DNA from: a virus
DNA length: 52,275 nt
Direction: 5' to 3' (one strand)
Virus record (IMG/VR): IMGVR_UViG_3300025010_000015
Coordinates: 1-52,275 of that record
Every line of letters begins with the position of its first letter. The first letter of the stretch is position 1. This document shows positions 1 to 52,275 of this stretch, piece after piece. The notes under the pieces were generated by a model. The model made no database searches. It worked only from the letters and a program-made list of their open reading frames with translations, and was not told where the DNA came from. The position numbers and the translations under genes are program-made.

Positions 1-125
1 CGTGCGAACCATTGCCGTGCGAACCATTGCCGTGCGAACCATTGCCGTGCGAACCATTGCCGTGCGAACCATTGCCGTGCGAACCATTGCCGTGCGAACC
101 ATTGCCGTGCGAACCATTGCCGTGC
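1..125. repeat. 15-bp tandem repeat array, left contig end
   Basis: Eight full copies of CGTGCGAACCATTGC followed by five bases of a ninth. The copies I read are identical. All six frames stay open because the unit is a multiple of three with no stop, which creates a spurious repetitive ORF. The last repeat base coincides with the third base of the stop codon of the leftward gene at 125-427. The same array in the same orientation closes the right end of the window. Confidence 0.97.
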
Positions 126-427
126 TAGAATTTGGTGAACTCATAAAGGAATGGACTTTTAAAATTCCATTTTCCGTCTGCCATTTCAATAACGATTGCA
201 TTGTAAAAATCCAGTTCATCACCGTCAACAACCTCGCAAGACACAGACAATCTGTTGCATCTATGCAATGTAAAACATTCTTCCCTTCCGTTGGTGTCAG
301 TGATAAAATAATCACCATTTTTCATCTTGGTTGACAACTCTCTTGCAACAGCTTTAAGCGTGTTGCGTGCGATTCTACCGTTTGGCTTGATATCAAATAT
401 GATATCCATTTTCATTTCAGTCTGCAT
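125..427 (-). CDS. Small hypothetical protein, early-type cluster
   Basis: 100 residues, start ATG at 427 preceded by AGAGAGG with a 7-nt spacer. I do not recognise the family. It has a short helical N-terminal half and a beta-rich acidic C-terminal half. It lies downstream of the gene at 495-758, and both have the same AAGAGAGG-type leader, unlike the AAGGAG leaders of most other genes. Its TAG stop runs directly into the 15-bp tandem array, so if the genome is circular the next leftward gene is the one at 51740-52078. Confidence 0.7.
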   Translation of the reverse strand: MQTEMKMDIIFDIKPNGRIARNTLKAVARELSTKMKNGDYFITDTNGREECFTLHRCNRLSVSCEVVDGDELDFYNAIVIEMADGKWNFKSPFLYEFTKF

Positions 428-494
428 TTTTTAACCTCTCTTTTGATTTGTTACGCCTATGGCGTGTCATGCAGATTGCATAGCTTGTACTGTG

Positions 495-758
495 CTATAA
501 CCGTGTATCCATATGTGAGCAAATGTTACCATTCCATTTGCTGGATACAGATGCTATATAACTTGTACTGCCGTCCCTCACGTGCATCAATTGGAATGTA
601 TTGATTTTTCCGTTGTCTGTATCAATATGTGTTGTTAACATAACATCGTTCAAGCTCTTGCATAACAGCTTGTACACGCTGTAAGCACAACTTAAGTTTG
701 TATAGTCCTCAAAATATATTGAACCGTCCATTGCTGTATATGTGATTTGATGTTTCAT
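495..758 (-). CDS. Small hypothetical protein, first gene of the left-end cluster
   Basis: 87 residues. I place the start at the ATG at 758 because AGAGAGG sits 7 nt before it; the longer reading frame to 809 lacks a binding site and would run into an inverted repeat. No recognised domain. The protein is beta-rich and small, like its neighbours at 125-427 and at the right end of the window. It is the first gene downstream of the leftward consensus promoter at 1302-1330, although about 540 nt of leader lies between. Confidence 0.65.
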   Translation of the reverse strand: MKHQITYTAMDGSIYFEDYTNLSCAYSVYKLLCKSLNDVMLTTHIDTDNGKINTFQLMHVRDGSTSYIASVSSKWNGNICSHMDTRL

Positions 759-795
759 TCTATAACCTCTCTTGTTTGTTTTTTCTATGCAATCC

Positions 796-827
796 ACACA
801 ACACGCCATTTGTTTATCGTGTTGTGT
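796..827. repeat. 10-bp inverted repeat upstream of the 495-758 gene
   Basis: ACACAACACG at 796-805 pairs perfectly with CGTGTTGTGT at 818-827 across a 12-nt loop. The loop side contains one copy of the dispersed CACGCCATT motif (802-810). It lies in the 5' leader of the 495-758 gene and could be an RNA hairpin or a protein site. Confidence 0.6.
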
Positions 828-1228
828 TTCTAGCTATGCATTGACACCGTTCGAAGATGTCAACAACCTTGTCTAACAGTTTGGATGCTATCATTTATCA
901 TGATTTGCATCTGTTCGCTTGTCGATTGCCCATGCACGGTGTCAGCACACTGTAAAGTGTGGGTTGCTGTACCAGTCGTTGTCTGTCACACAACGCACGC
1001 CATTTTATCCTGATGCACTAAGGGAAACCCTTTCATTTAACAACTGGTATTGCGTGCTACTTGCTCTATCACCTACACCGCTGTACTTGGATGGTACAGG
1101 GTCTGAGTTGACACTTTCAACACAACACTTTAAACAGTTGAGTTTGTTTGGTGTATCTGACCGTTTGTGTCTTCAGCCAGTTGTCGTCTCTTGCAAGTTG
1201 CGACATACACTGCATATGCATGATGGTT

Positions 1229-1248
1229 CAGACTTAAGTTTAAGTCTG
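1229..1248. repeat. Near-perfect palindrome CAGACTTAA/TTAAGTCTG
   Basis: CAGACTTAA (1229-1237), two bases, then TTAAGTCTG (1240-1248). The sequence AAGTTTAAG in its centre is repeated at 1254-1262. It sits about 55 nt downstream of the -10 of the leftward promoter at 1302-1330, within that promoter's transcribed leader. It may be an operator or RNA hairpin; there is no adjacent T-tract on the leftward transcript. Confidence 0.55.
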
Positions 1249-1301
1249 ATTGTAAGTTTAAGGATAATGATAATTTAATAATAATGATTTATTCATACTT
1301 A

Positions 1302-1330
1302 ATTATTGCATTTATATAGTATCCTGTCAA
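1302..1330 (-). promoter_or_regulatory. Leftward sigma-70-type promoter
   Basis: On the minus strand, TTGACA (1325-1330) is a perfect -35, followed after exactly 17 nt by AATAAT (1302-1307), five of six matches to TATAAT, in AT-rich surroundings. It points toward the small genes at 495-758 and 125-427 and, through the repeat array, probably toward the right-end cluster. Confidence 0.7.
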
Positions 1331-1461
1331 CTAATATTATTAATATTTTCCATGCTGGATAAAATGATGATAACAAACGTGATTTTTGGACAAAGCCCTC
1401 GTTGCCGTGCGTCAATTATTTTTTATTTTTTATATAATATAGTATATCGTGTACTACTTAT

Positions 1462-1517
1462 ACGTGACGGGCGGCGTGCAAAGCCCACTGCAAGCTCTGT
1501 ATCACGTGACGGGCGGC
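1462..1517. repeat. Two direct 14-bp repeats, 42 bp apart
   Basis: ACGTGACGGGCGGC occurs at 1462-1475 and again at 1504-1517. Start-to-start spacing is 42 bp, close to four helical turns, so both copies face the same side of the DNA. An extremely AT-rich tract (about 1415-1447) lies immediately upstream. The arrangement is typical of a cooperative protein-binding site; the ligand is unknown. Confidence 0.65.
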
Positions 1518-1702
1518 TTATGCCACATGTAAATTGAAGCTCACGCTATGACGTGCACCCCTCGCCACCCTCCGTGTACAGCCAGTTTGATAATTGGACA
1601 CAGGCATTCTAGACCCATACAACACTCATTATCATCATCAATGCTTTGTAAAGACTGTAGTTTGGATGTATAACTACACCACCGAGCCTGAGTTAAAGCT
1701 CC

Positions 1703-1739
1703 AATCATTGATTTGGCATGTTGAGGAAAGGTCATGCCA
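1703..1739. promoter_or_regulatory. Candidate composite operator (palindrome plus inverted repeat)
   Basis: The palindrome AATCATTGATT (1703-1713) is followed by TGGCATG (1714-1720) and its inverted copy CATGCCA (1733-1739). The same elements recur in another order around the promoter at 30719-30747, which suggests a shared regulator. It lies about 75-110 nt upstream of the late promoter. Confidence 0.45.
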
Positions 1740-1811
1740 GCCTTTGATGATTGTCACCGCAAAAGATAGCCATTATCACGTACATATTCCGCATCTGTGT
1801 CAGAATCGGTA

Positions 1812-1840
1812 TTGACTTATGCATGCTTGTGTCGTACACT
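1812..1840 (+). promoter_or_regulatory. Rightward late promoter
   Basis: TTGACT (1812-1817) and TACACT (1835-1840) are separated by exactly 17 nt. Transcription would begin about 1847, just before the AGGTGG ribosome binding site of the first packaging gene at 1861. No terminator is visible until after the major tail protein, so this could drive the packaging, head and neck genes. Confidence 0.6.
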
Positions 1841-1860
1841 GTAGATGAGGTGGAATACCC

Positions 1861-2217
1861 ATGCGAGACCTAGCCGAGACCCGACAAATCATAATCAACA
1901 CATACCAGAGGACACACGATTATGAGATGTCCCTTCGGATTGTCGGCATTAATGACAAATCGGAGCGTATGATAATTGAATCGGACGGTTTGTTTTGGGC
2001 AACGATAACTCGAATCGAGGCTGAGTTCTGTGCATCCTTCACTGAGACACTGCAAGAGTTGATGTATCACGGAAAGAACGAGAATGTCAGACTTCAGGCG
2101 GCTGTCAAGTTGGGAGAGATTTGGCATCGTGACAAGTTCAGCGCACAGAAGAAGGATGAGGACGAGCACACTGTCAACCTGCAGCTCTATCTGCCCGATA
2201 ACGGACGGAGCAAGTGA
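1861..2217 (+). CDS. Putative terminase small subunit
   Basis: 118 residues, ATG preceded by AGGTGG. Assignment rests mainly on position: it is the first gene of the late operon, directly before the large terminase. It is small and mostly helical in the middle, with a short beta-like tail ending in an LPDN motif, compatible with a DNA-recognition subunit that feeds the packaging motor. No clear N-terminal helix-turn-helix is visible, so the family is not certain. Confidence 0.55.
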   Translation: MRDLAETRQIIINTYQRTHDYEMSLRIVGINDKSERMIIESDGLFWATITRIEAEFCASFTETLQELMYHGKNENVRLQAAVKLGEIWHRDKFSAQKKDEDEHTVNLQLYLPDNGRSK

Positions 2218-2288
2218 GCTTGATAATTGTCGTGCGTTGCCCGTTTTGTGGGTGGCGTGGGATGTTGGTAGGACGTGAAGGGCTGTAA
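2214..2288 (+). CDS. Possible 24-residue zinc-knuckle miniprotein
   Basis: A GTG codon overlapping the previous stop as GTGA opens a 24-residue frame containing RCPFCGWRG, half of a zinc-ribbon-like CxxC motif. CGGAG lies just upstream. Com-like phage zinc fingers begin similarly, but here the second CxxC is missing, and the rest of the gap to 2371 offers only another short frame. It could be a genuine tiny gene, a decayed remnant of a longer zinc-finger gene, or chance. Confidence 0.25.
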   Translation: MSLIIVVRCPFCGWRGMLVGREGL

Positions 2289-2371
2289 CGGTAGTGAAGA
2301 TTCATCCACCATGGTGTGGAAGGAGTTCGTGGGACGCTAAGGCGCACCATGCTGAGGATGGAGCGTGACGT

Positions 2372-3823
2372 ATGCCGCAGAGGATAGCAGATGTAGAGCA
2401 GAGCATGGCAAAGGTGAAGAGCATAAAGCCGAACCCTGGGCCACAAGAGCAGTTCTTGGCTACTGAAGCTGATATTGCGGTGTTCGGTGGAGCCGCTGGT
2501 GGCGGAAAAAGCTGGGCGTTGCTCATGGAATCATTGAGGTATGTCGGGGTGCGTGGATATGAGTGCGCGATATTCAGACGGGAAGCCACACAGATAACCT
2601 CCGGTGGTGGACTGTGGGACACAGCGCACATCCTGTATCCAGCTTTCGGTGGAGAACCGAGGACTACGCCACGGCACTTCTGGACATTTCCAGCTGGCTC
2701 GAAGATTGCGTTTGCGCACCTGCAACATGACAAAAGCGTGAAAGCGTGGGACGGTGCACAGCTCACATTGGTTGGATTTGATGAATTGCAACACTTCACG
2801 GAGGCACAATTCTTTTACATGCTGTCGAGGAACCGTTCAACGTGCGGCGTGCGGTCTTACATGCGTGCTACATGCAACCCCGACCCTGATTCGTTCTTGG
2901 TGAAGTTGTTGGCATGGTGGATTGACGAGGAAGGGTATCCGATTCCTGAACGTTCTGGTGTTGTGCGTTGGTTCATAAGACAGAACGGCGAGCTTATTTG
3001 GTTTGATTCGTATGACGAGTGCTATGCACTGTATCATAAGGAGATAGACTCAGGTGATGCAAGTCCTAAGAGCTTTACGTTCATTCGTTCAACGCTGGAG
3101 GATAATCCTGCTCTGATGGAGCTTGACAAAGGCTACAAGGGCAACTTGAATTCGATGTTTGAATATGAACGGCTGAGATTGCTGAAAGGAAACTGGTTTG
3201 CACGACCGCAAGCTGGCGAGATGTTCAAGACTGGATATTGGAAATACATTGACCGTGAGGACGTGCCGCGCATTGACAAGATGAAGGGCATTGTGCGTTA
3301 TTGGGATAGGGCTGGAACATTGCCGAGCGACAAGAATCCCGACCCTGACTGGACTGCTGGTTGCTACATGATGCTGAGTCCCGATGATAAGTTGTACATA
3401 TACGACATGCGGCATGCGAGATTGGAGCCACATGATGTGGAAATGCTTGTGAAGGACACTGCGGAGCAGGACACACGTGAAGTTCCTATCTGGCTCGAAC
3501 GTGACCCTGGGCAAGCTGGCAAGGCTGAAGTTGCTTATTACATCAGGAATCTAATGGGGTACGACCTGCACCAACGTCAGAAAAGGACGTCAAAGTTGTC
3601 TTATTGGAGGCCGTTTGCATCACAGGTGAAGGCTGGCAATGTGTATTTGGTCAGAGCACCGTGGAATAGAACATTTGTTGATGAGCTGGCGTCTGTGACC
3701 GATGGTTCACAAACAACACATGATGACCAAGCTGATGCCGCATCGGGAGCTTTCATGGTTTTGGCAAAGATGATGAAAGATGACATCAGTGATAGCAAGG
3801 CAACGAAGAACATGGGGGTATGA
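2372..3823 (+). CDS. terL: Terminase large subunit (packaging ATPase/nuclease)
   Basis: 483 residues. Pumps DNA into the procapsid and cuts the concatemer. Walker A GGAAGGGKSW is at residues 39-48. Walker B with the catalytic pair DE is at about 131-138. The C-terminal RNase H-like nuclease is marked by RYWDRAG (about D312), a second acidic cluster WLERDPG (about 374-380), and the late HDDQADA aspartates. Start chosen at 2372, where GGAG lies 8 nt upstream; the ATG at 2405 lacks a binding site. Length fits the family. Confidence 0.95.
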   Translation: MPQRIADVEQSMAKVKSIKPNPGPQEQFLATEADIAVFGGAAGGGKSWALLMESLRYVGVRGYECAIFRREATQITSGGGLWDTAHILYPAFGGEPRTTPRHFWTFPAGSKIAFAHLQHDKSVKAWDGAQLTLVGFDELQHFTEAQFFYMLSRNRSTCGVRSYMRATCNPDPDSFLVKLLAWWIDEEGYPIPERSGVVRWFIRQNGELIWFDSYDECYALYHKEIDSGDASPKSFTFIRSTLEDNPALMELDKGYKGNLNSMFEYERLRLLKGNWFARPQAGEMFKTGYWKYIDREDVPRIDKMKGIVRYWDRAGTLPSDKNPDPDWTAGCYMMLSPDDKLYIYDMRHARLEPHDVEMLVKDTAEQDTREVPIWLERDPGQAGKAEVAYYIRNLMGYDLHQRQKRTSKLSYWRPFASQVKAGNVYLVRAPWNRTFVDELASVTDGSQTTHDDQADAASGAFMVLAKMMKDDISDSKATKNMGV

Positions 3824-3824
3824 C

Positions 3825-4109
3825 GTGAAAAAGAAGGAACGCCGAGCGTTGAAAGAGCGAGTGTACAAACAGGAATTGGTGAGATTGGAAGGTGAAATGC
3901 AGGCACAGGCCGATTATCATGCGAAATTGCGTGAGTATGTGAACGTGCATGGCTCAGACAGCCTCCCTATGGAGCATAAAAGGAACGTGAAAGCGGCTTT
4001 TGAGTCGATTCCATGGGAAAAAGACCCTGTTGCGTGTGCTAAAATAGAGAAAACGGCGAAGATTGCAACGAAAAACGTTCTTAAACGAGGAATTATACAA
4101 TGGGCATAA
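3825..4109 (+). CDS. Small conserved-position protein between terminase and portal
   Basis: 94 residues from a GTG at 3825, one base after the terminase stop, with GGGGG upstream. Highly charged and mainly helical (Lys/Arg/Glu-rich first half), probably coiled. It overlaps the portal start by 10 nt, so translation is coupled. No family recognised. Its place between packaging ATPase and portal suggests a head or packaging accessory role, which is inference. Confidence 0.6.
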   Translation: MKKKERRALKERVYKQELVRLEGEMQAQADYHAKLREYVNVHGSDSLPMEHKRNVKAAFESIPWEKDPVACAKIEKTAKIATKNVLKRGIIQWA

Positions 4110-5662
4110 AGAGCAGGGCGAGAGCGTGGCTACGGTCAGTACTCAGCGACAGGTTGAACGATGAATTGTTCGATTTGTCTGCGCGTCCACGTGCATTTGT
4201 CATGAATACCCGTCAAAATGGCAGTACTCCTGTGCTTGACACGGCGAATCCCGCTGTCATTGACCATGCCCTTGTGCGTGGATTGTACCGAAACACACTG
4301 AATCAATACGCTTTGGCTGGACAATTGGTGAAGCCGATAATCGACTCGAACGTGTCGTTCATCGGTGTTCCCACGTTGCGCTCCACCAATGCGAAGACAA
4401 TGCAAGCAATTGACGGTTTCAAGAGCACTCTTCCATGGCAATCCGTGCATCGGATAGCGGAAAGAGAAGGCACGGCGTACGTCTGGCCTCAAGTGCAACC
4501 GAATGGGGAGCTAAAACTAGTCGTTTTGCGCCCTGAGATTGTCAAAACCATCTGCATTGACCCATTGACAAAAGAAGTAAGTGCTTATATACTAGAAGAT
4601 AAGTTCACCTATAAAGACACGCTTGATAATACAAAAAACATCACAATCACCACAGTCATCGATGCAAAACAGATGAAGCAGACCATAGTTGCCGATGAAA
4701 GTAGGCTGAACGTGACAGGTCGGACTATCAGGAACGTGTTTGGATTCATTCCTATTGTAGCTTTTGTGAACGATGCCGAGCCTTGGGAGTCACGTGGACA
4801 TAGTGAGATAGAGAACATCGAGCCGCAGTTGAAGCTATACAATGATATTTCTGTGGAAGCTGTACGTTCACAGAAGCGTGATGGACATCCCAAGATGAAA
4901 GTCACGACAAGCAACGTGCGAAAATGGGTCGAGCGCAACTATGGTGTCGGAATGTACGAGCTTCTGTTGGCAGGGCAAGCTAAATTGTCGCTGGACGATA
5001 GGGATTTATACATTTGTGAGTCCTCAGGCATTGATGGCGAGGGTGACGAAGATGTACAATATGTCGAAGCTAGTCGGACTACCGGAGAGTTCAATTCTTT
5101 ATCTGAAAAGTCGTTCACAAACATCGTGGAAGGTGCACAAACACCGGAAATCATCTTTGGTGCAAACATGGGCACTTCTCTTGCTTCAGTTCGTGAACAG
5201 CGTCCTGCTTATATAAAGAAGATTGAAAAGAAACAGCTTCAATATGAAGCAAGTTGGAGAAAAGTAATCAACGTAGCACTCCAAGTCAAGGGTGTTGCTT
5301 CATTTGAAGAGTATGATTTCGATGACTTCAACATGGTTTGGCCGACTCCTGATTTCTCATCGGAGAAAGAGAAGGCTGACACGGTGAACGTCATGTCTAC
5401 CTCGCTGGTTAAGATGAAGTCAGCGAACATGATGGGTGACAAAGCGATACATAATACGTTGAAACAGCTTGGTATTTTGCAGGTTCAGCAGGATTACAAG
5501 GAGTACGCGAAGGACGTTGAAGATACCGCAAAGCTCATGAAAGAACGCAACCCTGATAAGATTGCAGAACAGGACAACAAGATGAATCAGCGTGTGGCAG
5601 ACGGTGAGTATGACAACACCGTGCCGAACAAGGATAAAAGCGAGGAAGACGATGCCAAATAA
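4100..5662 (+). CDS. Portal protein
   Basis: 520 residues. Forms the dodecameric ring at the capsid vertex through which DNA enters and leaves. The N-terminal part contains repeated alpha/beta segments typical of SPP1-like portals, including an extended long-helix region, a motif resembling the family's FGFIPIV segment (FGFIPIVAFVN) and an acidic, low-complexity C-terminus. Length, position after the terminase and coupling to the following protease all fit. No binding residue can be assigned from sequence alone. Confidence 0.88.
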   Translation: MGIKSRARAWLRSVLSDRLNDELFDLSARPRAFVMNTRQNGSTPVLDTANPAVIDHALVRGLYRNTLNQYALAGQLVKPIIDSNVSFIGVPTLRSTNAKTMQAIDGFKSTLPWQSVHRIAEREGTAYVWPQVQPNGELKLVVLRPEIVKTICIDPLTKEVSAYILEDKFTYKDTLDNTKNITITTVIDAKQMKQTIVADESRLNVTGRTIRNVFGFIPIVAFVNDAEPWESRGHSEIENIEPQLKLYNDISVEAVRSQKRDGHPKMKVTTSNVRKWVERNYGVGMYELLLAGQAKLSLDDRDLYICESSGIDGEGDEDVQYVEASRTTGEFNSLSEKSFTNIVEGAQTPEIIFGANMGTSLASVREQRPAYIKKIEKKQLQYEASWRKVINVALQVKGVASFEEYDFDDFNMVWPTPDFSSEKEKADTVNVMSTSLVKMKSANMMGDKAIHNTLKQLGILQVQQDYKEYAKDVEDTAKLMKERNPDKIAEQDNKMNQRVADGEYDNTVPNKDKSEEDDAK

Positions 5663-6803
5663 GTTTAAGAAAGAGCTGTACAATGCACGATTCAGTACTC
5701 GTGTCATTGGTGGAGCAGGTGTTGAAGCTGAGTCGATTCCAGTTGGAAACCCAAGTGCTGTCGAGACCTTGTTCAAGGGCATGGAAGCGATTGAGTTCGT
5801 GAATGAAGTTCTTCTTGGTGAGGAGCATCCGACTGATGATTGGTCTGGCAACATCATACTCACGGAAGAGTGGGCTCGTTCATATGCGAATGCTGTGAAC
5901 AAGACGCCTGGCCTTCTGTATACGAAAGGACATGAGGATGCTGCACAGCATTGGGCGACCCGTGCCATTGCTGGTGGATATATTGTCGGTGGGAAAGTGG
6001 AGAACGGCAGGTTGCTGTTGCGTAACCGTCTTCTTGTCAAGAAGAACGAGGCTGACAAAGAGTTTGTAGAGCAGACCATGCGTGAGATTGCGGCTGGAAT
6101 GCTCTCAACGTCCACTGGTGACATTCAGAAACGCCGAATAGAGTTCGTTGAGGATGGAAAATACAAGCAGTATGCGGTCGAATCCGTGAAGAATCAGACC
6201 AATGCGCTTGTGGAGCACGACATGCACGCATCGGATGCAAAAATCGTGAGTGCTAATTTTAGACTCGGTTACTATGACAGTAACGATAGATTTGTGGGTG
6301 TAGAGCCCAACGCCACAGATGGTGGTGGGAATCATGACAAAGGAGAAGAAACCATGGGATTCAAAGAAACTGTTGAGATTATCAAGACAGCTTTGAAAAG
6401 TGGCGAGGGAGACATGCCCACTCTGCTCAAAGAGCTTGGACTTGAAGTCGTCACGGAAGAGGTCAAGACTGCTGTTGCACGTCTCAAGGCCGCTGAAGAC
6501 AAAGTTGGTGATATCAGTGCGTTCGTGTCTGGTATCACAGCGGAGCGTGAAGCAAGCTTTACCACGATTAAGTCTGCAAAGCTCAAAGAAGCTTTCACCG
6601 ACAGCATTGTGCATGAAGTCGCAGAGTCTTTGTTCAGCGTAAAAGCTGGTGGAGAAAAAGAGATTACGGACGAGATTACAAGACTCAAAGGTCTTGGAGT
6701 CATCAAGAACATCCAGACCGACCTTGCCTCACGAGTTGGCTATGTGCCGAGTGGTGACGAGAGCGCGGCTGGTACTAAGAACACTGGTGTCGTGGAGGCT
6801 TAA
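5652..6803 (+). CDS. Head-maturation protease fused to scaffold domain
   Basis: 383 residues from ATG 5652, overlapping the portal end by 11 nt. Residues 1 to about 200 resemble phage prohead proteases: a histidine in YTKGHEDA (H94) and serines in AGMLSTSTGD (about S152) are in the order expected for the herpesvirus/phage protease dyad. From residue 235 on the protein is a Lys/Glu-rich helical region typical of scaffolds. An internal in-frame start at 6354 with a strong binding site would release the scaffold alone. The major capsid gene follows two genes later. Confidence 0.8.
   Translation: MPNKFKKELYNARFSTRVIGGAGVEAESIPVGNPSAVETLFKGMEAIEFVNEVLLGEEHPTDDWSGNIILTEEWARSYANAVNKTPGLLYTKGHEDAAQHWATRAIAGGYIVGGKVENGRLLLRNRLLVKKNEADKEFVEQTMREIAAGMLSTSTGDIQKRRIEFVEDGKYKQYAVESVKNQTNALVEHDMHASDAKIVSANFRLGYYDSNDRFVGVEPNATDGGGNHDKGEETMGFKETVEIIKTALKSGEGDMPTLLKELGLEVVTEEVKTAVARLKAAEDKVGDISAFVSGITAEREASFTTIKSAKLKEAFTDSIVHEVAESLFSVKAGGEKEITDEITRLKGLGVIKNIQTDLASRVGYVPSGDESAAGTKNTGVVEA
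6354..6803 (+). CDS. Nested scaffold protein (internal in-frame start)
   Basis: 149 residues read in the same frame as the protease gene. ATG at 6354 is preceded by AAAGGAG (6339-6345) with an ideal 8-nt spacer, far better than chance for an internal codon. The product is nearly all helical with coiled-coil character. Lambda uses the same arrangement (Nu3 inside C), so a free scaffold made alongside the protease-scaffold fusion is likely. Expression of this form is inferred. Confidence 0.7.
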   Translation: MGFKETVEIIKTALKSGEGDMPTLLKELGLEVVTEEVKTAVARLKAAEDKVGDISAFVSGITAEREASFTTIKSAKLKEAFTDSIVHEVAESLFSVKAGGEKEITDEITRLKGLGVIKNIQTDLASRVGYVPSGDESAAGTKNTGVVEA

Positions 6804-6805
6804 TT

Positions 6806-7768
6806 ATGGCTATGACAGCTTACGAAGAGAACTACAATTTTCACGAAGAGACCTTGCAGGACGTATTGCAAGAAGTCACCAATAACACTACGAGAGCCTT
6901 GCTTCACAACGAACTGGTGTATCTCAGTGGCTACTTTGGTGAAGTGTGCGAGCCTGTAAGCATTGGTGCTGGCTTGAAAGGCTACATCAATATCAATCAC
7001 AACCGCACAATCCGTACCGAACAGGTCGGAACTGGTGCACTGCTCAGTGGCGACTTCGCTGTTGGTGGCACGGTGTACGTCATTCCTCAGGTCAATGGAA
7101 GCGAAGCGTTGCTGGTCAATCAGAATGCAATTGCACATCCTGCGAAGCCTGTCGGTATCTGCGTGGCGTTCGCCGCTGACAACTCTTGGGTGACATTCCG
7201 TCCGTTCGTGCAGACTGCCGATTTGGGACTTATTCGTGACATCGATGGAATCATCTCTGATATCACCGATGCAATCGACCTGCTCAATGACGCTGTGACT
7301 GAGACCGGTTCTGTGTTGCAGATGATTGAGGATGAAGCAGAAGAGGCTACGTTCACTCCCGCCGTTGGAAGTGGAATCACTGCTGTCACGCTGAAGAACG
7401 CAATCAATGAAGTCGGAACCGATGTGGAGCTCATCAAGACTAAGCACTTCCTGATGGTCGAGCTTGCTGTGGCCGCTGATGCTTCCGGTGCTGGACTTGC
7501 ATTCACTAATGCGACCACTGGTCTTGCCCTTGGTGACAAGATTGTGGATGTTCATGTGATTTGTGATGCTTCCAATGGTGCTGGAACACTGAAGCTGAAG
7601 CACACTGGTGGAGCTGACATCACTGCGGCTCTTGCGTGTACTACTGTGGATGTGCTTGCTCGTGCGGCTCTCATCACTGATGGCGTGTTGACTGCAAATG
7701 GGCTGACAATCATTGCGAACGGTGCGGCTGACCGTGGCCGTATGTATCTGACCTATATCAAGGCATAA
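6806..7768 (+). CDS. Capsid decoration/auxiliary head protein
   Basis: 320 residues, GGAGG 7 nt before the start. Residues about 45-135 contain a beta-barrel-like segment (GTGALLSGDFAVGGTVYVI) similar in character to small phage decoration proteins of the DUF2190 type. Residues about 165-211 carry a module (TGSVLQMIEDEAEEATFTP and what follows) that appears again twice in the tail fibre gene at 21994. The C-terminal 100 residues form another Ala/Gly/Thr-rich beta domain. Placed between scaffold and major capsid gene. Confidence 0.7.
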   Translation: MAMTAYEENYNFHEETLQDVLQEVTNNTTRALLHNELVYLSGYFGEVCEPVSIGAGLKGYININHNRTIRTEQVGTGALLSGDFAVGGTVYVIPQVNGSEALLVNQNAIAHPAKPVGICVAFAADNSWVTFRPFVQTADLGLIRDIDGIISDITDAIDLLNDAVTETGSVLQMIEDEAEEATFTPAVGSGITAVTLKNAINEVGTDVELIKTKHFLMVELAVAADASGAGLAFTNATTGLALGDKIVDVHVICDASNGAGTLKLKHTGGADITAALACTTVDVLARAALITDGVLTANGLTIIANGAADRGRMYLTYIKA

Positions 7769-7779
7769 GGAGAATGACC

Positions 7780-8979
7780 ATGAATATTATCACTAGAGAT
7801 TCCCTTGCGAACGACCTTCAGACTCGTTTCGCATCAGGGCAGAAAGTGTCCATTGAACCGGACAAGGCGGCGCATGTCGCCAACACAGTATTTGGGAAAG
7901 CCTCCAATGCCATGAATCCAGCGATGTTCAGAGCATTGGACTCGAACGTGAAGGACATCTCTTCGTTGAACACCATCAACATCAGTGGCACTTATAGCTC
8001 TGGTTTTGACGTTCCTTTCGTGGAGAACCAGTCTGTTCGTCAGCTTATCACATCCGGTAAGTTCTCTTCCAACTCTCTTCCTGTCAACTGGCAACAGTTT
8101 TGGGATGCGATGCGGATTGACCTCACCATGAAGAAGACCATGCATCAGACCATCCGTCAGGAAATCTATCAGATGGTGTCCATGCCGAACGCCACTCGAA
8201 TCATGACCCTGCAAGAGATGTTCCCTTATGCCTTTGAGTTCCTTGAGAACAATGGCGAAGGGCAGTCGGTTCCTCTCGGTGAGAAACTGCTTGGTCAGAA
8301 AGACACCATGACGTTCTACATCAAGGCCACTGGCTTTGTGTTCACGTTGCTTGGACAGCTTTTTGACATCACTCTCGACATGGCGAAGATGAACGATGGT
8401 GTTGCTATGGCATATGCTCTGCAACGTGACGAAGATGCAATCAAGCCGATTCTTGATTATAGCTACTCTGGCACACAGCAGACTGCGGCTTACATCGATG
8501 CGGCGGCCAAACGTCAGGAGCTCCTGTACAATACCATCGTGAATGGCATTGATGGACTCGGAAATCGTGTTGACCCGTTCACAAAGGAAAGGATTCCGAC
8601 CTCTGGACTCGTGTTGCTTGGTGCAACCTATGACCTGAACCACATCCAACAGGTGATGGCTGGTCTTCCGTCCACCAACGAACGTGTCTACGGTCAGATT
8701 CCTCAGATTGCGAAGATGGTTGCATACGATACTGAATACATCCAGTTCGGCAACAGAACCCGCACGTTCACTGGTGTGACCCCTGGAAAAGTGTATCTGA
8801 TCAAACCGAACAGATATATGACCATCGCCACCAAACGTGAGCTGACCATGGAAGCCGATGCGAAACCAGACGTGTTGACTCTTGCAAGAGAGGAACGGTC
8901 TTGGTACTACTGTGAAGCGATTTACAATGAGCTTGGCATTGCCAACTTCATTCAGGAAATCACCCTCCCAACTTGGTAG
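7780..8979 (+). CDS. Major capsid protein
   Basis: 399 residues. I choose ATG 7780 because AAGGAG is 7 nt upstream; the ATG at 7774 is only one base from that site. Size, position after scaffold and decoration genes, and a following hairpin at 8998-9026 match a HK97-fold shell protein. The N-terminal stretch is flexible and charged, followed by a long helix-rich segment and a beta-rich C-terminal half. Identification is mostly from genome context and overall character. Confidence 0.82.
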   Translation: MNIITRDSLANDLQTRFASGQKVSIEPDKAAHVANTVFGKASNAMNPAMFRALDSNVKDISSLNTINISGTYSSGFDVPFVENQSVRQLITSGKFSSNSLPVNWQQFWDAMRIDLTMKKTMHQTIRQEIYQMVSMPNATRIMTLQEMFPYAFEFLENNGEGQSVPLGEKLLGQKDTMTFYIKATGFVFTLLGQLFDITLDMAKMNDGVAMAYALQRDEDAIKPILDYSYSGTQQTAAYIDAAAKRQELLYNTIVNGIDGLGNRVDPFTKERIPTSGLVLLGATYDLNHIQQVMAGLPSTNERVYGQIPQIAKMVAYDTEYIQFGNRTRTFTGVTPGKVYLIKPNRYMTIATKRELTMEADAKPDVLTLAREERSWYYCEAIYNELGIANFIQEITLPTW

Positions 8980-8997
8980 CCCTCCTTGTTCATACCC

Positions 8998-9026
8998 GAC
9001 TACAGGAGCTTGCCACTCCTGTAGTC
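8998..9026 (+). terminator. Stem-loop after major capsid gene
   Basis: Perfect 11-bp stem GACTACAGGAG (8998-9008) / CTCCTGTAGTC (9016-9026) with loop CTTGCCA. No T-run follows, so it is more likely a weak terminator or a transcript-stabilising hairpin that raises capsid expression relative to downstream neck genes. Confidence 0.7.
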
Positions 9027-9042
9027 ACCTTTGAGGTGAAAG

Positions 9043-9405
9043 ATGACAAATCTTGAGAAGCTGAAATGGTACATGTATCCGTATTATCAAACATATGAAT
9101 ATGAAGCCATCCTTGACGAGTATATTACCACCTATGGTAGCGTGGAGCGTGCCGCTTCAGCATTATGGGGTGAGCTTCCGCCACGCATAGCGTCTGGTGG
9201 CATAAAGTCATATGATACTGGTGCATCATCCACGGTCTTTCAAGATTTGAACAAAATAACTGATTATTGCAGAGAGCGTGCCAAGCATTACGAAATGGTG
9301 GCTCGTGACAATGAGACAAATGGTTCGATTATTGCGAGGACACGCAGGACTCGTATTATTGGAGGAGCTAATGATAGACAGTATGTTGGCTTCGATTATG
9401 ATTGA
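9043..9405 (+). CDS. Head-tail connector (adaptor) protein
   Basis: 120 residues, GAGGTGA before ATG. Position directly after the major capsid gene and mixed helical composition with aromatic-rich N-terminus match head completion adaptors that dock on the portal. It ends inside the next gene (35-nt overlap). Assignment is by context. Confidence 0.55.
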   Translation: MTNLEKLKWYMYPYYQTYEYEAILDEYITTYGSVERAASALWGELPPRIASGGIKSYDTGASSTVFQDLNKITDYCRERAKHYEMVARDNETNGSIIARTRRTRIIGGANDRQYVGFDYD

Positions 9406-9865
9406 ACAACTGCGTGAAGTTGAGATGGGCAGGATTCTAAGTAATCCTGTCACGATAAGATTGAACTATCGTGAGACAAAAGACAATGGATTTGGTGTTC
9501 TTATACCAGATTTGTCCAAAGCTTTATACTACGTGGAGTCATATCCGTTCATGATAGCACCTGAGCAGACACCAGTCTTGAAGGTCGCTGGCTCTGAGTC
9601 GCCTTTTGGCATTGCGAACCAGAGCATTCTCATGATACCGTATGACAATACATGGCTGAAAGAGAACATGGTCTTTGATGCGAATCAGAGAAGATATAAG
9701 ATATTGTCCATCAATACGAACGTGGTGATGGGTGGCGTGATAAGCAAGATGGCTAGGCTTCAGGATGTAACAGAGACAATCGATGTGTCCTCAGACCTTG
9801 CTGTTATTGGTGATGCTGGCGTGCTGTTCGATGGTAGCGATGCGTTTGTGATAGGAGAGGCATGA
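9371..9865 (+). CDS. Head closure (stopper)-type protein
   Basis: 164 residues from ATG 9371, preceded by GGAGGAGCTA. The upstream extension of this frame to 9278 has no binding site. The protein is beta-rich after a short helical start, as in phage head-closure proteins that plug the portal channel. The 35-nt overlap with the adaptor gene implies translational coupling. Function is inferred from order in the neck module. Confidence 0.5.
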   Translation: MIDSMLASIMIEQLREVEMGRILSNPVTIRLNYRETKDNGFGVLIPDLSKALYYVESYPFMIAPEQTPVLKVAGSESPFGIANQSILMIPYDNTWLKENMVFDANQRRYKILSINTNVVMGGVISKMARLQDVTETIDVSSDLAVIGDAGVLFDGSDAFVIGEA

Positions 9866-10062
9866 TGGACAGCATATTCATTTCGTTGGTAGGTGCTGAG
9901 ATTGATGAAGGTCAGTTGCTGATGGCCATATCACGAAAGACCGCATACCGTATGCTCATCGAGCTTGCCACGAACCTTGGTCTGTCTGATACTGGTGTAT
10001 CAATGGAGAACATGAGACAGCCTGTCATGAAAGAAGACGATGACCTTCTTCCAGCGAGGTAG
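9865..10062 (+). CDS. Small neck-region protein
   Basis: 65 residues from the second of two adjacent ATG codons (9862 and 9865), chosen for a 7-nt spacing from AGGAG. The start overlaps the stop of the preceding gene. One amphipathic helix region and an acidic tail. No recognised family. Confidence 0.55.
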   Translation: MDSIFISLVGAEIDEGQLLMAISRKTAYRMLIELATNLGLSDTGVSMENMRQPVMKEDDDLLPAR

Positions 10063-10065
10063 CGT

Positions 10066-10485
10066 ATGGCCTTGATTCGTGGTGCGACAAGAGTAACATC
10101 GACTGACGTTCTGAAGGTGCTTGCGAATATACAGAAGATTTATGCAGGACGTGAGGAACAGGCTTTTTGGCTTGCACAGGAATTTGCAGATGCGATTGAT
10201 AGGGACTTTGATGCAATTCAACGTTCCAAAAGGCCATGGACAAAGGGAGCATTCTGGAAGAACAGAACTGGGCGTGCGGCAGGTGGATGGTACACACAGG
10301 CATGGAAGGTTGGAAAGAACGTTGGATTTACTATCTCTCATAGTGCAAACACACGGTATGCAGAGCAGTTGGAAGGATATGTCACCAGCAAGAAAGGTGA
10401 CACGAGCGTGAACATCATGATGAACCAGTATGCAAACAATTTTCTGACCGAACTGTATCTTTTATATGGAGGCAACAATGCTTAA
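10066..10485 (+). CDS. HK97 gp10-like neck/tail component
   Basis: 139 residues. The central segment NRTGRAAGGWYTQAW followed by a short beta strand (VGFTISHSANTRYAEQLE) is typical of HK97 gp10-like minor tail/neck proteins, which join head completion proteins to the tail. It begins four bases after the previous gene and overlaps the tail terminator start by 8 nt. Confidence 0.65.
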   Translation: MALIRGATRVTSTDVLKVLANIQKIYAGREEQAFWLAQEFADAIDRDFDAIQRSKRPWTKGAFWKNRTGRAAGGWYTQAWKVGKNVGFTISHSANTRYAEQLEGYVTSKKGDTSVNIMMNQYANNFLTELYLLYGGNNA

Positions 10486-10876
10486 GGCTCTTGCTGATTA
10501 TATCAAGACAAACACCTCCATAACACGTGTGCTTCCTGAAGGTGGCTTGAACCAGAACATGGGTGCTGGAACAGAGGCATATATTGAGGTTCGTGAGGTT
10601 GAGAAGTTCGGTGCATTTCGTAGCTCGAATAGAAACAGCACTGTTGAGTTTGGTGTCAAGGTGTGCTTCCCGATAAATCATCAGATTGATTTGGACAACT
10701 TCGTGTTGTTTGAATTGTTTGATGAGCTTGATGGAAAAGTTCTTACGGTAACGAACGGTACAACTGTTTCATATGTCCAGATGGAAGTCACATCCGAGGT
10801 GTCTGGTGTTAATCGCGAGGATGATGGGTACATATCACGAGAAAGGCTGGTGTCAATGCCTTGCAGATGGAGGTGA
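10478..10876 (+). CDS. Tail terminator/completion protein
   Basis: 132 residues; ATG 10478 is preceded by GGAGG with a 5-nt spacer. It is an alpha/beta protein with several strands and an N-terminal helix, placed exactly where tail terminator proteins (which cap the tail tube and contact the neck) sit in siphoviruses: after the gp10-like gene and before the major tail protein. Sequence family not recognised with certainty. Confidence 0.55.
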   Translation: MLKALADYIKTNTSITRVLPEGGLNQNMGAGTEAYIEVREVEKFGAFRSSNRNSTVEFGVKVCFPINHQIDLDNFVLFELFDELDGKVLTVTNGTTVSYVQMEVTSEVSGVNREDDGYISRERLVSMPCRWR

Positions 10877-10878
10877 GC

Positions 10879-11052
10879 ATGAGATTCAAGTATTATCTTG
10901 GTAGCGTGCTGGTGTGTGAGTCGGACTCGAAAGTCCACTTCACTGCTGGCTATCCTGCCATTGTCGAAAAAGAAGAAGAGGTGAAAGCCTCAAAGAAGAC
11001 GAAATCAACTGTAGTGTCTACAGTAGAGAATGAAGTGAAGGAGGAACTATAA
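10879..11052 (+). CDS. Small Lys/Glu-rich tail-region protein
   Basis: 57 residues from ATG 10879 (GGAGGTGAGC upstream). An N-terminal beta segment is followed by a charged tail of Lys, Glu, Ser and Val. Its last base overlaps the start of the major tail protein gene. Unrecognised. Confidence 0.6.
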   Translation: MRFKYYLGSVLVCESDSKVHFTAGYPAIVEKEEEVKASKKTKSTVVSTVENEVKEEL

Positions 11053-11996
11053 TGAGTTTCGCTAAAGACAGAAAAACTGGCTTTTCTAATGAAGGATTCC
11101 GTATACGGCGTGTGAATCCTGACGGTACGTACCCTGCTGTAGACAATCATCTTGGCTTCGCTGGTACGGTGAATGCGGGTGCTCTCGGAGCTACTGATGT
11201 ATTGTCATATCGTTGGGATGGTGTTGGTGCATTCGCTGACATTGTGTGCAACCTAACTGCTGTCGGTGCTGACCCGACTGCGGCGACTCCGCTTGAGATT
11301 GCAACGGCACTGAATCTGATTGCAAACTTTGCGGCTCAGTTCATAGCTTCCGTTGATACTCCTACAGGTCGTCTGCTGATTGAAAACGCCGTGGCTGTTA
11401 CGGGCAAGACGTATCTTGAACTCAAAGGTGACACTGCTATTGGTCTTGGATTTGGTGCAAATGGAGATGCATCTGCGATGGGCACTCAGTTTGTGGAATG
11501 CTACGATGACTCTGCGGCTATCTCTCTTCCGAAGAACTGGAAAGATGGTGAAGAGATTGAGCAGGAGTCAGGCAGTGGTAACATCGACTCGATGCTGATT
11601 GACGGAGTGCTGAAAGGCGTGAATCCTTCAATCGCTCTCACCGATGAGATGTACGAGCTGAAGCAGATGCTCATGGGTGGTGCGTGGAGCGAAAGTGACA
11701 CTGAGTACACTCCCCCGACATCGGAACTCGTGGTTGCACCGCTGTGTGCCGCTGAGATTTTCGTTGCCAAATACGGGAAAGGCTCTCAGCACCGTGGCGA
11801 CATGACTGGCTACAAGATGTACAAGATTCCACGCATGACTGGACACGAGACCGACCTTTCTCATGAAGTCAAGGGTTGGGCGGCTTATCAGTTTGAATGC
11901 ATGGCCTCTGAGTACATGGAAGGAACCGTGCGTAAGCCTGGCTATACTGAAAAAGAACTGACCATTGCGCAAGCAACCACTCTCGGTATCGTATAA
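11052..11996 (+). CDS. Major tail protein
   Basis: 314 residues. Predominantly beta, Gly/Ala/Thr-rich, with an acidic central region (KDGEEIEQESGSGNIDS) and no transmembrane segment. Located after the tail terminator and before tail chaperone and tape measure, and followed by a strong intrinsic terminator, as expected for the abundant tube subunit. The N-terminal half contains an Ala-rich insert (about residues 60-125) that may be a surface domain. Confidence 0.75.
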   Translation: MSFAKDRKTGFSNEGFRIRRVNPDGTYPAVDNHLGFAGTVNAGALGATDVLSYRWDGVGAFADIVCNLTAVGADPTAATPLEIATALNLIANFAAQFIASVDTPTGRLLIENAVAVTGKTYLELKGDTAIGLGFGANGDASAMGTQFVECYDDSAAISLPKNWKDGEEIEQESGSGNIDSMLIDGVLKGVNPSIALTDEMYELKQMLMGGAWSESDTEYTPPTSELVVAPLCAAEIFVAKYGKGSQHRGDMTGYKMYKIPRMTGHETDLSHEVKGWAAYQFECMASEYMEGTVRKPGYTEKELTIAQATTLGIV

Positions 11997-12014
11997 TCTA
12001 GCGAACGTAGCACT

Positions 12015-12047
12015 AGGGGTGGTCATTGAACAGGCCACCCCTTTTTA
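12015..12047 (+). terminator. Intrinsic terminator after major tail protein
   Basis: Stem AGGGGTGG (12015-12022) / CCACCCCT (12035-12042) followed by a T-run (12042-12046). It would lower transcription of the chaperone and tape measure relative to head and tube genes. Confidence 0.9.
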
Positions 12048-12060
12048 AAAAGGAAAGGGT

Positions 12061-12762
12061 ATGGACGTACATGGCAAGGACGGACTACAGGTTATAAAAG
12101 AGAACACAGAAGTGCCAATTCTTCTTCCTTGGAACGGAGAATTTGGTCTTTTCACTATACGCATGCTGAATGCCACTCAGCTTAGAGCCTGTGGCGATTT
12201 CACAACACTGGAACTTGATACTGAAGAAGACGAGACAAAAGCTCCTGACTTTGAAGCGATAAAGAGCTTGAAGAACATGCAGGAGAAGATGTTCACGCTT
12301 GCTTTGGTGAAGCCTACATTTGATGAGATGTGCGAGATTCTTGAAGTGTCGGACACAATCAAAAGATGCCGTGCAACGCTCAAGCATGCACGAGAGCAGA
12401 TACGTCTCGTTGAGGATGTTGAGGAAGCTCACAAGTATGAGGAAGAGATAGACTTTTACGAGAACGCTCTTGGCTTCCTTCTTCCTGATGACTTTTCCGC
12501 CGCACTCACGGCTCTCTTGTTGCAGAAGGACAATACGGACATACGCAAGGTCACGAAGGAGATGCTTTTTGAGGCCGCTATCATGGCAGAGAAAGGCCAT
12601 GACAATCCATCAAGTCATATCAGCGGTGTATTCACGGACTTCCAGCGTGAGGACATCAACAAGTATGCATGGATTGAGCTTGCCAAGTACAAGGAAATGC
12701 AGGATACCGACAAGAGCGTAAACGGTCGTGTGTGGGTACGTGGTAAGAAAAGGAGAAAATAA
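12061..12762 (+). CDS. Tail assembly chaperone-like protein
   Basis: 233 residues, directly between the terminator and the tape measure gene, whose start overlaps its stop by one base. Helical and acidic, with the segment KMFTLALVKPTFDEM that is reminiscent of tail chaperones binding tape measure protein. Unlike many siphoviruses there is no second overlapping frame, so I see no programmed frameshift product. It ends in a strongly basic tail (RGKKRRK). Confidence 0.6.
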   Translation: MDVHGKDGLQVIKENTEVPILLPWNGEFGLFTIRMLNATQLRACGDFTTLELDTEEDETKAPDFEAIKSLKNMQEKMFTLALVKPTFDEMCEILEVSDTIKRCRATLKHAREQIRLVEDVEEAHKYEEEIDFYENALGFLLPDDFSAALTALLLQKDNTDIRKVTKEMLFEAAIMAEKGHDNPSSHISGVFTDFQREDINKYAWIELAKYKEMQDTDKSVNGRVWVRGKKRRK

Positions 12763-15700
12763 TGCCTGATGCTGGAACAATAAGAAGTGCCATACGGATA
12801 GATGTGTTCAGCGTGAAAAAGGACTTGCTAGAGGCAAGCACTGCTTTCAAGCTTAAGACTGCTAACATGGCTTCGTCAGCGGAGAAGTTAGGCATTACTG
12901 TCGATGCAATGCTTAAGAAGCAGTCAAAGTCATTGCTTAAATTGGCGTCTCTTTTTCCATTGTTGCGCTCACAGTATATCGCCATGGCAAAGGCCACAAA
13001 AGACCCCGCTGAACGTAAAGCGTATGAGGACAAGATTGCCATACTTGAGCAGTTGATGATTAAGGTCGAGAAGTATGCTGACCGTTCAAAGAAACTTGCT
13101 GAGACAAAGAAGCGTAAGGAAAAGGAAGAAGCGGCACTTGCGAAAGAGACTGCTGATGCGGTAGTCCTTGCAGAACAGCAGAAGCAAGCCGCCATGAAGA
13201 ACAGCATCGGCATGAAAGTGCTCACCATCGTGAAGTCCTTGCTGTACTACAAGGTCATCATGACGGCGATGCGTGCCCTTGGTCAAGCGGTGCGTGAGGC
13301 GGCGACTGCAACGGTTGAGTACGAACAGCAACTTGCAAACACTCAGTCCGTGGCGCAGGGCACGTCTAAAGATTTGCGTGCTCTTGATGCGGCGGCACGG
13401 CGTGCTGGTGAGACGACACGTTTCACTGCTCGTGAGTCTGCTGAAGCCTTGTACTTCATGGCATCCGCTGGATACTCGGCTACCGAGTCCATACAGGCTC
13501 TTGACGGTACGCTTGCCATGGCACAGGCCACTGGTCAATCGTTGCAGAGCACAGCGGAAGTACTTGCTGTCACAATCGCTCAGTTCGGCTTGGAAGCCTC
13601 CGAGTCGATGCGTGTTGCTAACGCGATGACAGCCGGTATCACGAGTTCGCAAGCAACCATGGACAAATATAAGACCTCGTTGTATCAAGTCGGCCCTGTT
13701 GCGGCTGGTACTGGTCGTAGTTTGGAGGAAGTGCTTGGTATCTTGAACGTCATGTATGATTCAGGTATGCAAGCATCACGTGCTGGTCGTGCTATGCGTA
13801 ACGCCATGGCAGAGCTTTCAAATGAATCGAGTGCGACTGTGAAGAAGCTCACTGCAATGGGAATCGCATTCAAAGACATTGATGTAACTCAGCATTCTCT
13901 CGTTGATGTGTTTGGCACACTGAATGATGCTGGCTTGTCAACCGGTCAGATTATGAAAGCCTTTGGCAAAGTAATTGGGCCTCAGATGCAGGTTATCATC
14001 AGGTCTTCACGTGAGGAACTTGAAAGGTACACCAAGGAAGTAACCAACACAAACAAGGCAGTTCTTGCGGCGCACATTCAGAACGACACGTTGCAGGGCG
14101 ACCAGTATCGATTGAAGTCCGCATGGGAAGCCTTGGCGATTTCCATTGGAAACAACCTCATTCCAGCGTTCAGGTCTGTCATCCAATCTATGTTCGAGGG
14201 CATACGTGCCGTGAACATTTGGGTGAAGAGGCTCAGTGGTGCGCACAGCATTGCTGATGACTTCTCACGCACCATGAACACTTTGAAGGAACGGCAGGAT
14301 GAGTATAGTCGTTTGACAAGCTTGCTGAACGACAAAACTATTGCGCTCACTGCGAGTGAACGAAAACTGTACGAACAGAGACTTCGCCAAGCGGCTCTGG
14401 ATATATCGGCTTCACTGCGTGAGCTATCAAACGATTATGAGGATGTTATTCAAAAGCAAGCAAATCTAGAGAGAGCGAATGCACTGGCAGAGAGCTTTCA
14501 GAAGCAACAGGAAGAATATGAGAAGCTTGTCATGTTGTACCAGTCGTTCGATTTCAGCGCAATGGAAGCAAAGCGTGCTGATGCAATCAAGAAAGCTCTT
14601 TTTTCAAGCTATCAGAATCTGACATCAAATCAGCAGAAGATACGTGCTGAGTATAATATCATGCTTGGATTGGTTGATGAATCAACAAGAGAAACACTCA
14701 CAAAATTGTTTAAGGGTGTTGCACGCATTCCTGTTGAAGTTGATAAGAGCAATGAGAAACTAGGTGCTGTGCTTGCACAGCCATTTGGTGATGCAGATGC
14801 TTTTATACGAGCCATGTCTGACCCACACTATTACAAGGGTGTCACAGCGACCATGGGATATGCCGTGCAGTCCTTTGCAAACGCAACTGAAGTAGCCTTC
14901 ATCGATACTGGTCTTGCTGTAGCCGCCGCTTCCAACGATATTGACAATGCATTGAAAGCTTTCACGCAGACCACAGAAGAGACAGTATTCCAAGTCGCAA
15001 AGCTCTATGCGGCTGAAGCAATCACTGAGAAGCATATGATGTCGTTGAATCCAGTGCTCAGGGAACGAATAAAGAATCAGGCGGAACTCTTGAAGCTTGA
15101 GAAAAAGACCGCTGACGACACTGTGGAATATGAGGCTATCGAGGCCATGCGTGAACAGCTAGACCTGTCAAGTAAAGTCAATGAAGCCACTGTTGAGCTC
15201 AACAAGACGATGCTTGATAACGCCATCGACATGCTCACATCTAGCTCAAATATTGAAACGGCGAGTGCTGGATTTGATGAGCTCCGTGCATCGGTAATTG
15301 CAGAGACAGAAGCTCTTCGTAAACAAGCACAGGCGCAGTATGATGCGAACGAGGCTCTCGTTGAGGAAGCCGAGAACGTAGGCCCTGCAACTCTAGCCGC
15401 ATTGAGACTAATCAACACACGCCAGCTTGAGAATGAAATGCTGAAGGCCAATTTGTTTGAGACTCAGAAGCTCATGAAGGTTGAGCGTGAACGGCTCGCC
15501 GCACTTGGCTTGCTTGAAAGCGTAGAGCTTGACAGGCTCAGCACGCTTGAGAAATCGTACAAGACCTCACAGTCAGTGTTCCAGAAGTATTATGAAGAGC
15601 TTGCCAATGCAGAGCTGAAGGAACGTGAGGAAGCGGTGAAGACCGCATATGATAAGGCTCAGAGTCTTGACGCTATTGGCAAGGCGTATCAGATGGAGCT

Positions 15701-17111
15701 CAATCTGCTTGTTGCAAAGAATGCGGCGAAGATGGATGAGCTCAAGGCTTCCGCTGAGAAGGAAGCGACCGCACAGCAGGAGGCTCTTGCCGAGTGGGAG
15801 CGTGAGGCAAAGGTTGCCTATGACCAAGATGTGTTGAATCTGAGGGAGGCTAGCATAGCCAAGAAGAATGACTCCATAGCACGTGAGGCACAGCGTATAT
15901 CTGAGGCTGAGTCTCTACGTACGGAAGAGCTTGCATCATTGGCTATCGACTATGCAAAGGGCGCTATCACGTTTGATAAATATGAGTCTGAAAAGATTCT
16001 TGCAAATCAGAGAGCCGAGGATGAGATATCGTTGGCACATTCTGATGGTGTCATTGAGCGTGAGGCAGTTGATGCAGACTCAAAGACACAGCTTGATAAA
16101 GCCGAGCAAGCGCATACCGCAAAAGTCATTGCAGAGCATGAAAAGCTGAACAATCTGCTCATCTATCTCGGCATAGCACTCAATGACGCGCAGAAAGCGC
16201 AGTTCGCTGAGTACCTCAAGTGGATTGAGGAAGCTGGCGTGAAGCAGAAGACCGCCGCAGAGAAGCTTGCCGATGCGATATTCGAGGACACCAAGAAGCT
16301 CGTCACCACCATCACAGGTATGGTCGGGGACATCGATGCAATCATGGACTCTGCTCTTGAACGTCAGCTCGACCGTATGGACAGGGCTCTGAAAGCTCTC
16401 ACAGACTATTATGATGAGCAGGAAATTCTTGCAAAGGAAACGGCTGGTGTTGAGGAAGACACCGAGCGTGAGAAGCTTGAGAAGAATCTCATGGAGGCGC
16501 AGAAATCCGCAGATGGCGAGGCAATCATAGAGGCTGAGAAGGAACTCAAGCGCTTTGACATCAAGCAGGAGTTTGATGCGAAACGAAAGAAGGCTGATGA
16601 AGATGCGGCATGGGCTAAGGCACAGCTTGAGTATAAGTACGCCATGATATCATGGGGCTTGAATGCGGCGCGTGTCGCGTCTGAAGCGGCTCTTGCTATC
16701 ATAACTGCAATACGTGCAGCGGCAAGTGCTCCTTTGTTGAAGGGCTGGATGATTGCGGCAACAAGTGTTGCGGCAGGTGCACAGATTGCGGCGCATGTTG
16801 CTTCCAAGCCGAGTGCTCCCGTGAAAGCTGACTACTTCGGAACAGGTGGTATGATACACGGAACGTCTGAAGGTACGATGGTCGTGGCTGGTGAGCGCAA
16901 CAGGACGGAGGCTATATTCAATCCAGAGCAGATGGCGAATCTTCTGCTTGCGATTGGAAACGGCAAGATGTCTGGAATATCAGAGCCCATGCAGGTGACG
17001 TTTGTGATGCAGACTCCTGACGGTCGTGAGACCGCTAGAGAGACTGTCGCACTTATCAATAAAGGAAACTATCTGATTGACCCGAAAAAAGGTATAAGGA
17101 AGGTGTCGTAA
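12762..17111 (+). CDS. Tape measure protein
   Basis: 1449 residues, the longest gene. Sets tail length and leaves ahead of DNA. The TP901-type core (about residues 195-360; e.g. TRFTARESAEALYFMASAGY and GTGRSLEEVLGIL) is clear. Residues about 840-1330 are Ala/Glu/Lys-rich coiled coil. Hydrophobic segments near 150-190 and about 1310-1370 could insert in a membrane. No lysozyme or peptidase motif was noticed. At roughly 1.5 angstrom per residue the length would suggest a tail near 200 nm (inference). Confidence 0.93.
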   Translation: MPDAGTIRSAIRIDVFSVKKDLLEASTAFKLKTANMASSAEKLGITVDAMLKKQSKSLLKLASLFPLLRSQYIAMAKATKDPAERKAYEDKIAILEQLMIKVEKYADRSKKLAETKKRKEKEEAALAKETADAVVLAEQQKQAAMKNSIGMKVLTIVKSLLYYKVIMTAMRALGQAVREAATATVEYEQQLANTQSVAQGTSKDLRALDAAARRAGETTRFTARESAEALYFMASAGYSATESIQALDGTLAMAQATGQSLQSTAEVLAVTIAQFGLEASESMRVANAMTAGITSSQATMDKYKTSLYQVGPVAAGTGRSLEEVLGILNVMYDSGMQASRAGRAMRNAMAELSNESSATVKKLTAMGIAFKDIDVTQHSLVDVFGTLNDAGLSTGQIMKAFGKVIGPQMQVIIRSSREELERYTKEVTNTNKAVLAAHIQNDTLQGDQYRLKSAWEALAISIGNNLIPAFRSVIQSMFEGIRAVNIWVKRLSGAHSIADDFSRTMNTLKERQDEYSRLTSLLNDKTIALTASERKLYEQRLRQAALDISASLRELSNDYEDVIQKQANLERANALAESFQKQQEEYEKLVMLYQSFDFSAMEAKRADAIKKALFSSYQNLTSNQQKIRAEYNIMLGLVDESTRETLTKLFKGVARIPVEVDKSNEKLGAVLAQPFGDADAFIRAMSDPHYYKGVTATMGYAVQSFANATEVAFIDTGLAVAAASNDIDNALKAFTQTTEETVFQVAKLYAAEAITEKHMMSLNPVLRERIKNQAELLKLEKKTADDTVEYEAIEAMREQLDLSSKVNEATVELNKTMLDNAIDMLTSSSNIETASAGFDELRASVIAETEALRKQAQAQYDANEALVEEAENVGPATLAALRLINTRQLENEMLKANLFETQKLMKVERERLAALGLLESVELDRLSTLEKSYKTSQSVFQKYYEELANAELKEREEAVKTAYDKAQSLDAIGKAYQMELNLLVAKNAAKMDELKASAEKEATAQQEALAEWEREAKVAYDQDVLNLREASIAKKNDSIAREAQRISEAESLRTEELASLAIDYAKGAITFDKYESEKILANQRAEDEISLAHSDGVIEREAVDADSKTQLDKAEQAHTAKVIAEHEKLNNLLIYLGIALNDAQKAQFAEYLKWIEEAGVKQKTAAEKLADAIFEDTKKLVTTITGMVGDIDAIMDSALERQLDRMDRALKALTDYYDEQEILAKETAGVEEDTEREKLEKNLMEAQKSADGEAIIEAEKELKRFDIKQEFDAKRKKADEDAAWAKAQLEYKYAMISWGLNAARVASEAALAIITAIRAAASAPLLKGWMIAATSVAAGAQIAAHVASKPSAPVKADYFGTGGMIHGTSEGTMVVAGERNRTEAIFNPEQMANLLLAIGNGKMSGISEPMQVTFVMQTPDGRETARETVALINKGNYLIDPKKGIRKVS

Positions 17112-17842
17112 TGAGAGTACTGTATAACAACGTGGCGACCGAGGCGGCTATAACGACAACATCTGAGAACGTGAACTTTCCTTTGGGCAACCTGTTTGTT
17201 CCAGCCCTGTCCACGCCGTACAGGTCTCTAGCGACCCCTGTAGACCTTTATCTAACCTTTGATGTGGAAGAGGCGATAAATTGCATTTCATTGGCTGGAC
17301 ACAACTTGACAACACTCAGATACAGGGTGTATGATATAGGTGACAATATTGTTGAGGATGTCAGCTTACTAGAGGTCGAGCCAACGGCGATGATATATCT
17401 TTCACAATCAACGGCGAAGAAGATACGGCTCACGATGAACTCCGATGAGACCTACATTTCGATTGGTGCTTTGTTTACTGGCATGTATTACCAGATGCCC
17501 TATCCGATTGCCTATTATGACGAGACGATTGAGATGACCAACGAACGCTTTGAAACAGCGTTCGGTCAGGTCTTCGGAAGTGATGGAGAGTTTTTACAGA
17601 CATATTCGCCTGAGTTTGTCAACATAACCATGGCACAGTTCAATGCAATAAAGACAATGCTTCAAGCTGTGCGTAACTTTGTTCCTCTGTTTGTTGACAT
17701 GACGGAGGATGCGCATGAATACAAGGCTCCGCTGTACTGCACGGTCAGCCTTGATTCAATCCCGAACTCCCGCTATGTGAGAGCGAACAAGATTGATGGT
17801 CAGAAGCGCACGATTTCATTGAAAATCAGGGAGGCCAAGTAA
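17111..17842 (+). CDS. Distal tail-type protein
   Basis: 243 residues, beta-rich, starting one base inside the tape measure stop. Position immediately after the tape measure matches distal tail/baseplate hub proteins. It contains a run of beta strands (residues about 50-140) reminiscent of a jelly-roll and ends with another beta domain. No catalytic motif is visible. Confidence 0.5.
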   Translation: MRVLYNNVATEAAITTTSENVNFPLGNLFVPALSTPYRSLATPVDLYLTFDVEEAINCISLAGHNLTTLRYRVYDIGDNIVEDVSLLEVEPTAMIYLSQSTAKKIRLTMNSDETYISIGALFTGMYYQMPYPIAYYDETIEMTNERFETAFGQVFGSDGEFLQTYSPEFVNITMAQFNAIKTMLQAVRNFVPLFVDMTEDAHEYKAPLYCTVSLDSIPNSRYVRANKIDGQKRTISLKIREAK

Positions 17843-18777
17843 TGGCTATAACGAAACTAGTAAGTCCAAACACGTCAGTCCCTGTTGTAGAAGGCGATTG
17901 GGCTCTTGCCATGGCGCAGGTAACTGCGCTCAAGACAATCATGAGTGGCAATCAGATGGTGCTCACTCAATGGACGAACACCACGACTCTGCCAAAGCTT
18001 GCCAACGGTGCGTACATACATCATCTTGGTGCAGTATACAAGGTTGACACCGAGGACTTCACCATTGCGGCTCCAGCGGCTGATGGTACATATTACATAC
18101 GTCTTGTCGATGACGGTGCTGACTCATTGGATGTCGATTTTGTCACCGACATATCGGGATACTCATGGAATCCAGCATACAATGGCATGTACAACAGTAC
18201 TTATCAAGTCCTTCCGTATCAGATATCTGTGTCGGGTACTGTCACGGTATTCACCAAGCGCAAGATTCTGAACTTCCATCGGAGCACTGGATTCTTAACC
18301 GTGGACTATCTTGGAAACATCATCACTGCCACTATACTTGGCACTGCTATTGTGTGCAACACTGTGGATACAGGACAGGGTGCAAATGAACTGTATGGAA
18401 TGGATCAAGGCGTGAAGACTACTGATAGTCCAAGTTTTGTAGCAGTAAGTGCTGGCTCCGGTGCATTTACTTCAGCAACAGTGGACTCACTGCCACCTAC
18501 TTTGTTTGGTGGATATACAAATGCTGGAACTTTGTCTACTGGATATACAATATCTGCAATGAAACTTGGCGAAATTCGTGCCTATACTGTAGGCTTTACA
18601 AGTTCAGCTTACCTCATTGGAACACCAACGTCACCAGCAGACTCAAGATATTTTGTTATGTGTAAGTTTATAGATGGCGGTGTGACAACATACAAGAATG
18701 ACCTTCTAGCTGAAAGCACTGCTATTTCATTTTCTGGAGCAGATGCTGTGTACGTTCTTATCATAAGGATACTATAG
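17842..18777 (+). CDS. Tail fibre-like structural protein
   Basis: 311 residues. The C-terminal half contains DQGVKTTDSPSFVAV, the repeat-like phrase found in trimeric tail fibres, followed by beta- and Gly-rich sequence. Starts overlapping the previous stop by one base. Probably part of the tail tip or side fibre; partner proteins are the large proteins at 19017 and 21994. Confidence 0.6.
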   Translation: MAITKLVSPNTSVPVVEGDWALAMAQVTALKTIMSGNQMVLTQWTNTTTLPKLANGAYIHHLGAVYKVDTEDFTIAAPAADGTYYIRLVDDGADSLDVDFVTDISGYSWNPAYNGMYNSTYQVLPYQISVSGTVTVFTKRKILNFHRSTGFLTVDYLGNIITATILGTAIVCNTVDTGQGANELYGMDQGVKTTDSPSFVAVSAGSGAFTSATVDSLPPTLFGGYTNAGTLSTGYTISAMKLGEIRAYTVGFTSSAYLIGTPTSPADSRYFVMCKFIDGGVTTYKNDLLAESTAISFSGADAVYVLIIRIL

Positions 18778-19014
18778 ATGAGAAAAGCATTGTGCATTCT
18801 TATGCTAATTCTTTTGTCCTCATGTTCTCTGGTTGGAACTGTCAATATTGCTTCATCTGATTTGTTTATTGTTGATGGTCAAATGCATAACGAGGTATTA
18901 GTACTACTCCCTGTTTATGTATTCAATCCAAATGGTTATAGTATAATTGTATACTGTGACAATAGACCTATCTTAATAAGTGCGTATAATCATGTTTTTT
19001 TAAGAAGGAACTAG
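18778..19014 (+). CDS. Small lipoprotein within tail module
   Basis: 78 residues. A charged start (MRK), a hydrophobic stretch and a lipobox (LLSSCS, Cys at residue 16) indicate export and lipid anchoring. The mature part is about 60 residues with no recognised domain. The local composition is AT-richer than its neighbours, and the gene sits as a cassette between two fibre genes. Phage lipoproteins such as T5 Llp block the phage's own receptor, so superinfection exclusion is a reasonable guess. Confidence 0.75.
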   Translation: MRKALCILMLILLSSCSLVGTVNIASSDLFIVDGQMHNEVLVLLPVYVFNPNGYSIIVYCDNRPILISAYNHVFLRRN

Positions 19015-19016
19015 TA

Positions 19017-21992
19017 GTGTTAATATTCGAGTACACACGCCGCATGGACTTACAGCCAACAGACCTCATCAACCATGCCCCTCTCATTTGGAGATGGACG
19101 AATCCTGCATTGGTTGTGGCTGACTTCTATAGTGTGACTTTTGGTGCGTTGCTCGATGTGTCACCTGCGAACCGCTATATCTTCGTGGACGCCAAAGTTG
19201 GAACGAGATTCCTTGCGAACGTGTACACATATGCAGACCTGCTCCTTGTTCCGTACAGCTTCTATTGGGACAGGACGAATCAGATTGGCTATTTCCATTT
19301 CCCCTATGATGTGCACCCCTTCACCTTTCCAAGCATGTCGCTCTCACGTGTGTATGGTGCAACGGACGAAGAAGCCATTGTATTCGATGGCATTCTCTAT
19401 CCTACCATACTTCTCAGCAAGCCTGTCATACGGCGAGAGGTCGAGCCTGTTGTGTATCAGAAGCTCGCCACACAGAGCCTCAGCGTGCAGTTGCGTAACG
19501 ACATGGTGTACACTATAGACTCCGTGACGAACAAGCCTATTCTCAGTCATCGTTTTGATGACCTCTCGGACATCACAGGGCAGACCACCTATTGGAAGTA
19601 TGGTGCTGATGGGTGCACATACGAGCAGTTGAAGGTGTTGCACAAGGGAATCATTGTTGACTATGACTTGAAGCCAAATGATGTCACGTTCGAGTGTGAT
19701 GACAAGCGCACCATGCAGGATGCGGAATGGCCTACCTACACCTATCAGAACGCTGGATATGACGAGGCAGACGTTGAGGAAGGAAAGTTCACGGAACCTA
19801 TTCCTGACGGATACGGCCCTCATGTCAACATGCCGTGTGTCTGTGTGAACAGGACGAAGTGTGTTCTGGAGTTTGACGAAGATGACGTTATTGTCAACAT
19901 GCCAGCAAGCAGAGTTCCATATGACTTGCTTACATGGTCGAACAGTGGATTCAGCACGTTCATCAAGTCCAATGTCACGATTGGTGGATTTCCTTACTTC
20001 TTCGCGCAGAAGGCCGCCGCAACAGCGAATACTGGAAACATTGTCAAAACATTCCGTGCAACGAATCCTACTCAGAAGTTCAGTGGATACGTCATGCGTG
20101 GAACGCAGGGTGGAGTCACACGGCTTGAGCTGTACAACGCCACGGCAACTGTGTCTCTCGCACACCTTGATATCGACATGGGTGCTGAGACCTTTGTGTC
20201 AAACTATGGTGGCTTGGAGAATGTGCGTGTCAAGTTCATCAAGAACGATGGCTCGAATGTGCAGTGCTATTACAGCTTTGAGTACACGGCGTTTGACATT
20301 ACCATTGACAATGTGTTTGCAGTATGGGCTGACACTTCCGCAACGGCTTCCTATGGGTACTTCGCTGGAATCAAGATAACCGATGCTGACTACGCCACAT
20401 ACCGAGTCGCACGCACTGTCACCGCTGATGGACTGCATCTGTATAAAGAGGAAGACGATAAGCTGGTCGAGCTCACCAACATCATTGATATTGACGAAGA
20501 GAACGGAACTGTCAGCATACACGATGTGGATGCGCATGCTGATGGCTCATTGTCTGACGATTTGGTCGAGTTGTTCTGCACTGCAAATCTTCGCATGCTT
20601 GAGGACGAGGCGACTTTGCATTCGTTGTCGTTTGACGGAACGGATGACCATATTGAGCTTGGAGAACTTCCTGAGCAGACCGATGCTCCGATATCGTTCA
20701 GTGCCATGATAAAATGGGGTGGCCAAACAACGCCAGAGTCAGGCATTTGGGGCTATACAAATGCAGGTGGCACGAACTGCCATTTTGAGATACGCTCTGA
20801 TGGCATGAGGCTTCGCCTTGGAACATTGAACAAGATTGGAATGACATCCCCTCCTGTCAATGAGTGGTGCAAGGTTGCTTTTGAGTATGATGGCAGTGTG
20901 ATGAATTATTACCTGAATGACGTGCTTGAAGGCACGCTGACAGCGGCTACTGGTGCTATTCTTGGAACAATCGAGCATCATCTTGTAGGCGCAAGTCAGA
21001 CAGCCGCACCATTTCAAAGGCCGTTCGATGGACTCATCCGTGAGGTGTACATCAACGCCATGCACTATCCGTTTGACGAGGCCGCTGGAACAGAGGTGTT
21101 CGACACCACCAACACTGGTGACATCGGGACGATTGACGGTGCTGTCTGGTACTACGAGGACATTCTCGTGGAGAACTCGAACGCATTCAATGTCATCGCA
21201 GACCTGAACTATCAAGTGCTCGGACTGCCATATATCGACAGCATGTACCACATAGCCTTGTGCGAGGCTGAGAAGGCCAAACTGTCTGACATATCGCTGT
21301 ACAAGAACGGCAAGCAGTCAGTGTCATCCATCATAGAGGAAATACAGAACGGAAGTGTCATTGGATTCAGGTATGACGACATAGACAAAATCTACATCAT
21401 GTGTGATGACCCGAACCGTGTGAAGGCCATGGATATCCTCAGCCACATGATACTGAACAAGGCTGACCTGAGTATCAGGGGCAACATGACATTGTACGCT
21501 GACAGGGTTTCGGTTGCATACGGAAATGACGGATGGAAGAAGATTGATGCAACTTATACGAATGATACGTACTCAAACGATGTGCTGTTGCGATACAACT
21601 ATGAGCGACCGAAGGACTTCCCCTCACTGTTGTTATTGGAATCCGATGCAATCAACAAGAGCATTGTGTTGCTTGAGGACTTGAGTGTGACGAGGCCGCT
21701 TGTGAACGTGCATTTGCACGGTCTTGATTTGTTGGACGTTCTCGACCTGTACAGCATTGTGACCGCCGACCTGACTCTTCGAAACAGGCCGTATGTCGGT
21801 ACGTTGCGCATGCAGGTCATCGGTATTGAAGTGGACACCAAGTTCGAGTTCATATATCTTACGCTACGCCAGAGGGACTATTCGGACTTGGTTGCTGGAA
21901 TCATAGACTCGTATGGAACGGCGTTCGTCATAGGTCACGAGACTATCGTTATTGGAAGCGGTGAGACCGCTATCGGCACAAAGGAGACATAA
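19017..21992 (+). CDS. Large tail protein with LamG-like domain
   Basis: 991 residues from a GTG codon with GAAGGA 7 nt upstream. Residues about 1-530 form a beta-rich baseplate/tail-tip part. Residues about 530-715 resemble a concanavalin/LamG sandwich (SFDGTDDHIELGELP at its start, FDGLIREVYINAMHY toward its end). The C-terminal 270 residues resemble a tail hub domain. The LamG-like insert probably binds host glycans. The fibre gene follows after one base. Confidence 0.72.
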   Translation: MLIFEYTRRMDLQPTDLINHAPLIWRWTNPALVVADFYSVTFGALLDVSPANRYIFVDAKVGTRFLANVYTYADLLLVPYSFYWDRTNQIGYFHFPYDVHPFTFPSMSLSRVYGATDEEAIVFDGILYPTILLSKPVIRREVEPVVYQKLATQSLSVQLRNDMVYTIDSVTNKPILSHRFDDLSDITGQTTYWKYGADGCTYEQLKVLHKGIIVDYDLKPNDVTFECDDKRTMQDAEWPTYTYQNAGYDEADVEEGKFTEPIPDGYGPHVNMPCVCVNRTKCVLEFDEDDVIVNMPASRVPYDLLTWSNSGFSTFIKSNVTIGGFPYFFAQKAAATANTGNIVKTFRATNPTQKFSGYVMRGTQGGVTRLELYNATATVSLAHLDIDMGAETFVSNYGGLENVRVKFIKNDGSNVQCYYSFEYTAFDITIDNVFAVWADTSATASYGYFAGIKITDADYATYRVARTVTADGLHLYKEEDDKLVELTNIIDIDEENGTVSIHDVDAHADGSLSDDLVELFCTANLRMLEDEATLHSLSFDGTDDHIELGELPEQTDAPISFSAMIKWGGQTTPESGIWGYTNAGGTNCHFEIRSDGMRLRLGTLNKIGMTSPPVNEWCKVAFEYDGSVMNYYLNDVLEGTLTAATGAILGTIEHHLVGASQTAAPFQRPFDGLIREVYINAMHYPFDEAAGTEVFDTTNTGDIGTIDGAVWYYEDILVENSNAFNVIADLNYQVLGLPYIDSMYHIALCEAEKAKLSDISLYKNGKQSVSSIIEEIQNGSVIGFRYDDIDKIYIMCDDPNRVKAMDILSHMILNKADLSIRGNMTLYADRVSVAYGNDGWKKIDATYTNDTYSNDVLLRYNYERPKDFPSLLLLESDAINKSIVLLEDLSVTRPLVNVHLHGLDLLDVLDLYSIVTADLTLRNRPYVGTLRMQVIGIEVDTKFEFIYLTLRQRDYSDLVAGIIDSYGTAFVIGHETIVIGSGETAIGTKET

Positions 21993-21993
21993 G

Positions 21994-24900
21994 ATGCCTA
22001 GATATTTGACCACTGCTGACATCAAGAAAATAAGCGAGCTCACGGAAGCAACGGATGCCGCTGGCTCTTGGATGGTGTCCATAGATGATGGCACGAATCC
22101 TGTAAAATACATAACTCTTACGAATCTTATGAAGCTCCTTGTTCCGTATAGCGGTGCTGTCACCGACCTGTTGATGGGGGCACACGATGTTACAGCCATG
22201 CGCATGAGCATGACGGAAATCTTTCTGTCAACTACGCCACCCGCTGTGATACCCACCACGAAAGGCGCATGCTATTGGGATGCAGATGCCGACACATGGA
22301 GCCTCGTGCTTTCCGATGGTGTTGTGTTGCAACTTGGTGAGGAGAACTACACACGCTGTGCACGTGATTCTGCCGCGCCTAATCCTATTGTGAATGGCAC
22401 GCCTGTATACATCACTGGTGAGTCTGGCCAGAGACCGAAAGTTGATGTCGCTCGTGCTGACGATATTACAAAGATGCACGTTGCTGGCGTATCTACACAC
22501 GACATCGCGAATCTCGGTCGTATCACCACATTCGGATTGGTGCGTGCCATTCCTCAGACGGTGTTCCCTGCTGGCGAGTCTTGGGTGGCTGGTGACAAAC
22601 TGTGGCTTGCTCCCACTGGTGGCATGACCAATGTTGAGCCAGCGGCTCCTACCCCGAATGTGCAGGTCGGGCTTGTGCTGAACGTCACTGGCTCCGCAAC
22701 TTTTGATATGCTGGTATGTGTCGTTCAGGCACAAGGCTTGTACAGTCTGTATGACGTGAACGGCGATGCACCCGATACCACGAACCAGATGCTTGTGTGG
22801 AACAACACTCTGTCCTACTGGACGAAGAGCGATGCTCTCATCACGTTGCTCAGTAACTCCTCAGTTGCTGGTTCGATATTGAACCTCATCAAGCTCAATG
22901 CTCAGAACGCAGACTATGACCATGCTGTGTCTGGCCTTTCCGCTGTGACACTCAAGACCGCCATTGACGAGCTCGATGGGTTTATTGACACATTGAAGGC
23001 AAGTGTATCCACGTCTGGTTCTGTCCTCAAGTCCATCAAGGACAATGCCAAGGATGCCACGTTCACGCCTATCGGGACTATCGCCGCAACCGATATCAAA
23101 GGTGCAATCGCAGAGGTCTCCGGTGACGTTGAGCAAACCAAACTCGACCTCCTCGACCTCCGCACCGAAACCGAACACGAAATCCTCCAAATCCAGACTC
23201 AAGCTGACACCGTTGCAAAATCCGTGGTTGACGCAAGTGAGATATTCAACCTCGGCTCACCGAATGTCCTGGGCGTGGGGGTAGCAAGTAATTTTGACAC
23301 CGCAGTTTCGGTCACGGCTCAGGACGGGGCGATGGAAGCTACGTTGGAGGGGAAGACGGGGACGAATGAAGGCACAAACCTTTCATTTGAAAATAGCCTC
23401 ACAGGATGGACGGACGTTTCAGGTGGTGGTGGATATGCTAGCACACAATCTACTGAGCAAAAACTTGACGGAGCGAACTCTTTAAAAATTGCCTATGCGA
23501 ACATTTCCGGCTACCGTTGGCAACAATTTACCATTCCATCCGGCTCGGTGGCATTCATATCTGTATGGGCATACTTGTCTGCTTTTACAAGCGGGACCTC
23601 CATAGGGTTGATTGTACGCAATGCTGAAAACAACTCAACAATAGCGTCAAGCTATGTAAACACAGCTACGGTGGGGGCATGGCAACGCCTTAGCGTGATA
23701 ATAGCCGCACCTTCAGCTAATTTAATTGTTAGGCTTGGTACTGTATCAACAGTGACATTGACAATTTATTTTGATGCTGTCCAGTTCATCAACCTCACCT
23801 CCCTCGGTCTCGCCACATTATTGAACACCGCCGCCAAAGCGCAAGCCTACTTCTCCAACTACCACCCCGCCACGTTGGGGGTTGGGGAGATGCGCTATAG
23901 GACGGTGGGGAAGAATTTGTGCCCAACTGATATAAATGAGTGGGAGCAAGGAACGGTCAACGCACTTACCGGAGTTGCGTCTGCAAGCACCACCAGCATC
24001 AGGACGAAAAAATATCATCGCATTCTGTCTAGCGTAATAGTTTCTCCGAGCCAAAAGGTTGGCAGTGGGCTTACGTTGTATGCTATATTCTTTGATGAAA
24101 ATCTTAATTATGTTTCTTACACAATTACTACGAACTACACAATCCCATCAAATGCACGATTTGTACGTTATAGATTATCATCAGCTACGGCTATCACCAC
24201 AACAGTAGTTTTGACCGGAGAGCCCCAACTCGAACTCGGCTCCACCGCCACCACCTACGAAGCCTACAAAGACTCCACCGCTTGGACTCCCGAAATCGGG
24301 AACCGGTTGCCGAATGCCGTGCATGACGAATATGACGTTGGCACAGGAATAGGTACGCAGAATGTATTTCCTAATTATGTGTTGCAGAGTGCGGATATTA
24401 CCGATGTTCTCACAAACGGTTCAAATGCTGTCATTGTAAGCACTCGTGAGTTTAGTGATTTGGTGGCTGGTAATTTGAATCGTGAAGTATACTCAGCGTC
24501 TTACGGATATCAAACAAATTATGTCGCCGCTGATAATGCTGATAATATTGGTAAATTGTATGTTTTCACTGGAAATAAATATATCCGGTTTGGGCTACCA
24601 GTCGGAACTACTCTCGCTCAAGCTCGTACCGCCCTCGCTGGCACAGTAATTTATTATCAACTCGCCACCCCCATCACCACCCAATACGACCCCCAATCCC
24701 TCCAATCCTTCCTCGGTGGCTCCATGTACCTCACCAACGGCAAGCGTGACGGGATGGTGTACGCATCGGGGCTTACCTTCCTGTACGATGTGCTGAGCGT
24801 TGACTTGCTGTACAAGTTTAGCGGTGGGGTAAAAGTGCCTATCACCAACGCCACGATATCGGGCAAGGTGGTGTCCTCCGTGTCCCTCGCTGACGGCGAT

Positions 24901-25221
24901 ATCTGCTACATCGAAGTCACGTTCAAAACCGACCAGAGCCTGTTGCCAGTGGCCAAGACGAAAGTGCCGTACAAGAATCTACGCACTGAGATTGACTCAC
25001 TGAACACCCCTTCAACCACCTCCACGGCTCTCGGCTATGAAACCATTGTAGACGTTGCCAGCGGTGCGACTGCAACATTGCCAGCAGGGGGCACGTTCAG
25101 ATGGGAAGTTTACGGATATGGTGCGAACATCGGCGGTGCGAAGAGGGGAACAGCATCGGGCGGGGCAACGCTGACGATGGCAGGGGCAAACGGAAGCCTC
25201 TGGTATAGAAGACTGAGTTAG
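21994..25221 (+). CDS. Mosaic tail fibre/receptor-binding protein
   Basis: 1075 residues; ATG 21994 has AAGGAG 7 nt upstream. N-terminal part (about 1-280) is an attachment domain. Residues about 288-383 hold two copies of a module also found in the decoration protein (6806). A coiled-coil stretch follows (about 380-410), then carbohydrate-binding-like beta sandwiches beginning NLSFENSLTGW (about 465) and NLCPTDINEW (about 645). Codon use changes sharply from about 23120, with C-rich tracts, suggesting acquired segments. Likely the main host-range determinant. Confidence 0.72.
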   Translation: MPRYLTTADIKKISELTEATDAAGSWMVSIDDGTNPVKYITLTNLMKLLVPYSGAVTDLLMGAHDVTAMRMSMTEIFLSTTPPAVIPTTKGACYWDADADTWSLVLSDGVVLQLGEENYTRCARDSAAPNPIVNGTPVYITGESGQRPKVDVARADDITKMHVAGVSTHDIANLGRITTFGLVRAIPQTVFPAGESWVAGDKLWLAPTGGMTNVEPAAPTPNVQVGLVLNVTGSATFDMLVCVVQAQGLYSLYDVNGDAPDTTNQMLVWNNTLSYWTKSDALITLLSNSSVAGSILNLIKLNAQNADYDHAVSGLSAVTLKTAIDELDGFIDTLKASVSTSGSVLKSIKDNAKDATFTPIGTIAATDIKGAIAEVSGDVEQTKLDLLDLRTETEHEILQIQTQADTVAKSVVDASEIFNLGSPNVLGVGVASNFDTAVSVTAQDGAMEATLEGKTGTNEGTNLSFENSLTGWTDVSGGGGYASTQSTEQKLDGANSLKIAYANISGYRWQQFTIPSGSVAFISVWAYLSAFTSGTSIGLIVRNAENNSTIASSYVNTATVGAWQRLSVIIAAPSANLIVRLGTVSTVTLTIYFDAVQFINLTSLGLATLLNTAAKAQAYFSNYHPATLGVGEMRYRTVGKNLCPTDINEWEQGTVNALTGVASASTTSIRTKKYHRILSSVIVSPSQKVGSGLTLYAIFFDENLNYVSYTITTNYTIPSNARFVRYRLSSATAITTTVVLTGEPQLELGSTATTYEAYKDSTAWTPEIGNRLPNAVHDEYDVGTGIGTQNVFPNYVLQSADITDVLTNGSNAVIVSTREFSDLVAGNLNREVYSASYGYQTNYVAADNADNIGKLYVFTGNKYIRFGLPVGTTLAQARTALAGTVIYYQLATPITTQYDPQSLQSFLGGSMYLTNGKRDGMVYASGLTFLYDVLSVDLLYKFSGGVKVPITNATISGKVVSSVSLADGDICYIEVTFKTDQSLLPVAKTKVPYKNLRTEIDSLNTPSTTSTALGYETIVDVASGATATLPAGGTFRWEVYGYGANIGGAKRGTASGGATLTMAGANGSLWYRRLS

Positions 25222-25230
25222 GAGGACATT

Positions 25231-25374
25231 ATGGACGATATAGCAATCAGGGAGATGACAATCAAGGCACTCATAGCGCACGGGCAATTGACGGACGAGG
25301 CCCTGCACGAGATTCTGGGCGAGGGGCTGAAGTGGGATGGGGAGAGGGTTGTGGAAAATGTTAGTACCGATTGA
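25231..25374 (+). CDS. Short protein following the fibre gene
   Basis: 47 residues, ATG 25231 with GGAGG 5 nt upstream. Helical and acidic (ALIAHGQLTDEALHEIL), similar in character to the small XkdX-like proteins often found after tail fibre genes. Its end overlaps the next gene by 17 nt. Confidence 0.65.
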   Translation: MDDIAIREMTIKALIAHGQLTDEALHEILGEGLKWDGERVVENVSTD

Positions 25375-25585
25375 CAAGCAACTCCATTTCCTCTACTCCT
25401 TCGCAATCTTGGTCTGTGTCACGGCATTCACCAAGAACATCCATCTAGGATACCTCACGGCTCTTGCATTTGGCATTGGGAAGGAATGGCACGACAGTAG
25501 GCAGAAAGGGAACTATTGGTCATGGGGTGATTTGGTGGCTGATGTGCTGGGTATCCTAACAGGTATTATTATAAGAGGTGTATGA
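25358..25585 (+). CDS. Small two-helix membrane protein
   Basis: 75 residues from ATG 25358. Two hydrophobic segments flank a polar loop with the conserved-looking motif GKEWHDSRQKGNYWSWGDL. The pattern (His near the N-terminus, GKE-x-x-D, then GDL-x-AD) recalls DUF2279/YfiM-like membrane proteins found in phages. Opens the lysis-type region; holin or accessory lysis role possible but unproven. The start is uncertain because the upstream purine tract is spaced widely. Confidence 0.55.
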   Translation: MLVPIDKQLHFLYSFAILVCVTAFTKNIHLGYLTALAFGIGKEWHDSRQKGNYWSWGDLVADVLGILTGIIIRGV

Positions 25586-26232
25586 TGGAAGTATATCAAT
25601 TCGTGCTCGACAATATCTCAAAGCTTAGGCAGATGCTGTTTCGCAAGGCTGGTGGACAGATAGGTGACGGTACGAACTATACCGAGTTTGAGTCCACTGG
25701 GTTTGCAAAGGCTGTTGGTGATGCATGTGCATATGATGATATTGTGATACGTGCTATAAATTTGAGAGCAGGTGCAACTCCACCAGCATATAACACGTTC
25801 CAAGACAGTATTCAAGGTGTGGCCTTTGAGAATCTTGCGTCAGATATAGTGTATGGCTCGTTTGAGATTCCACACACTTACAAGGAAGGCTCTGATTTGG
25901 AAGTGCACCTGCACTGGTCTCCGTCTTCAACGAACACAGGTCGTTGTGACTGGGTGATGAAATACACCTATGCAAACATGAATGGTGTATTTGGTGCTGA
26001 GGAGACACTTACATTCCAGCAGGAAGGTTCAGGTGTGGTAAATAAGAACCAGTATGTGAGTGCGAATGTATTCATTGACGGTACTGCAAAGGCATTGAAG
26101 ATTGGTGCAGTGTTCTTGTTTGCGCTCTCTCGTCCTACAGGTGATGCATTCACTGGTGATGCGTTTTTACATGAAGTCGGAGTACACTACCAAAGGGACA
26201 CACTAGGTAGCCGTCAAATGTCTATAAAATAG
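25585..26232 (+). CDS. Putative structural/tail-associated protein
   Basis: 215 residues from the second of two consecutive ATG codons (GAGG spacing 6). Contains a beta-sandwich-like core with EVHLHWSPSSTN, a phrase seen in several phage tail or baseplate proteins that I cannot place further. No signal peptide or lytic catalytic motif is visible. Lies inside the lysis-type region, so it should be tested for cell-wall activity before being called structural. Confidence 0.5.
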   Translation: MEVYQFVLDNISKLRQMLFRKAGGQIGDGTNYTEFESTGFAKAVGDACAYDDIVIRAINLRAGATPPAYNTFQDSIQGVAFENLASDIVYGSFEIPHTYKEGSDLEVHLHWSPSSTNTGRCDWVMKYTYANMNGVFGAEETLTFQQEGSGVVNKNQYVSANVFIDGTAKALKIGAVFLFALSRPTGDAFTGDAFLHEVGVHYQRDTLGSRQMSIK

Positions 26233-26244
26233 GAGGTTGCTTGT

Positions 26245-26565
26245 ATGAATCAGGTTGTTGTAGACGTATGTACAGGAGTGGCAGTTGTTGCAGGAGGAGG
26301 GATAGTGATGTTTGCAGGTACACTATTTGTTAAGCGTGTTAATGGATTCTTCCATCGTGTGAACAGTGCGCTTATAACACTGCAATCAACTGGTGCTACC
26401 ATAGCCTTGATGCAAACTAATTCTGCAAAACGTATTCAAGAGAACAGGATTATATTCAGAGCATTACGCAGTATCATAGACGCGCTTCAGACAGGTGTTG
26501 CGAACGGCAATGTTGCTGAGGCGAAGCATGATATCGATAAATATCTCAATGAATGCATTGACTAG
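26245..26565 (+). CDS. Membrane protein, holin/antiholin-like
   Basis: 106 residues. One N-terminal hydrophobic segment (about residues 8-28, VAVVAGGGIVMFAGTLFV) followed by a helical soluble tail. GGAGG lies 8-10 nt upstream. Placed just ahead of the second holin-like gene and spanins. One-span topology fits a pinholin, antiholin or accessory lysis protein. Confidence 0.55.
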   Translation: MNQVVVDVCTGVAVVAGGGIVMFAGTLFVKRVNGFFHRVNSALITLQSTGATIALMQTNSAKRIQENRIIFRALRSIIDALQTGVANGNVAEAKHDIDKYLNECID

Positions 26566-26574
26566 AGGTGTATG

Positions 26575-26826
26575 ATGAATATTAAAGAAAGCAATGTTCC
26601 AAAGAATAGCATGTTGCAAGACCCTGTAGGTGATACTAGCTCTAAGCGTGTTGTTGGTTTTTTATCTCTTTGTGTGGCATTATCTGGCTATTTGCTAATA
26701 GTCATAACAGGAAAAGCAATGCCAGAGATGGTGCTTAACATGTTTAATTCTTTGCTGATATATTCGGCTGTATGTTTTAGTTTGACATTACCGGAGCATG
26801 TGTCAACAACGCTGTACAAGGAGTGA
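26575..26826 (+). CDS. Putative holin (two membrane spans)
   Basis: 83 residues from the second of two adjacent ATG codons. Two hydrophobic helices (about residues 27-46 and 53-75) with a polar N-terminus match small class II holins that time lysis by opening the inner membrane. It overlaps the following open frame and is followed within 5 nt by the inner-membrane spanin gene. Confidence 0.6.
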   Translation: MNIKESNVPKNSMLQDPVGDTSSKRVVGFLSLCVALSGYLLIVITGKAMPEMVLNMFNSLLIYSAVCFSLTLPEHVSTTLYKE

Positions 26827-26831
26827 TACAA

Positions 26832-27143
26832 ATGAAGATATTGGATTGGATTAAAGTTGGTTTCTTTGCTGTGCTGACAGTGTTTGGTGCTGTACTCGGG
26901 TTCCGTGTAAAGGGCTTGAAGAAGAAAGTCGCTAAGCAAGAGCAACAAATCAAACAAGATGCAGTGCAGAAGGACGTTTATGTGAAGAACATCACGATTA
27001 CTGAAGAACTGCATAAATCAGAAGTGCTGATAGAAAACAATCAGAAGAAAACAGAGGAGATATTGAAAAATGCAGATAAGGCTAAAGTCAATGTTGTCGG
27101 CAATTCTATTGTTGACGATTTTAATGCTAGGCATAAGTTGTAA
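26832..27143 (+). CDS. Inner-membrane spanin (Rz-like)
   Basis: 103 residues from ATG 26832 (AAGGAG, 8-nt spacer). A single N-terminal membrane anchor (about residues 5-25) is followed by a long coiled coil rich in Lys, Glu and Gln, the hallmark of i-spanins that link inner and outer membrane during Gram-negative lysis. The outer-membrane partner starts inside its 3' end in another frame. Confidence 0.8.
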   Translation: MKILDWIKVGFFAVLTVFGAVLGFRVKGLKKKVAKQEQQIKQDAVQKDVYVKNITITEELHKSEVLIENNQKKTEEILKNADKAKVNVVGNSIVDDFNARHKL

Positions 27144-27354
27144 TACAACCGTACCGACACAGATAGTGGTTCCTGAGTTTGCGTCACAGCCTTCAGCACC
27201 CACACTTATAAATATACCGGAAGATTTGGAGTCAGCCAATGTAAACCTGACTATCAACCTGTCACGCTTGGATGCGTACACTCAGAAATTGGAGCAGTAT
27301 ATCTTCTACCTTAAAGTGTATTACCTGAGTGTGATTCAGATACTGTCACAATGA
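27070..27354 (+). CDS. Outer-membrane lipoprotein spanin (Rz1-like)
   Basis: 94 residues, overlapping the i-spanin gene by 74 nt in a different frame as in lambda-type pairs. Signal peptide with lipobox LGISC (Cys about residue 24), then a short Pro-containing mature region and an amphipathic helix. Together with its partner it fuses the membranes at lysis. Last gene of the late module; a double hairpin terminator follows at once. Confidence 0.82.
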   Translation: MQIRLKSMLSAILLLTILMLGISCNTTVPTQIVVPEFASQPSAPTLINIPEDLESANVNLTINLSRLDAYTQKLEQYIFYLKVYYLSVIQILSQ

Positions 27355-27357
27355 AAA

Positions 27358-27429
27358 GAGCCCCCTTAAGAGGGGACTTCGTTATGCAATGATGAGCACA
27401 TAAAAAAGCCCCCTTAAGAGGGGGCTTTT
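27358..27429. terminator. Double hairpin, bidirectional terminator between convergent modules
   Basis: The second hairpin has an 11-bp stem AAAAGCCCCCT (27404-27414) / AGGGGGCTTTT (27419-27429) with loop TAAG, giving a U-run in either direction. The first (about 27358-27380; CCCCT-TAAG-AGGGG core) is a weaker copy of the same sequence. The leftward nuclease gene ends inside the second hairpin, so its last codons form one arm. Confidence 0.92.
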
Positions 27430-27830
27430 ATATTGAGAAAGAAATCGTCCAGTGTATCAACCGTCACGTATCTCAATGGACTTACAAGTCCTATAAGAGC
27501 CCTGTGGAAGTCAGACCTGTCATAGTCCTCCTGTATGCTCTCGTTCACAGCGAAGAAGAATCCCAAATCAGTCACGATACCAAGCACCGACAATCCACCC
27601 TTGCGGTAGTAGCTCCTGAGCCATGCGTACTGTGCTGGCCTGAATGGAATCTTCACGAGGCCAGTGCGCTTCGCCGTGACAGTCAACGCCTTGGCCTCCA
27701 TCCACCCCGAGCAATTCACGTTCACCAAGTGCATGTCGGGCGTCCCGAGGTTCAGCTTGTTCTCCACACGGTAGAACTTGGTGCTCGTTGCTTTCTCTTT
27801 CACTGTGTCATATAATTTGCTTTCCAGCAT
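27414..27830 (-). CDS. PD-(D/E)XK endonuclease (resolvase-like)
   Basis: 138 residues, GGAGG 6 nt before ATG 27830. Motif order is that of small PD-(D/E)XK enzymes such as T7 endonuclease I-like or VRR-NUC proteins: an N-terminal helix with Glu/Lys, GTPDMHLV (catalytic Asp), then WMEAKAL (E-x-K). Probable job is resolving branched DNA before packaging. It overlaps the end of the Csx16-like gene by 23 nt, and its stop codon lies in the terminator stem. Confidence 0.75.
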   Translation of the reverse strand: MLESKLYDTVKEKATSTKFYRVENKLNLGTPDMHLVNVNCSGWMEAKALTVTAKRTGLVKIPFRPAQYAWLRSYYRKGGLSVLGIVTDLGFFFAVNESIQEDYDRSDFHRALIGLVSPLRYVTVDTLDDFFLNIKAPS

Positions 27831-28113
27831 GTGTCACCTCCCTCACCCTGTATGTACGTGGTCGTATTGCAAGGAACGACACCTCATCGACACTGAGCTC
27901 ACGACCGTGCTTGTCCTTCGGTATCCTCATCTGTATCTCAGTGTACAGACCCGTCTTCGCCGCTAGATTGTATGGCAACACACCGTACACATGTTTCCCA
28001 ATGACGTCCGAGACATCTGCATACGACATGCACGGCGTGCCTTCAGCCACCATTCCTATCTTCACGAGATATTTGTACAATGACAAATGCCGTGTGACAA
28101 CTAAACTTTCCAT
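27808..28113 (-). CDS. Csx16-like protein, possible cyclic-oligoadenylate ring nuclease
   Basis: 101 residues from ATG 28113 (AGAAGG upstream); the longer frame overlaps the polymerase gene. The sequence runs as in the CRISPR-associated Csx16 (VVA1548) family: VVTRH near the start, IGKHVYGVLPYNLAAKTG in the middle, KHGRELSVDEV and PRTYRVREV near the end. Csx16 has been proposed as a ring nuclease that removes the second messenger of type III CRISPR. In a phage this would be an anti-CRISPR, as shown for AcrIII-1, which belongs to another family. Activity here is inference. Confidence 0.62.
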   Translation of the reverse strand: MESLVVTRHLSLYKYLVKIGMVAEGTPCMSYADVSDVIGKHVYGVLPYNLAAKTGLYTEIQMRIPKDKHGRELSVDEVSFLAIRPRTYRVREVTHAGKQII

Positions 28114-28135
28114 CTTGTATACCATCCTTCTGCAA

Positions 28136-30259
28136 TCATTTCGTTGCCTTGGCTTTCTTTTCCGCTTTGATGTCTTTGCATAGCTGGATGATTCGTCCAA
28201 CTTCTTCTTCCACATTCTCGTCTGTAAGTCCTGCAAGCCAATCATCCTGTGTGATGTCCAAATCTGTGAAGTCCAGTTCGCTCACGCTTGCCCAATCCGC
28301 ACCAATCTCAAGCTCGGCCTTCAGAGGAACACGAAGTTTGTATGCGTTCTCCATCAGACTCTTGACACGGAATATCTCACGGATACCCTTGGCAGTCTTC
28401 GGCACGGATATGTCAAGCTCATCATGCACGGTCAAATGCCATGACAAAGTATCAAGGACACCGGACTTGTACACATCGACCATCGCTTTCTTCATGATGT
28501 CAGCGGCACTGCCTTGTATGAGCCTGTTCATCATGATGTACGTCTTGTCTCGATCGATGAGCCTCGAACGCCGACCAGCGAGTGTCCTGATATAACCTCT
28601 GGACTTTGCAACATCGCCAACGCTGTTCATTGTCATCTTCACGTACGGTGCGTTCTCGTGGTACACGGACAGCATGGCTTCTGCATAGTCCTTCGCCCAA
28701 CCAAACAGACGTGACATCTTCTTTCGTCCCATGCCGTACATACAGCCAAAGTTCATGTTCTTTGCAGAGCTTCTTCCGAGCCCTGTAAGGTTCATGATAT
28801 ATTGGTGGTAGTCCGTGTGCGGGTCGTTGTTGTATGTGTCAACAAGCTCCCTGCTCCCTGTGCCACTCGCATAGTGAGCAAGACAGCGGTACTCGACCTG
28901 TGAGTAATCGAGCTTCGCCCACCAACAATTCGGCAAAGGCTTGAACGGCTCACGGCACAGCTTGCCCCAATACTTGTCGCGTCCAGTGGATGGAATCTGC
29001 TGAAGATTTGGATTGCTCATGCTGAAACGTCCAGAGCGTGTGCCATAGTCATCGGTCTTCATCGTGTGGATTGTCGGGTGGATTCTGCCATCAGGACACA
29101 TGGTCTTCTTCAACGAACCTTGCAGGAACGTGCCAATCATCTTGTTGGCCTTGCGTATGAACAGTATGTCCTTGAGCATCTTGTTCATCTCAACATCCTC
29201 ATCGTCACCGAAGTTCTTGTCAATGGCCTCGAAGAAGTCTTTTCCAATTGTTGGCCGACACGTTCCAAGAGCCTTGTGCCGTCCACCAGTGATGTCAAGA
29301 AGAGTGTCGGACATCGTGCCTTCCTTGATGCACTCCATGATATCCTGAGCTTCCTCGTACGACACAATCTCCTCGACTTCCTTGCCACGGTTGTTTGTGT
29401 ACGTGAACTTGTACGGATGCTGGATACCAAGCCTGTCGAACAATTCCTTGAGTTGCTTCGGGCTGTTCAGGTTTATCTTGCCATGTTCACGCTCGAATGC
29501 AATCTCACACTCTTCCTTCCTACATGTGGCAAGATATGAGTTGACATCACGCACTGATGCATCGACAGGTGTTCCAGTCATCTGCATATGGAGCTTGGCA
29601 CGCAACAGGTCTGTCTCCATCTTGAACAATGGAATCAAGTCCTGCTCTTCCATGAGCTTCCATTGGATGTCAAAGATTGCAAGCGGCTCTCGCACATCAT
29701 CGAGCGCATACTTGTACACAAGGAAGTATGGCATTTTCCACAGCCATTTCCGTGCATCGCCCGTCCAGCCATTCTGTGCACAATACTCATCAATCTCAGT
29801 CTTGAATTTTCCCTTACCGAGATACTTGTGCGCTTGGAAGTCCAAGCTGTATTGTCCCTGATTCTCATCCAACAAAGGCTCCGCCACCTGTATGTCATAC
29901 AGGTCTCCGTTGACCTTCAGGCATATGCCCTTGCCACGCCATGCGAACTTGGACGTATCGCCTTTCCAGTTCTCCAACCAATCCACATCATACGTGATGT
30001 TCGCTCCGAGCTTCGGCATTGGCATTGCAAGCACATAGCGCAAGTATTCCACGTTCTGCTCTCGCTCTTTCGCCGTACAGTCGTTGTGCCCGATGTTGTA
30101 GTACTCTGCGAAGCCAGCATCGTCTGCAATCGCCACGCCAAGAATATAGCCATCATTGCGGTACACGCCTGGCCCTAAATCATCGGAAATTCCTGGGTCA
30201 TACGTTTCTATGTCCACGCATAGTATCTTCGATTTGCTTACGTCTTTGTATTTAGCCAT
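28136..30259 (-). CDS. polA: DNA polymerase, family A, with 3'-5' exonuclease
   Basis: 707 residues. Exonuclease motif I is VDIETYDP (D16, E18), motif II GANITYDVDW (D91) and motif III the YALDDVREP region. Polymerase motif A is DYSQVEYR (D451), motif B RSSAKNMNFGCMYG (R496, K500, Y508) and motif C VHDE (D613). There is no 5'-nuclease domain, as in T7-like replicative polymerases. Start overlaps the upstream zinc-protein stop by 8 nt. It is the only polymerase in the window and so presumably replicates the genome. Confidence 0.96.
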   Translation of the reverse strand: MAKYKDVSKSKILCVDIETYDPGISDDLGPGVYRNDGYILGVAIADDAGFAEYYNIGHNDCTAKEREQNVEYLRYVLAMPMPKLGANITYDVDWLENWKGDTSKFAWRGKGICLKVNGDLYDIQVAEPLLDENQGQYSLDFQAHKYLGKGKFKTEIDEYCAQNGWTGDARKWLWKMPYFLVYKYALDDVREPLAIFDIQWKLMEEQDLIPLFKMETDLLRAKLHMQMTGTPVDASVRDVNSYLATCRKEECEIAFEREHGKINLNSPKQLKELFDRLGIQHPYKFTYTNNRGKEVEEIVSYEEAQDIMECIKEGTMSDTLLDITGGRHKALGTCRPTIGKDFFEAIDKNFGDDEDVEMNKMLKDILFIRKANKMIGTFLQGSLKKTMCPDGRIHPTIHTMKTDDYGTRSGRFSMSNPNLQQIPSTGRDKYWGKLCREPFKPLPNCWWAKLDYSQVEYRCLAHYASGTGSRELVDTYNNDPHTDYHQYIMNLTGLGRSSAKNMNFGCMYGMGRKKMSRLFGWAKDYAEAMLSVYHENAPYVKMTMNSVGDVAKSRGYIRTLAGRRSRLIDRDKTYIMMNRLIQGSAADIMKKAMVDVYKSGVLDTLSWHLTVHDELDISVPKTAKGIREIFRVKSLMENAYKLRVPLKAELEIGADWASVSELDFTDLDITQDDWLAGLTDENVEEEVGRIIQLCKDIKAEKKAKATK

Positions 30260-30644
30260 TCTTCTTGTCCCTCAATGCGTTGCGTAGGCTTGCCGCCTCG
30301 ATGTAACATTTGTGGCTACAGTATCTCTGCAAGCCGTGCGCCGATTCAAACTCAGCACCACAGTGCAAGCACTTGCGTACAGTTGGTTCGATTCTTGTGT
30401 AGTAGATACCACCTGCTTTCGCCTTCTCATAGCATGTGTGTGAACAGAACCTCTTGTTGCTGATGCTTGTTTGGAACGTCACGCCACACTGCTCACACAC
30501 ATGGTCTTCAATAGGTCTCTTCGTGCGTTGCTTGTAATTCTTGAACACAATGTCCCTGCATTTCTCCGAGCAGTATTTCTGATTGTTTCTGTAAGGCGTG
30601 AACACCTTTCCGCATAGTCCACACTTCCTTCTGATGTCTTCCAT
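30252..30644 (-). CDS. Triple zinc-ribbon protein
   Basis: 130 residues, GGAGGAATC before ATG. Three successive CxxC...CSxxC units (CGLCGKVF/YCSEKC, CEQCGVTF/FCSHTC, CLHCGAEF/YCSHKC), each a small treble-clef-like zinc knuckle, spaced about 40 residues apart. No HNH catalytic residues follow. Could bind DNA or RNA, or bridge replication proteins; it is co-transcribed and translationally coupled with the DNA polymerase. Confidence 0.7.
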   Translation of the reverse strand: MEDIRRKCGLCGKVFTPYRNNQKYCSEKCRDIVFKNYKQRTKRPIEDHVCEQCGVTFQTSISNKRFCSHTCYEKAKAGGIYYTRIEPTVRKCLHCGAEFESAHGLQRYCSHKCYIEAASLRNALRDKKNG

Positions 30645-30718
30645 GATTCCTCCGAAACTGACCTTTTCCAGTCATGCCAGATTATTGATTGTCGAACTAA
30701 GTAGCCATGGGTGGCATA

Positions 30719-30757
30719 CTTATATGTCCTGAATATAGTCCCTACAAATCATTGATT
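30719..30757 (-). promoter_or_regulatory. Internal leftward promoter with overlapping palindrome
   Basis: On the minus strand TTGTAG (30742-30747) and TATAAG (30719-30724) are separated by 17 nt. The palindrome AATCATTGATT (30747-30757) abuts the -35. GGTGGCAT and CATGCCAG elements lie in the leader, as in the region upstream of the late promoter. It would drive the zinc-ribbon protein, polymerase, Csx16-like protein and nuclease. Confidence 0.5.
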
Positions 30758-30766
30758 GGACAATGA

Positions 30767-30949
30767 CTATAGGAACGTCTTTCCCTGCTTCTCAGGCTCA
30801 CGTTTCTCCACATCGAGACCGAGTGTAAGCTGTTTATCGTCCTCGATGAGTTTGTCGAGAGCCTTCTTCAACGCCTGTATGCGTGCCAACTCGTTGTATG
30901 CCTTTGACTCCAACACACCAAGCTTATCCCGAAATTCTTGAACTTTCAT
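30767..30949 (-). CDS. Small coiled-coil protein
   Basis: 60 residues, GGAG 7 nt upstream of ATG 30949, overlapping the preceding gene by 26 nt. Almost entirely one charged helix (Leu/Lys/Glu heptads). Last gene before the internal promoter. No family recognised. Confidence 0.65.
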   Translation of the reverse strand: MKVQEFRDKLGVLESKAYNELARIQALKKALDKLIEDDKQLTLGLDVEKREPEKQGKTFL

Positions 30950-31250
30950 CTTTCATCTCCTTAATCTTCTTGCGTGCCACATCAGCCTGCATCATGGCAT
31001 AGTTTGCTACATCCACACATTCACCGATAATGCGCTCGTAGCTTGCAATGTCCTTTCTTGGATTGCGTAGCTCATCCATGAGCTCTTCATCCTCCTCGTG
31101 CATCATGCAATTCAATGCCTCAATGCTAAACTTTGTCCAATCACCACGCTCAATGCGCTTTGTCAATTTCTTTGACATCTCGTTCCTGAACCAGTCCAAT
31201 GCATAGGCTCTCCGCACCATCTCGTGCGTGGCATTCGCCCTGTCATTCAT
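30924..31250 (-). CDS. MazG-like all-alpha NTP pyrophosphohydrolase (tentative)
   Basis: 108 residues from ATG 31250, which overlaps the helicase stop by 8 nt; the longer frame is antisense-like. Helical, with acidic Glu/Asp-rich segments HEEDEELMDEL and ECVDVANYAMMQAD, which resemble the E-x-x-E and ExxD metal-binding motifs of phage MazG-like proteins. Would hydrolyse nucleoside triphosphates. The motif is incomplete, so I keep this tentative. Confidence 0.5.
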   Translation of the reverse strand: MNDRANATHEMVRRAYALDWFRNEMSKKLTKRIERGDWTKFSIEALNCMMHEEDEELMDELRNPRKDIASYERIIGECVDVANYAMMQADVARKKIKEMKDESSRISG

Positions 31251-32697
31251 ACACAAACTCCTCCTGATATACTCTCTTCGGTCGCTGAAACTCAGCGAAG
31301 CTCTCCACATCCATATAGTTGTCATAGCCGTAATTTGAATTGCTATGCACGATATGCAGTTCCTTCTTGGCTCGTGTGCAAGCGACATACAAACATCTAA
31401 GCTCCGAATCCTCGTGCTTTAGATAGTTGTCACGTACGTTCTTGGTCACGTCAAGCATGACGACCACCTTGTCTGCTTCGCCACCCTTCACACCATGTAT
31501 GGTGTTTATCATGAGCCGCCTATCATACACATTCGGTCTGTGAGCAATCAAGTCCCTGTAGTAGTTTGCATCATCAATATCAAGATTGAATCGCTTGTAC
31601 CAAGGCTCTGTGTTGCCCATGTCATTGCGCAGAAAGTGCGCTGTCACGAGCCTATCTACTTCACTCTTATAGTTACCTGTCTTACGCATCTGCTCATATG
31701 CATTGATTGCCCTGATGACTTTTTCATCGACAGAATGCTCGGTTTTGTCAACATAAGCAAAGCCTCTTTTCCGTAGCATCTCCCTGTACTGCTTGAGATA
31801 CATATTGTTTCGTGACAGGAAGTAATAAGATGACGTTGCATCAATCTCGATGTCTTCAATGCTGTTATGAAAGTATACTATACCACCCGACATGTTTGGA
31901 GCGAACTTCTTCTCTACACGTTGGCTCATCATGTCGGTTATGTGTGTCGAGAAGTTCAGGATGTGTGAGGGCATACGGTTGCTCTTCTCAAGCACCACTT
32001 TGTTGCCAGCAAGATTCAAGAAATGCTCAACGTCTGCACCGTTCCATTCATAAATTGCTTGGTCATCATCACCTGCAATGTACACGTGATCACAATCACC
32101 GAACGCAATCTCACACATCTTCCACTGCAACGTGGTCAAGTCCTGAGCCTCATCAATGATTGCAATCTTTACTGGCACTGGCTGTCCTGATTCAACAAAG
32201 AACGAAATCATGTCAGTGAAATCAGCATAGCCATGGCGTGCCTTGTACGCATCATAGCTCTTCGCCACAACTTCAAACGAGCGCATGTTGATATCAAGCG
32301 CACAGCTCTCAGCCGCTTTGGGATTGTTCTTGCGTAGGAAATAATAGAACAGATACTTGTCATCATCGCTGTTGAAATCCTCAGTGTAGTATCCTGTGAA
32401 GTTCATGTTCATGAGGTCTGAGAATTGTTTGTACTGCTTGCGCCCCATAATGTCGTCACGTGCAAGTTGAGCCTGTGCATACGCTATCGAGTGCAGTGTC
32501 CTGAAATACGGAAACTCCTCACTCGCATATCCAAATCTCTCCATCGCACGTGTTCTACCCTCATAAGCACCCTTCTTGGTGAACGACACGAAAGCTATCT
32601 CTGATGGTTTGTAGTCCTCAAGAAGTTTTTCGAGAAGGTTCAATAGATACCAAGTCTTGCCACAACCTGGCCCTCCGTATATGATTGTCTGTTTCAA
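31243..32697 (-). CDS. UvrD/Rep-like superfamily 1 helicase
   Basis: 484 residues, starting at TTG 32697 within TTGA shared with the primase stop (GAAGGAG 8 nt upstream). Walker A is GGPGCGKT (residues 8-15), motif II IIDEAQDLTTLQW and motif III GDDDQAIYEWNGAD; near the C-terminus are the VHGVKGGEADKV and LYVACTRAKKEL motifs. It is a compact SF1A enzyme likely to unwind DNA at the fork or in recombination-dependent replication. Confidence 0.92.
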   Translation of the reverse strand: MKQTIIYGGPGCGKTWYLLNLLEKLLEDYKPSEIAFVSFTKKGAYEGRTRAMERFGYASEEFPYFRTLHSIAYAQAQLARDDIMGRKQYKQFSDLMNMNFTGYYTEDFNSDDDKYLFYYFLRKNNPKAAESCALDINMRSFEVVAKSYDAYKARHGYADFTDMISFFVESGQPVPVKIAIIDEAQDLTTLQWKMCEIAFGDCDHVYIAGDDDQAIYEWNGADVEHFLNLAGNKVVLEKSNRMPSHILNFSTHITDMMSQRVEKKFAPNMSGGIVYFHNSIEDIEIDATSSYYFLSRNNMYLKQYREMLRKRGFAYVDKTEHSVDEKVIRAINAYEQMRKTGNYKSEVDRLVTAHFLRNDMGNTEPWYKRFNLDIDDANYYRDLIAHRPNVYDRRLMINTIHGVKGGEADKVVVMLDVTKNVRDNYLKHEDSELRCLYVACTRAKKELHIVHSNSNYGYDNYMDVESFAEFQRPKRVYQEEFVYE

Positions 32698-34334
32698 TAT
32701 GCGTTCTCCTTCAATCCAGCCGCATCTGCCGCTTCAAGTTCTTTCACAGCACCTTCGATGTCCACCATGTCTTCGTTCTCCTGTAGATTCTTTGCATACG
32801 CTATCTGGTCTATTGCGTACAGCCTGTACTGCTTCGCCTTGTCTCCTGTCCCAATACGCACACGCACATCATAGCATCCAAAATCTCTCATTTTTGAGTG
32901 CATTTCTGCTGGCTGATAGTGCTTGAACTGTTTCGTGATGAACACAAAGTCCGTCAGGTCTCGTGGCTTGAACAGATACCTCGATGCTTTGTCATCAAAG
33001 AAGACACGCTTCTGGTTCACACCTTCAAGTGTGACTGCTGGCGCACGTCCAGTTATGAAATCGCATATCAATGACTTCAAGATGGATATCGGTGACGTAT
33101 CGAACGTCATCTCAATTGCTATAATCTTTATGTCAACAAGAGCATCACGCACCAGCTTCGCCCATGACTCGACCTTGAGCTTCGGAGGTAGGACGTACAA
33201 TTCACGGAAACACAACTGCTGAAAAGTATCCTGATGTATTATCTCCAATTCATTCTTGAAACGTAAGCACTTCCACTCCGTATCACCCTGTGCACGGATG
33301 AGCCACTCGTAGTACGGAACATCCTGCTTGTACTGCGTAAGCTGTCCATATTCTAGGTTTGAGAAGTATCCGTCCGTCTTTCCCACACCAAACTCACGCA
33401 TCTTGCACTCGGTCTTGTTGCAATACTCAACGCATGGAAACTCCTTGCACCTGTAGTTGTAGTCTTTCTTCCTCAGTGAGTTTATGACGGTCAGTTCTAG
33501 CTCATTGTTGGTGACAGGAGCTTTCATCGAGTTATTCACTTCATACAAGTACTGCTCAAAGAACGCCTCGTTCTTCTTCTTCAAGTAAGCACCAAATGAG
33601 AACAGATAGTTGTTCCGACCTTCATTCTCACCAACGGCGTTCAACAACCAGATTGTCTGCAAGCATGGGGGTGCATCGCTGTACGGCAGTTGATTGATGA
33701 AAGACAGTACTTCCTCAATCGTCTTCACCTTGCTCTTGACGTACAACAATGCTTCCTCAAGTGTAGCCGAGTGTCCTTCGATAATCGCCGCTTGCCGTGT
33801 GTTCTCCACATTGTAATATGGAAGGTTTATCCAGTTGCCAACGCTTCCAGCTTGCACACGTGCTTGCTTCGGAAAAATCTCTATGAGAACGTTGCGCTGT
33901 TTCTTGACAAACACGTCCATCATGAGGACTGAAGCCATCTTGCGTGTCGCCTCTATCGCATCCTTCGCCTGTGTCCACTCTTTCAGGAACATATAGATAT
34001 GCAATCCACCTGATTTGGACTTGAAAGGAACAAGAGGAAAGTTGTTGCGTTCTATAGCTTGTATGAATATGTCAAGACTTGTGTCATAAATGTCAATGTC
34101 AATAACCGTGAATCTGCACTCGCCTTCTTTATTTACAGGCACAACTCCCAAGCCCATCTTTCCATCAAGGTGAGCTTGGTACAATTCCTGTGTGACGAGC
34201 TTATCTTTTACCGTTCTATTGTCGCCCTTCTCCTTCGCACCATCCTGAAAGTTATACGTGTGCTGTCCGTACCCTGTTTCAGAACCTTTGAAGAATGAAG
34301 CGAACTCAGATATTTGATATGCTGATACGCCCAT
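32694..34334 (-). CDS. Archaeo-eukaryotic-type primase
   Basis: 546 residues. The catalytic core shows VIDIDIYD (D79, D81), the SGGLHIY histidine motif (H112) and a third acidic position in LIEIFPKQ (E152), the signature of AEP primases. Central cysteines in CKEFPCVEYCNKTECKM (about residues 285-305) may bind zinc or an Fe-S cluster as in primase C-terminal regions. The remaining C-terminus is unrecognised. No DnaG-type primase exists in the window, so this is probably the phage primase. Confidence 0.85.
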   Translation of the reverse strand: MGVSAYQISEFASFFKGSETGYGQHTYNFQDGAKEKGDNRTVKDKLVTQELYQAHLDGKMGLGVVPVNKEGECRFTVIDIDIYDTSLDIFIQAIERNNFPLVPFKSKSGGLHIYMFLKEWTQAKDAIEATRKMASVLMMDVFVKKQRNVLIEIFPKQARVQAGSVGNWINLPYYNVENTRQAAIIEGHSATLEEALLYVKSKVKTIEEVLSFINQLPYSDAPPCLQTIWLLNAVGENEGRNNYLFSFGAYLKKKNEAFFEQYLYEVNNSMKAPVTNNELELTVINSLRKKDYNYRCKEFPCVEYCNKTECKMREFGVGKTDGYFSNLEYGQLTQYKQDVPYYEWLIRAQGDTEWKCLRFKNELEIIHQDTFQQLCFRELYVLPPKLKVESWAKLVRDALVDIKIIAIEMTFDTSPISILKSLICDFITGRAPAVTLEGVNQKRVFFDDKASRYLFKPRDLTDFVFITKQFKHYQPAEMHSKMRDFGCYDVRVRIGTGDKAKQYRLYAIDQIAYAKNLQENEDMVDIEGAVKELEAADAAGLKENAY

Positions 34335-34338
34335 GGTG

Positions 34339-34998
34339 TCACACCTTCTTTGATTTGTTGTACTTATTGTATGTCGTGTAATAGAAGTCGCACAGAGTCT
34401 TGTCGGACTCTATAAAAGATATGAACTTTCTGATTTGTGCTGAAAGCTCATCACGTAGCTGGTCAAAGCTATCCACATGGAAATGAACCTCGTGGACATC
34501 TTTCAGTTTGTCACACTTGTCGTCCAGCCACTCACATACAAGATATGTGAAATCTGGAATCAATGTTGCAAGAGGATACACACGGTGTTGCCATTTCGTG
34601 AGGAACTGGCTGTCACCTTTAAAGTTGGCTGTCGTTTTGATATCGACAATCTCTTTTGGCTCGGTCTTCTTCAGGCAGTCAATGACACCACCGATGTAAT
34701 ATTCAACACCATCAACTGTTATGGTGAAGCTGACCTTCTGCTGGAAGAAGAAGCCTTGCAATCTTCTAAGGACTTTCATGTAATTGTCGGAATATGTAAG
34801 AGTGCTCAAGTCCTTGAACACATCTTCATACACGTGCTGTTCAAAAGCTGTCCCTGCTTCCATGGCAGGAGTCGGCTTCCATGGCTGTCTGCTCAACGTT
34901 CCTGTGAGGTCATTGAGTGCTTTCTCTCTCCAACTTGGAGGACACTTCATGAGCCAGTCGTAGCTATCCAATAATGTCGGTGCAATAAGTAATGACAT
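34339..34998 (-). CDS. RecB/Cas4-like PD-(D/E)XK exonuclease
   Basis: 219 residues, AGGAG before ATG 34998. Motifs in order: GTAFEQHV (residues 49-56), GGVIDCL with catalytic D107, VDIKTT with D119 and K121, and the QHRVYPLAT motif III tyrosine region. These are the RecB-nuclease signatures. The usual iron-sulphur cysteines of Cas4 are absent. Probably processes DNA ends for recombination together with the following putative ssDNA-binding protein. Confidence 0.82.
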   Translation of the reverse strand: MSLLIAPTLLDSYDWLMKCPPSWREKALNDLTGTLSRQPWKPTPAMEAGTAFEQHVYEDVFKDLSTLTYSDNYMKVLRRLQGFFFQQKVSFTITVDGVEYYIGGVIDCLKKTEPKEIVDIKTTANFKGDSQFLTKWQHRVYPLATLIPDFTYLVCEWLDDKCDKLKDVHEVHFHVDSFDQLRDELSAQIRKFISFIESDKTLCDFYYTTYNKYNKSKKV

Positions 34999-35038
34999 GA
35001 TACTCTCCTATGAATGATGTGATGTGTGAAGACAAACC

Positions 35039-35064
35039 ATGCCCACCAATTGTATGATGGGCAT
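35039..35064 (-). terminator. Stem-loop between two leftward replication genes
   Basis: ATGCCCA (35039-35045) pairs with TGGGCAT (35058-35064) over a 12-nt loop, in the gap after the gene at 35078-35848. No clear T-run follows, so it could attenuate or stabilise the transcript. Confidence 0.5.
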
Positions 35065-35077
35065 AGCATATGTGATT

Positions 35078-35848
35078 CTAGTAAGAGTGCTCTGCTGTGA
35101 TGGCCTTCTGCGCCGTTCCTGTGCCACCTTCAATGAGGCTGTAGTCCACGCTCTTCTGCTCAAGGAGCTTGCGCTGTTCGACCGCTTCGAGATACAGTTT
35201 CTCGTCCACGTAGCCTTTGAAGCTGTACGTCAACTGCCACCATGTCTGTTCCCCGTTGTCCACTTCCACGCTCTCAGCGGTGTACACTTGGTGGTACGGA
35301 AGCGCACGTGTTCCATCTGCAAACCTGTTGGACAGCATCATGGAGTTGAGCTTCTTTGCATTCTTGATGTCTGCGGAGTCTGCTGAGAACACGACAACAC
35401 CGTCAGCCTCATGTCCCTGAATGACCCAATAGAACATGTAGGTGTCTTGGAGCAGGTTGCCTTCACGTGTGACCCATTTGCCAAACACGGTCTTGTCCAC
35501 AGCCTTCTGCTCGGCTTGCACTGGTGTGTGGTATCCAACGAATCCGCCACGGTTTGGTTTCCACTCGACAAAGATGTGCTCAAACTTCACGACCGTGAAG
35601 TCAACAATCTTTCCGTAGTTCTTGTGTGTGATTGTATTCACCAAGTCACCAATGGATGCACCTTCGATGTATTCATTTCTCTTTCTGCTGAGTTCAGGGC
35701 TCTGCGCATTGAGCACTTTGATGAACGGAATTGCCATGGTGTTGACGTTGAGGTCTTCAAATCCATGTGCCGAGTCTCCTGTGTTCAGGAATGCTGGTGC
35801 GCTCGTCTTCTTCAATTCAATGTCTGTTGCTTTCTTGTCATCTGCCAT
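35078..35848 (-). CDS. Putative ssDNA-binding/recombination-associated protein
   Basis: 256 residues, AGGAG upstream. Contains NTMAIPFIKVLNAQSPE and a long beta-rich centre, features of conserved phage proteins that sit beside RecB-like nucleases and primases and are often annotated as ssDNA-binding. It ends in an acidic/polar tail. I see no catalytic motif. Hairpin 35039-35064 follows it. Function from context only. Confidence 0.45.
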   Translation of the reverse strand: MADDKKATDIELKKTSAPAFLNTGDSAHGFEDLNVNTMAIPFIKVLNAQSPELSRKRNEYIEGASIGDLVNTITHKNYGKIVDFTVVKFEHIFVEWKPNRGGFVGYHTPVQAEQKAVDKTVFGKWVTREGNLLQDTYMFYWVIQGHEADGVVVFSADSADIKNAKKLNSMMLSNRFADGTRALPYHQVYTAESVEVDNGEQTWWQLTYSFKGYVDEKLYLEAVEQRKLLEQKSVDYSLIEGGTGTAQKAITAEHSY

Positions 35849-35859
35849 CTTCGTATCTC

Positions 35860-36450
35860 CTATTTAATCTTCGTCTTACTAAGTAAGAACACACTGCACC
35901 AATCTGGTAGCGATGAAACTGGAACATATTTGCCTGTTATGTATCCAACTTCCCTTTCTTCCCCTTCGACATCAAGACCACACAACGTCTTGAAGAATTT
36001 CTTCAACGTTTGAGGATGCACGTTCCTGTCGGCACTGTATGGAACATCATTTTTGTCAAAGAACTCAAATATCTGTTTCAACAAATCCGATGGAACACGG
36101 TCTACGGCGAACATCGTCTTGATGATGTCGTCCTCTTTACGTTCGGCAAGCCATTTGAAGAACGCCTCACGGTCTTTGATTGTTACGTTTGCATCGTCCT
36201 TAATCTCCACAACCTTGCCATTTGAGAGCTTAATACGTGACAAACCTTTCGATTTCAGCAGGTTCGGTATCTCTTCCATAGAGACACGCTTCAATGACTC
36301 TTCAGCCACTTTCAACTGCTGTTCCAAATAACTGACGGTCTCCTGCAACTCCAATTGTCTCTGCACGAGTTGATTGAGCACCGAGAGAGAGTCTCCACTG
36401 ACAGCTTCAACTATCTCTTCATTCTTGAGAAACGATGGTCGTTCGTTCAT
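35860..36450 (-). CDS. Conserved phage protein with N-terminal coiled coil
   Basis: 196 residues from ATG 36450 (AAGGAG, 7 nt); an ATG two codons further upstream is less well spaced. Residues about 20-65 form a coiled coil, then the segment EEIPNLLKSKGLSRIKL followed by an Asp/Lys beta stretch and FFKWLAER. I recall this pattern in uncharacterised replication-module phage proteins but cannot name a function. Between helicase and ssDNA-binding-type genes. Confidence 0.6.
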   Translation of the reverse strand: MNERPSFLKNEEIVEAVSGDSLSVLNQLVQRQLELQETVSYLEQQLKVAEESLKRVSMEEIPNLLKSKGLSRIKLSNGKVVEIKDDANVTIKDREAFFKWLAERKEDDIIKTMFAVDRVPSDLLKQIFEFFDKNDVPYSADRNVHPQTLKKFFKTLCGLDVEGEEREVGYITGKYVPVSSLPDWCSVFLLSKTKIK

Positions 36451-36461
36451 CCACACACTCC

Positions 36462-38102
36462 TTAATAATCTGCCTCTTCCGTATCCTTCAGCATGTCCTC
36501 AACCGACATGTCTTTGAAGTAATCATTCATGTCACGCCCACGTCCGATGTTCTCATGCACTTTCTCGTCCATGGTGTGCTTGTACACGATGTCCTTGTAT
36601 ACACATGTTCCAATCATGCCATTGCGGTGCGACCTGTCCTCAGCCTGAAGCCTGTCCTCGACCTTGTACGTGTTGCTGTAGAAATACTGCAACGTTGCGT
36701 GCTGGAAGTTGAGCCCGAAGCCACCTGTTGCGGTGTTCCCTATGAAGATGTCGTACTTGCCAGCTTTGAAGTCGTTCGCAATCTCAGCACGCTTCTCGGA
36801 ATCCACACCACCATAGTACAGAGCGCAATTGTACGTCTTTGACAGAGCCTTGTGCACCGCTTGAAGCTCGGCAACAAACGCACACCACACGATGACCTTT
36901 GTCGTCTCGAAATTGACCTCTTCCAAATCATCGAGCAACGCATTTATCTTTGCATTCTTGTCGGATATTGGCACAGCCACACGTTCTTCCTTGGCCTCGA
37001 CATCATACGGAAAGAATCCACCACACACCTGCATGAGCCGTAGCGTGAGAGACATCTTGTTCGTGACAGTGAGTTCCTGCCCACGATACTCGGCATACAG
37101 TTTCTCTTTCAGATTCTTGTACACAGTCTGCTGTTCCTCTGGCATATCAACAAAAACGGTCTCGTACACCTTCGGAGGCAGGTCTAGACAATCCGTCTTG
37201 AGCGCAACCATCGTGAGAGGCTCAATCAATTTCTTGAGCTGTTCAAGATTCTTGAACTTCTGGAAGGTGTCGTGGGTGTCGATGTACTTCACGTTTGACT
37301 CTGACACACCGTGCATCGCACCTATGCGCTCATAATCCACCGCTGTAAGAACAGGCTCGTAGCCTCGTAGAGCTATGTCCTTCTTGTCCATCGCTATGTG
37401 ATGCTTGACGATTGCGAACGTCTTCTCATCGATAAGAGTGTTGTACGGCTTGCCTGTTATCGGATTGGCAGAGCGCATCATGATTCCGAATCTGTGCTCA
37501 AACACAAAATAATTGCAGTCAAAGTAATTCTTCTTCAAGAACTCGAACTGTGACCACAGATTGAACGGCGATTTCGTGACAGGCGTTCCAGTGAGTATGC
37601 ATCTGCATCCGTACTTTTGTAGCAGGTGTATGTTCTTGGAGCGCACGGCGTTTGGATTCTTGATACGTGTTGACTCATCCAGTATAATCATGACACGGTT
37701 TGTCTTCACGAATGAAGCGACATACGGAATATGTGTCTTGGTCTGGAACGCTTCGACATTGATTGCGAACACTTTCAGAAATTCAATCTTGTTTGATAGG
37801 AAGAATCTCAAAGAGTTTTCGTAGTAACGTCTATGCAGGTGTGAAGCCTTATATTTGACTGCTTTGTACGGCACGCCACAATGTAATGGGAACTGCTCAT
37901 CAATCCACTGCGTGTGTATGTTGTTTGGAGCTATCACCATGACTGCATCTATCTCTCCCTTCAAATATTTATGAACGGCTATGTCAATGGCGGTCTTGCT
38001 CTTTCCTGTTCCCATGTCAAAGAAAAGCGCAAATGCGTCCATGTCTTTGAATTTGTCAAAGGCTTCCTGTTGATGCTTGTAGGGCTGTGTTTTAAATATC
38101 AT
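36462..38102 (-). CDS. SNF2-like superfamily 2 helicase
   Basis: 546 residues. Walker A MGTGKSKTAID (K34), DEST box (residues 142-145, in ILDESTRIKNP) and a C-terminal helicase domain with GFGLNFQHA and QAEDRSHRNG. This is a compact SNF2/RapA-type translocase, common in phages with AEP primases. It could unwind the fork or remodel bound proteins. It overlaps the HTH gene end by 11 nt, and both are read from the promoter at 38517-38545. Confidence 0.9.
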   Translation of the reverse strand: MIFKTQPYKHQQEAFDKFKDMDAFALFFDMGTGKSKTAIDIAVHKYLKGEIDAVMVIAPNNIHTQWIDEQFPLHCGVPYKAVKYKASHLHRRYYENSLRFFLSNKIEFLKVFAINVEAFQTKTHIPYVASFVKTNRVMIILDESTRIKNPNAVRSKNIHLLQKYGCRCILTGTPVTKSPFNLWSQFEFLKKNYFDCNYFVFEHRFGIMMRSANPITGKPYNTLIDEKTFAIVKHHIAMDKKDIALRGYEPVLTAVDYERIGAMHGVSESNVKYIDTHDTFQKFKNLEQLKKLIEPLTMVALKTDCLDLPPKVYETVFVDMPEEQQTVYKNLKEKLYAEYRGQELTVTNKMSLTLRLMQVCGGFFPYDVEAKEERVAVPISDKNAKINALLDDLEEVNFETTKVIVWCAFVAELQAVHKALSKTYNCALYYGGVDSEKRAEIANDFKAGKYDIFIGNTATGGFGLNFQHATLQYFYSNTYKVEDRLQAEDRSHRNGMIGTCVYKDIVYKHTMDEKVHENIGRGRDMNDYFKDMSVEDMLKDTEEADY

Positions 38103-38475
38103 TTTCTTCCATTGCTTCCTTCACAGTCTTGTAATGAATGCATGACAAACACTCGTGACCGCAATGCAGAACGACCCTCGTTCCACAAAAGCCGACAGAC
38201 GTGCATACAATCAACTCATCGTCCTGAAACTCGAAGTGAAACACTGCATCATCGTCACGTCCCTGCATCCTGAACGGATACTCATGGAGCTCAGACAACG
38301 GCACGAAAGGCTTGTCAAAAGCATACACAGCCTTCAGCTTCCTCAGCGAGTTTCCGTAGGTCAGCAACCTGCGTACCGTGGATACACTGCGACCTATCAG
38401 GTTTGCAAAACCCTCGATTGTCACGCAATCTATACCTTCAAGTTCTGCAACTGGTATTCCGTGAACTTTCTTCAT
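38092..38475 (-). CDS. HTH DNA-binding protein, possible regulator of the replication operon
   Basis: 127 residues, AAGGAG before ATG. Residues about 18-40 (TIEGFANLIGRSVSTVRRLL) form a helix-turn-helix of the MerR/excisionase type. The C-terminal part has CGHECLSCIHY, a CxxxC zinc-like pair. It is the first gene after a promoter flanked by a perfect inverted repeat (38521-38569), so autoregulation is plausible. Confidence 0.7.
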   Translation of the reverse strand: MKKVHGIPVAELEGIDCVTIEGFANLIGRSVSTVRRLLTYGNSLRKLKAVYAFDKPFVPLSELHEYPFRMQGRDDDAVFHFEFQDDELIVCTSVGFCGTRVVLHCGHECLSCIHYKTVKEAMEENDI

Positions 38476-38516
38476 TTCTATATCTCCTTACATTAAATGT
38501 AACTGGTATGCTTAAT

Positions 38517-38569
38517 ATAATAGCATATGTCTCAACTAAAGTCAAGTACTTTTATCAAAACATATGCTA
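38517..38569 (-). promoter_or_regulatory. Leftward replication promoter with flanking operator arms
   Basis: Minus strand: TTGACT (38540-38545), 17 nt, TATTAT (38517-38522). Perfect 10-bp inverted arms TAGCATATGT (38521-38530) and ACATATGCTA (38560-38569) flank the -35; the left arm overlaps the -10 by two bases. Arm centres are 39 nt apart. AAGGAG of the HTH gene follows downstream. Confidence 0.75.
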
Positions 38570-38624
38570 GTTTTGACTCGTGACATCACCCCTATGTACA
38601 GGAGCGAGCTCTGTATTGTGGCGT

Positions 38625-38801
38625 TCACCACCCACCATGTCCACCGTGGTCATTCGAATTTCCGCCCTTGCCCCTCTGTGTGTCGGGGAGCCCTTTCGTG
38701 AGCATGTGCACTGCATAGATGAACAGCACTACGAATGCGACAGGAAAGAACAGTATCCCCAACACAACCTTCACCCACAGTGGTATCTCATTCTTTGTCA
38801 T
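38625..38801 (-). CDS. Small membrane protein with Gly/His-rich tail
   Basis: 58 residues from ATG 38801, overlapping the previous gene by 14 nt. One strong transmembrane helix (about residues 9-32, VVLGILFFPVAFVVLFIYAV) and a Gly/Asp/His-rich C-terminus ending GGHGGW. Membrane-localised; role unknown. It is the last gene before the 38.5-kb promoter region. Confidence 0.65.
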   Translation of the reverse strand: MTKNEIPLWVKVVLGILFFPVAFVVLFIYAVHMLTKGLPDTQRGKGGNSNDHGGHGGW

Positions 38802-39204
38802 GCTCGGCCTCATATGGATATGCGTAACGCCACGATTCTCCGTGGTTGTCCACAAAAGGCCGTTCCCTTCTCGTGCTGAACCCTGCCAGTCGCTTGAGTC
38901 TGTCGATGTTCTGAGCATCCACGTGAACTGCAATCGTCTCAAGATGATTGCCGAGCCAGAACTGCTTCAACTCCATGCCATGTGCCTGTGTAGCAAGATG
39001 CAACACCTTGCTCTGGTCATAGTGCTCATGCTCTTCACATGGTCTGTCGAACGAGTAACCGCTACGTGACATGCGCCCATTGGCATACAGCTTGTTCACT
39101 GTGACCTCATGAAGCCCTGTATACTCAGCGACAGCTTCAGAACCGTACAGTGACGTCACATAAGTGCCATGCTTGTATATGTCCATTTTCTTCTTGTTGT
39201 TCAT
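38788..39204 (-). CDS. Putative DNA-binding protein with small HTH
   Basis: 138 residues, GGAG 6 nt upstream. Residues about 20-42 (GSEAVAEYTGLHEVTVNKLY) look like the short helix-turn-helix of NUMOD1-type domains, which accompany phage nucleases and regulators. The rest is basic and aromatic, with no nuclease motif. Overlaps the membrane protein gene by 14 nt. Confidence 0.5.
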   Translation of the reverse strand: MNNKKKMDIYKHGTYVTSLYGSEAVAEYTGLHEVTVNKLYANGRMSRSGYSFDRPCEEHEHYDQSKVLHLATQAHGMELKQFWLGNHLETIAVHVDAQNIDRLKRLAGFSTRRERPFVDNHGESWRYAYPYEAEHDKE

Positions 39205-39213
39205 GGTGTACTC

Positions 39214-39399
39214 CTAATCAAATGGATACGCACGCTGTGCGGCCTTGTCCTCATCGACCTGCTCGGTGCAGTCAAAGCGACAACAGTTCATAGCACCTTC
39301 AAAATCGCTGAACACACCATCACACTGTGGGCATACATATATATGCTGTGAAGTGCTCTCAATGTATTCTTCCTTTTCTTCAACTGTCAAGAATCTCAT
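39214..39399 (-). CDS. Small zinc-finger-like protein
   Basis: 61 residues; GAGGAG before ATG, which overlaps the preceding stop as ATGA. Cysteines in VCPQCDGVF and NCCRFDC could bind one zinc ion. Unknown function. Confidence 0.65.
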   Translation of the reverse strand: MRFLTVEEKEEYIESTSQHIYVCPQCDGVFSDFEGAMNCCRFDCTEQVDEDKAAQRAYPFD

Positions 39400-39653
39400 G
39401 AACTCCTCCTCTCGTCACGCTTTCGGTACAAGTCCATCTTTTCATCGGCTGGCTTGTCCGATGCGCACAGTTTCAAATGACGGACTTCACAGTGATGTGC
39501 CTTATCCAGCTTGCACATCCAGTTGTGTAGCCACGAATCGCTTGCACCTGCTGGATACACACCGAGCACTTCGTTGCAATCCACGCACCGTATCTCCCAA
39601 TATCCGTTTGCGAACTGCTTCTTCAGTCCTTCAAGCTTCTGACGCTTCGGCAT
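39396..39653 (-). CDS. Small Cys/His-containing protein
   Basis: 85 residues, AAAGGAG 7 nt upstream of ATG 39653, overlapping ThyX by 23 nt. CVDCNEVLG plus later Cys and His residues (WMCKLDKAHHCEV) suggest a zinc-ribbon fold. Basic C-terminus. Confidence 0.65.
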   Translation of the reverse strand: MPKRQKLEGLKKQFANGYWEIRCVDCNEVLGVYPAGASDSWLHNWMCKLDKAHHCEVRHLKLCASDKPADEKMDLYRKRDERRSS

Positions 39654-40248
39654 ACACAGTCTCCTTTAATATGTAGTCATACACGTTCGGAAAATACGGC
39701 TTTATCAATCTCAGCATGGAAGCCGCAAACCATCTCGTCTCACTCTGCGCATGAGGACTGACACGTTGCTTGCACATGCCGATGAAATTGCGTAGGTCAT
39801 ACTGGATGTACACCGTGGTCATTGTGCCGAGCAACAGGACGTTGCGTGCATCTTCACGTGCGACACCAGCTTCAACCATATCATTGTACAGTGCAAGCGA
39901 CTCAGCCTTCAACTTGTCAATCCTACTTGATATCTCAGGATTTCTTCGGCACTTCAAGGACACATATGCATCGGGTGGTGCATCGGTGTGGCGCAATGAC
40001 CTCTCGTTGTAATGTGCCATGCGATGTCTCATCAACTGCCGTGCTACCGTGATTGGGCAGTGGAGCTCAAACGTGATGCTTCCAAACTCCAACGGTGACA
40101 GGTGTCCCCATGACAGGAGCTTCTTCACGTCAGGGCCTGTTGCACTGTCACGTGACACACCTGCAATCTTGCTGATATCCTGTTCATCGATATTGGATAT
40201 GTATGCAAGTCTCACGTATCCATATCCATGACTGTCTATCTTATCCAT
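39631..40248 (-). CDS. thyX: FAD-dependent thymidylate synthase
   Basis: 205 residues. The ThyX motif RHRMAHYNERS (residues 74-84) matches the RHRxxSxNExS signature except for His in place of the first Ser. The upstream HLSPLEF (49-55) and downstream arginine-rich segment binding dUMP (RNFIGMCKQR) are present. Converts dUMP to dTMP using methylene-tetrahydrofolate, NADPH and FAD for phage DNA synthesis. AAAGGAG precedes the start. Confidence 0.95.
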   Translation of the reverse strand: MDKIDSHGYGYVRLAYISNIDEQDISKIAGVSRDSATGPDVKKLLSWGHLSPLEFGSITFELHCPITVARQLMRHRMAHYNERSLRHTDAPPDAYVSLKCRRNPEISSRIDKLKAESLALYNDMVEAGVAREDARNVLLLGTMTTVYIQYDLRNFIGMCKQRVSPHAQSETRWFAASMLRLIKPYFPNVYDYILKETVYAEASEA

Positions 40249-40260
40249 TTGCAGTCTCCT

Positions 40261-40875
40261 TTAATATTTGCATACCACAATCTCTCCTTTGTATCTGCGT
40301 GCGTTTGTCCAAATTGTCACAGTGTACGGTTTTCGCTCGATAAACTTTACTTTGTGAAAATCGTCAACGCATATGAAGCCGCTGTTGTCAGGGCATAGAC
40401 CTTCAAAAATTCTTTGATGCCATGTGTCCTCATCGTCTTCCTTGACCTCTATAATCTCACCATATTTTGGTGCCCACTCACGAAGTTCCAGCACTCCACC
40501 GTTCTTTTCAAAGCGTGCCTTGTCAACCTCGACCACATAGTCAGGATACGTCTTGAGCCCCTGCACATACTCAATGAACGTCTGCGTGCCACGTTTCTTC
40601 CTGTGCCATTCGACAAACAATGCATCGCACATGAGGTGCGCCAAGTGTGACAGGCCGGATTCAGGGTCGAGCTCTTCCTCTTCCACGAAATACTTCACCC
40701 AATGTCGCATGATTGCATCTGCGTACGCACCGAAGTGCTGAACTTTCTTCCAATTGTCCATGGCGTACTTGGTCTTCGCACCATACTCAAGCACCTTCAC
40801 GACCTCTTCCAGAGCATCCATCGGAAGCAACGTCCACCGTGTCTTCCCTTTTGTTTCCTTGAATCCTTCGCTCAT
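40261..40875 (-). CDS. dATP/dGTP diphosphohydrolase-like protein with extra C-terminal domain
   Basis: 204 residues. The N-terminal half matches the dATP/dGTP diphosphohydrolase family (KGKTRWTLLPMDALEEV, then YGAKTKYAMDNWKK, and HLAHLMCDALF). The last 90 residues form a separate beta-rich domain (REWAPKYGEIIEVKEDDED) that resembles part of the protein at 44087-44806. The family includes enzymes of the 2-aminoadenine pathway, but no PurZ is present here, so it more likely tunes dNTP pools. Confidence 0.7.
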   Translation of the reverse strand: MSEGFKETKGKTRWTLLPMDALEEVVKVLEYGAKTKYAMDNWKKVQHFGAYADAIMRHWVKYFVEEEELDPESGLSHLAHLMCDALFVEWHRKKRGTQTFIEYVQGLKTYPDYVVEVDKARFEKNGGVLELREWAPKYGEIIEVKEDDEDTWHQRIFEGLCPDNSGFICVDDFHKVKFIERKPYTVTIWTNARRYKGEIVVCKY

Positions 40876-41279
40876 TTTATAATCTCCTTGTCATGCACAG
40901 TGCCAACAAATTTGACATGCCTCTTCACGTTGTTAAGCCATGACATGTCACGCCAATTTGTGAATCCGCCTCTAGTCCTATGAAACCTATCATTGCACAC
41001 AAATTCACACAGAGAGCTTGAGTACTCAACTGTGTATTTTGTATTGTTATGCTCAAGGATATCACCTTCAAAAAATGTTGGTAGCCCGTCACACAAAATA
41101 CCTACAGACTGTCCAATAGTTTTTTTAAGCACTTCATAGAATCCATAGCCAAAATCAACATCGTTTAAGTCACCTGTTACATAGGGACAGATATAGAGCT
41201 TGTCATTCATTTTGAGAAGACTTCCGTATATCCATTCCTTTGTATCAGCACGCTGTCCTCTGAATATCACATCGTGCAT
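40872..41279 (-). CDS. YopX-like protein
   Basis: 135 residues from ATG 41279 (AAGGAG, 6 nt); the longer frame to 41462 is out of context. Starts with the typical DVIFRGQRADTKEWIYGSL and has GQSVGILCDGLPTFFEGDIL, the hallmarks of YopX family phage proteins of unknown function. Its stop overlaps the next start as ATGA. Confidence 0.8.
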   Translation of the reverse strand: MHDVIFRGQRADTKEWIYGSLLKMNDKLYICPYVTGDLNDVDFGYGFYEVLKKTIGQSVGILCDGLPTFFEGDILEHNNTKYTVEYSSSLCEFVCNDRFHRTRGGFTNWRDMSWLNNVKRHVKFVGTVHDKEIIK

Positions 41280-41280
41280 G

Positions 41281-41694
41281 CTACGCTCCTTTTTCTGGTG
41301 TCGGGCATGGCGTGACGACCGCTTCCACCTCGACCTCGGTGTCGTCACCATCGGTAGCCACATCGTCAAACTCAAGGTCTGAGTCCGTGACGAGCGTGTT
41401 CTCAATCTTGAGATTGTACATGGTCTGCATCGGTATGAATATCTCGATGCTCGATGCATCACCGTACAATTTCCTCAGCATGCGGAGGTCAAGCTTGACC
41501 TTCACCCTCTGCACGTTCACGGATGTCTCCAAGCTCGCCTTGAAGCACGAGCCTTCAAATTCTTTCACTGGCATTATAGCCATACATTGCTCCTTAAGTG
41601 GCGCACGGCACTCAACGAATGACGTGCACCGTGTATAATGACCCATGCAACGCATGAGAGGGCAAACATAGATACAACGTGCGTGAGGACTCAC
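41281..41694 (-). CDS. Protein with optional Cys-rich N-terminus
   Basis: 137 residues from GTG 41694, overlapping the upstream stop as GTGA. A second start, ATG 41583, has a perfect AAGGAG 6 nt upstream and gives 100 residues. The extra N-terminus is Cys-rich (CPLMRCMGHYTRC, then ECRAPLKEQC), like small phage metal-binding segments, so both starts may be used. The rest is beta-rich with an acidic tail. Function unknown. Confidence 0.55.
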   Translation of the reverse strand: MSPHARCIYVCPLMRCMGHYTRCTSFVECRAPLKEQCMAIMPVKEFEGSCFKASLETSVNVQRVKVKLDLRMLRKLYGDASSIEIFIPMQTMYNLKIENTLVTDSDLEFDDVATDGDDTEVEVEAVVTPCPTPEKGA

Positions 41695-43130
41695 ACCATT
41701 GCGAATCTTCCATTGGTGAGGTCAGCGACCGTACCTTTGACCGAAACCTTCTTGTCATAGTACGGCATGAGCTTCTCCATACCGACATGACAGCAATCCA
41801 TGTGCTTCAGGACTGCGTTGCACGTTGCAGAGAACTCCTCAAAGCTCCCACCGTCCCAATTGCACAGTGCATCGAGCTCACGTTGCTTCTGCTCCTTTTC
41901 TTCAGCCTCAAGCTCCGCAATGCGTGCACGGTACTTCGTCACAAGGTCAGCAATTGTATCATAGTCACGCCCGAAGAGTGCATTGCGCATGAAAGGTGGC
42001 GTTGTCCCGCTGTTCCCATTGTCTGCAATGTACACCATGTCTTCCAGCGCATCGGCCATGTCACACAAGTCTGGAAGCTCACGTACTACTGTCGTATCAA
42101 GACTGAGCCCCTTCATGGTTCTCAGGTATTTCTGCCCGATTTCATACAATCTCGGCACGCTCCTGTCCTTCTGGATAATCATCCGGCGCAGTGCGCTTTC
42201 CTTCTCATTGAAAGTCTCACGCATCTTGTCCATCTCCTGTGCTTGATCATGCTTCTCATGCCGTAATGCATTAAGTTCAAGCTCCAAGCGATTCACGTCA
42301 CCCACCGTTCTCTTTGAACGTCTCTTGTCAGTCACCTCGTCCCTCCATATCATCTGAGCATTCTTGTTCATTCCTTCATCCTTCCTTTGCACGCTTTGTG
42401 CATCCAGTATAGTTTGCTTTATGCCATCAAAAGACGGCTTTAGTCCAGTGCCAATCCAGCCTGTAAGAACATGTGGTTCACTGAGTGTCCCGTTGTACAG
42501 TCTAGTGCATTCACCAGTCCTTTTGTTCAAAAGGAAGCCATATAATGAGAATTGTTTGACTCGCTGTGTCTGCGCTTCCAAATTGAAAATGTCAGGATTC
42601 TCCAATGCACACACACGTGCTTCAAAAGCACCAAATTGTATATTGCCTATTCTTTTCAGCATCTCACGGTAGGTGACTGGCTCTATTGATGCACATTCAT
42701 TGAATACACCAGTGAACACGTTCTCCTTCAACATCCTCCACCTCTCAAACTCACCAATCTCCTTGGCATATCTTGAGGCACTGCCTAGACGTGAATGCAC
42801 TATGAACCATTGTGCCAAGCTTGGTAAACCAACGTACTCACCATGTGAGCCTAGCCAGCACTCCTTTGAACCTATCCAACACTCATGTAGCTTTTTGTAT
42901 GCCATTGTTCCATTGTACTTGCTTAGAATGCCTAGCACATGCATCTCTTGCTCTGCTGTTACAGTGTTCTCAAACATACCAGTGCTTCCATGACTCCAAT
43001 CACCTTCAAGTTCCTTCTTCAAGGCAGACATATCGTGTGACATGTCACGTGCAGCCTCACCACTCTTTTTTATAAAGTCTTGCAACGTACGTGCACCATC
43101 ACAAAGCTCTTTAAACGTACACTGTTTCAT
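41691..43130 (-). CDS. Large hypothetical accessory protein with central coiled coil
   Basis: 479 residues from ATG 43130 (AAGGAG, 5-nt spacer). N-terminal 230 residues are mixed alpha/beta with several Trp and Cys. Residues about 275-335 form a coiled coil (RRSKRTVGDVNRLELELNAL region). A second helical segment is near 400-430. It ends in a beta-rich part (VSVKGTVADLTNGRFAMV). No family recognised. It is the largest gene in the accessory block. Confidence 0.7.
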   Translation of the reverse strand: MKQCTFKELCDGARTLQDFIKKSGEAARDMSHDMSALKKELEGDWSHGSTGMFENTVTAEQEMHVLGILSKYNGTMAYKKLHECWIGSKECWLGSHGEYVGLPSLAQWFIVHSRLGSASRYAKEIGEFERWRMLKENVFTGVFNECASIEPVTYREMLKRIGNIQFGAFEARVCALENPDIFNLEAQTQRVKQFSLYGFLLNKRTGECTRLYNGTLSEPHVLTGWIGTGLKPSFDGIKQTILDAQSVQRKDEGMNKNAQMIWRDEVTDKRRSKRTVGDVNRLELELNALRHEKHDQAQEMDKMRETFNEKESALRRMIIQKDRSVPRLYEIGQKYLRTMKGLSLDTTVVRELPDLCDMADALEDMVYIADNGNSGTTPPFMRNALFGRDYDTIADLVTKYRARIAELEAEEKEQKQRELDALCNWDGGSFEEFSATCNAVLKHMDCCHVGMEKLMPYYDKKVSVKGTVADLTNGRFAMV

Positions 43131-43140
43131 AGCATCTCCT

Positions 43141-43392
43141 TCATGAGTCATACAATACATAGCCTCTTCCACACAAGTAGCCATTCTCGTGTATGCCGTA
43201 ATCAGTACGCACGAGCTTCCGTGCTTTCAGTTCCTTCATGACTTTTGTAAGCAAACGTCTAGTGTCTTTGTTGACAGGCAACAGAAGCTCATTTAGGATT
43301 GTCTTTTTCGTTGCAATGTAGTTGTCCTCGGAGTACTGTTTCACGATGTTCATTACACTGTCATACTCAATCTTATTCTCAACTACCACCAT
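43141..43392 (-). CDS. Small winged-helix-like protein
   Basis: 83 residues from ATG 43392 (GAGAGGTGAG, 4 nt). Helical N-terminus, then NKDTRRLLTKVMKELKARK followed by a beta hairpin, as in winged-helix DNA-binding domains. Possible regulator. It overlaps the small gene at 43379-43543. Confidence 0.6.
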   Translation of the reverse strand: MVVVENKIEYDSVMNIVKQYSEDNYIATKKTILNELLLPVNKDTRRLLTKVMKELKARKLVRTDYGIHENGYLCGRGYVLYDS

Positions 43393-43543
43393 GTTTCTCA
43401 CCTCTCTTCTCCCTGCCCTTCACGGTCAGGTCAACGTCTGTTGTGAATCCAAAGCAACCTTTGTGCGATGCACGCTTCTTCGTGTACATCGCTAGGTGCT
43501 TTCCCAAGCTCTTCCGATATCCAGCCCTGTTCAATTCTGTCAT
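43379..43543 (-). CDS. 54-residue basic protein
   Basis: ATG 43543 overlaps the previous stop as ATGA, with AAAGGAG 5 nt upstream. Strongly basic throughout (RKSLGKHLAMYTKKRASHKG). Its 3' end overlaps the following gene by 14 nt, where that gene's binding site lies. Function unknown. Confidence 0.65.
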   Translation of the reverse strand: MTELNRAGYRKSLGKHLAMYTKKRASHKGCFGFTTDVDLTVKGREKRGEKHGGS

Positions 43544-43797
43544 GCTTGCTCCTTTGGACGCTCGTCCACAAACGTATCAAAAGTCAAATGCTTTTTGCAC
43601 AGTGACAAATCAGTTCTCCCTGTTTCTTTGTACTTGCCTGTATCAAAGTCGTAGTCAGATTCAGTCTCTGGCTCACCAAACAACGGACACCAATCTCCAC
43701 AAGCCTCACTTCCTTGACCGTTAGGACACCCTTGCTTTTTCATCTTCACTACACGTTTGATGTGTAAATATCCCTTTTCATCAATCTTCCCTTCCAT
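43540..43797 (-). CDS. Small Cys-rich phage protein
   Basis: 85 residues from ATG 43797 (AAGGAG, 7 nt); a GTG two codons upstream is too close to the site. It contains KKQGCPNGQGSEACGDWCPL, a pattern (CP...CG-x-WCPLF) that recurs in phage proteins of unknown function and probably binds metal. Confidence 0.7.
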   Translation of the reverse strand: MEGKIDEKGYLHIKRVVKMKKQGCPNGQGSEACGDWCPLFGEPETESDYDFDTGKYKETGRTDLSLCKKHLTFDTFVDERPKEQA

Positions 43798-43948
43798 CTT
43801 CACGCTCCTTCACCAATGCAAGTACAACCTTGCATAGTGTAGCTATCATTAAGTCAACTGTGCTGATAATGTATGCGCCTTTGTTTCTTTCAGCATTCTC
43901 ATACGCCTCCACAGCATCCTCAAGTATGCTTATGTCTCTAGTCTCCAT
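43781..43948 (-). CDS. 55-residue helical protein
   Basis: ATG 43948 has GGAGG 6 nt upstream. Sequence starts METRDISILEDAVEAYENAE and is all helical with a hydrophobic middle (TVDLMIATLCKVVLALV). Overlaps the next gene by 17 nt. Possibly membrane-associated. Confidence 0.65.
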   Translation of the reverse strand: METRDISILEDAVEAYENAERNKGAYIISTVDLMIATLCKVVLALVKEREDGRED

Positions 43949-44084
43949 TGTAATCCTCCACCCTTACCGTGCTCATACAGCAGGGACATGTGACACACAA
44001 AGCGTGGTCACTCCAACGTTCAAACGTGTCCTCTTCATCATAGTAGAAGTCGCTTCCACATTCAATACAGCTTGCTACTGGCAT
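43938..44084 (-). CDS. 48-residue zinc-ribbon protein
   Basis: ATG 44084 with GGAGG 7 nt upstream. Two Cys pairs, CIECGSDF and CVTCPCC, about 25 residues apart, form a complete rubredoxin-like zinc ribbon. Begins three bases after the preceding gene's stop. Function unknown. Confidence 0.7.
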   Translation of the reverse strand: MPVASCIECGSDFYYDEEDTFERWSDHALCVTCPCCMSTVRVEDYNGD

Positions 44085-44086
44085 CC

Positions 44087-44806
44087 TCACACCTCCCTGC
44101 TCACAGGCGAATCATCATCGTCAAAGAACCATTCATCAGCGAGCTGTTGCCATGTGATGAGCATTTCATTGCTTGATATAGCTGACATGATATGCACACA
44201 TGTTGCATGCACACTCACAATCCTATAGGCATATGATATACCATTCACGTTGTGTATCCACCTCTCCCTATGTGGCTTGAAGCTCTCATAATCGAATGGC
44301 ACACGATGTTTCGGCTTCGGTGCTGGTGGTGCGACATTTGTGCCATTGATACGCTCAATGGTGATACCAAACCAACACATTACACCGTAATCTGGCTTTC
44401 CATCCATGAAGTCCTTCATGCTCTCCGGTTTTACAATCACAACTCCATTGGACTCTCTCCTGATAAACACACGGATGAACGTTTTTGTCATGTAATGAAC
44501 AAGTATGAGCTCGCCAAACTTCGGAGTCCATGTGCTATCATTCTGCATGTCACAATGCGGTGTCGCTTCCTTGAGCTCAAGCTGTGTTTCCACATATGGT
44601 GCGATAAAGCGCACACGCCTCTTTGTCATGCCGTTCATGACTAGAAAGTGGTAGAACACGTTGTCATGCTTGTCTATTCCGTCAAGAATGCCTGTCTTCG
44701 CATCACTTCCGTCATACTTGATGAATCCAATCACACGCTTGCCAATCAAGCTCCGCACGTCCTGTGACGTTGAATCCCAAATCACCTTGCTCTTGTCGAT
44801 TTTCAT
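44087..44806 (-). CDS. Hypothetical two-domain accessory protein
   Basis: 239 residues, AAGGAG upstream. N-terminal 80 residues look like a small beta domain. The middle segment STWTPKFGELILVHY and FIRVFIRRESNG resembles the C-terminal domain of the dATP/dGTP diphosphohydrolase-like protein at 40261. It ends in a very acidic tail (EWFFDDDD). No enzyme motif. Confidence 0.6.
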   Translation of the reverse strand: MKIDKSKVIWDSTSQDVRSLIGKRVIGFIKYDGSDAKTGILDGIDKHDNVFYHFLVMNGMTKRRVRFIAPYVETQLELKEATPHCDMQNDSTWTPKFGELILVHYMTKTFIRVFIRRESNGVVIVKPESMKDFMDGKPDYGVMCWFGITIERINGTNVAPPAPKPKHRVPFDYESFKPHRERWIHNVNGISYAYRIVSVHATCVHIMSAISSNEMLITWQQLADEWFFDDDDSPVSREV

Positions 44807-44816
44807 GTTTGGCTCC

Positions 44817-45203
44817 TTACCATGTGAACCAGAATACTATACGACAATCTTCTATTGTACGCGGAAGATTGAATATGTCCTTGTGCAATACATCCTGCAC
44901 AAATCTGCTGTACAGAGGTCTGAACATCGTGCTCTTGACGAGTAAGTCAGCAATCCTTTTGCGCTCAACAAGCCACACACGAAGTTGCTCACATTCTTCA
45001 CGTCCAATACATCCAATGTCCCTGCCCTCGTCTTCTTCCAATGCATACTGTGTCACTGGATTCAAATCAACAGGCTTTGTTTTTGACAGCAGTTGCAATT
45101 GGTCATAGAAAAGTCCCCAACGTTCAGTATCAAAGTAATTTGTTCCGTGCTCCCATCGTCCATTCATGAGGAACTCGGTGTGCACATAGATGTCTTGTCC
45201 CAT
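44817..45203 (-). CDS. Hypothetical protein
   Basis: 128 residues, AAGGAG 6 nt before ATG. Mixed alpha/beta; begins MGQDIYVHTEFLMNGRW and is rich in aromatic residues. No family recognised. It sits in the middle of a run of small genes with short spacers. Confidence 0.65.
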   Translation of the reverse strand: MGQDIYVHTEFLMNGRWEHGTNYFDTERWGLFYDQLQLLSKTKPVDLNPVTQYALEEDEGRDIGCIGREECEQLRVWLVERKRIADLLVKSTMFRPLYSRFVQDVLHKDIFNLPRTIEDCRIVFWFTW

Positions 45204-45206
45204 TTT

Positions 45207-45335
45207 CTACTCCTTATTGAATACGTCTTTCGTGCAGTAGCCAACAATGCCGTAGCCATGCAATACCACATAGTATGTGTCCCATCCATTCCGTGGGGTC
45301 AAATGTTGCATACCTACACTCAATCTAAGCAACAT
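45207..45335 (-). CDS. 42-residue protein
   Basis: Starts at ATG 45335 within the 3' end of the previous gene, or at ATG 45311 (34 residues). Core NGWDTYYVVLHGYGIVGYC is beta-like. Its last codons carry the AAGGAG of the next gene, typical of coupled genes, but its own binding site is weak. Confidence 0.45.
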   Translation of the reverse strand: MLLRLSVGMQHLTPRNGWDTYYVVLHGYGIVGYCTKDVFNKE

Positions 45336-45489
45336 TGGTGGTTTCACCAACTACAGACACCACTGCATTTTTCAATGCTTCTGGCGTTGCATCTATCTCC
45401 TCAACATTTTGCATGGCTTCCATAAATCCGCCTGATGCTGGCCTGAACATCATCCTACCTTCTGGAAACTGTATTGGTTCACGGTACAT
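45325..45489 (-). CDS. 54-residue protein
   Basis: ATG 45489 with AAGGAG 6 nt upstream. Begins MYREPIQFPEGRMMF and continues as an acidic helix. Strong binding site, so likely real. Function unknown. Confidence 0.65.
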   Translation of the reverse strand: MYREPIQFPEGRMMFRPASGGFMEAMQNVEEIDATPEALKNAVVSVVGETTNVA

Positions 45490-45510
45490 GTATTACTCCT
45501 TCGTCCACGT

Positions 45511-45747
45511 CTATTCGTGCGGATACGGGTCATCATTGACCTCGCATCCAATCTTCTCCAGCAAACTCAAGTGCACACGCTTGCTCACACTATCATGAAC
45601 AATGTGTGCATATCCACCATTGATGCACGCCACACGCCAGACCGTTCCAGCATACCTCACAAACTCGTCAGGTGCAAACTGCTGGTGCACATACAATTTA
45701 TTCATGTCGTGCACTCCTGTGTCCTCGTCAATCACGTTGATTTTCAC
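45511..45747 (-). CDS. 78-residue hypothetical protein
   Basis: GTG start at 45747 with GGAGG 5 nt upstream. Beta-rich centre (FVRYAGTVWRVACINGGYAHI), a small SH3-like pattern. Lies just downstream of the first tRNA-like element. Confidence 0.65.
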   Translation of the reverse strand: MKINVIDEDTGVHDMNKLYVHQQFAPDEFVRYAGTVWRVACINGGYAHIVHDSVSKRVHLSLLEKIGCEVNDDPYPHE

Positions 45748-45861
45748 TTTGCCCTCCCTGTGTCATAATTGGTGTGGCACACCCTGTACGATGCACCACA
45801 CCCCGAACCATGAGACCACGGATAATCGATGTGATAAGTCACTCATACGAGCAGACTTTAT

Positions 45862-46006
45862 GTGGACGGTAGGATTTGAACCTACAATGACAGTGTGTTT
45901 CGTGTATCCACGTTTTCAGCTTTCTACAGGGTGTATCCTGCAACGAACAGCCCTACTTTCTGTCTCGCTAACATCGCATAGCGTTTACCAATTACGCCAC
46001 GTCCAC
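45862..46006 (-). tRNA. Oversized tRNA-like element A
   Basis: Minus strand. Seven-base acceptor stem GTGGACG (46006-46000) / CGTCCAC (45868-45862), D arm GCG...CGC with an 11-nt loop containing TTGGTAAA, and T arm GTAGG-TTCAAAT-CCTAC are all perfect. Next base is A as discriminator; CCA is not encoded. The D arm resembles tRNA-Leu. However, 95 nt separate D and T arms instead of 30-36, and no clean anticodon stem is visible in the standard place. GACAG and CTGTC inside could close a longer stem. It may be intron-containing, have a giant variable arm, or be a tRNA mimic. It starts 6 nt after the gene at 46013-46345. Confidence 0.6.
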
Positions 46007-46012
46007 GATGAA

Positions 46013-46345
46013 CTATCTACTTATAACTTCCATGTCTTCGGAATACAATATTGTAGTGCCTCTGTCTGTCCTCACAACCTTGTCCCATCCATTTGATACC
46101 ATATTGCAGTGCAGAATAGTATCAACTGCAACATCGTTTAGCGTGAGAATCTTTCCATACACAACTTCCTTTCCGACTTGTATCCACACGCCTTTCAGTA
46201 CCTCACCTGATTCCGAAATGAGCTCCTCACGCTCCACAACTCTGTGCGCAAAGCACCCTGATGGAACAGACTCATTCATCGGAATACGTTCCGAATCGGA
46301 ACACATGAAACCAGCATAAAAAACTTCTCTCATTTGTACTTTCAT
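46013..46345 (-). CDS. Hypothetical protein upstream of tRNA-like element A
   Basis: 110 residues, AAGGAG 8 nt before ATG 46345, overlapping the preceding stop as ATGA. Beta-rich and acidic. Its C-terminus SEDMEVISR is followed within 6 nt by the tRNA-like element, so RNA processing may separate them. Confidence 0.65.
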   Translation of the reverse strand: MKVQMREVFYAGFMCSDSERIPMNESVPSGCFAHRVVEREELISESGEVLKGVWIQVGKEVVYGKILTLNDVAVDTILHCNMVSNGWDKVVRTDRGTTILYSEDMEVISR

Positions 46346-46647
46346 GCTTCTTTCTCCTTTAGGTCAAGCACTGCAATCTCATTAAATACAGTTCTCCAAT
46401 ACACACAGCCCTCATTGCTTGTCGTCCACAAGAAGGCATGCAACAACAGGTACATGTCCAATCGGCTCTTGTGACACTCCACAAGCTTGCTGACACGCCT
46501 CGCAACCTCCACATCACATGCATCCATGATGTTTGCGATGAATGCACGCCGCACGCCGTATGACAATTTCTTCCAATCATCAAACTTATGCAATTGGTAC
46601 ACCACCGTTGCGTGCATCTGCTTTCTTGTTTGTAGCGCATCTTTCAT
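46342..46647 (-). CDS. Hypothetical helical protein
   Basis: 101 residues. Almost all helical, with WKKLSYGVRRAFIANIMDAC in the centre. Start and stop overlap both neighbours by 4 nt (ATGA). No family recognised. Confidence 0.65.
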   Translation of the reverse strand: MKDALQTRKQMHATVVYQLHKFDDWKKLSYGVRRAFIANIMDACDVEVARRVSKLVECHKSRLDMYLLLHAFLWTTSNEGCVYWRTVFNEIAVLDLKEKEA

Positions 46648-46799
46648 TTGAATGCTCCCTTTTTATGTTTTAAGCTCAGCACAGACATCAAGATTGCTAC
46701 GCTTGCATAGTCTAAGTCAGCTTCAGGCTCACGAAAGTTTATGTATGTGCACTTCCCTACTTTATCATTTTTACGGTGAGCCTTATCCATTGAATTCAT
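46644..46799 (-). CDS. 51-residue protein
   Basis: ATG 46799; purine-rich AAAGAAG directly upstream is only a fair binding site. Sequence contains NFREPEADLDYASVAILM. Its stop overlaps the next start as ATGA, which supports it. The frame stays open upstream of the chosen start, so the N-terminus is uncertain. Confidence 0.5.
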   Translation of the reverse strand: MNSMDKAHRKNDKVGKCTYINFREPEADLDYASVAILMSVLSLKHKKGAFK

Positions 46800-46818
46800 C
46801 TTCTTTCGCCATGCAAAC

Positions 46819-47337
46819 TCATCTGCACTTGGATTCCACCTTGCGCTTCAGCAATCTCTTCACAGCGTGCAGGTTGCAGTGATGTTCGTCCTCATATAGT
46901 TTCATGACACGCTCCACATCTTGGTCTGAGAACTCATACAGGCCATCACCTACAGGTTTTGTGCAATCCTGATAGTACGACTTACTGCACACCTCGTGCG
47001 CCCCGTCCCATAGCGTGTACTCATCGCCCTCACGGAATATCAGAACTACTTTTCCATCCAAGTCATAGCGCACGGCGCACTCCAAAACTTCGATGAACAT
47101 AGTTTCGTTCGTGTCAGGTCTTTGGAAATGACGACATGATTCATGACTAATTGGCTCTCTATCCGTTGCACAATCAATGATGTTACGCATGAAATAGCAT
47201 AAGTGACATGATTGCACACCGTTCTTGAACTTTACTGGTCGATAGCAACTATCCACAACCAGTAGCCTCACATACTTTCCTTCGGACTTGTTATAGTACG
47301 TGAAAACTTCTCCGACCTTGTGAAACTTTCTCTTCAT
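46819..47337 (-). CDS. Hypothetical Cys/His-rich protein
   Basis: 172 residues from ATG 47337 (AAGGAG, 6 nt). Contains CHLCYFMRNIIDC and a later HESCRHFQRPDTNET motif, a pattern found in phage proteins that may bind metal. C-terminus helical and basic. First gene after tRNA-like element B. Confidence 0.65.
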   Translation of the reverse strand: MKRKFHKVGEVFTYYNKSEGKYVRLLVVDSCYRPVKFKNGVQSCHLCYFMRNIIDCATDREPISHESCRHFQRPDTNETMFIEVLECAVRYDLDGKVVLIFREGDEYTLWDGAHEVCSKSYYQDCTKPVGDGLYEFSDQDVERVMKLYEDEHHCNLHAVKRLLKRKVESKCR

Positions 47338-47369
47338 AGTATGCTCCTTATTTGATACGTGATACAATT

Positions 47370-47543
47370 ACGAGTGACAGGATTTGAACCTGTAAGAATG
47401 ATGCTTCAACGTTCTCGTGAACTCCACACCATTTGAATCTCGCCACATAACAGGGTATGCTGGTTTCCTTGTTTTGTTATAGGAATGTGCAAATTACATA
47501 TATCGTCATATGGTTTAGCGTATGCCGTTTCCGCCACACTCGT
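47370..47543 (-). tRNA. Oversized tRNA-like element B
   Basis: Minus strand. Acceptor ACGAGTG (47543-47537) / CACTCGT (47376-47370), D arm GCG...CGC with an 11-nt loop (GAAACGGCATA) and T arm ACAGG-TTCAAAT-CCTGT are perfect. D-arm spacing is identical to element A. A 124-nt segment separates D and T arms. It includes a GTTC-ACGA-GAAC hairpin and a possible AATGGTG/CATCATT stem, and could hold TCAAAT as an anticodon-loop part (CAA, Leu) if about 70 nt were spliced. CCA is not encoded; discriminator is A. Confidence 0.6.
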
Positions 47544-47558
47544 ACAGAAAATTTAGGT

Positions 47559-47575
47559 GCTACAATCATTGTAGC
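47559..47575. promoter_or_regulatory. 17-bp palindrome upstream of tRNA-like element B
   Basis: GCTACAAT-C-ATTGTAGC is a perfect inverted repeat. Its centre CAATCATTG equals the core of the palindrome at 1702-1710. It lies 16 nt before the 5' end of element B. It may be an operator or a processing signal. Confidence 0.5.
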
Positions 47576-47646
47576 TGATGTAGCCTAGTCATGCTCCACT
47601 GGCATGTGGTTGTACATCTGGTTATTATTTGATTCATGAAGTTTGG

Positions 47647-47844
47647 CTACATGTACCAAAGACATGCGCTTGCGACATATCCACCGGAATACTCCGAGGA
47701 AGATTGTACGTTGCACGATACTATGTTCGTGATCACTTCTATTGCATCGGGTAGCACGTATGCTACAACTACAACAAGTGCCATCACCACGACAATGAAC
47801 ATGCACAGTATCAATACAAAAGCACCAAAATCATGTATTTTCAT
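47647..47844 (-). CDS. Small membrane protein
   Basis: 65 residues from ATG 47844 (AAAAGGAG upstream). A long hydrophobic helix (about residues 7-32: FVLILCMFIVVVMALVVVVA) is followed by a polar tail. No partner known. Confidence 0.65.
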   Translation of the reverse strand: MKIHDFGAFVLILCMFIVVVMALVVVVAYVLPDAIEVITNIVSCNVQSSSEYSGGYVASACLWYM

Positions 47845-48115
47845 TTGGGCTCCTTTTCGGTGCTCTTTTCTTAGGGACGTACGGCACACAGTAGTCGCTG
47901 TGCACGTGGTACTCACAAACTTCACCACTTTTATTCTTCACTCTTGCCACTCCAAAATCAGGAACTGTTTCAAACTCCGCTATTTTCTTGTCACAGTCAC
48001 GTTGCCATGTGTCATGCTCACGCAATTCCTTCACCAGCTCATTTTCTTCCTTTCTAAGTCTGGCGTGTGAATCCTTTGCGTACTGCTCGATAGTGAAGCG
48101 CATTTTAGTTGCCAT
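47831..48115 (-). CDS. Hypothetical coiled-coil protein
   Basis: 94 residues, AAGGAG 7 nt upstream. N-terminal half is a charged coiled coil (RLRKEENELVKELREHD), C-terminal half beta-like and basic (VPKKRAPKRSP). Overlaps the membrane protein gene by 14 nt. Confidence 0.65.
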   Translation of the reverse strand: MATKMRFTIEQYAKDSHARLRKEENELVKELREHDTWQRDCDKKIAEFETVPDFGVARVKNKSGEVCEYHVHSDYCVPYVPKKRAPKRSPNENT

Positions 48116-48155
48116 GCTTTTTCTCCTTGTTTGTGTACAATTATCAAATTCGTAT

Positions 48156-48404
48156 TTATTGTTCTTCCACGATTCTTTCCAAGTGCTCCGTCACATACTT
48201 CTGGTATGCACGTTCTGCGTGTTCCATCGCTTTCTGCAACGTGTTGCACCTGCCACACGCTAGCTGTTCCTCAAGGTCGTGCATCTCCCACTTATACGAG
48301 CCACCAACAAACATAACCTCTAAGTATCGATTGAAAGGCATGTCCACGTTCCATATAGCACTGTTCGCCACACTGTGATTCCACGTTACTTTCTTGAACT
48401 TCAT
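48156..48404 (-). CDS. Hypothetical protein
   Basis: 82 residues. ATG overlaps the preceding stop; GGAGG is 8 nt upstream. A beta-like N-terminus is followed by a helix starting LQKAMEHAERAYQKYV. Unrecognised. Confidence 0.65.
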   Translation of the reverse strand: MKFKKVTWNHSVANSAIWNVDMPFNRYLEVMFVGGSYKWEMHDLEEQLACGRCNTLQKAMEHAERAYQKYVTEHLERIVEEQ

Positions 48405-48562
48405 TTCTTCACCCTCCGCTTTGCAATCTTTATCCTGTACCTTTCTTGATTATTTGCTTTGTACTCTAACATCTGTTCATGTGCTTGCGTGCGTGATTCT
48501 TCACTCGTCACACAATTCCAGCCTGCCCCATAGTTACACATTACATCATATACATGTTTCAT
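48401..48562 (-). CDS. Tandem paralogue 2 of a small basic protein
   Basis: 53 residues, GGAGG upstream. Shares MKHVYD...YGAGWNCVTSEE...KRRVKK with the neighbouring gene, including the same end KRRVKK, and the DNA around both stops is nearly identical (TTCACCCTCCGCTT). Product of a local duplication. Function unknown. Confidence 0.7.
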   Translation of the reverse strand: MKHVYDVMCNYGAGWNCVTSEESRTQAHEQMLEYKANNQERYRIKIAKRRVKK

Positions 48563-48738
48563 TTCTTCACCCTCCGCTTCACAATCTTCATGGCTTTGTA
48601 GTCCCAATCATTCTCAGCATACTCCCCACGCCGTTTTCTTGCCTCTTTCATCGTCTCCTCGCTCGTCACACATTCAAATCCAGTGCCATAATCCACCATC
48701 AGGTCGTACCTGTCCACAGTCTTCCGTACGTATTTCAT
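48559..48738 (-). CDS. Tandem paralogue 1 of a small basic protein
   Basis: 59 residues from ATG 48738 (GGAGG, 7 nt). Pattern MKYVRK...DYGTGFECVTSEE...KRRVKK aligns with the gene at 48401-48562. Basic C-terminus suggests nucleic-acid contact. First gene of the leftward run that ends near 38.6 kb; I found no convincing promoter in the 250-nt gap upstream. Confidence 0.7.
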   Translation of the reverse strand: MKYVRKTVDRYDLMVDYGTGFECVTSEETMKEARKRRGEYAENDWDYKAMKIVKRRVKK

Positions 48739-48910
48739 ATCCAATCCTCCTACGAACTTCGCCGTGCACCATCAAAACGCACAACGCTTGACAAACATCA
48801 AATCCACTGTACACCACAAAGCAGTACAATTATCAGACTCGCAATCTCCTATCAGTTCTAAATAGCCTATGTAAGCAAGACTAGCATTACACAAACTCTT
48901 TACAAGCGAT

Positions 48911-48946
48911 AAGAGAAGCGCACCTAACAGTAAGATGCGCTCTCTT
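48911..48946 (-). terminator. Hairpin after the 48990-49538 gene
   Basis: AAGAGA-A-GCGCA (48911-48922, one bulged A) pairs with TGCGC-TCTCTT (48936-48946). It lies about 45-80 nt downstream of the leftward gene. There is no clear T-run, so termination may be partial. Confidence 0.45.
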
Positions 48947-48989
48947 GCGTACTCAAGTACTTAAATGCAGTACTCAAGCCGACAATCTC

Positions 48990-49538
48990 TTAATACTTGG
49001 TGTCGTCCTCGACTTCCACCACAACCTCGCCACCTTCATCGGGTGTATCGGTCTCTTTTGGCAAATATCCTGTCCAGCCTTCTGGTGCAACAGCACCAGT
49101 GGCAACCAACTGGTAATCGGTCAAGTGAGGCTTGTCTGCATTGGGCATCGCCACAATCCAAGCCCTCTCTTCAGGCTTCGACTTTTTGATGCACTCAGTG
49201 ACCAACAGACCGATGCGGTCTTTTCCGATTCCGTACTCAAGGTACACATCCATGCCCTTGACCACAGACCCGACACCACTGAACATGGCAAGGAACTGCT
49301 GACGGAGGGTGACACGCTGTGCCTTGGGTGTCTTCTCGTGCGCCACGCGCTCTTCACCAATCATCTTCTCAAAGTCCTTGATTAACTGCTCGTCAAACGA
49401 GTTGACAATCAGAGATTTCACCGAAGTCCAGTTTGCACGTATGTTGCTCTTCATACGAGCCCATTCAATCGCTCTCTCTTCTTTCTTCGCCTGAGCCAAC
49501 GCTTCTTTCTCGGTCAGTGTCAATTCTACTTCTGCCAT
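48990..49538 (-). CDS. Hypothetical protein at the start of the leftward accessory run
   Basis: 182 residues from ATG 49538 (AAGGAAG 9 nt upstream). Helical N-terminal part (EKEALAQAKKEERAIEW), a mixed core and a very acidic C-terminus (EGGEVVVEVEDD). It follows the promoter-like sequence at 49608-49641 and is set apart by a 250-nt gap from the next gene, so it is probably strongly and separately expressed. An acidic tail of this kind occurs in DNA mimics and ssDNA-binding proteins, but I cannot assign it. Confidence 0.65.
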   Translation of the reverse strand: MAEVELTLTEKEALAQAKKEERAIEWARMKSNIRANWTSVKSLIVNSFDEQLIKDFEKMIGEERVAHEKTPKAQRVTLRQQFLAMFSGVGSVVKGMDVYLEYGIGKDRIGLLVTECIKKSKPEERAWIVAMPNADKPHLTDYQLVATGAVAPEGWTGYLPKETDTPDEGGEVVVEVEDDTKY

Positions 49539-49575
49539 TTGTTTTTCTTCCTTGTTTGATACTTGATATGCTGAG

Positions 49576-49590
49576 GTGGTCAACGACCAC
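49576..49590. repeat. 6-bp inverted repeat next to a promoter
   Basis: GTGGTC-AAC-GACCAC (49576-49590), followed on the plus strand by TTTTTT. On the leftward transcript it lies in the leader between promoter and ribosome binding site. Could be an operator, a leader hairpin, or a plus-strand terminator that insulates the 49.6-50.6 kb region. Confidence 0.5.
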
Positions 49591-49607
49591 TTTTTTCTCT
49601 ACCTGTA

Positions 49608-49641
49608 ATTATACAGTACCACTAGTGTACCATATTGTCAA
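49608..49641 (-). promoter_or_regulatory. Promoter-like sequence, unusual spacing
   Basis: A perfect -35 TTGACA (49636-49641) and perfect -10 TATAAT (49608-49613) on the minus strand, but 22 nt apart rather than 17. The spacer contains the palindrome CACTAGTG. The long spacer suggests either activation by a protein bound at the palindrome or two unrelated partial promoters. Confidence 0.45.
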
Positions 49642-49762
49642 TACTAAATCTCAACTATTTTATGCGTGTATTCTTGACAGAATGCTGGAATGTGTCAGGA
49701 ATAGACAACCATCGGAACGTGATGTACAATTATCTAACTGGTGCATGTGATGCTTGGAACGT

Positions 49763-49924
49763 GATGCACGATGTATTGTGCACGATGTGCGGTGCACGCC
49801 ACACAATAATGTAAATTCTGATTTGTGAGTGATGAATGATGCACGATGCACGCCACGTTGCCAAAATAGGCTCTTTTTTCGTTCACGATGGGGGAAATGG
49901 TGTGTGATGCACGATGCTCGCCAC
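49763..49924. repeat. Three imperfect repeats of about 70 bp spacing
   Basis: GATGCACGATG at 49763-49773, 49838-49848 and 49906-49916, each followed by a CACGCCAC-like sequence (49795-49802, 49849-49856, and CTCGCCAC ending near 49923). An inverted TCGTGCATC is found at 50513-50521. The overlapping minus-strand reading frames are repeat artefacts. Confidence 0.7.
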
Positions 49925-50130
49925 ACGGCGTTTCTATAAGGAAAACCGTCATGTAACAAAGTATCCTTGTCTAATCATTGATATAATTCTAGCTATTATA
50001 TAGAGTTATTTGTGCTGAAAATGTGTGATTTTAATATATTAGTTTATGTGTTGAAAAATGACACAATTGGCTAACGTTTGTCACACTTTTTCGCTCGTAA
50101 ATCTATATGTAGTAAGCAATTATTTTGCCG

Positions 50131-50157
50131 TGTGACAGATGTGACAACTGTGACAAA
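50131..50157. repeat. Three 9-bp direct iterons TGTGACAnn
   Basis: TGTGACAGA, TGTGACAAC and TGTGACAAA follow without gaps. Inverted copies TGTCACAC lie about 50 nt to the left (near 50078) and GTGTCACAC about 70 nt to the right (near 50227). Iterons like this bind replication initiators or repressors. Confidence 0.7.
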
Positions 50158-50577
50158 GGTTCAAAATTTAGGTACGCTTTACTTATAAGACTTGAAAAAT
50201 GACCCCCCATGTCACGGTTGGCACTCGTGTCACACGGCGTGTATCTCTTGGTGTCATATACATTTACCTCGTCAACTTTATTCCCATCGAACAGTTGTAC
50301 ATTTCATTTAAATACCTATCAATCAAGTACCACTCTACTAGTTTCTTCACAACATCAAACGCTTGAATATCCGTGCAGTTTATTTTCACTTTCTATATGT
50401 TTGAATTAAAGAAAAAATAGCCAAACCCTCCCTTATAGAAATGAACGTGGCGTGCGTTGTGCATTGTGTATCCTGCATCACATGATGTTTGTCATGCTTA
50501 GTAGGCTGTGTGTCGTGCATCGCACGCCATTTGATAGTTGTCTGGTGGCGTGCACTGTGTGCCACACGCCATTACTA

Positions 50578-50949
50578 CTAGGATATTGTCACAGAAACAG
50601 TCCCATCGCTTAGGATTATTTGTCGGGTGGTGAGCGACACTTGACACCTGTCATAGTCAAGCATCACGTTGAGCGATAGCCTACCGATGATGTGCACAAT
50701 GAGTAGTGAATCATCGATTAGCACGGAATACTTTTCGGCTTGATAATTGTCAACCGTTCCGTTCCTGCGCTTCACCTTGATTGACACGTGGCGTTCATCG
50801 GTAAACGTATGGCGTGTATAGGTGAATCCCTTGGGTTCGCCATCGCTTACTTCATAGGGAAAGCGTTTGTAAATCTTGCCGTGTTTGTATTCGGCTTCGT
50901 GTAGCAAGAAATGTTCTGCAATTTCGTGCAGTGTGGTGTCATTACTCAT
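50578..50949 (-). CDS. Hypothetical protein, right-end cluster
   Basis: 123 residues from ATG 50949 (GGAGG 9 nt upstream; overlaps the preceding gene by 8 nt). Mostly beta, with FTYTRHTFTDERHVSIKVKRR in the centre. Last gene before the repeat-rich region; CACGCCATT hairpins (50544-50573) lie just beyond its stop. Confidence 0.65.
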   Translation of the reverse strand: MSNDTTLHEIAEHFLLHEAEYKHGKIYKRFPYEVSDGEPKGFTYTRHTFTDERHVSIKVKRRNGTVDNYQAEKYSVLIDDSLLIVHIIGRLSLNVMLDYDRCQVSLTTRQIILSDGTVSVTIS

Positions 50950-51391
50950 TCCAATCAACCTCCGTTTCAAAAGAGTAGTCCTTTCCAAGACATCGTGAGA
51001 GTGCGCCATATCCGAATCCTAAGCCGTCATGATAGTTGGACGGTAGGTCACAAACTAGTGGTGTCGTGCCATGATAGAGAATGTTGTTACTACGTGTGAA
51101 TCGTTCCATCTGGTGGATAGGTTCAAGCACGTCAACGATGTCATTCAATCGCTTGATAGTGGTTGGCGAGCACCACCCGCCATTGGTGATAGTGATTGCG
51201 TTGTTGCCATGTGACGACCACGTTACGGTGCACAGCACGGTGTCATACATAGTAATAGTGATTACATTGTCGTACACCGTCTTTCCATTGTAGTTGTGTG
51301 CTGGTGTCGTGTGTTGCACGTGCATGTATGGATAGCGTGCACGCAAAGCCTTAGCGTTGCTTAGGATAGTGTTGAATTGTGATTGTGTCAT
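50942..51391 (-). CDS. Hypothetical protein, right-end cluster
   Basis: 149 residues. Beta-rich and Thr/Asn-rich (NVITITMYDTVLCTVTW), with a Cys-containing C-terminal region. ATG overlaps the preceding stop by one base. Similar in style to the neighbour at 51740, which suggests related folds, but identity is too low to call them paralogues. Confidence 0.65.
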   Translation of the reverse strand: MTQSQFNTILSNAKALRARYPYMHVQHTTPAHNYNGKTVYDNVITITMYDTVLCTVTWSSHGNNAITITNGGWCSPTTIKRLNDIVDVLEPIHQMERFTRSNNILYHGTTPLVCDLPSNYHDGLGFGYGALSRCLGKDYSFETEVDWNE

Positions 51392-51723
51392 TATAAACCT
51401 GCCTTGTGTTCGATGTTGATAGTGCTGATGGTGAACGTGTCACGATTCTTGCCCGTGTAGCGATATTCAACGTGTAGCGTGCCAATAGTCGGGGTCAAGT
51501 AGTGATACTTCAATGACCAAAGGTGACGGAACATTGCTTGAATACTGGCGTTGTCCGTACGTATCTCAATCATGTTGGAATAGACTATGAGGGTAGCACT
51601 ATCATTTTGCATGATAGCGTACTGTCTGTATAGGTCAATGCTTTGGAATCGTGAAGTAAACTCCTCGATTACTTTCTGTTCAACTAGTGATTTGACCGCA
51701 CTCTGTACTTGTTTCTTTGTCAT
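51391..51723 (-). CDS. Hypothetical protein, right-end cluster
   Basis: 110 residues, GAGAGG leader before ATG 51723. A short N-terminal helix then mixed strands (ATLIVYSNMIEIRTD). Unrecognised. Co-directional with its neighbours, with 16 nt to the upstream gene. Confidence 0.65.
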   Translation of the reverse strand: MTKKQVQSAVKSLVEQKVIEEFTSRFQSIDLYRQYAIMQNDSATLIVYSNMIEIRTDNASIQAMFRHLWSLKYHYLTPTIGTLHVEYRYTGKNRDTFTISTINIEHKAGL

Positions 51724-51739
51724 TTGCTTGCCTCTCTTT

Positions 51740-52078
51740 TTATAAGTAGTAGCGATTCATATCCAAGAGGATACGATAGAATAATCCGTTACAATGTGCA
51801 ATAGCTCCAGACTTGACAATCGACTTTCTTGAATAGCTGTTCCAATCAGTGAATCCGTAGGCGTGCATGAACTGTGTTACATGCTTGGAAGTAGTGGTAG
51901 AATAGTCGTAGTGTGGATACAGCGTAATTGTGTAGTCTTTACTGTCAACTACTACACATAGGCTGTTGTAGCTACGCAACGCTATAATGCTGTTAATCCG
52001 CGTAACACCGTGCGTTGTGTGGCGTTTGTTAGTAGCTGATTGTTGTGCGCTGATGGTGCAGAATTCTTCTCTTGTCAT
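51740..52078 (-). CDS. Hypothetical protein, first gene after the repeat array
   Basis: 112 residues from ATG 52078 (AGAGG, 7 nt). Ser/Thr/Tyr-rich with strands around SLCVVVDSKDYTITLYPHYD. Upstream are a small inverted repeat ATTCCAT-TAG-ATGGAAT (about 52106-52122), degenerate TTAGTGA repeats (52125-52148) and then the 15-bp array, through which transcription from 427 could arrive. Confidence 0.65.
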   Translation of the reverse strand: MTREEFCTISAQQSATNKRHTTHGVTRINSIIALRSYNSLCVVVDSKDYTITLYPHYDYSTTTSKHVTQFMHAYGFTDWNSYSRKSIVKSGAIAHCNGLFYRILLDMNRYYL

Positions 52079-52148
52079 AATAGTACCTCTCATTGTGTGA
52101 TTATTCCATTAGATGGAATTAGTGAATTAGTGAGTAGTGAGTTAGTGA

Positions 52149-52275
52149 GCGAACCATTGCCGTGCGAACCATTGCCGTGCGAACCATTGCCGTGCGAACC
52201 ATTGCCGTGCGAACCATTGCCGTGCGAACCATTGCCGTGCGAACCATTGCCGTGCGAACCATTGCCGTGCGAACC
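52149..52275. repeat. 15-bp tandem repeat array, right contig end
   Basis: A partial unit (12 nt), seven complete CGTGCGAACCATTGC units (52161-52265) and 10 nt of another, in the same orientation as the left end. The last 115 bases equal the first 115 bases of the window. The run is 127 nt, a common assembler k-mer size. TTAGTGA-type short repeats precede it. Confidence 0.97.

What the first reader, a model, noticed from the sequence alone, without database searches (positions are those of the whole stretch)
45862..46006. tRNA-like element A: perfect acceptor, D and T arms but 95 nt between D and T arms
Acceptor stem (7/7), D stem (3/3) and T stem (5/5) are perfect, and the Leu-type D arm and TTCAAAT loop are intact, so this is not chance. 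Yet the segment that should hold anticodon and variable arms is about three times too long, and no normal anticodon stem is visible. Group I introns known in tRNA genes are much larger than the extra 60 nt. A short intron, a giant variable arm or a tRNA mimic would each be unusual in a phage.
Basis: partly seen in the sequence, partly recalled or inferred. Interest (0 to 1): 0.75.

Follow-up and report, generated by a model that had tools for sequence, protein, structure and literature searches.

The report
Phage leucine-tRNA mimics without anticodon arm
This phage carries two RNA genes that keep the amino-acid end, elbow and T arm of a leucine tRNA but have a long, unrelated sequence where the codon-reading arm should be; the same unannotated kind of RNA turns up in many unrelated phages, including ones grown in the laboratory, so it can be tested directly.

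Summary
Element A (46006-45861) is a 146-nt tRNA-like RNA: acceptor 7/7, D stem 3/3, T stem 5/5, A73, exactly 95 nt between the arms. Rfam tRNA scores 41.2 bits end to end; plain ARAGORN finds nothing. A second copy, B, lies at 47543-47369.

It is not an isolated oddity. The same build (leucine-type D arm, matched acceptor, U48) occurs in at least 112 viral elements sharing one acceptor sequence and in dozens with others, with unrelated middles of mostly 20-140 nt. Unannotated examples sit in cultured Leuconostoc, Weissella, Lactobacillus, Brochothrix and Bacillus phages. In a close relative (L002) the acceptor, D and T stems are kept, by compensatory changes where they differ, while the middles are wholly different.

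No excision restores an anticodon arm in A or B; the Leu class is near the shuffle rate, while a control set passes the same test. TROVE (Ro60) is absent. A helix ending 2 nt before the T stem is enriched: a giant class II variable arm, the anticodon arm lost or degenerate.

Best reading: non-decoding leucine-tRNA-bodied RNAs with an exchangeable central domain. Their role (decoy or substrate for tRNA-handling enzymes) is inferred.

The parts
46000..46006 (-). Element A, acceptor stem 5' strand GTGGACG
   Evidence: 7/7 pairs with 45862-45868; identical in relative L002
45981..45997 (-). Element A, leucine-type D arm GCGTAATTGGTAAACGC
   Evidence: D stem 3/3, A14 A15 and G18 G19 present; in L002 the D stem changes with a compensatory pair, CG to TA
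45886..45980 (-). Element A, 95-nt central domain in place of anticodon and variable arms
   Evidence: no single excision restores an anticodon arm; no match to any other fetched locus or to the rest of the window beyond chance; folds as a branched domain closed by GACAG/CTGTC
45960..45964 (-). Element A, GACAG: 5' strand of the variable-arm-like closing helix
   Evidence: pairs with 45889-45893 in the MFE and centroid folds
45889..45893 (-). Element A, CTGTC: 3' strand of the variable-arm-like helix, 3 nt before the T stem
   Evidence: across 134 elements helices ending 2 (and more weakly 3) nt before the T stem are enriched
45869..45885 (-). Element A, T arm GTAGG-TTCAAAT-CCTAC
   Evidence: 5/5 pairs; Rfam tRNA alignment
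45861..45868 (-). Element A, acceptor 3' strand CGTCCAC and discriminator A73; CCA not encoded
47369..47543 (-). Element B, second tRNA-like RNA, 175 nt: acceptor ACGAGTG/CACTCGT, A73, T arm ACAGG-TTCAAAT-CCTGT
   Evidence: ARAGORN only with introns; homologue in L002 with 4 double compensatory changes and no broken pair in the 12 acceptor and T-stem pairs
47518..47534 (-). Element B, leucine-type D arm GCGGAAACGGCATACGC
   Evidence: sequence
47394..47517 (-). Element B, 124-nt central domain, unrelated to that of A
   Evidence: in L002 the same locus has a single hairpin of about 32 nt instead

Best explanation
A and B are genes for non-decoding tRNA-like RNAs with a leucine-tRNA body. The parts that tRNA-processing enzymes and bacterial LeuRS read (acceptor stem, D loop with A14 A15 and G18 G19, U48, T arm, A73) are kept by selection. 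The anticodon arm is missing or degenerate, and the region between D and T arms has become a long, exchangeable domain built on a giant class II variable arm. Shown here: the conserved body, compensatory changes in a relative, wholesale replacement of the middle, occurrence in many unrelated phages, and failure of the simple intron model. Inferred: the RNA is transcribed with the neighbouring genes, trimmed and given CCA like a tRNA, possibly leucylated by host LeuRS, but cannot read codons. The most likely use is as a stable decoy or competing substrate for host enzymes that handle or attack tRNAs, with the middle as a separate, fast-changing part.
For: Rfam end-to-end tRNA match. Relative L002: acceptor, D and T stems kept; B has 4 double compensatory changes and 0 broken pairs in acceptor plus T stem, while flanking DNA is mostly 82-98% identical and the middles are unrelated. 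54 of 80 viral hits of a leucine D-arm and T-arm pattern with a 75-105 nt gap have a 7/7 acceptor, which the pattern did not require. U48, also not in the pattern, is T in 51 of 52 elements and in 98% of 134. 112 distinct elements share acceptor AGTCAGG/CCTGACT with middles of mostly 20-140 nt. Helices ending exactly 2 nt before the T stem: 33% of 134 elements with at least 6 bp against 9% in shuffles, with a sharp peak at 2. Same build in cultured phages, unannotated, with a 12/12 sigma-70 promoter just upstream in phiLM33_01 and a strong terminator after the one in Bacillus phage KLEB27-1. E. coli LeuRS needs A73, A15-U48, G18 G19 and elbow contacts but neither anticodon nor variable arm (PMC9976931).
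Against: No RNA data: transcription, trimming, CCA addition and charging are untested. N73 is A in only 35 of 52 mixed elements (57 of 58 in ordinary viral tRNA-Leu), so not all can be leucine acceptors by E. coli rules. The search pattern was built on the leucine D arm, so leucine-likeness is partly by construction. No neighbouring gene is shared, so nothing points to a partner. The cultured examples have a 6-bp T stem and T loop TGCAAAT, which is not the window's form. Element A itself scores only z = -2.8 as a whole in folding, and its middle has no homologue.
Confidence: 0.6

Rival explanations
1. A and B are intron-containing tRNAs; a short insert is removed after transcription and a normal decoding tRNA results.
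For: ARAGORN with introns gives a call. Short insert-bearing tRNAs do exist in phages: in 17 of 37 class I-type elements excision of one 39-56 nt insert, mostly after nt 28, restores a perfect anticodon arm, against 0.5% of shuffles; L071 is a tRNA-Leu(UAA) with an insert in the anticodon loop.
Against: The ARAGORN call also arises in 260 of 300 shuffled middles. No single excision gives a 5/5 anticodon stem in A or B. The Leu class as a whole passes the excision test in 3 of 58 cases, 0.9 expected. Group I introns are far longer, and Rfam finds none in the window. Middles of 20 nt exist, which leave no room for an intron.
Confidence: 0.08
2. Operon punctuation: the tRNA-like fold is only a processing signal, cut by RNase P and 3' tRNA nucleases to separate the messages around it; the RNA itself does nothing.
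For: Elements are intergenic in 44 of 49 loci and the upstream gene is co-oriented in 38 of 44. Acceptor, D and T arms are what such enzymes need (established knowledge). It explains why the middle may vary freely.
Against: Helix placement and local covariation in the middle and the mean folding z of -0.82 suggest the middle is not free filler. Some cultured examples have their own promoter or terminator. A constrained U48 and leucine-type D arm are more than a cutting site needs.
Confidence: 0.17
3. Y RNA: a tRNA body carrying a Ro60 (TROVE) binding module, as in bacterial YrlA.
For: tRNA-bodied elements with GTTATCG or GTTACTT motifs in Nostoc and in large phages co-occur with TROVE genes.
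Against: No TROVE in the window or in relative L002's contig. No such motif in A or B. None of the Leu-type viral records tested has TROVE. A host-encoded Ro60 cannot be excluded.
Confidence: 0.04
4. Decaying tRNA pseudogenes that have picked up random insertions.
For: Middle hypervariable; presence and absence differ between close relatives (Leuconostoc LN25 and Brochothrix BtpYZU03 lack it).
Against: Acceptor, D and T stems are intact in dozens of independent elements and change in a compensatory way in relatives. Decay would hit these arms too.
Confidence: 0.05
5. A functional but bizarre decoding tRNA: the anticodon loop sits in a weak local hairpin (CG-ATGTTAG-CG, anticodon GTT) with a giant variable arm.
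For: The MFE fold of A shows a 2-bp hairpin with loop ATGTTAG; the L002 homologue has a possible GAGTG-CTGTTA-CACTC hairpin (by eye).
Against: Two base pairs and no 5-bp stem. In several other elements fewer than 12 nt lie between the D stem and the variable-arm helix, too few for an anticodon arm. A leucine body with an asparagine anticodon would misread.
Confidence: 0.06

Closest known systems
Bacterial tRNA-Leu (class II)
   Same: Acceptor, leucine-type D arm, U48, T arm, A73; variable-arm helix ending 2 nt before the T stem in many members
   Different: No 5-bp/7-nt anticodon arm; variable region several times too long and unrelated between orthologues
Bacterial Y RNA YrlA (tRNA-like module with Ro60-binding stem)
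   Same: tRNA body put to a non-decoding use, D and T arms kept, size 90-150 nt (PMC8394870)
   Different: No TROVE gene and no GTTATCG/GTTACTT motif in A or B; the Leu class keeps a full 7-bp acceptor stem and has no common binding motif
tmRNA
   Same: tRNA-like end on a larger RNA without an anticodon arm
   Different: D stem intact; too short for a reading frame and pseudoknot ring; no ARAGORN tmRNA call in any of the 83 loci scanned or in Rfam for the window
tRNA-like structures of plant virus RNAs
   Same: viral mimicry of a chargeable tRNA (recalled, not tested)
   Different: these are separate genes in dsDNA phages, not 3' ends of an RNA genome
tRNAs with short inserts at nt 28/29 (seen here in other phages)
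   Same: long tRNA-like genes in phages that ARAGORN misses
   Different: there, excision restores a normal tRNA; here it does not

Membership tests
canonical tRNA-Leu | 7-bp acceptor stem and 5-bp T stem with T loop | tested here: met
canonical tRNA-Leu | Leucine identity set of E. coli LeuRS: A73, A15-U48, G18 G19 | tested here: met
   present in A and B by sequence; identity rules from PMC9976931. Charging itself not testable here
canonical tRNA-Leu | 5-bp anticodon stem with 7-nt loop | tested here: not met
   no arm in place and none after any single excision
canonical tRNA-Leu | variable arm of about 10-24 nt | tested here: not met
   95 nt (A) and 124 nt (B) between D and T arms
intron-containing tRNA | removal of one insert restores a normal anticodon arm | tested here: not met
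   positive control 17 of 37
group I intron | conserved intron core of more than about 200 nt | tested here: not met
   Rfam finds only the tRNA in the window; the insert is 95 nt
Y RNA | Ro60/TROVE partner in the genome | tested here: not met
   the host genome is unknown
Y RNA | Ro60-binding motif in the RNA | tested here: not met
   GTTATCG/GTTACTT absent from A and B by inspection; motif inferred from TROVE-linked loci
tmRNA | tag reading frame and tmRNA fold | tested here: not met
viral leucine-bodied RNAs described here | paired acceptor, leucine D arm, U48, T arm, no anticodon arm, non-orthologous middle | tested here: met

The most novel reading that the evidence does not exclude
A widespread, undescribed class of phage RNA: a leucine-tRNA body stripped of its anticodon arm and used as a chargeable chassis for a hypervariable effector domain, probably shaped by an arms race with host tRNA-acting defences.
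Probability: 0.4. Interest if true: 0.88.

Novelty: new variant of a known kind. Interest (0 to 1): 0.72.

Why it matters
Phage tRNAs are usually explained by codon usage or by replacing tRNAs cut by host defences. These RNAs cannot read codons, yet their body is kept by selection in many unrelated phages, often with no ordinary tRNA found nearby. Standard annotation misses them. They would make the question of what phages use tRNA mimics for testable in small cultured phages, and give natural examples of LeuRS substrates without an anticodon arm and of tRNA bodies used as scaffolds for other RNA domains.

Tried and rejected
ARAGORN intron mode: rejected as evidence, shuffled middles score as often. 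Excision tests for A, B and the Leu class: negative. Y RNA: no TROVE in window or relative. RtcB as a splicing partner: found in 1 of 40 records, a jumbo phage. Antisense role: the longest matches of the A and B middles to the rest of the window are at chance level. Shared motif in the middles: none general. Common neighbour gene: none. Relatives by a second protein (dGTPase-like) gave only the two contigs already known. blastn against INPHARED with a 2.2-kb stretch of the window, or with one full AGTCAGG-type element, found nothing; a 30-nt acceptor plus D-arm query did find cultured phages. First script for antisense matches timed out. Literature: ten searches found no description, but only open-licence papers are held. 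The original bacterial Y RNA paper is not held.

Full report
WHAT IS THERE. The window is one whole IMG/VR record (52,275 bases) of a tailed phage with tape measure, portal and terminase genes, DNA polymerase A, ThyX and proteins like those of phage Pam3. Its only ordinary RNA-family hit is the tRNA model at 46006-45861 on the minus strand, 41.2 bits, full length. A second element of the same build (B, 47543-47369) has acceptor ACGAGTG/CACTCGT, a leucine-type D arm and 124 nt before the T arm. Neither encodes CCA. Both lie between genes of the same strand.

IS IT REAL. The best test is the related contig L002 (L003 is nearly the same), whose protein used as query is 81% identical and whose DNA over the region is mostly 82-98% identical. 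At the place of A it has the same acceptor and T stems and a D stem changed by one double compensatory and one one-sided pair. At the place of B the acceptor and T stems carry four double compensatory changes, one G-T change and no broken pair among 12. The middles are different altogether: A is 146 nt here and 94 nt there, B 175 and 77 nt. So the arms are under selection as RNA helices and the middle is replaced wholesale.

HOW COMMON. A pattern of leucine D arm, 75-105 nt, and T arm was searched in viral contigs. Of 80 loci fetched, 54 have a 7/7 acceptor around it, although the acceptor was not part of the pattern; chance is about 0.1% (one further 7/7 row in that table is the window's own element). 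In bacterial and archaeal genomes (257 billion bases) the same pattern gave 26 hits, 7 with 7/7 acceptors, some of these tandem tRNAs or runs of N. With a gap of 106-136 nt most hits are tandem tRNAs; 10 have a 7/7 acceptor. These counts come from capped samples and are not frequencies. ARAGORN finds no ordinary tRNA in most of the fetched stretches, though some of the whole records do hold tRNAs.

CULTURED PHAGES. A 30-nt query (acceptor and D arm) led to unannotated elements in Leuconostoc phages Ln-9 (125 nt to position 72) and phiLM33_01 (106), Weissella phage WC29P3 (125), Lactobacillus phage phiJL-1 (108), Bacillus phage KLEB27-1 (112, acceptor 6/7) and Brochothrix phages BtpYZU01 (185) and BtpYZU02 (84). 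BtpYZU01 and BtpYZU02 share flanks and acceptor but not the middle, and the D stem changes as a pair (GCG/CGC to GTG/CAC); Ln-9 and LN34 behave the same way (GCG/CGC to GAG/CTC). Relatives LN25, 1-A4 and BtpYZU03 lack the element. These Firmicute-phage elements have a 6-bp T stem and T loop TGCAAAT. A 12/12 sigma-70 promoter ends a few bases before the phiLM33_01 element, and an 11-bp terminator follows the KLEB27-1 element. phiJL-1 also has next to it a 60-nt minimal version with acceptor, D and T arms only.

ANATOMY OF THE MIDDLE. In 134 non-redundant elements the last base before the T stem is T in 98% (the A15-U48 Levitt partner), the third-last is C in 56%, and a helix of at least 6 bp ending exactly 2 nt before the T stem occurs in 33% against 9% in shuffles; the peak is sharp at 2 and gone by 4-5. 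That is the geometry of the class II variable arm of tRNA-Leu, here with its 5' strand 5-56 nt after the D stem. In several elements the space left is too small for any anticodon arm. Element A fits with GACAG/CTGTC, 3 nt before the T stem. Beyond that the middles share no motif and fold slightly better than shuffles (mean z -0.82, s.e. 0.16). Within one small AGTCAGG subfamily the helix covaries.

NOT AN INTRON, NOT A Y RNA. A control search with a class I D arm found 37 distinct elements of which 17 become perfect tRNAs when one insert is cut out, mostly after nt 28; shuffles give 0.5%. The same test on the Leu class gives 3 of 58, 0.9 expected, and nothing for A and B. Among the class I-type elements, those with GTTACTT or GTTATCG sit in genomes with a TROVE gene in about half of cases, and Nostoc has four tRNA-like genes in a row before a TROVE gene; these look like Y RNAs on a tRNA body. 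The window and L002 have no TROVE and A and B no such motif.

MECHANISM. E. coli LeuRS reads A73, A15-U48, G18 G19, A20a and D/T-loop contacts; minimal tRNA-Leu without anticodon and variable arms is still charged (PMC9976931). The class keeps most of this set and drops what LeuRS does not need. The simplest reading is an RNA handled by the cell as a leucine tRNA but unable to decode. Shown: the conserved body, variable-arm geometry, replacement of the middle, spread across phages. Inferred: expression, processing, charging, and the role as decoy or competing substrate for tRNA-handling or tRNA-attacking host enzymes, an idea also raised for YrlA (PMC7790460). Against uniform leucylation: N73 is A in only 35 of 52 mixed elements. 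A processing-signal role (operon punctuation) remains the strongest rival.

VERDICT. Observation confirmed; interpretation partly supported; best filed as a new variant of tRNA-like non-coding RNA, not as a member of tRNA-Leu, intron-bearing tRNA, tmRNA or Y RNA.

Noticed in passing
L352:968-1070, L354:2484-2580, L363:912-1015, L369:14665-14763, L392:5770-5872, L402:10795-10892 (viral contigs): tRNA genes with 42-49 nt inserts, mostly between nt 28 and 29 of the anticodon stem (hairpin followed by a CAGCAA-like motif); excision restores perfect tRNAs with canonical anticodon loops. Looks like an undescribed short-intron family.
   Followed up: partly
L329:4600-5490 and L316:2340-2905 (Nostoc and relative); L236, L358, L362, L374, L377, L403 (viral contigs): tRNA-bodied RNAs with an insert ending GTTATCG or GTTACTT in genomes that also encode a TROVE/Ro60 protein: apparent Y RNAs built as a tRNA with the Ro-binding part in the anticodon arm.
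   Followed up: partly
L071, element at 2899-3011 of the reverse complement: tRNA-Leu(UAA) with an insert of about 47 nt in the anticodon loop, in a tRNA-rich viral contig that also has a tRNA with anticodon CTA.
   Followed up: no
L570 (Lactobacillus phage phiJL-1), upstream of the 108-nt element: A 60-nt tRNA-like RNA with only acceptor, D and T arms (ATCGCTG/CAGCGAT).
   Followed up: partly
L029 and L079: Giant-variable-arm tRNAs with intact anticodon arms, the same odd loop TTGTCTC and discriminator G, possibly serine-type.
   Followed up: no
L430 (record of L075): Three odd tRNA-like genes of 97, 123 and 75 nt within about 500 bases of one phage genome.
   Followed up: partly
window 52119-52262, minus strand: Open frame made of repeats of MVRTA, i.e. 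a short tandem repeat at the end of the record.
   Followed up: no
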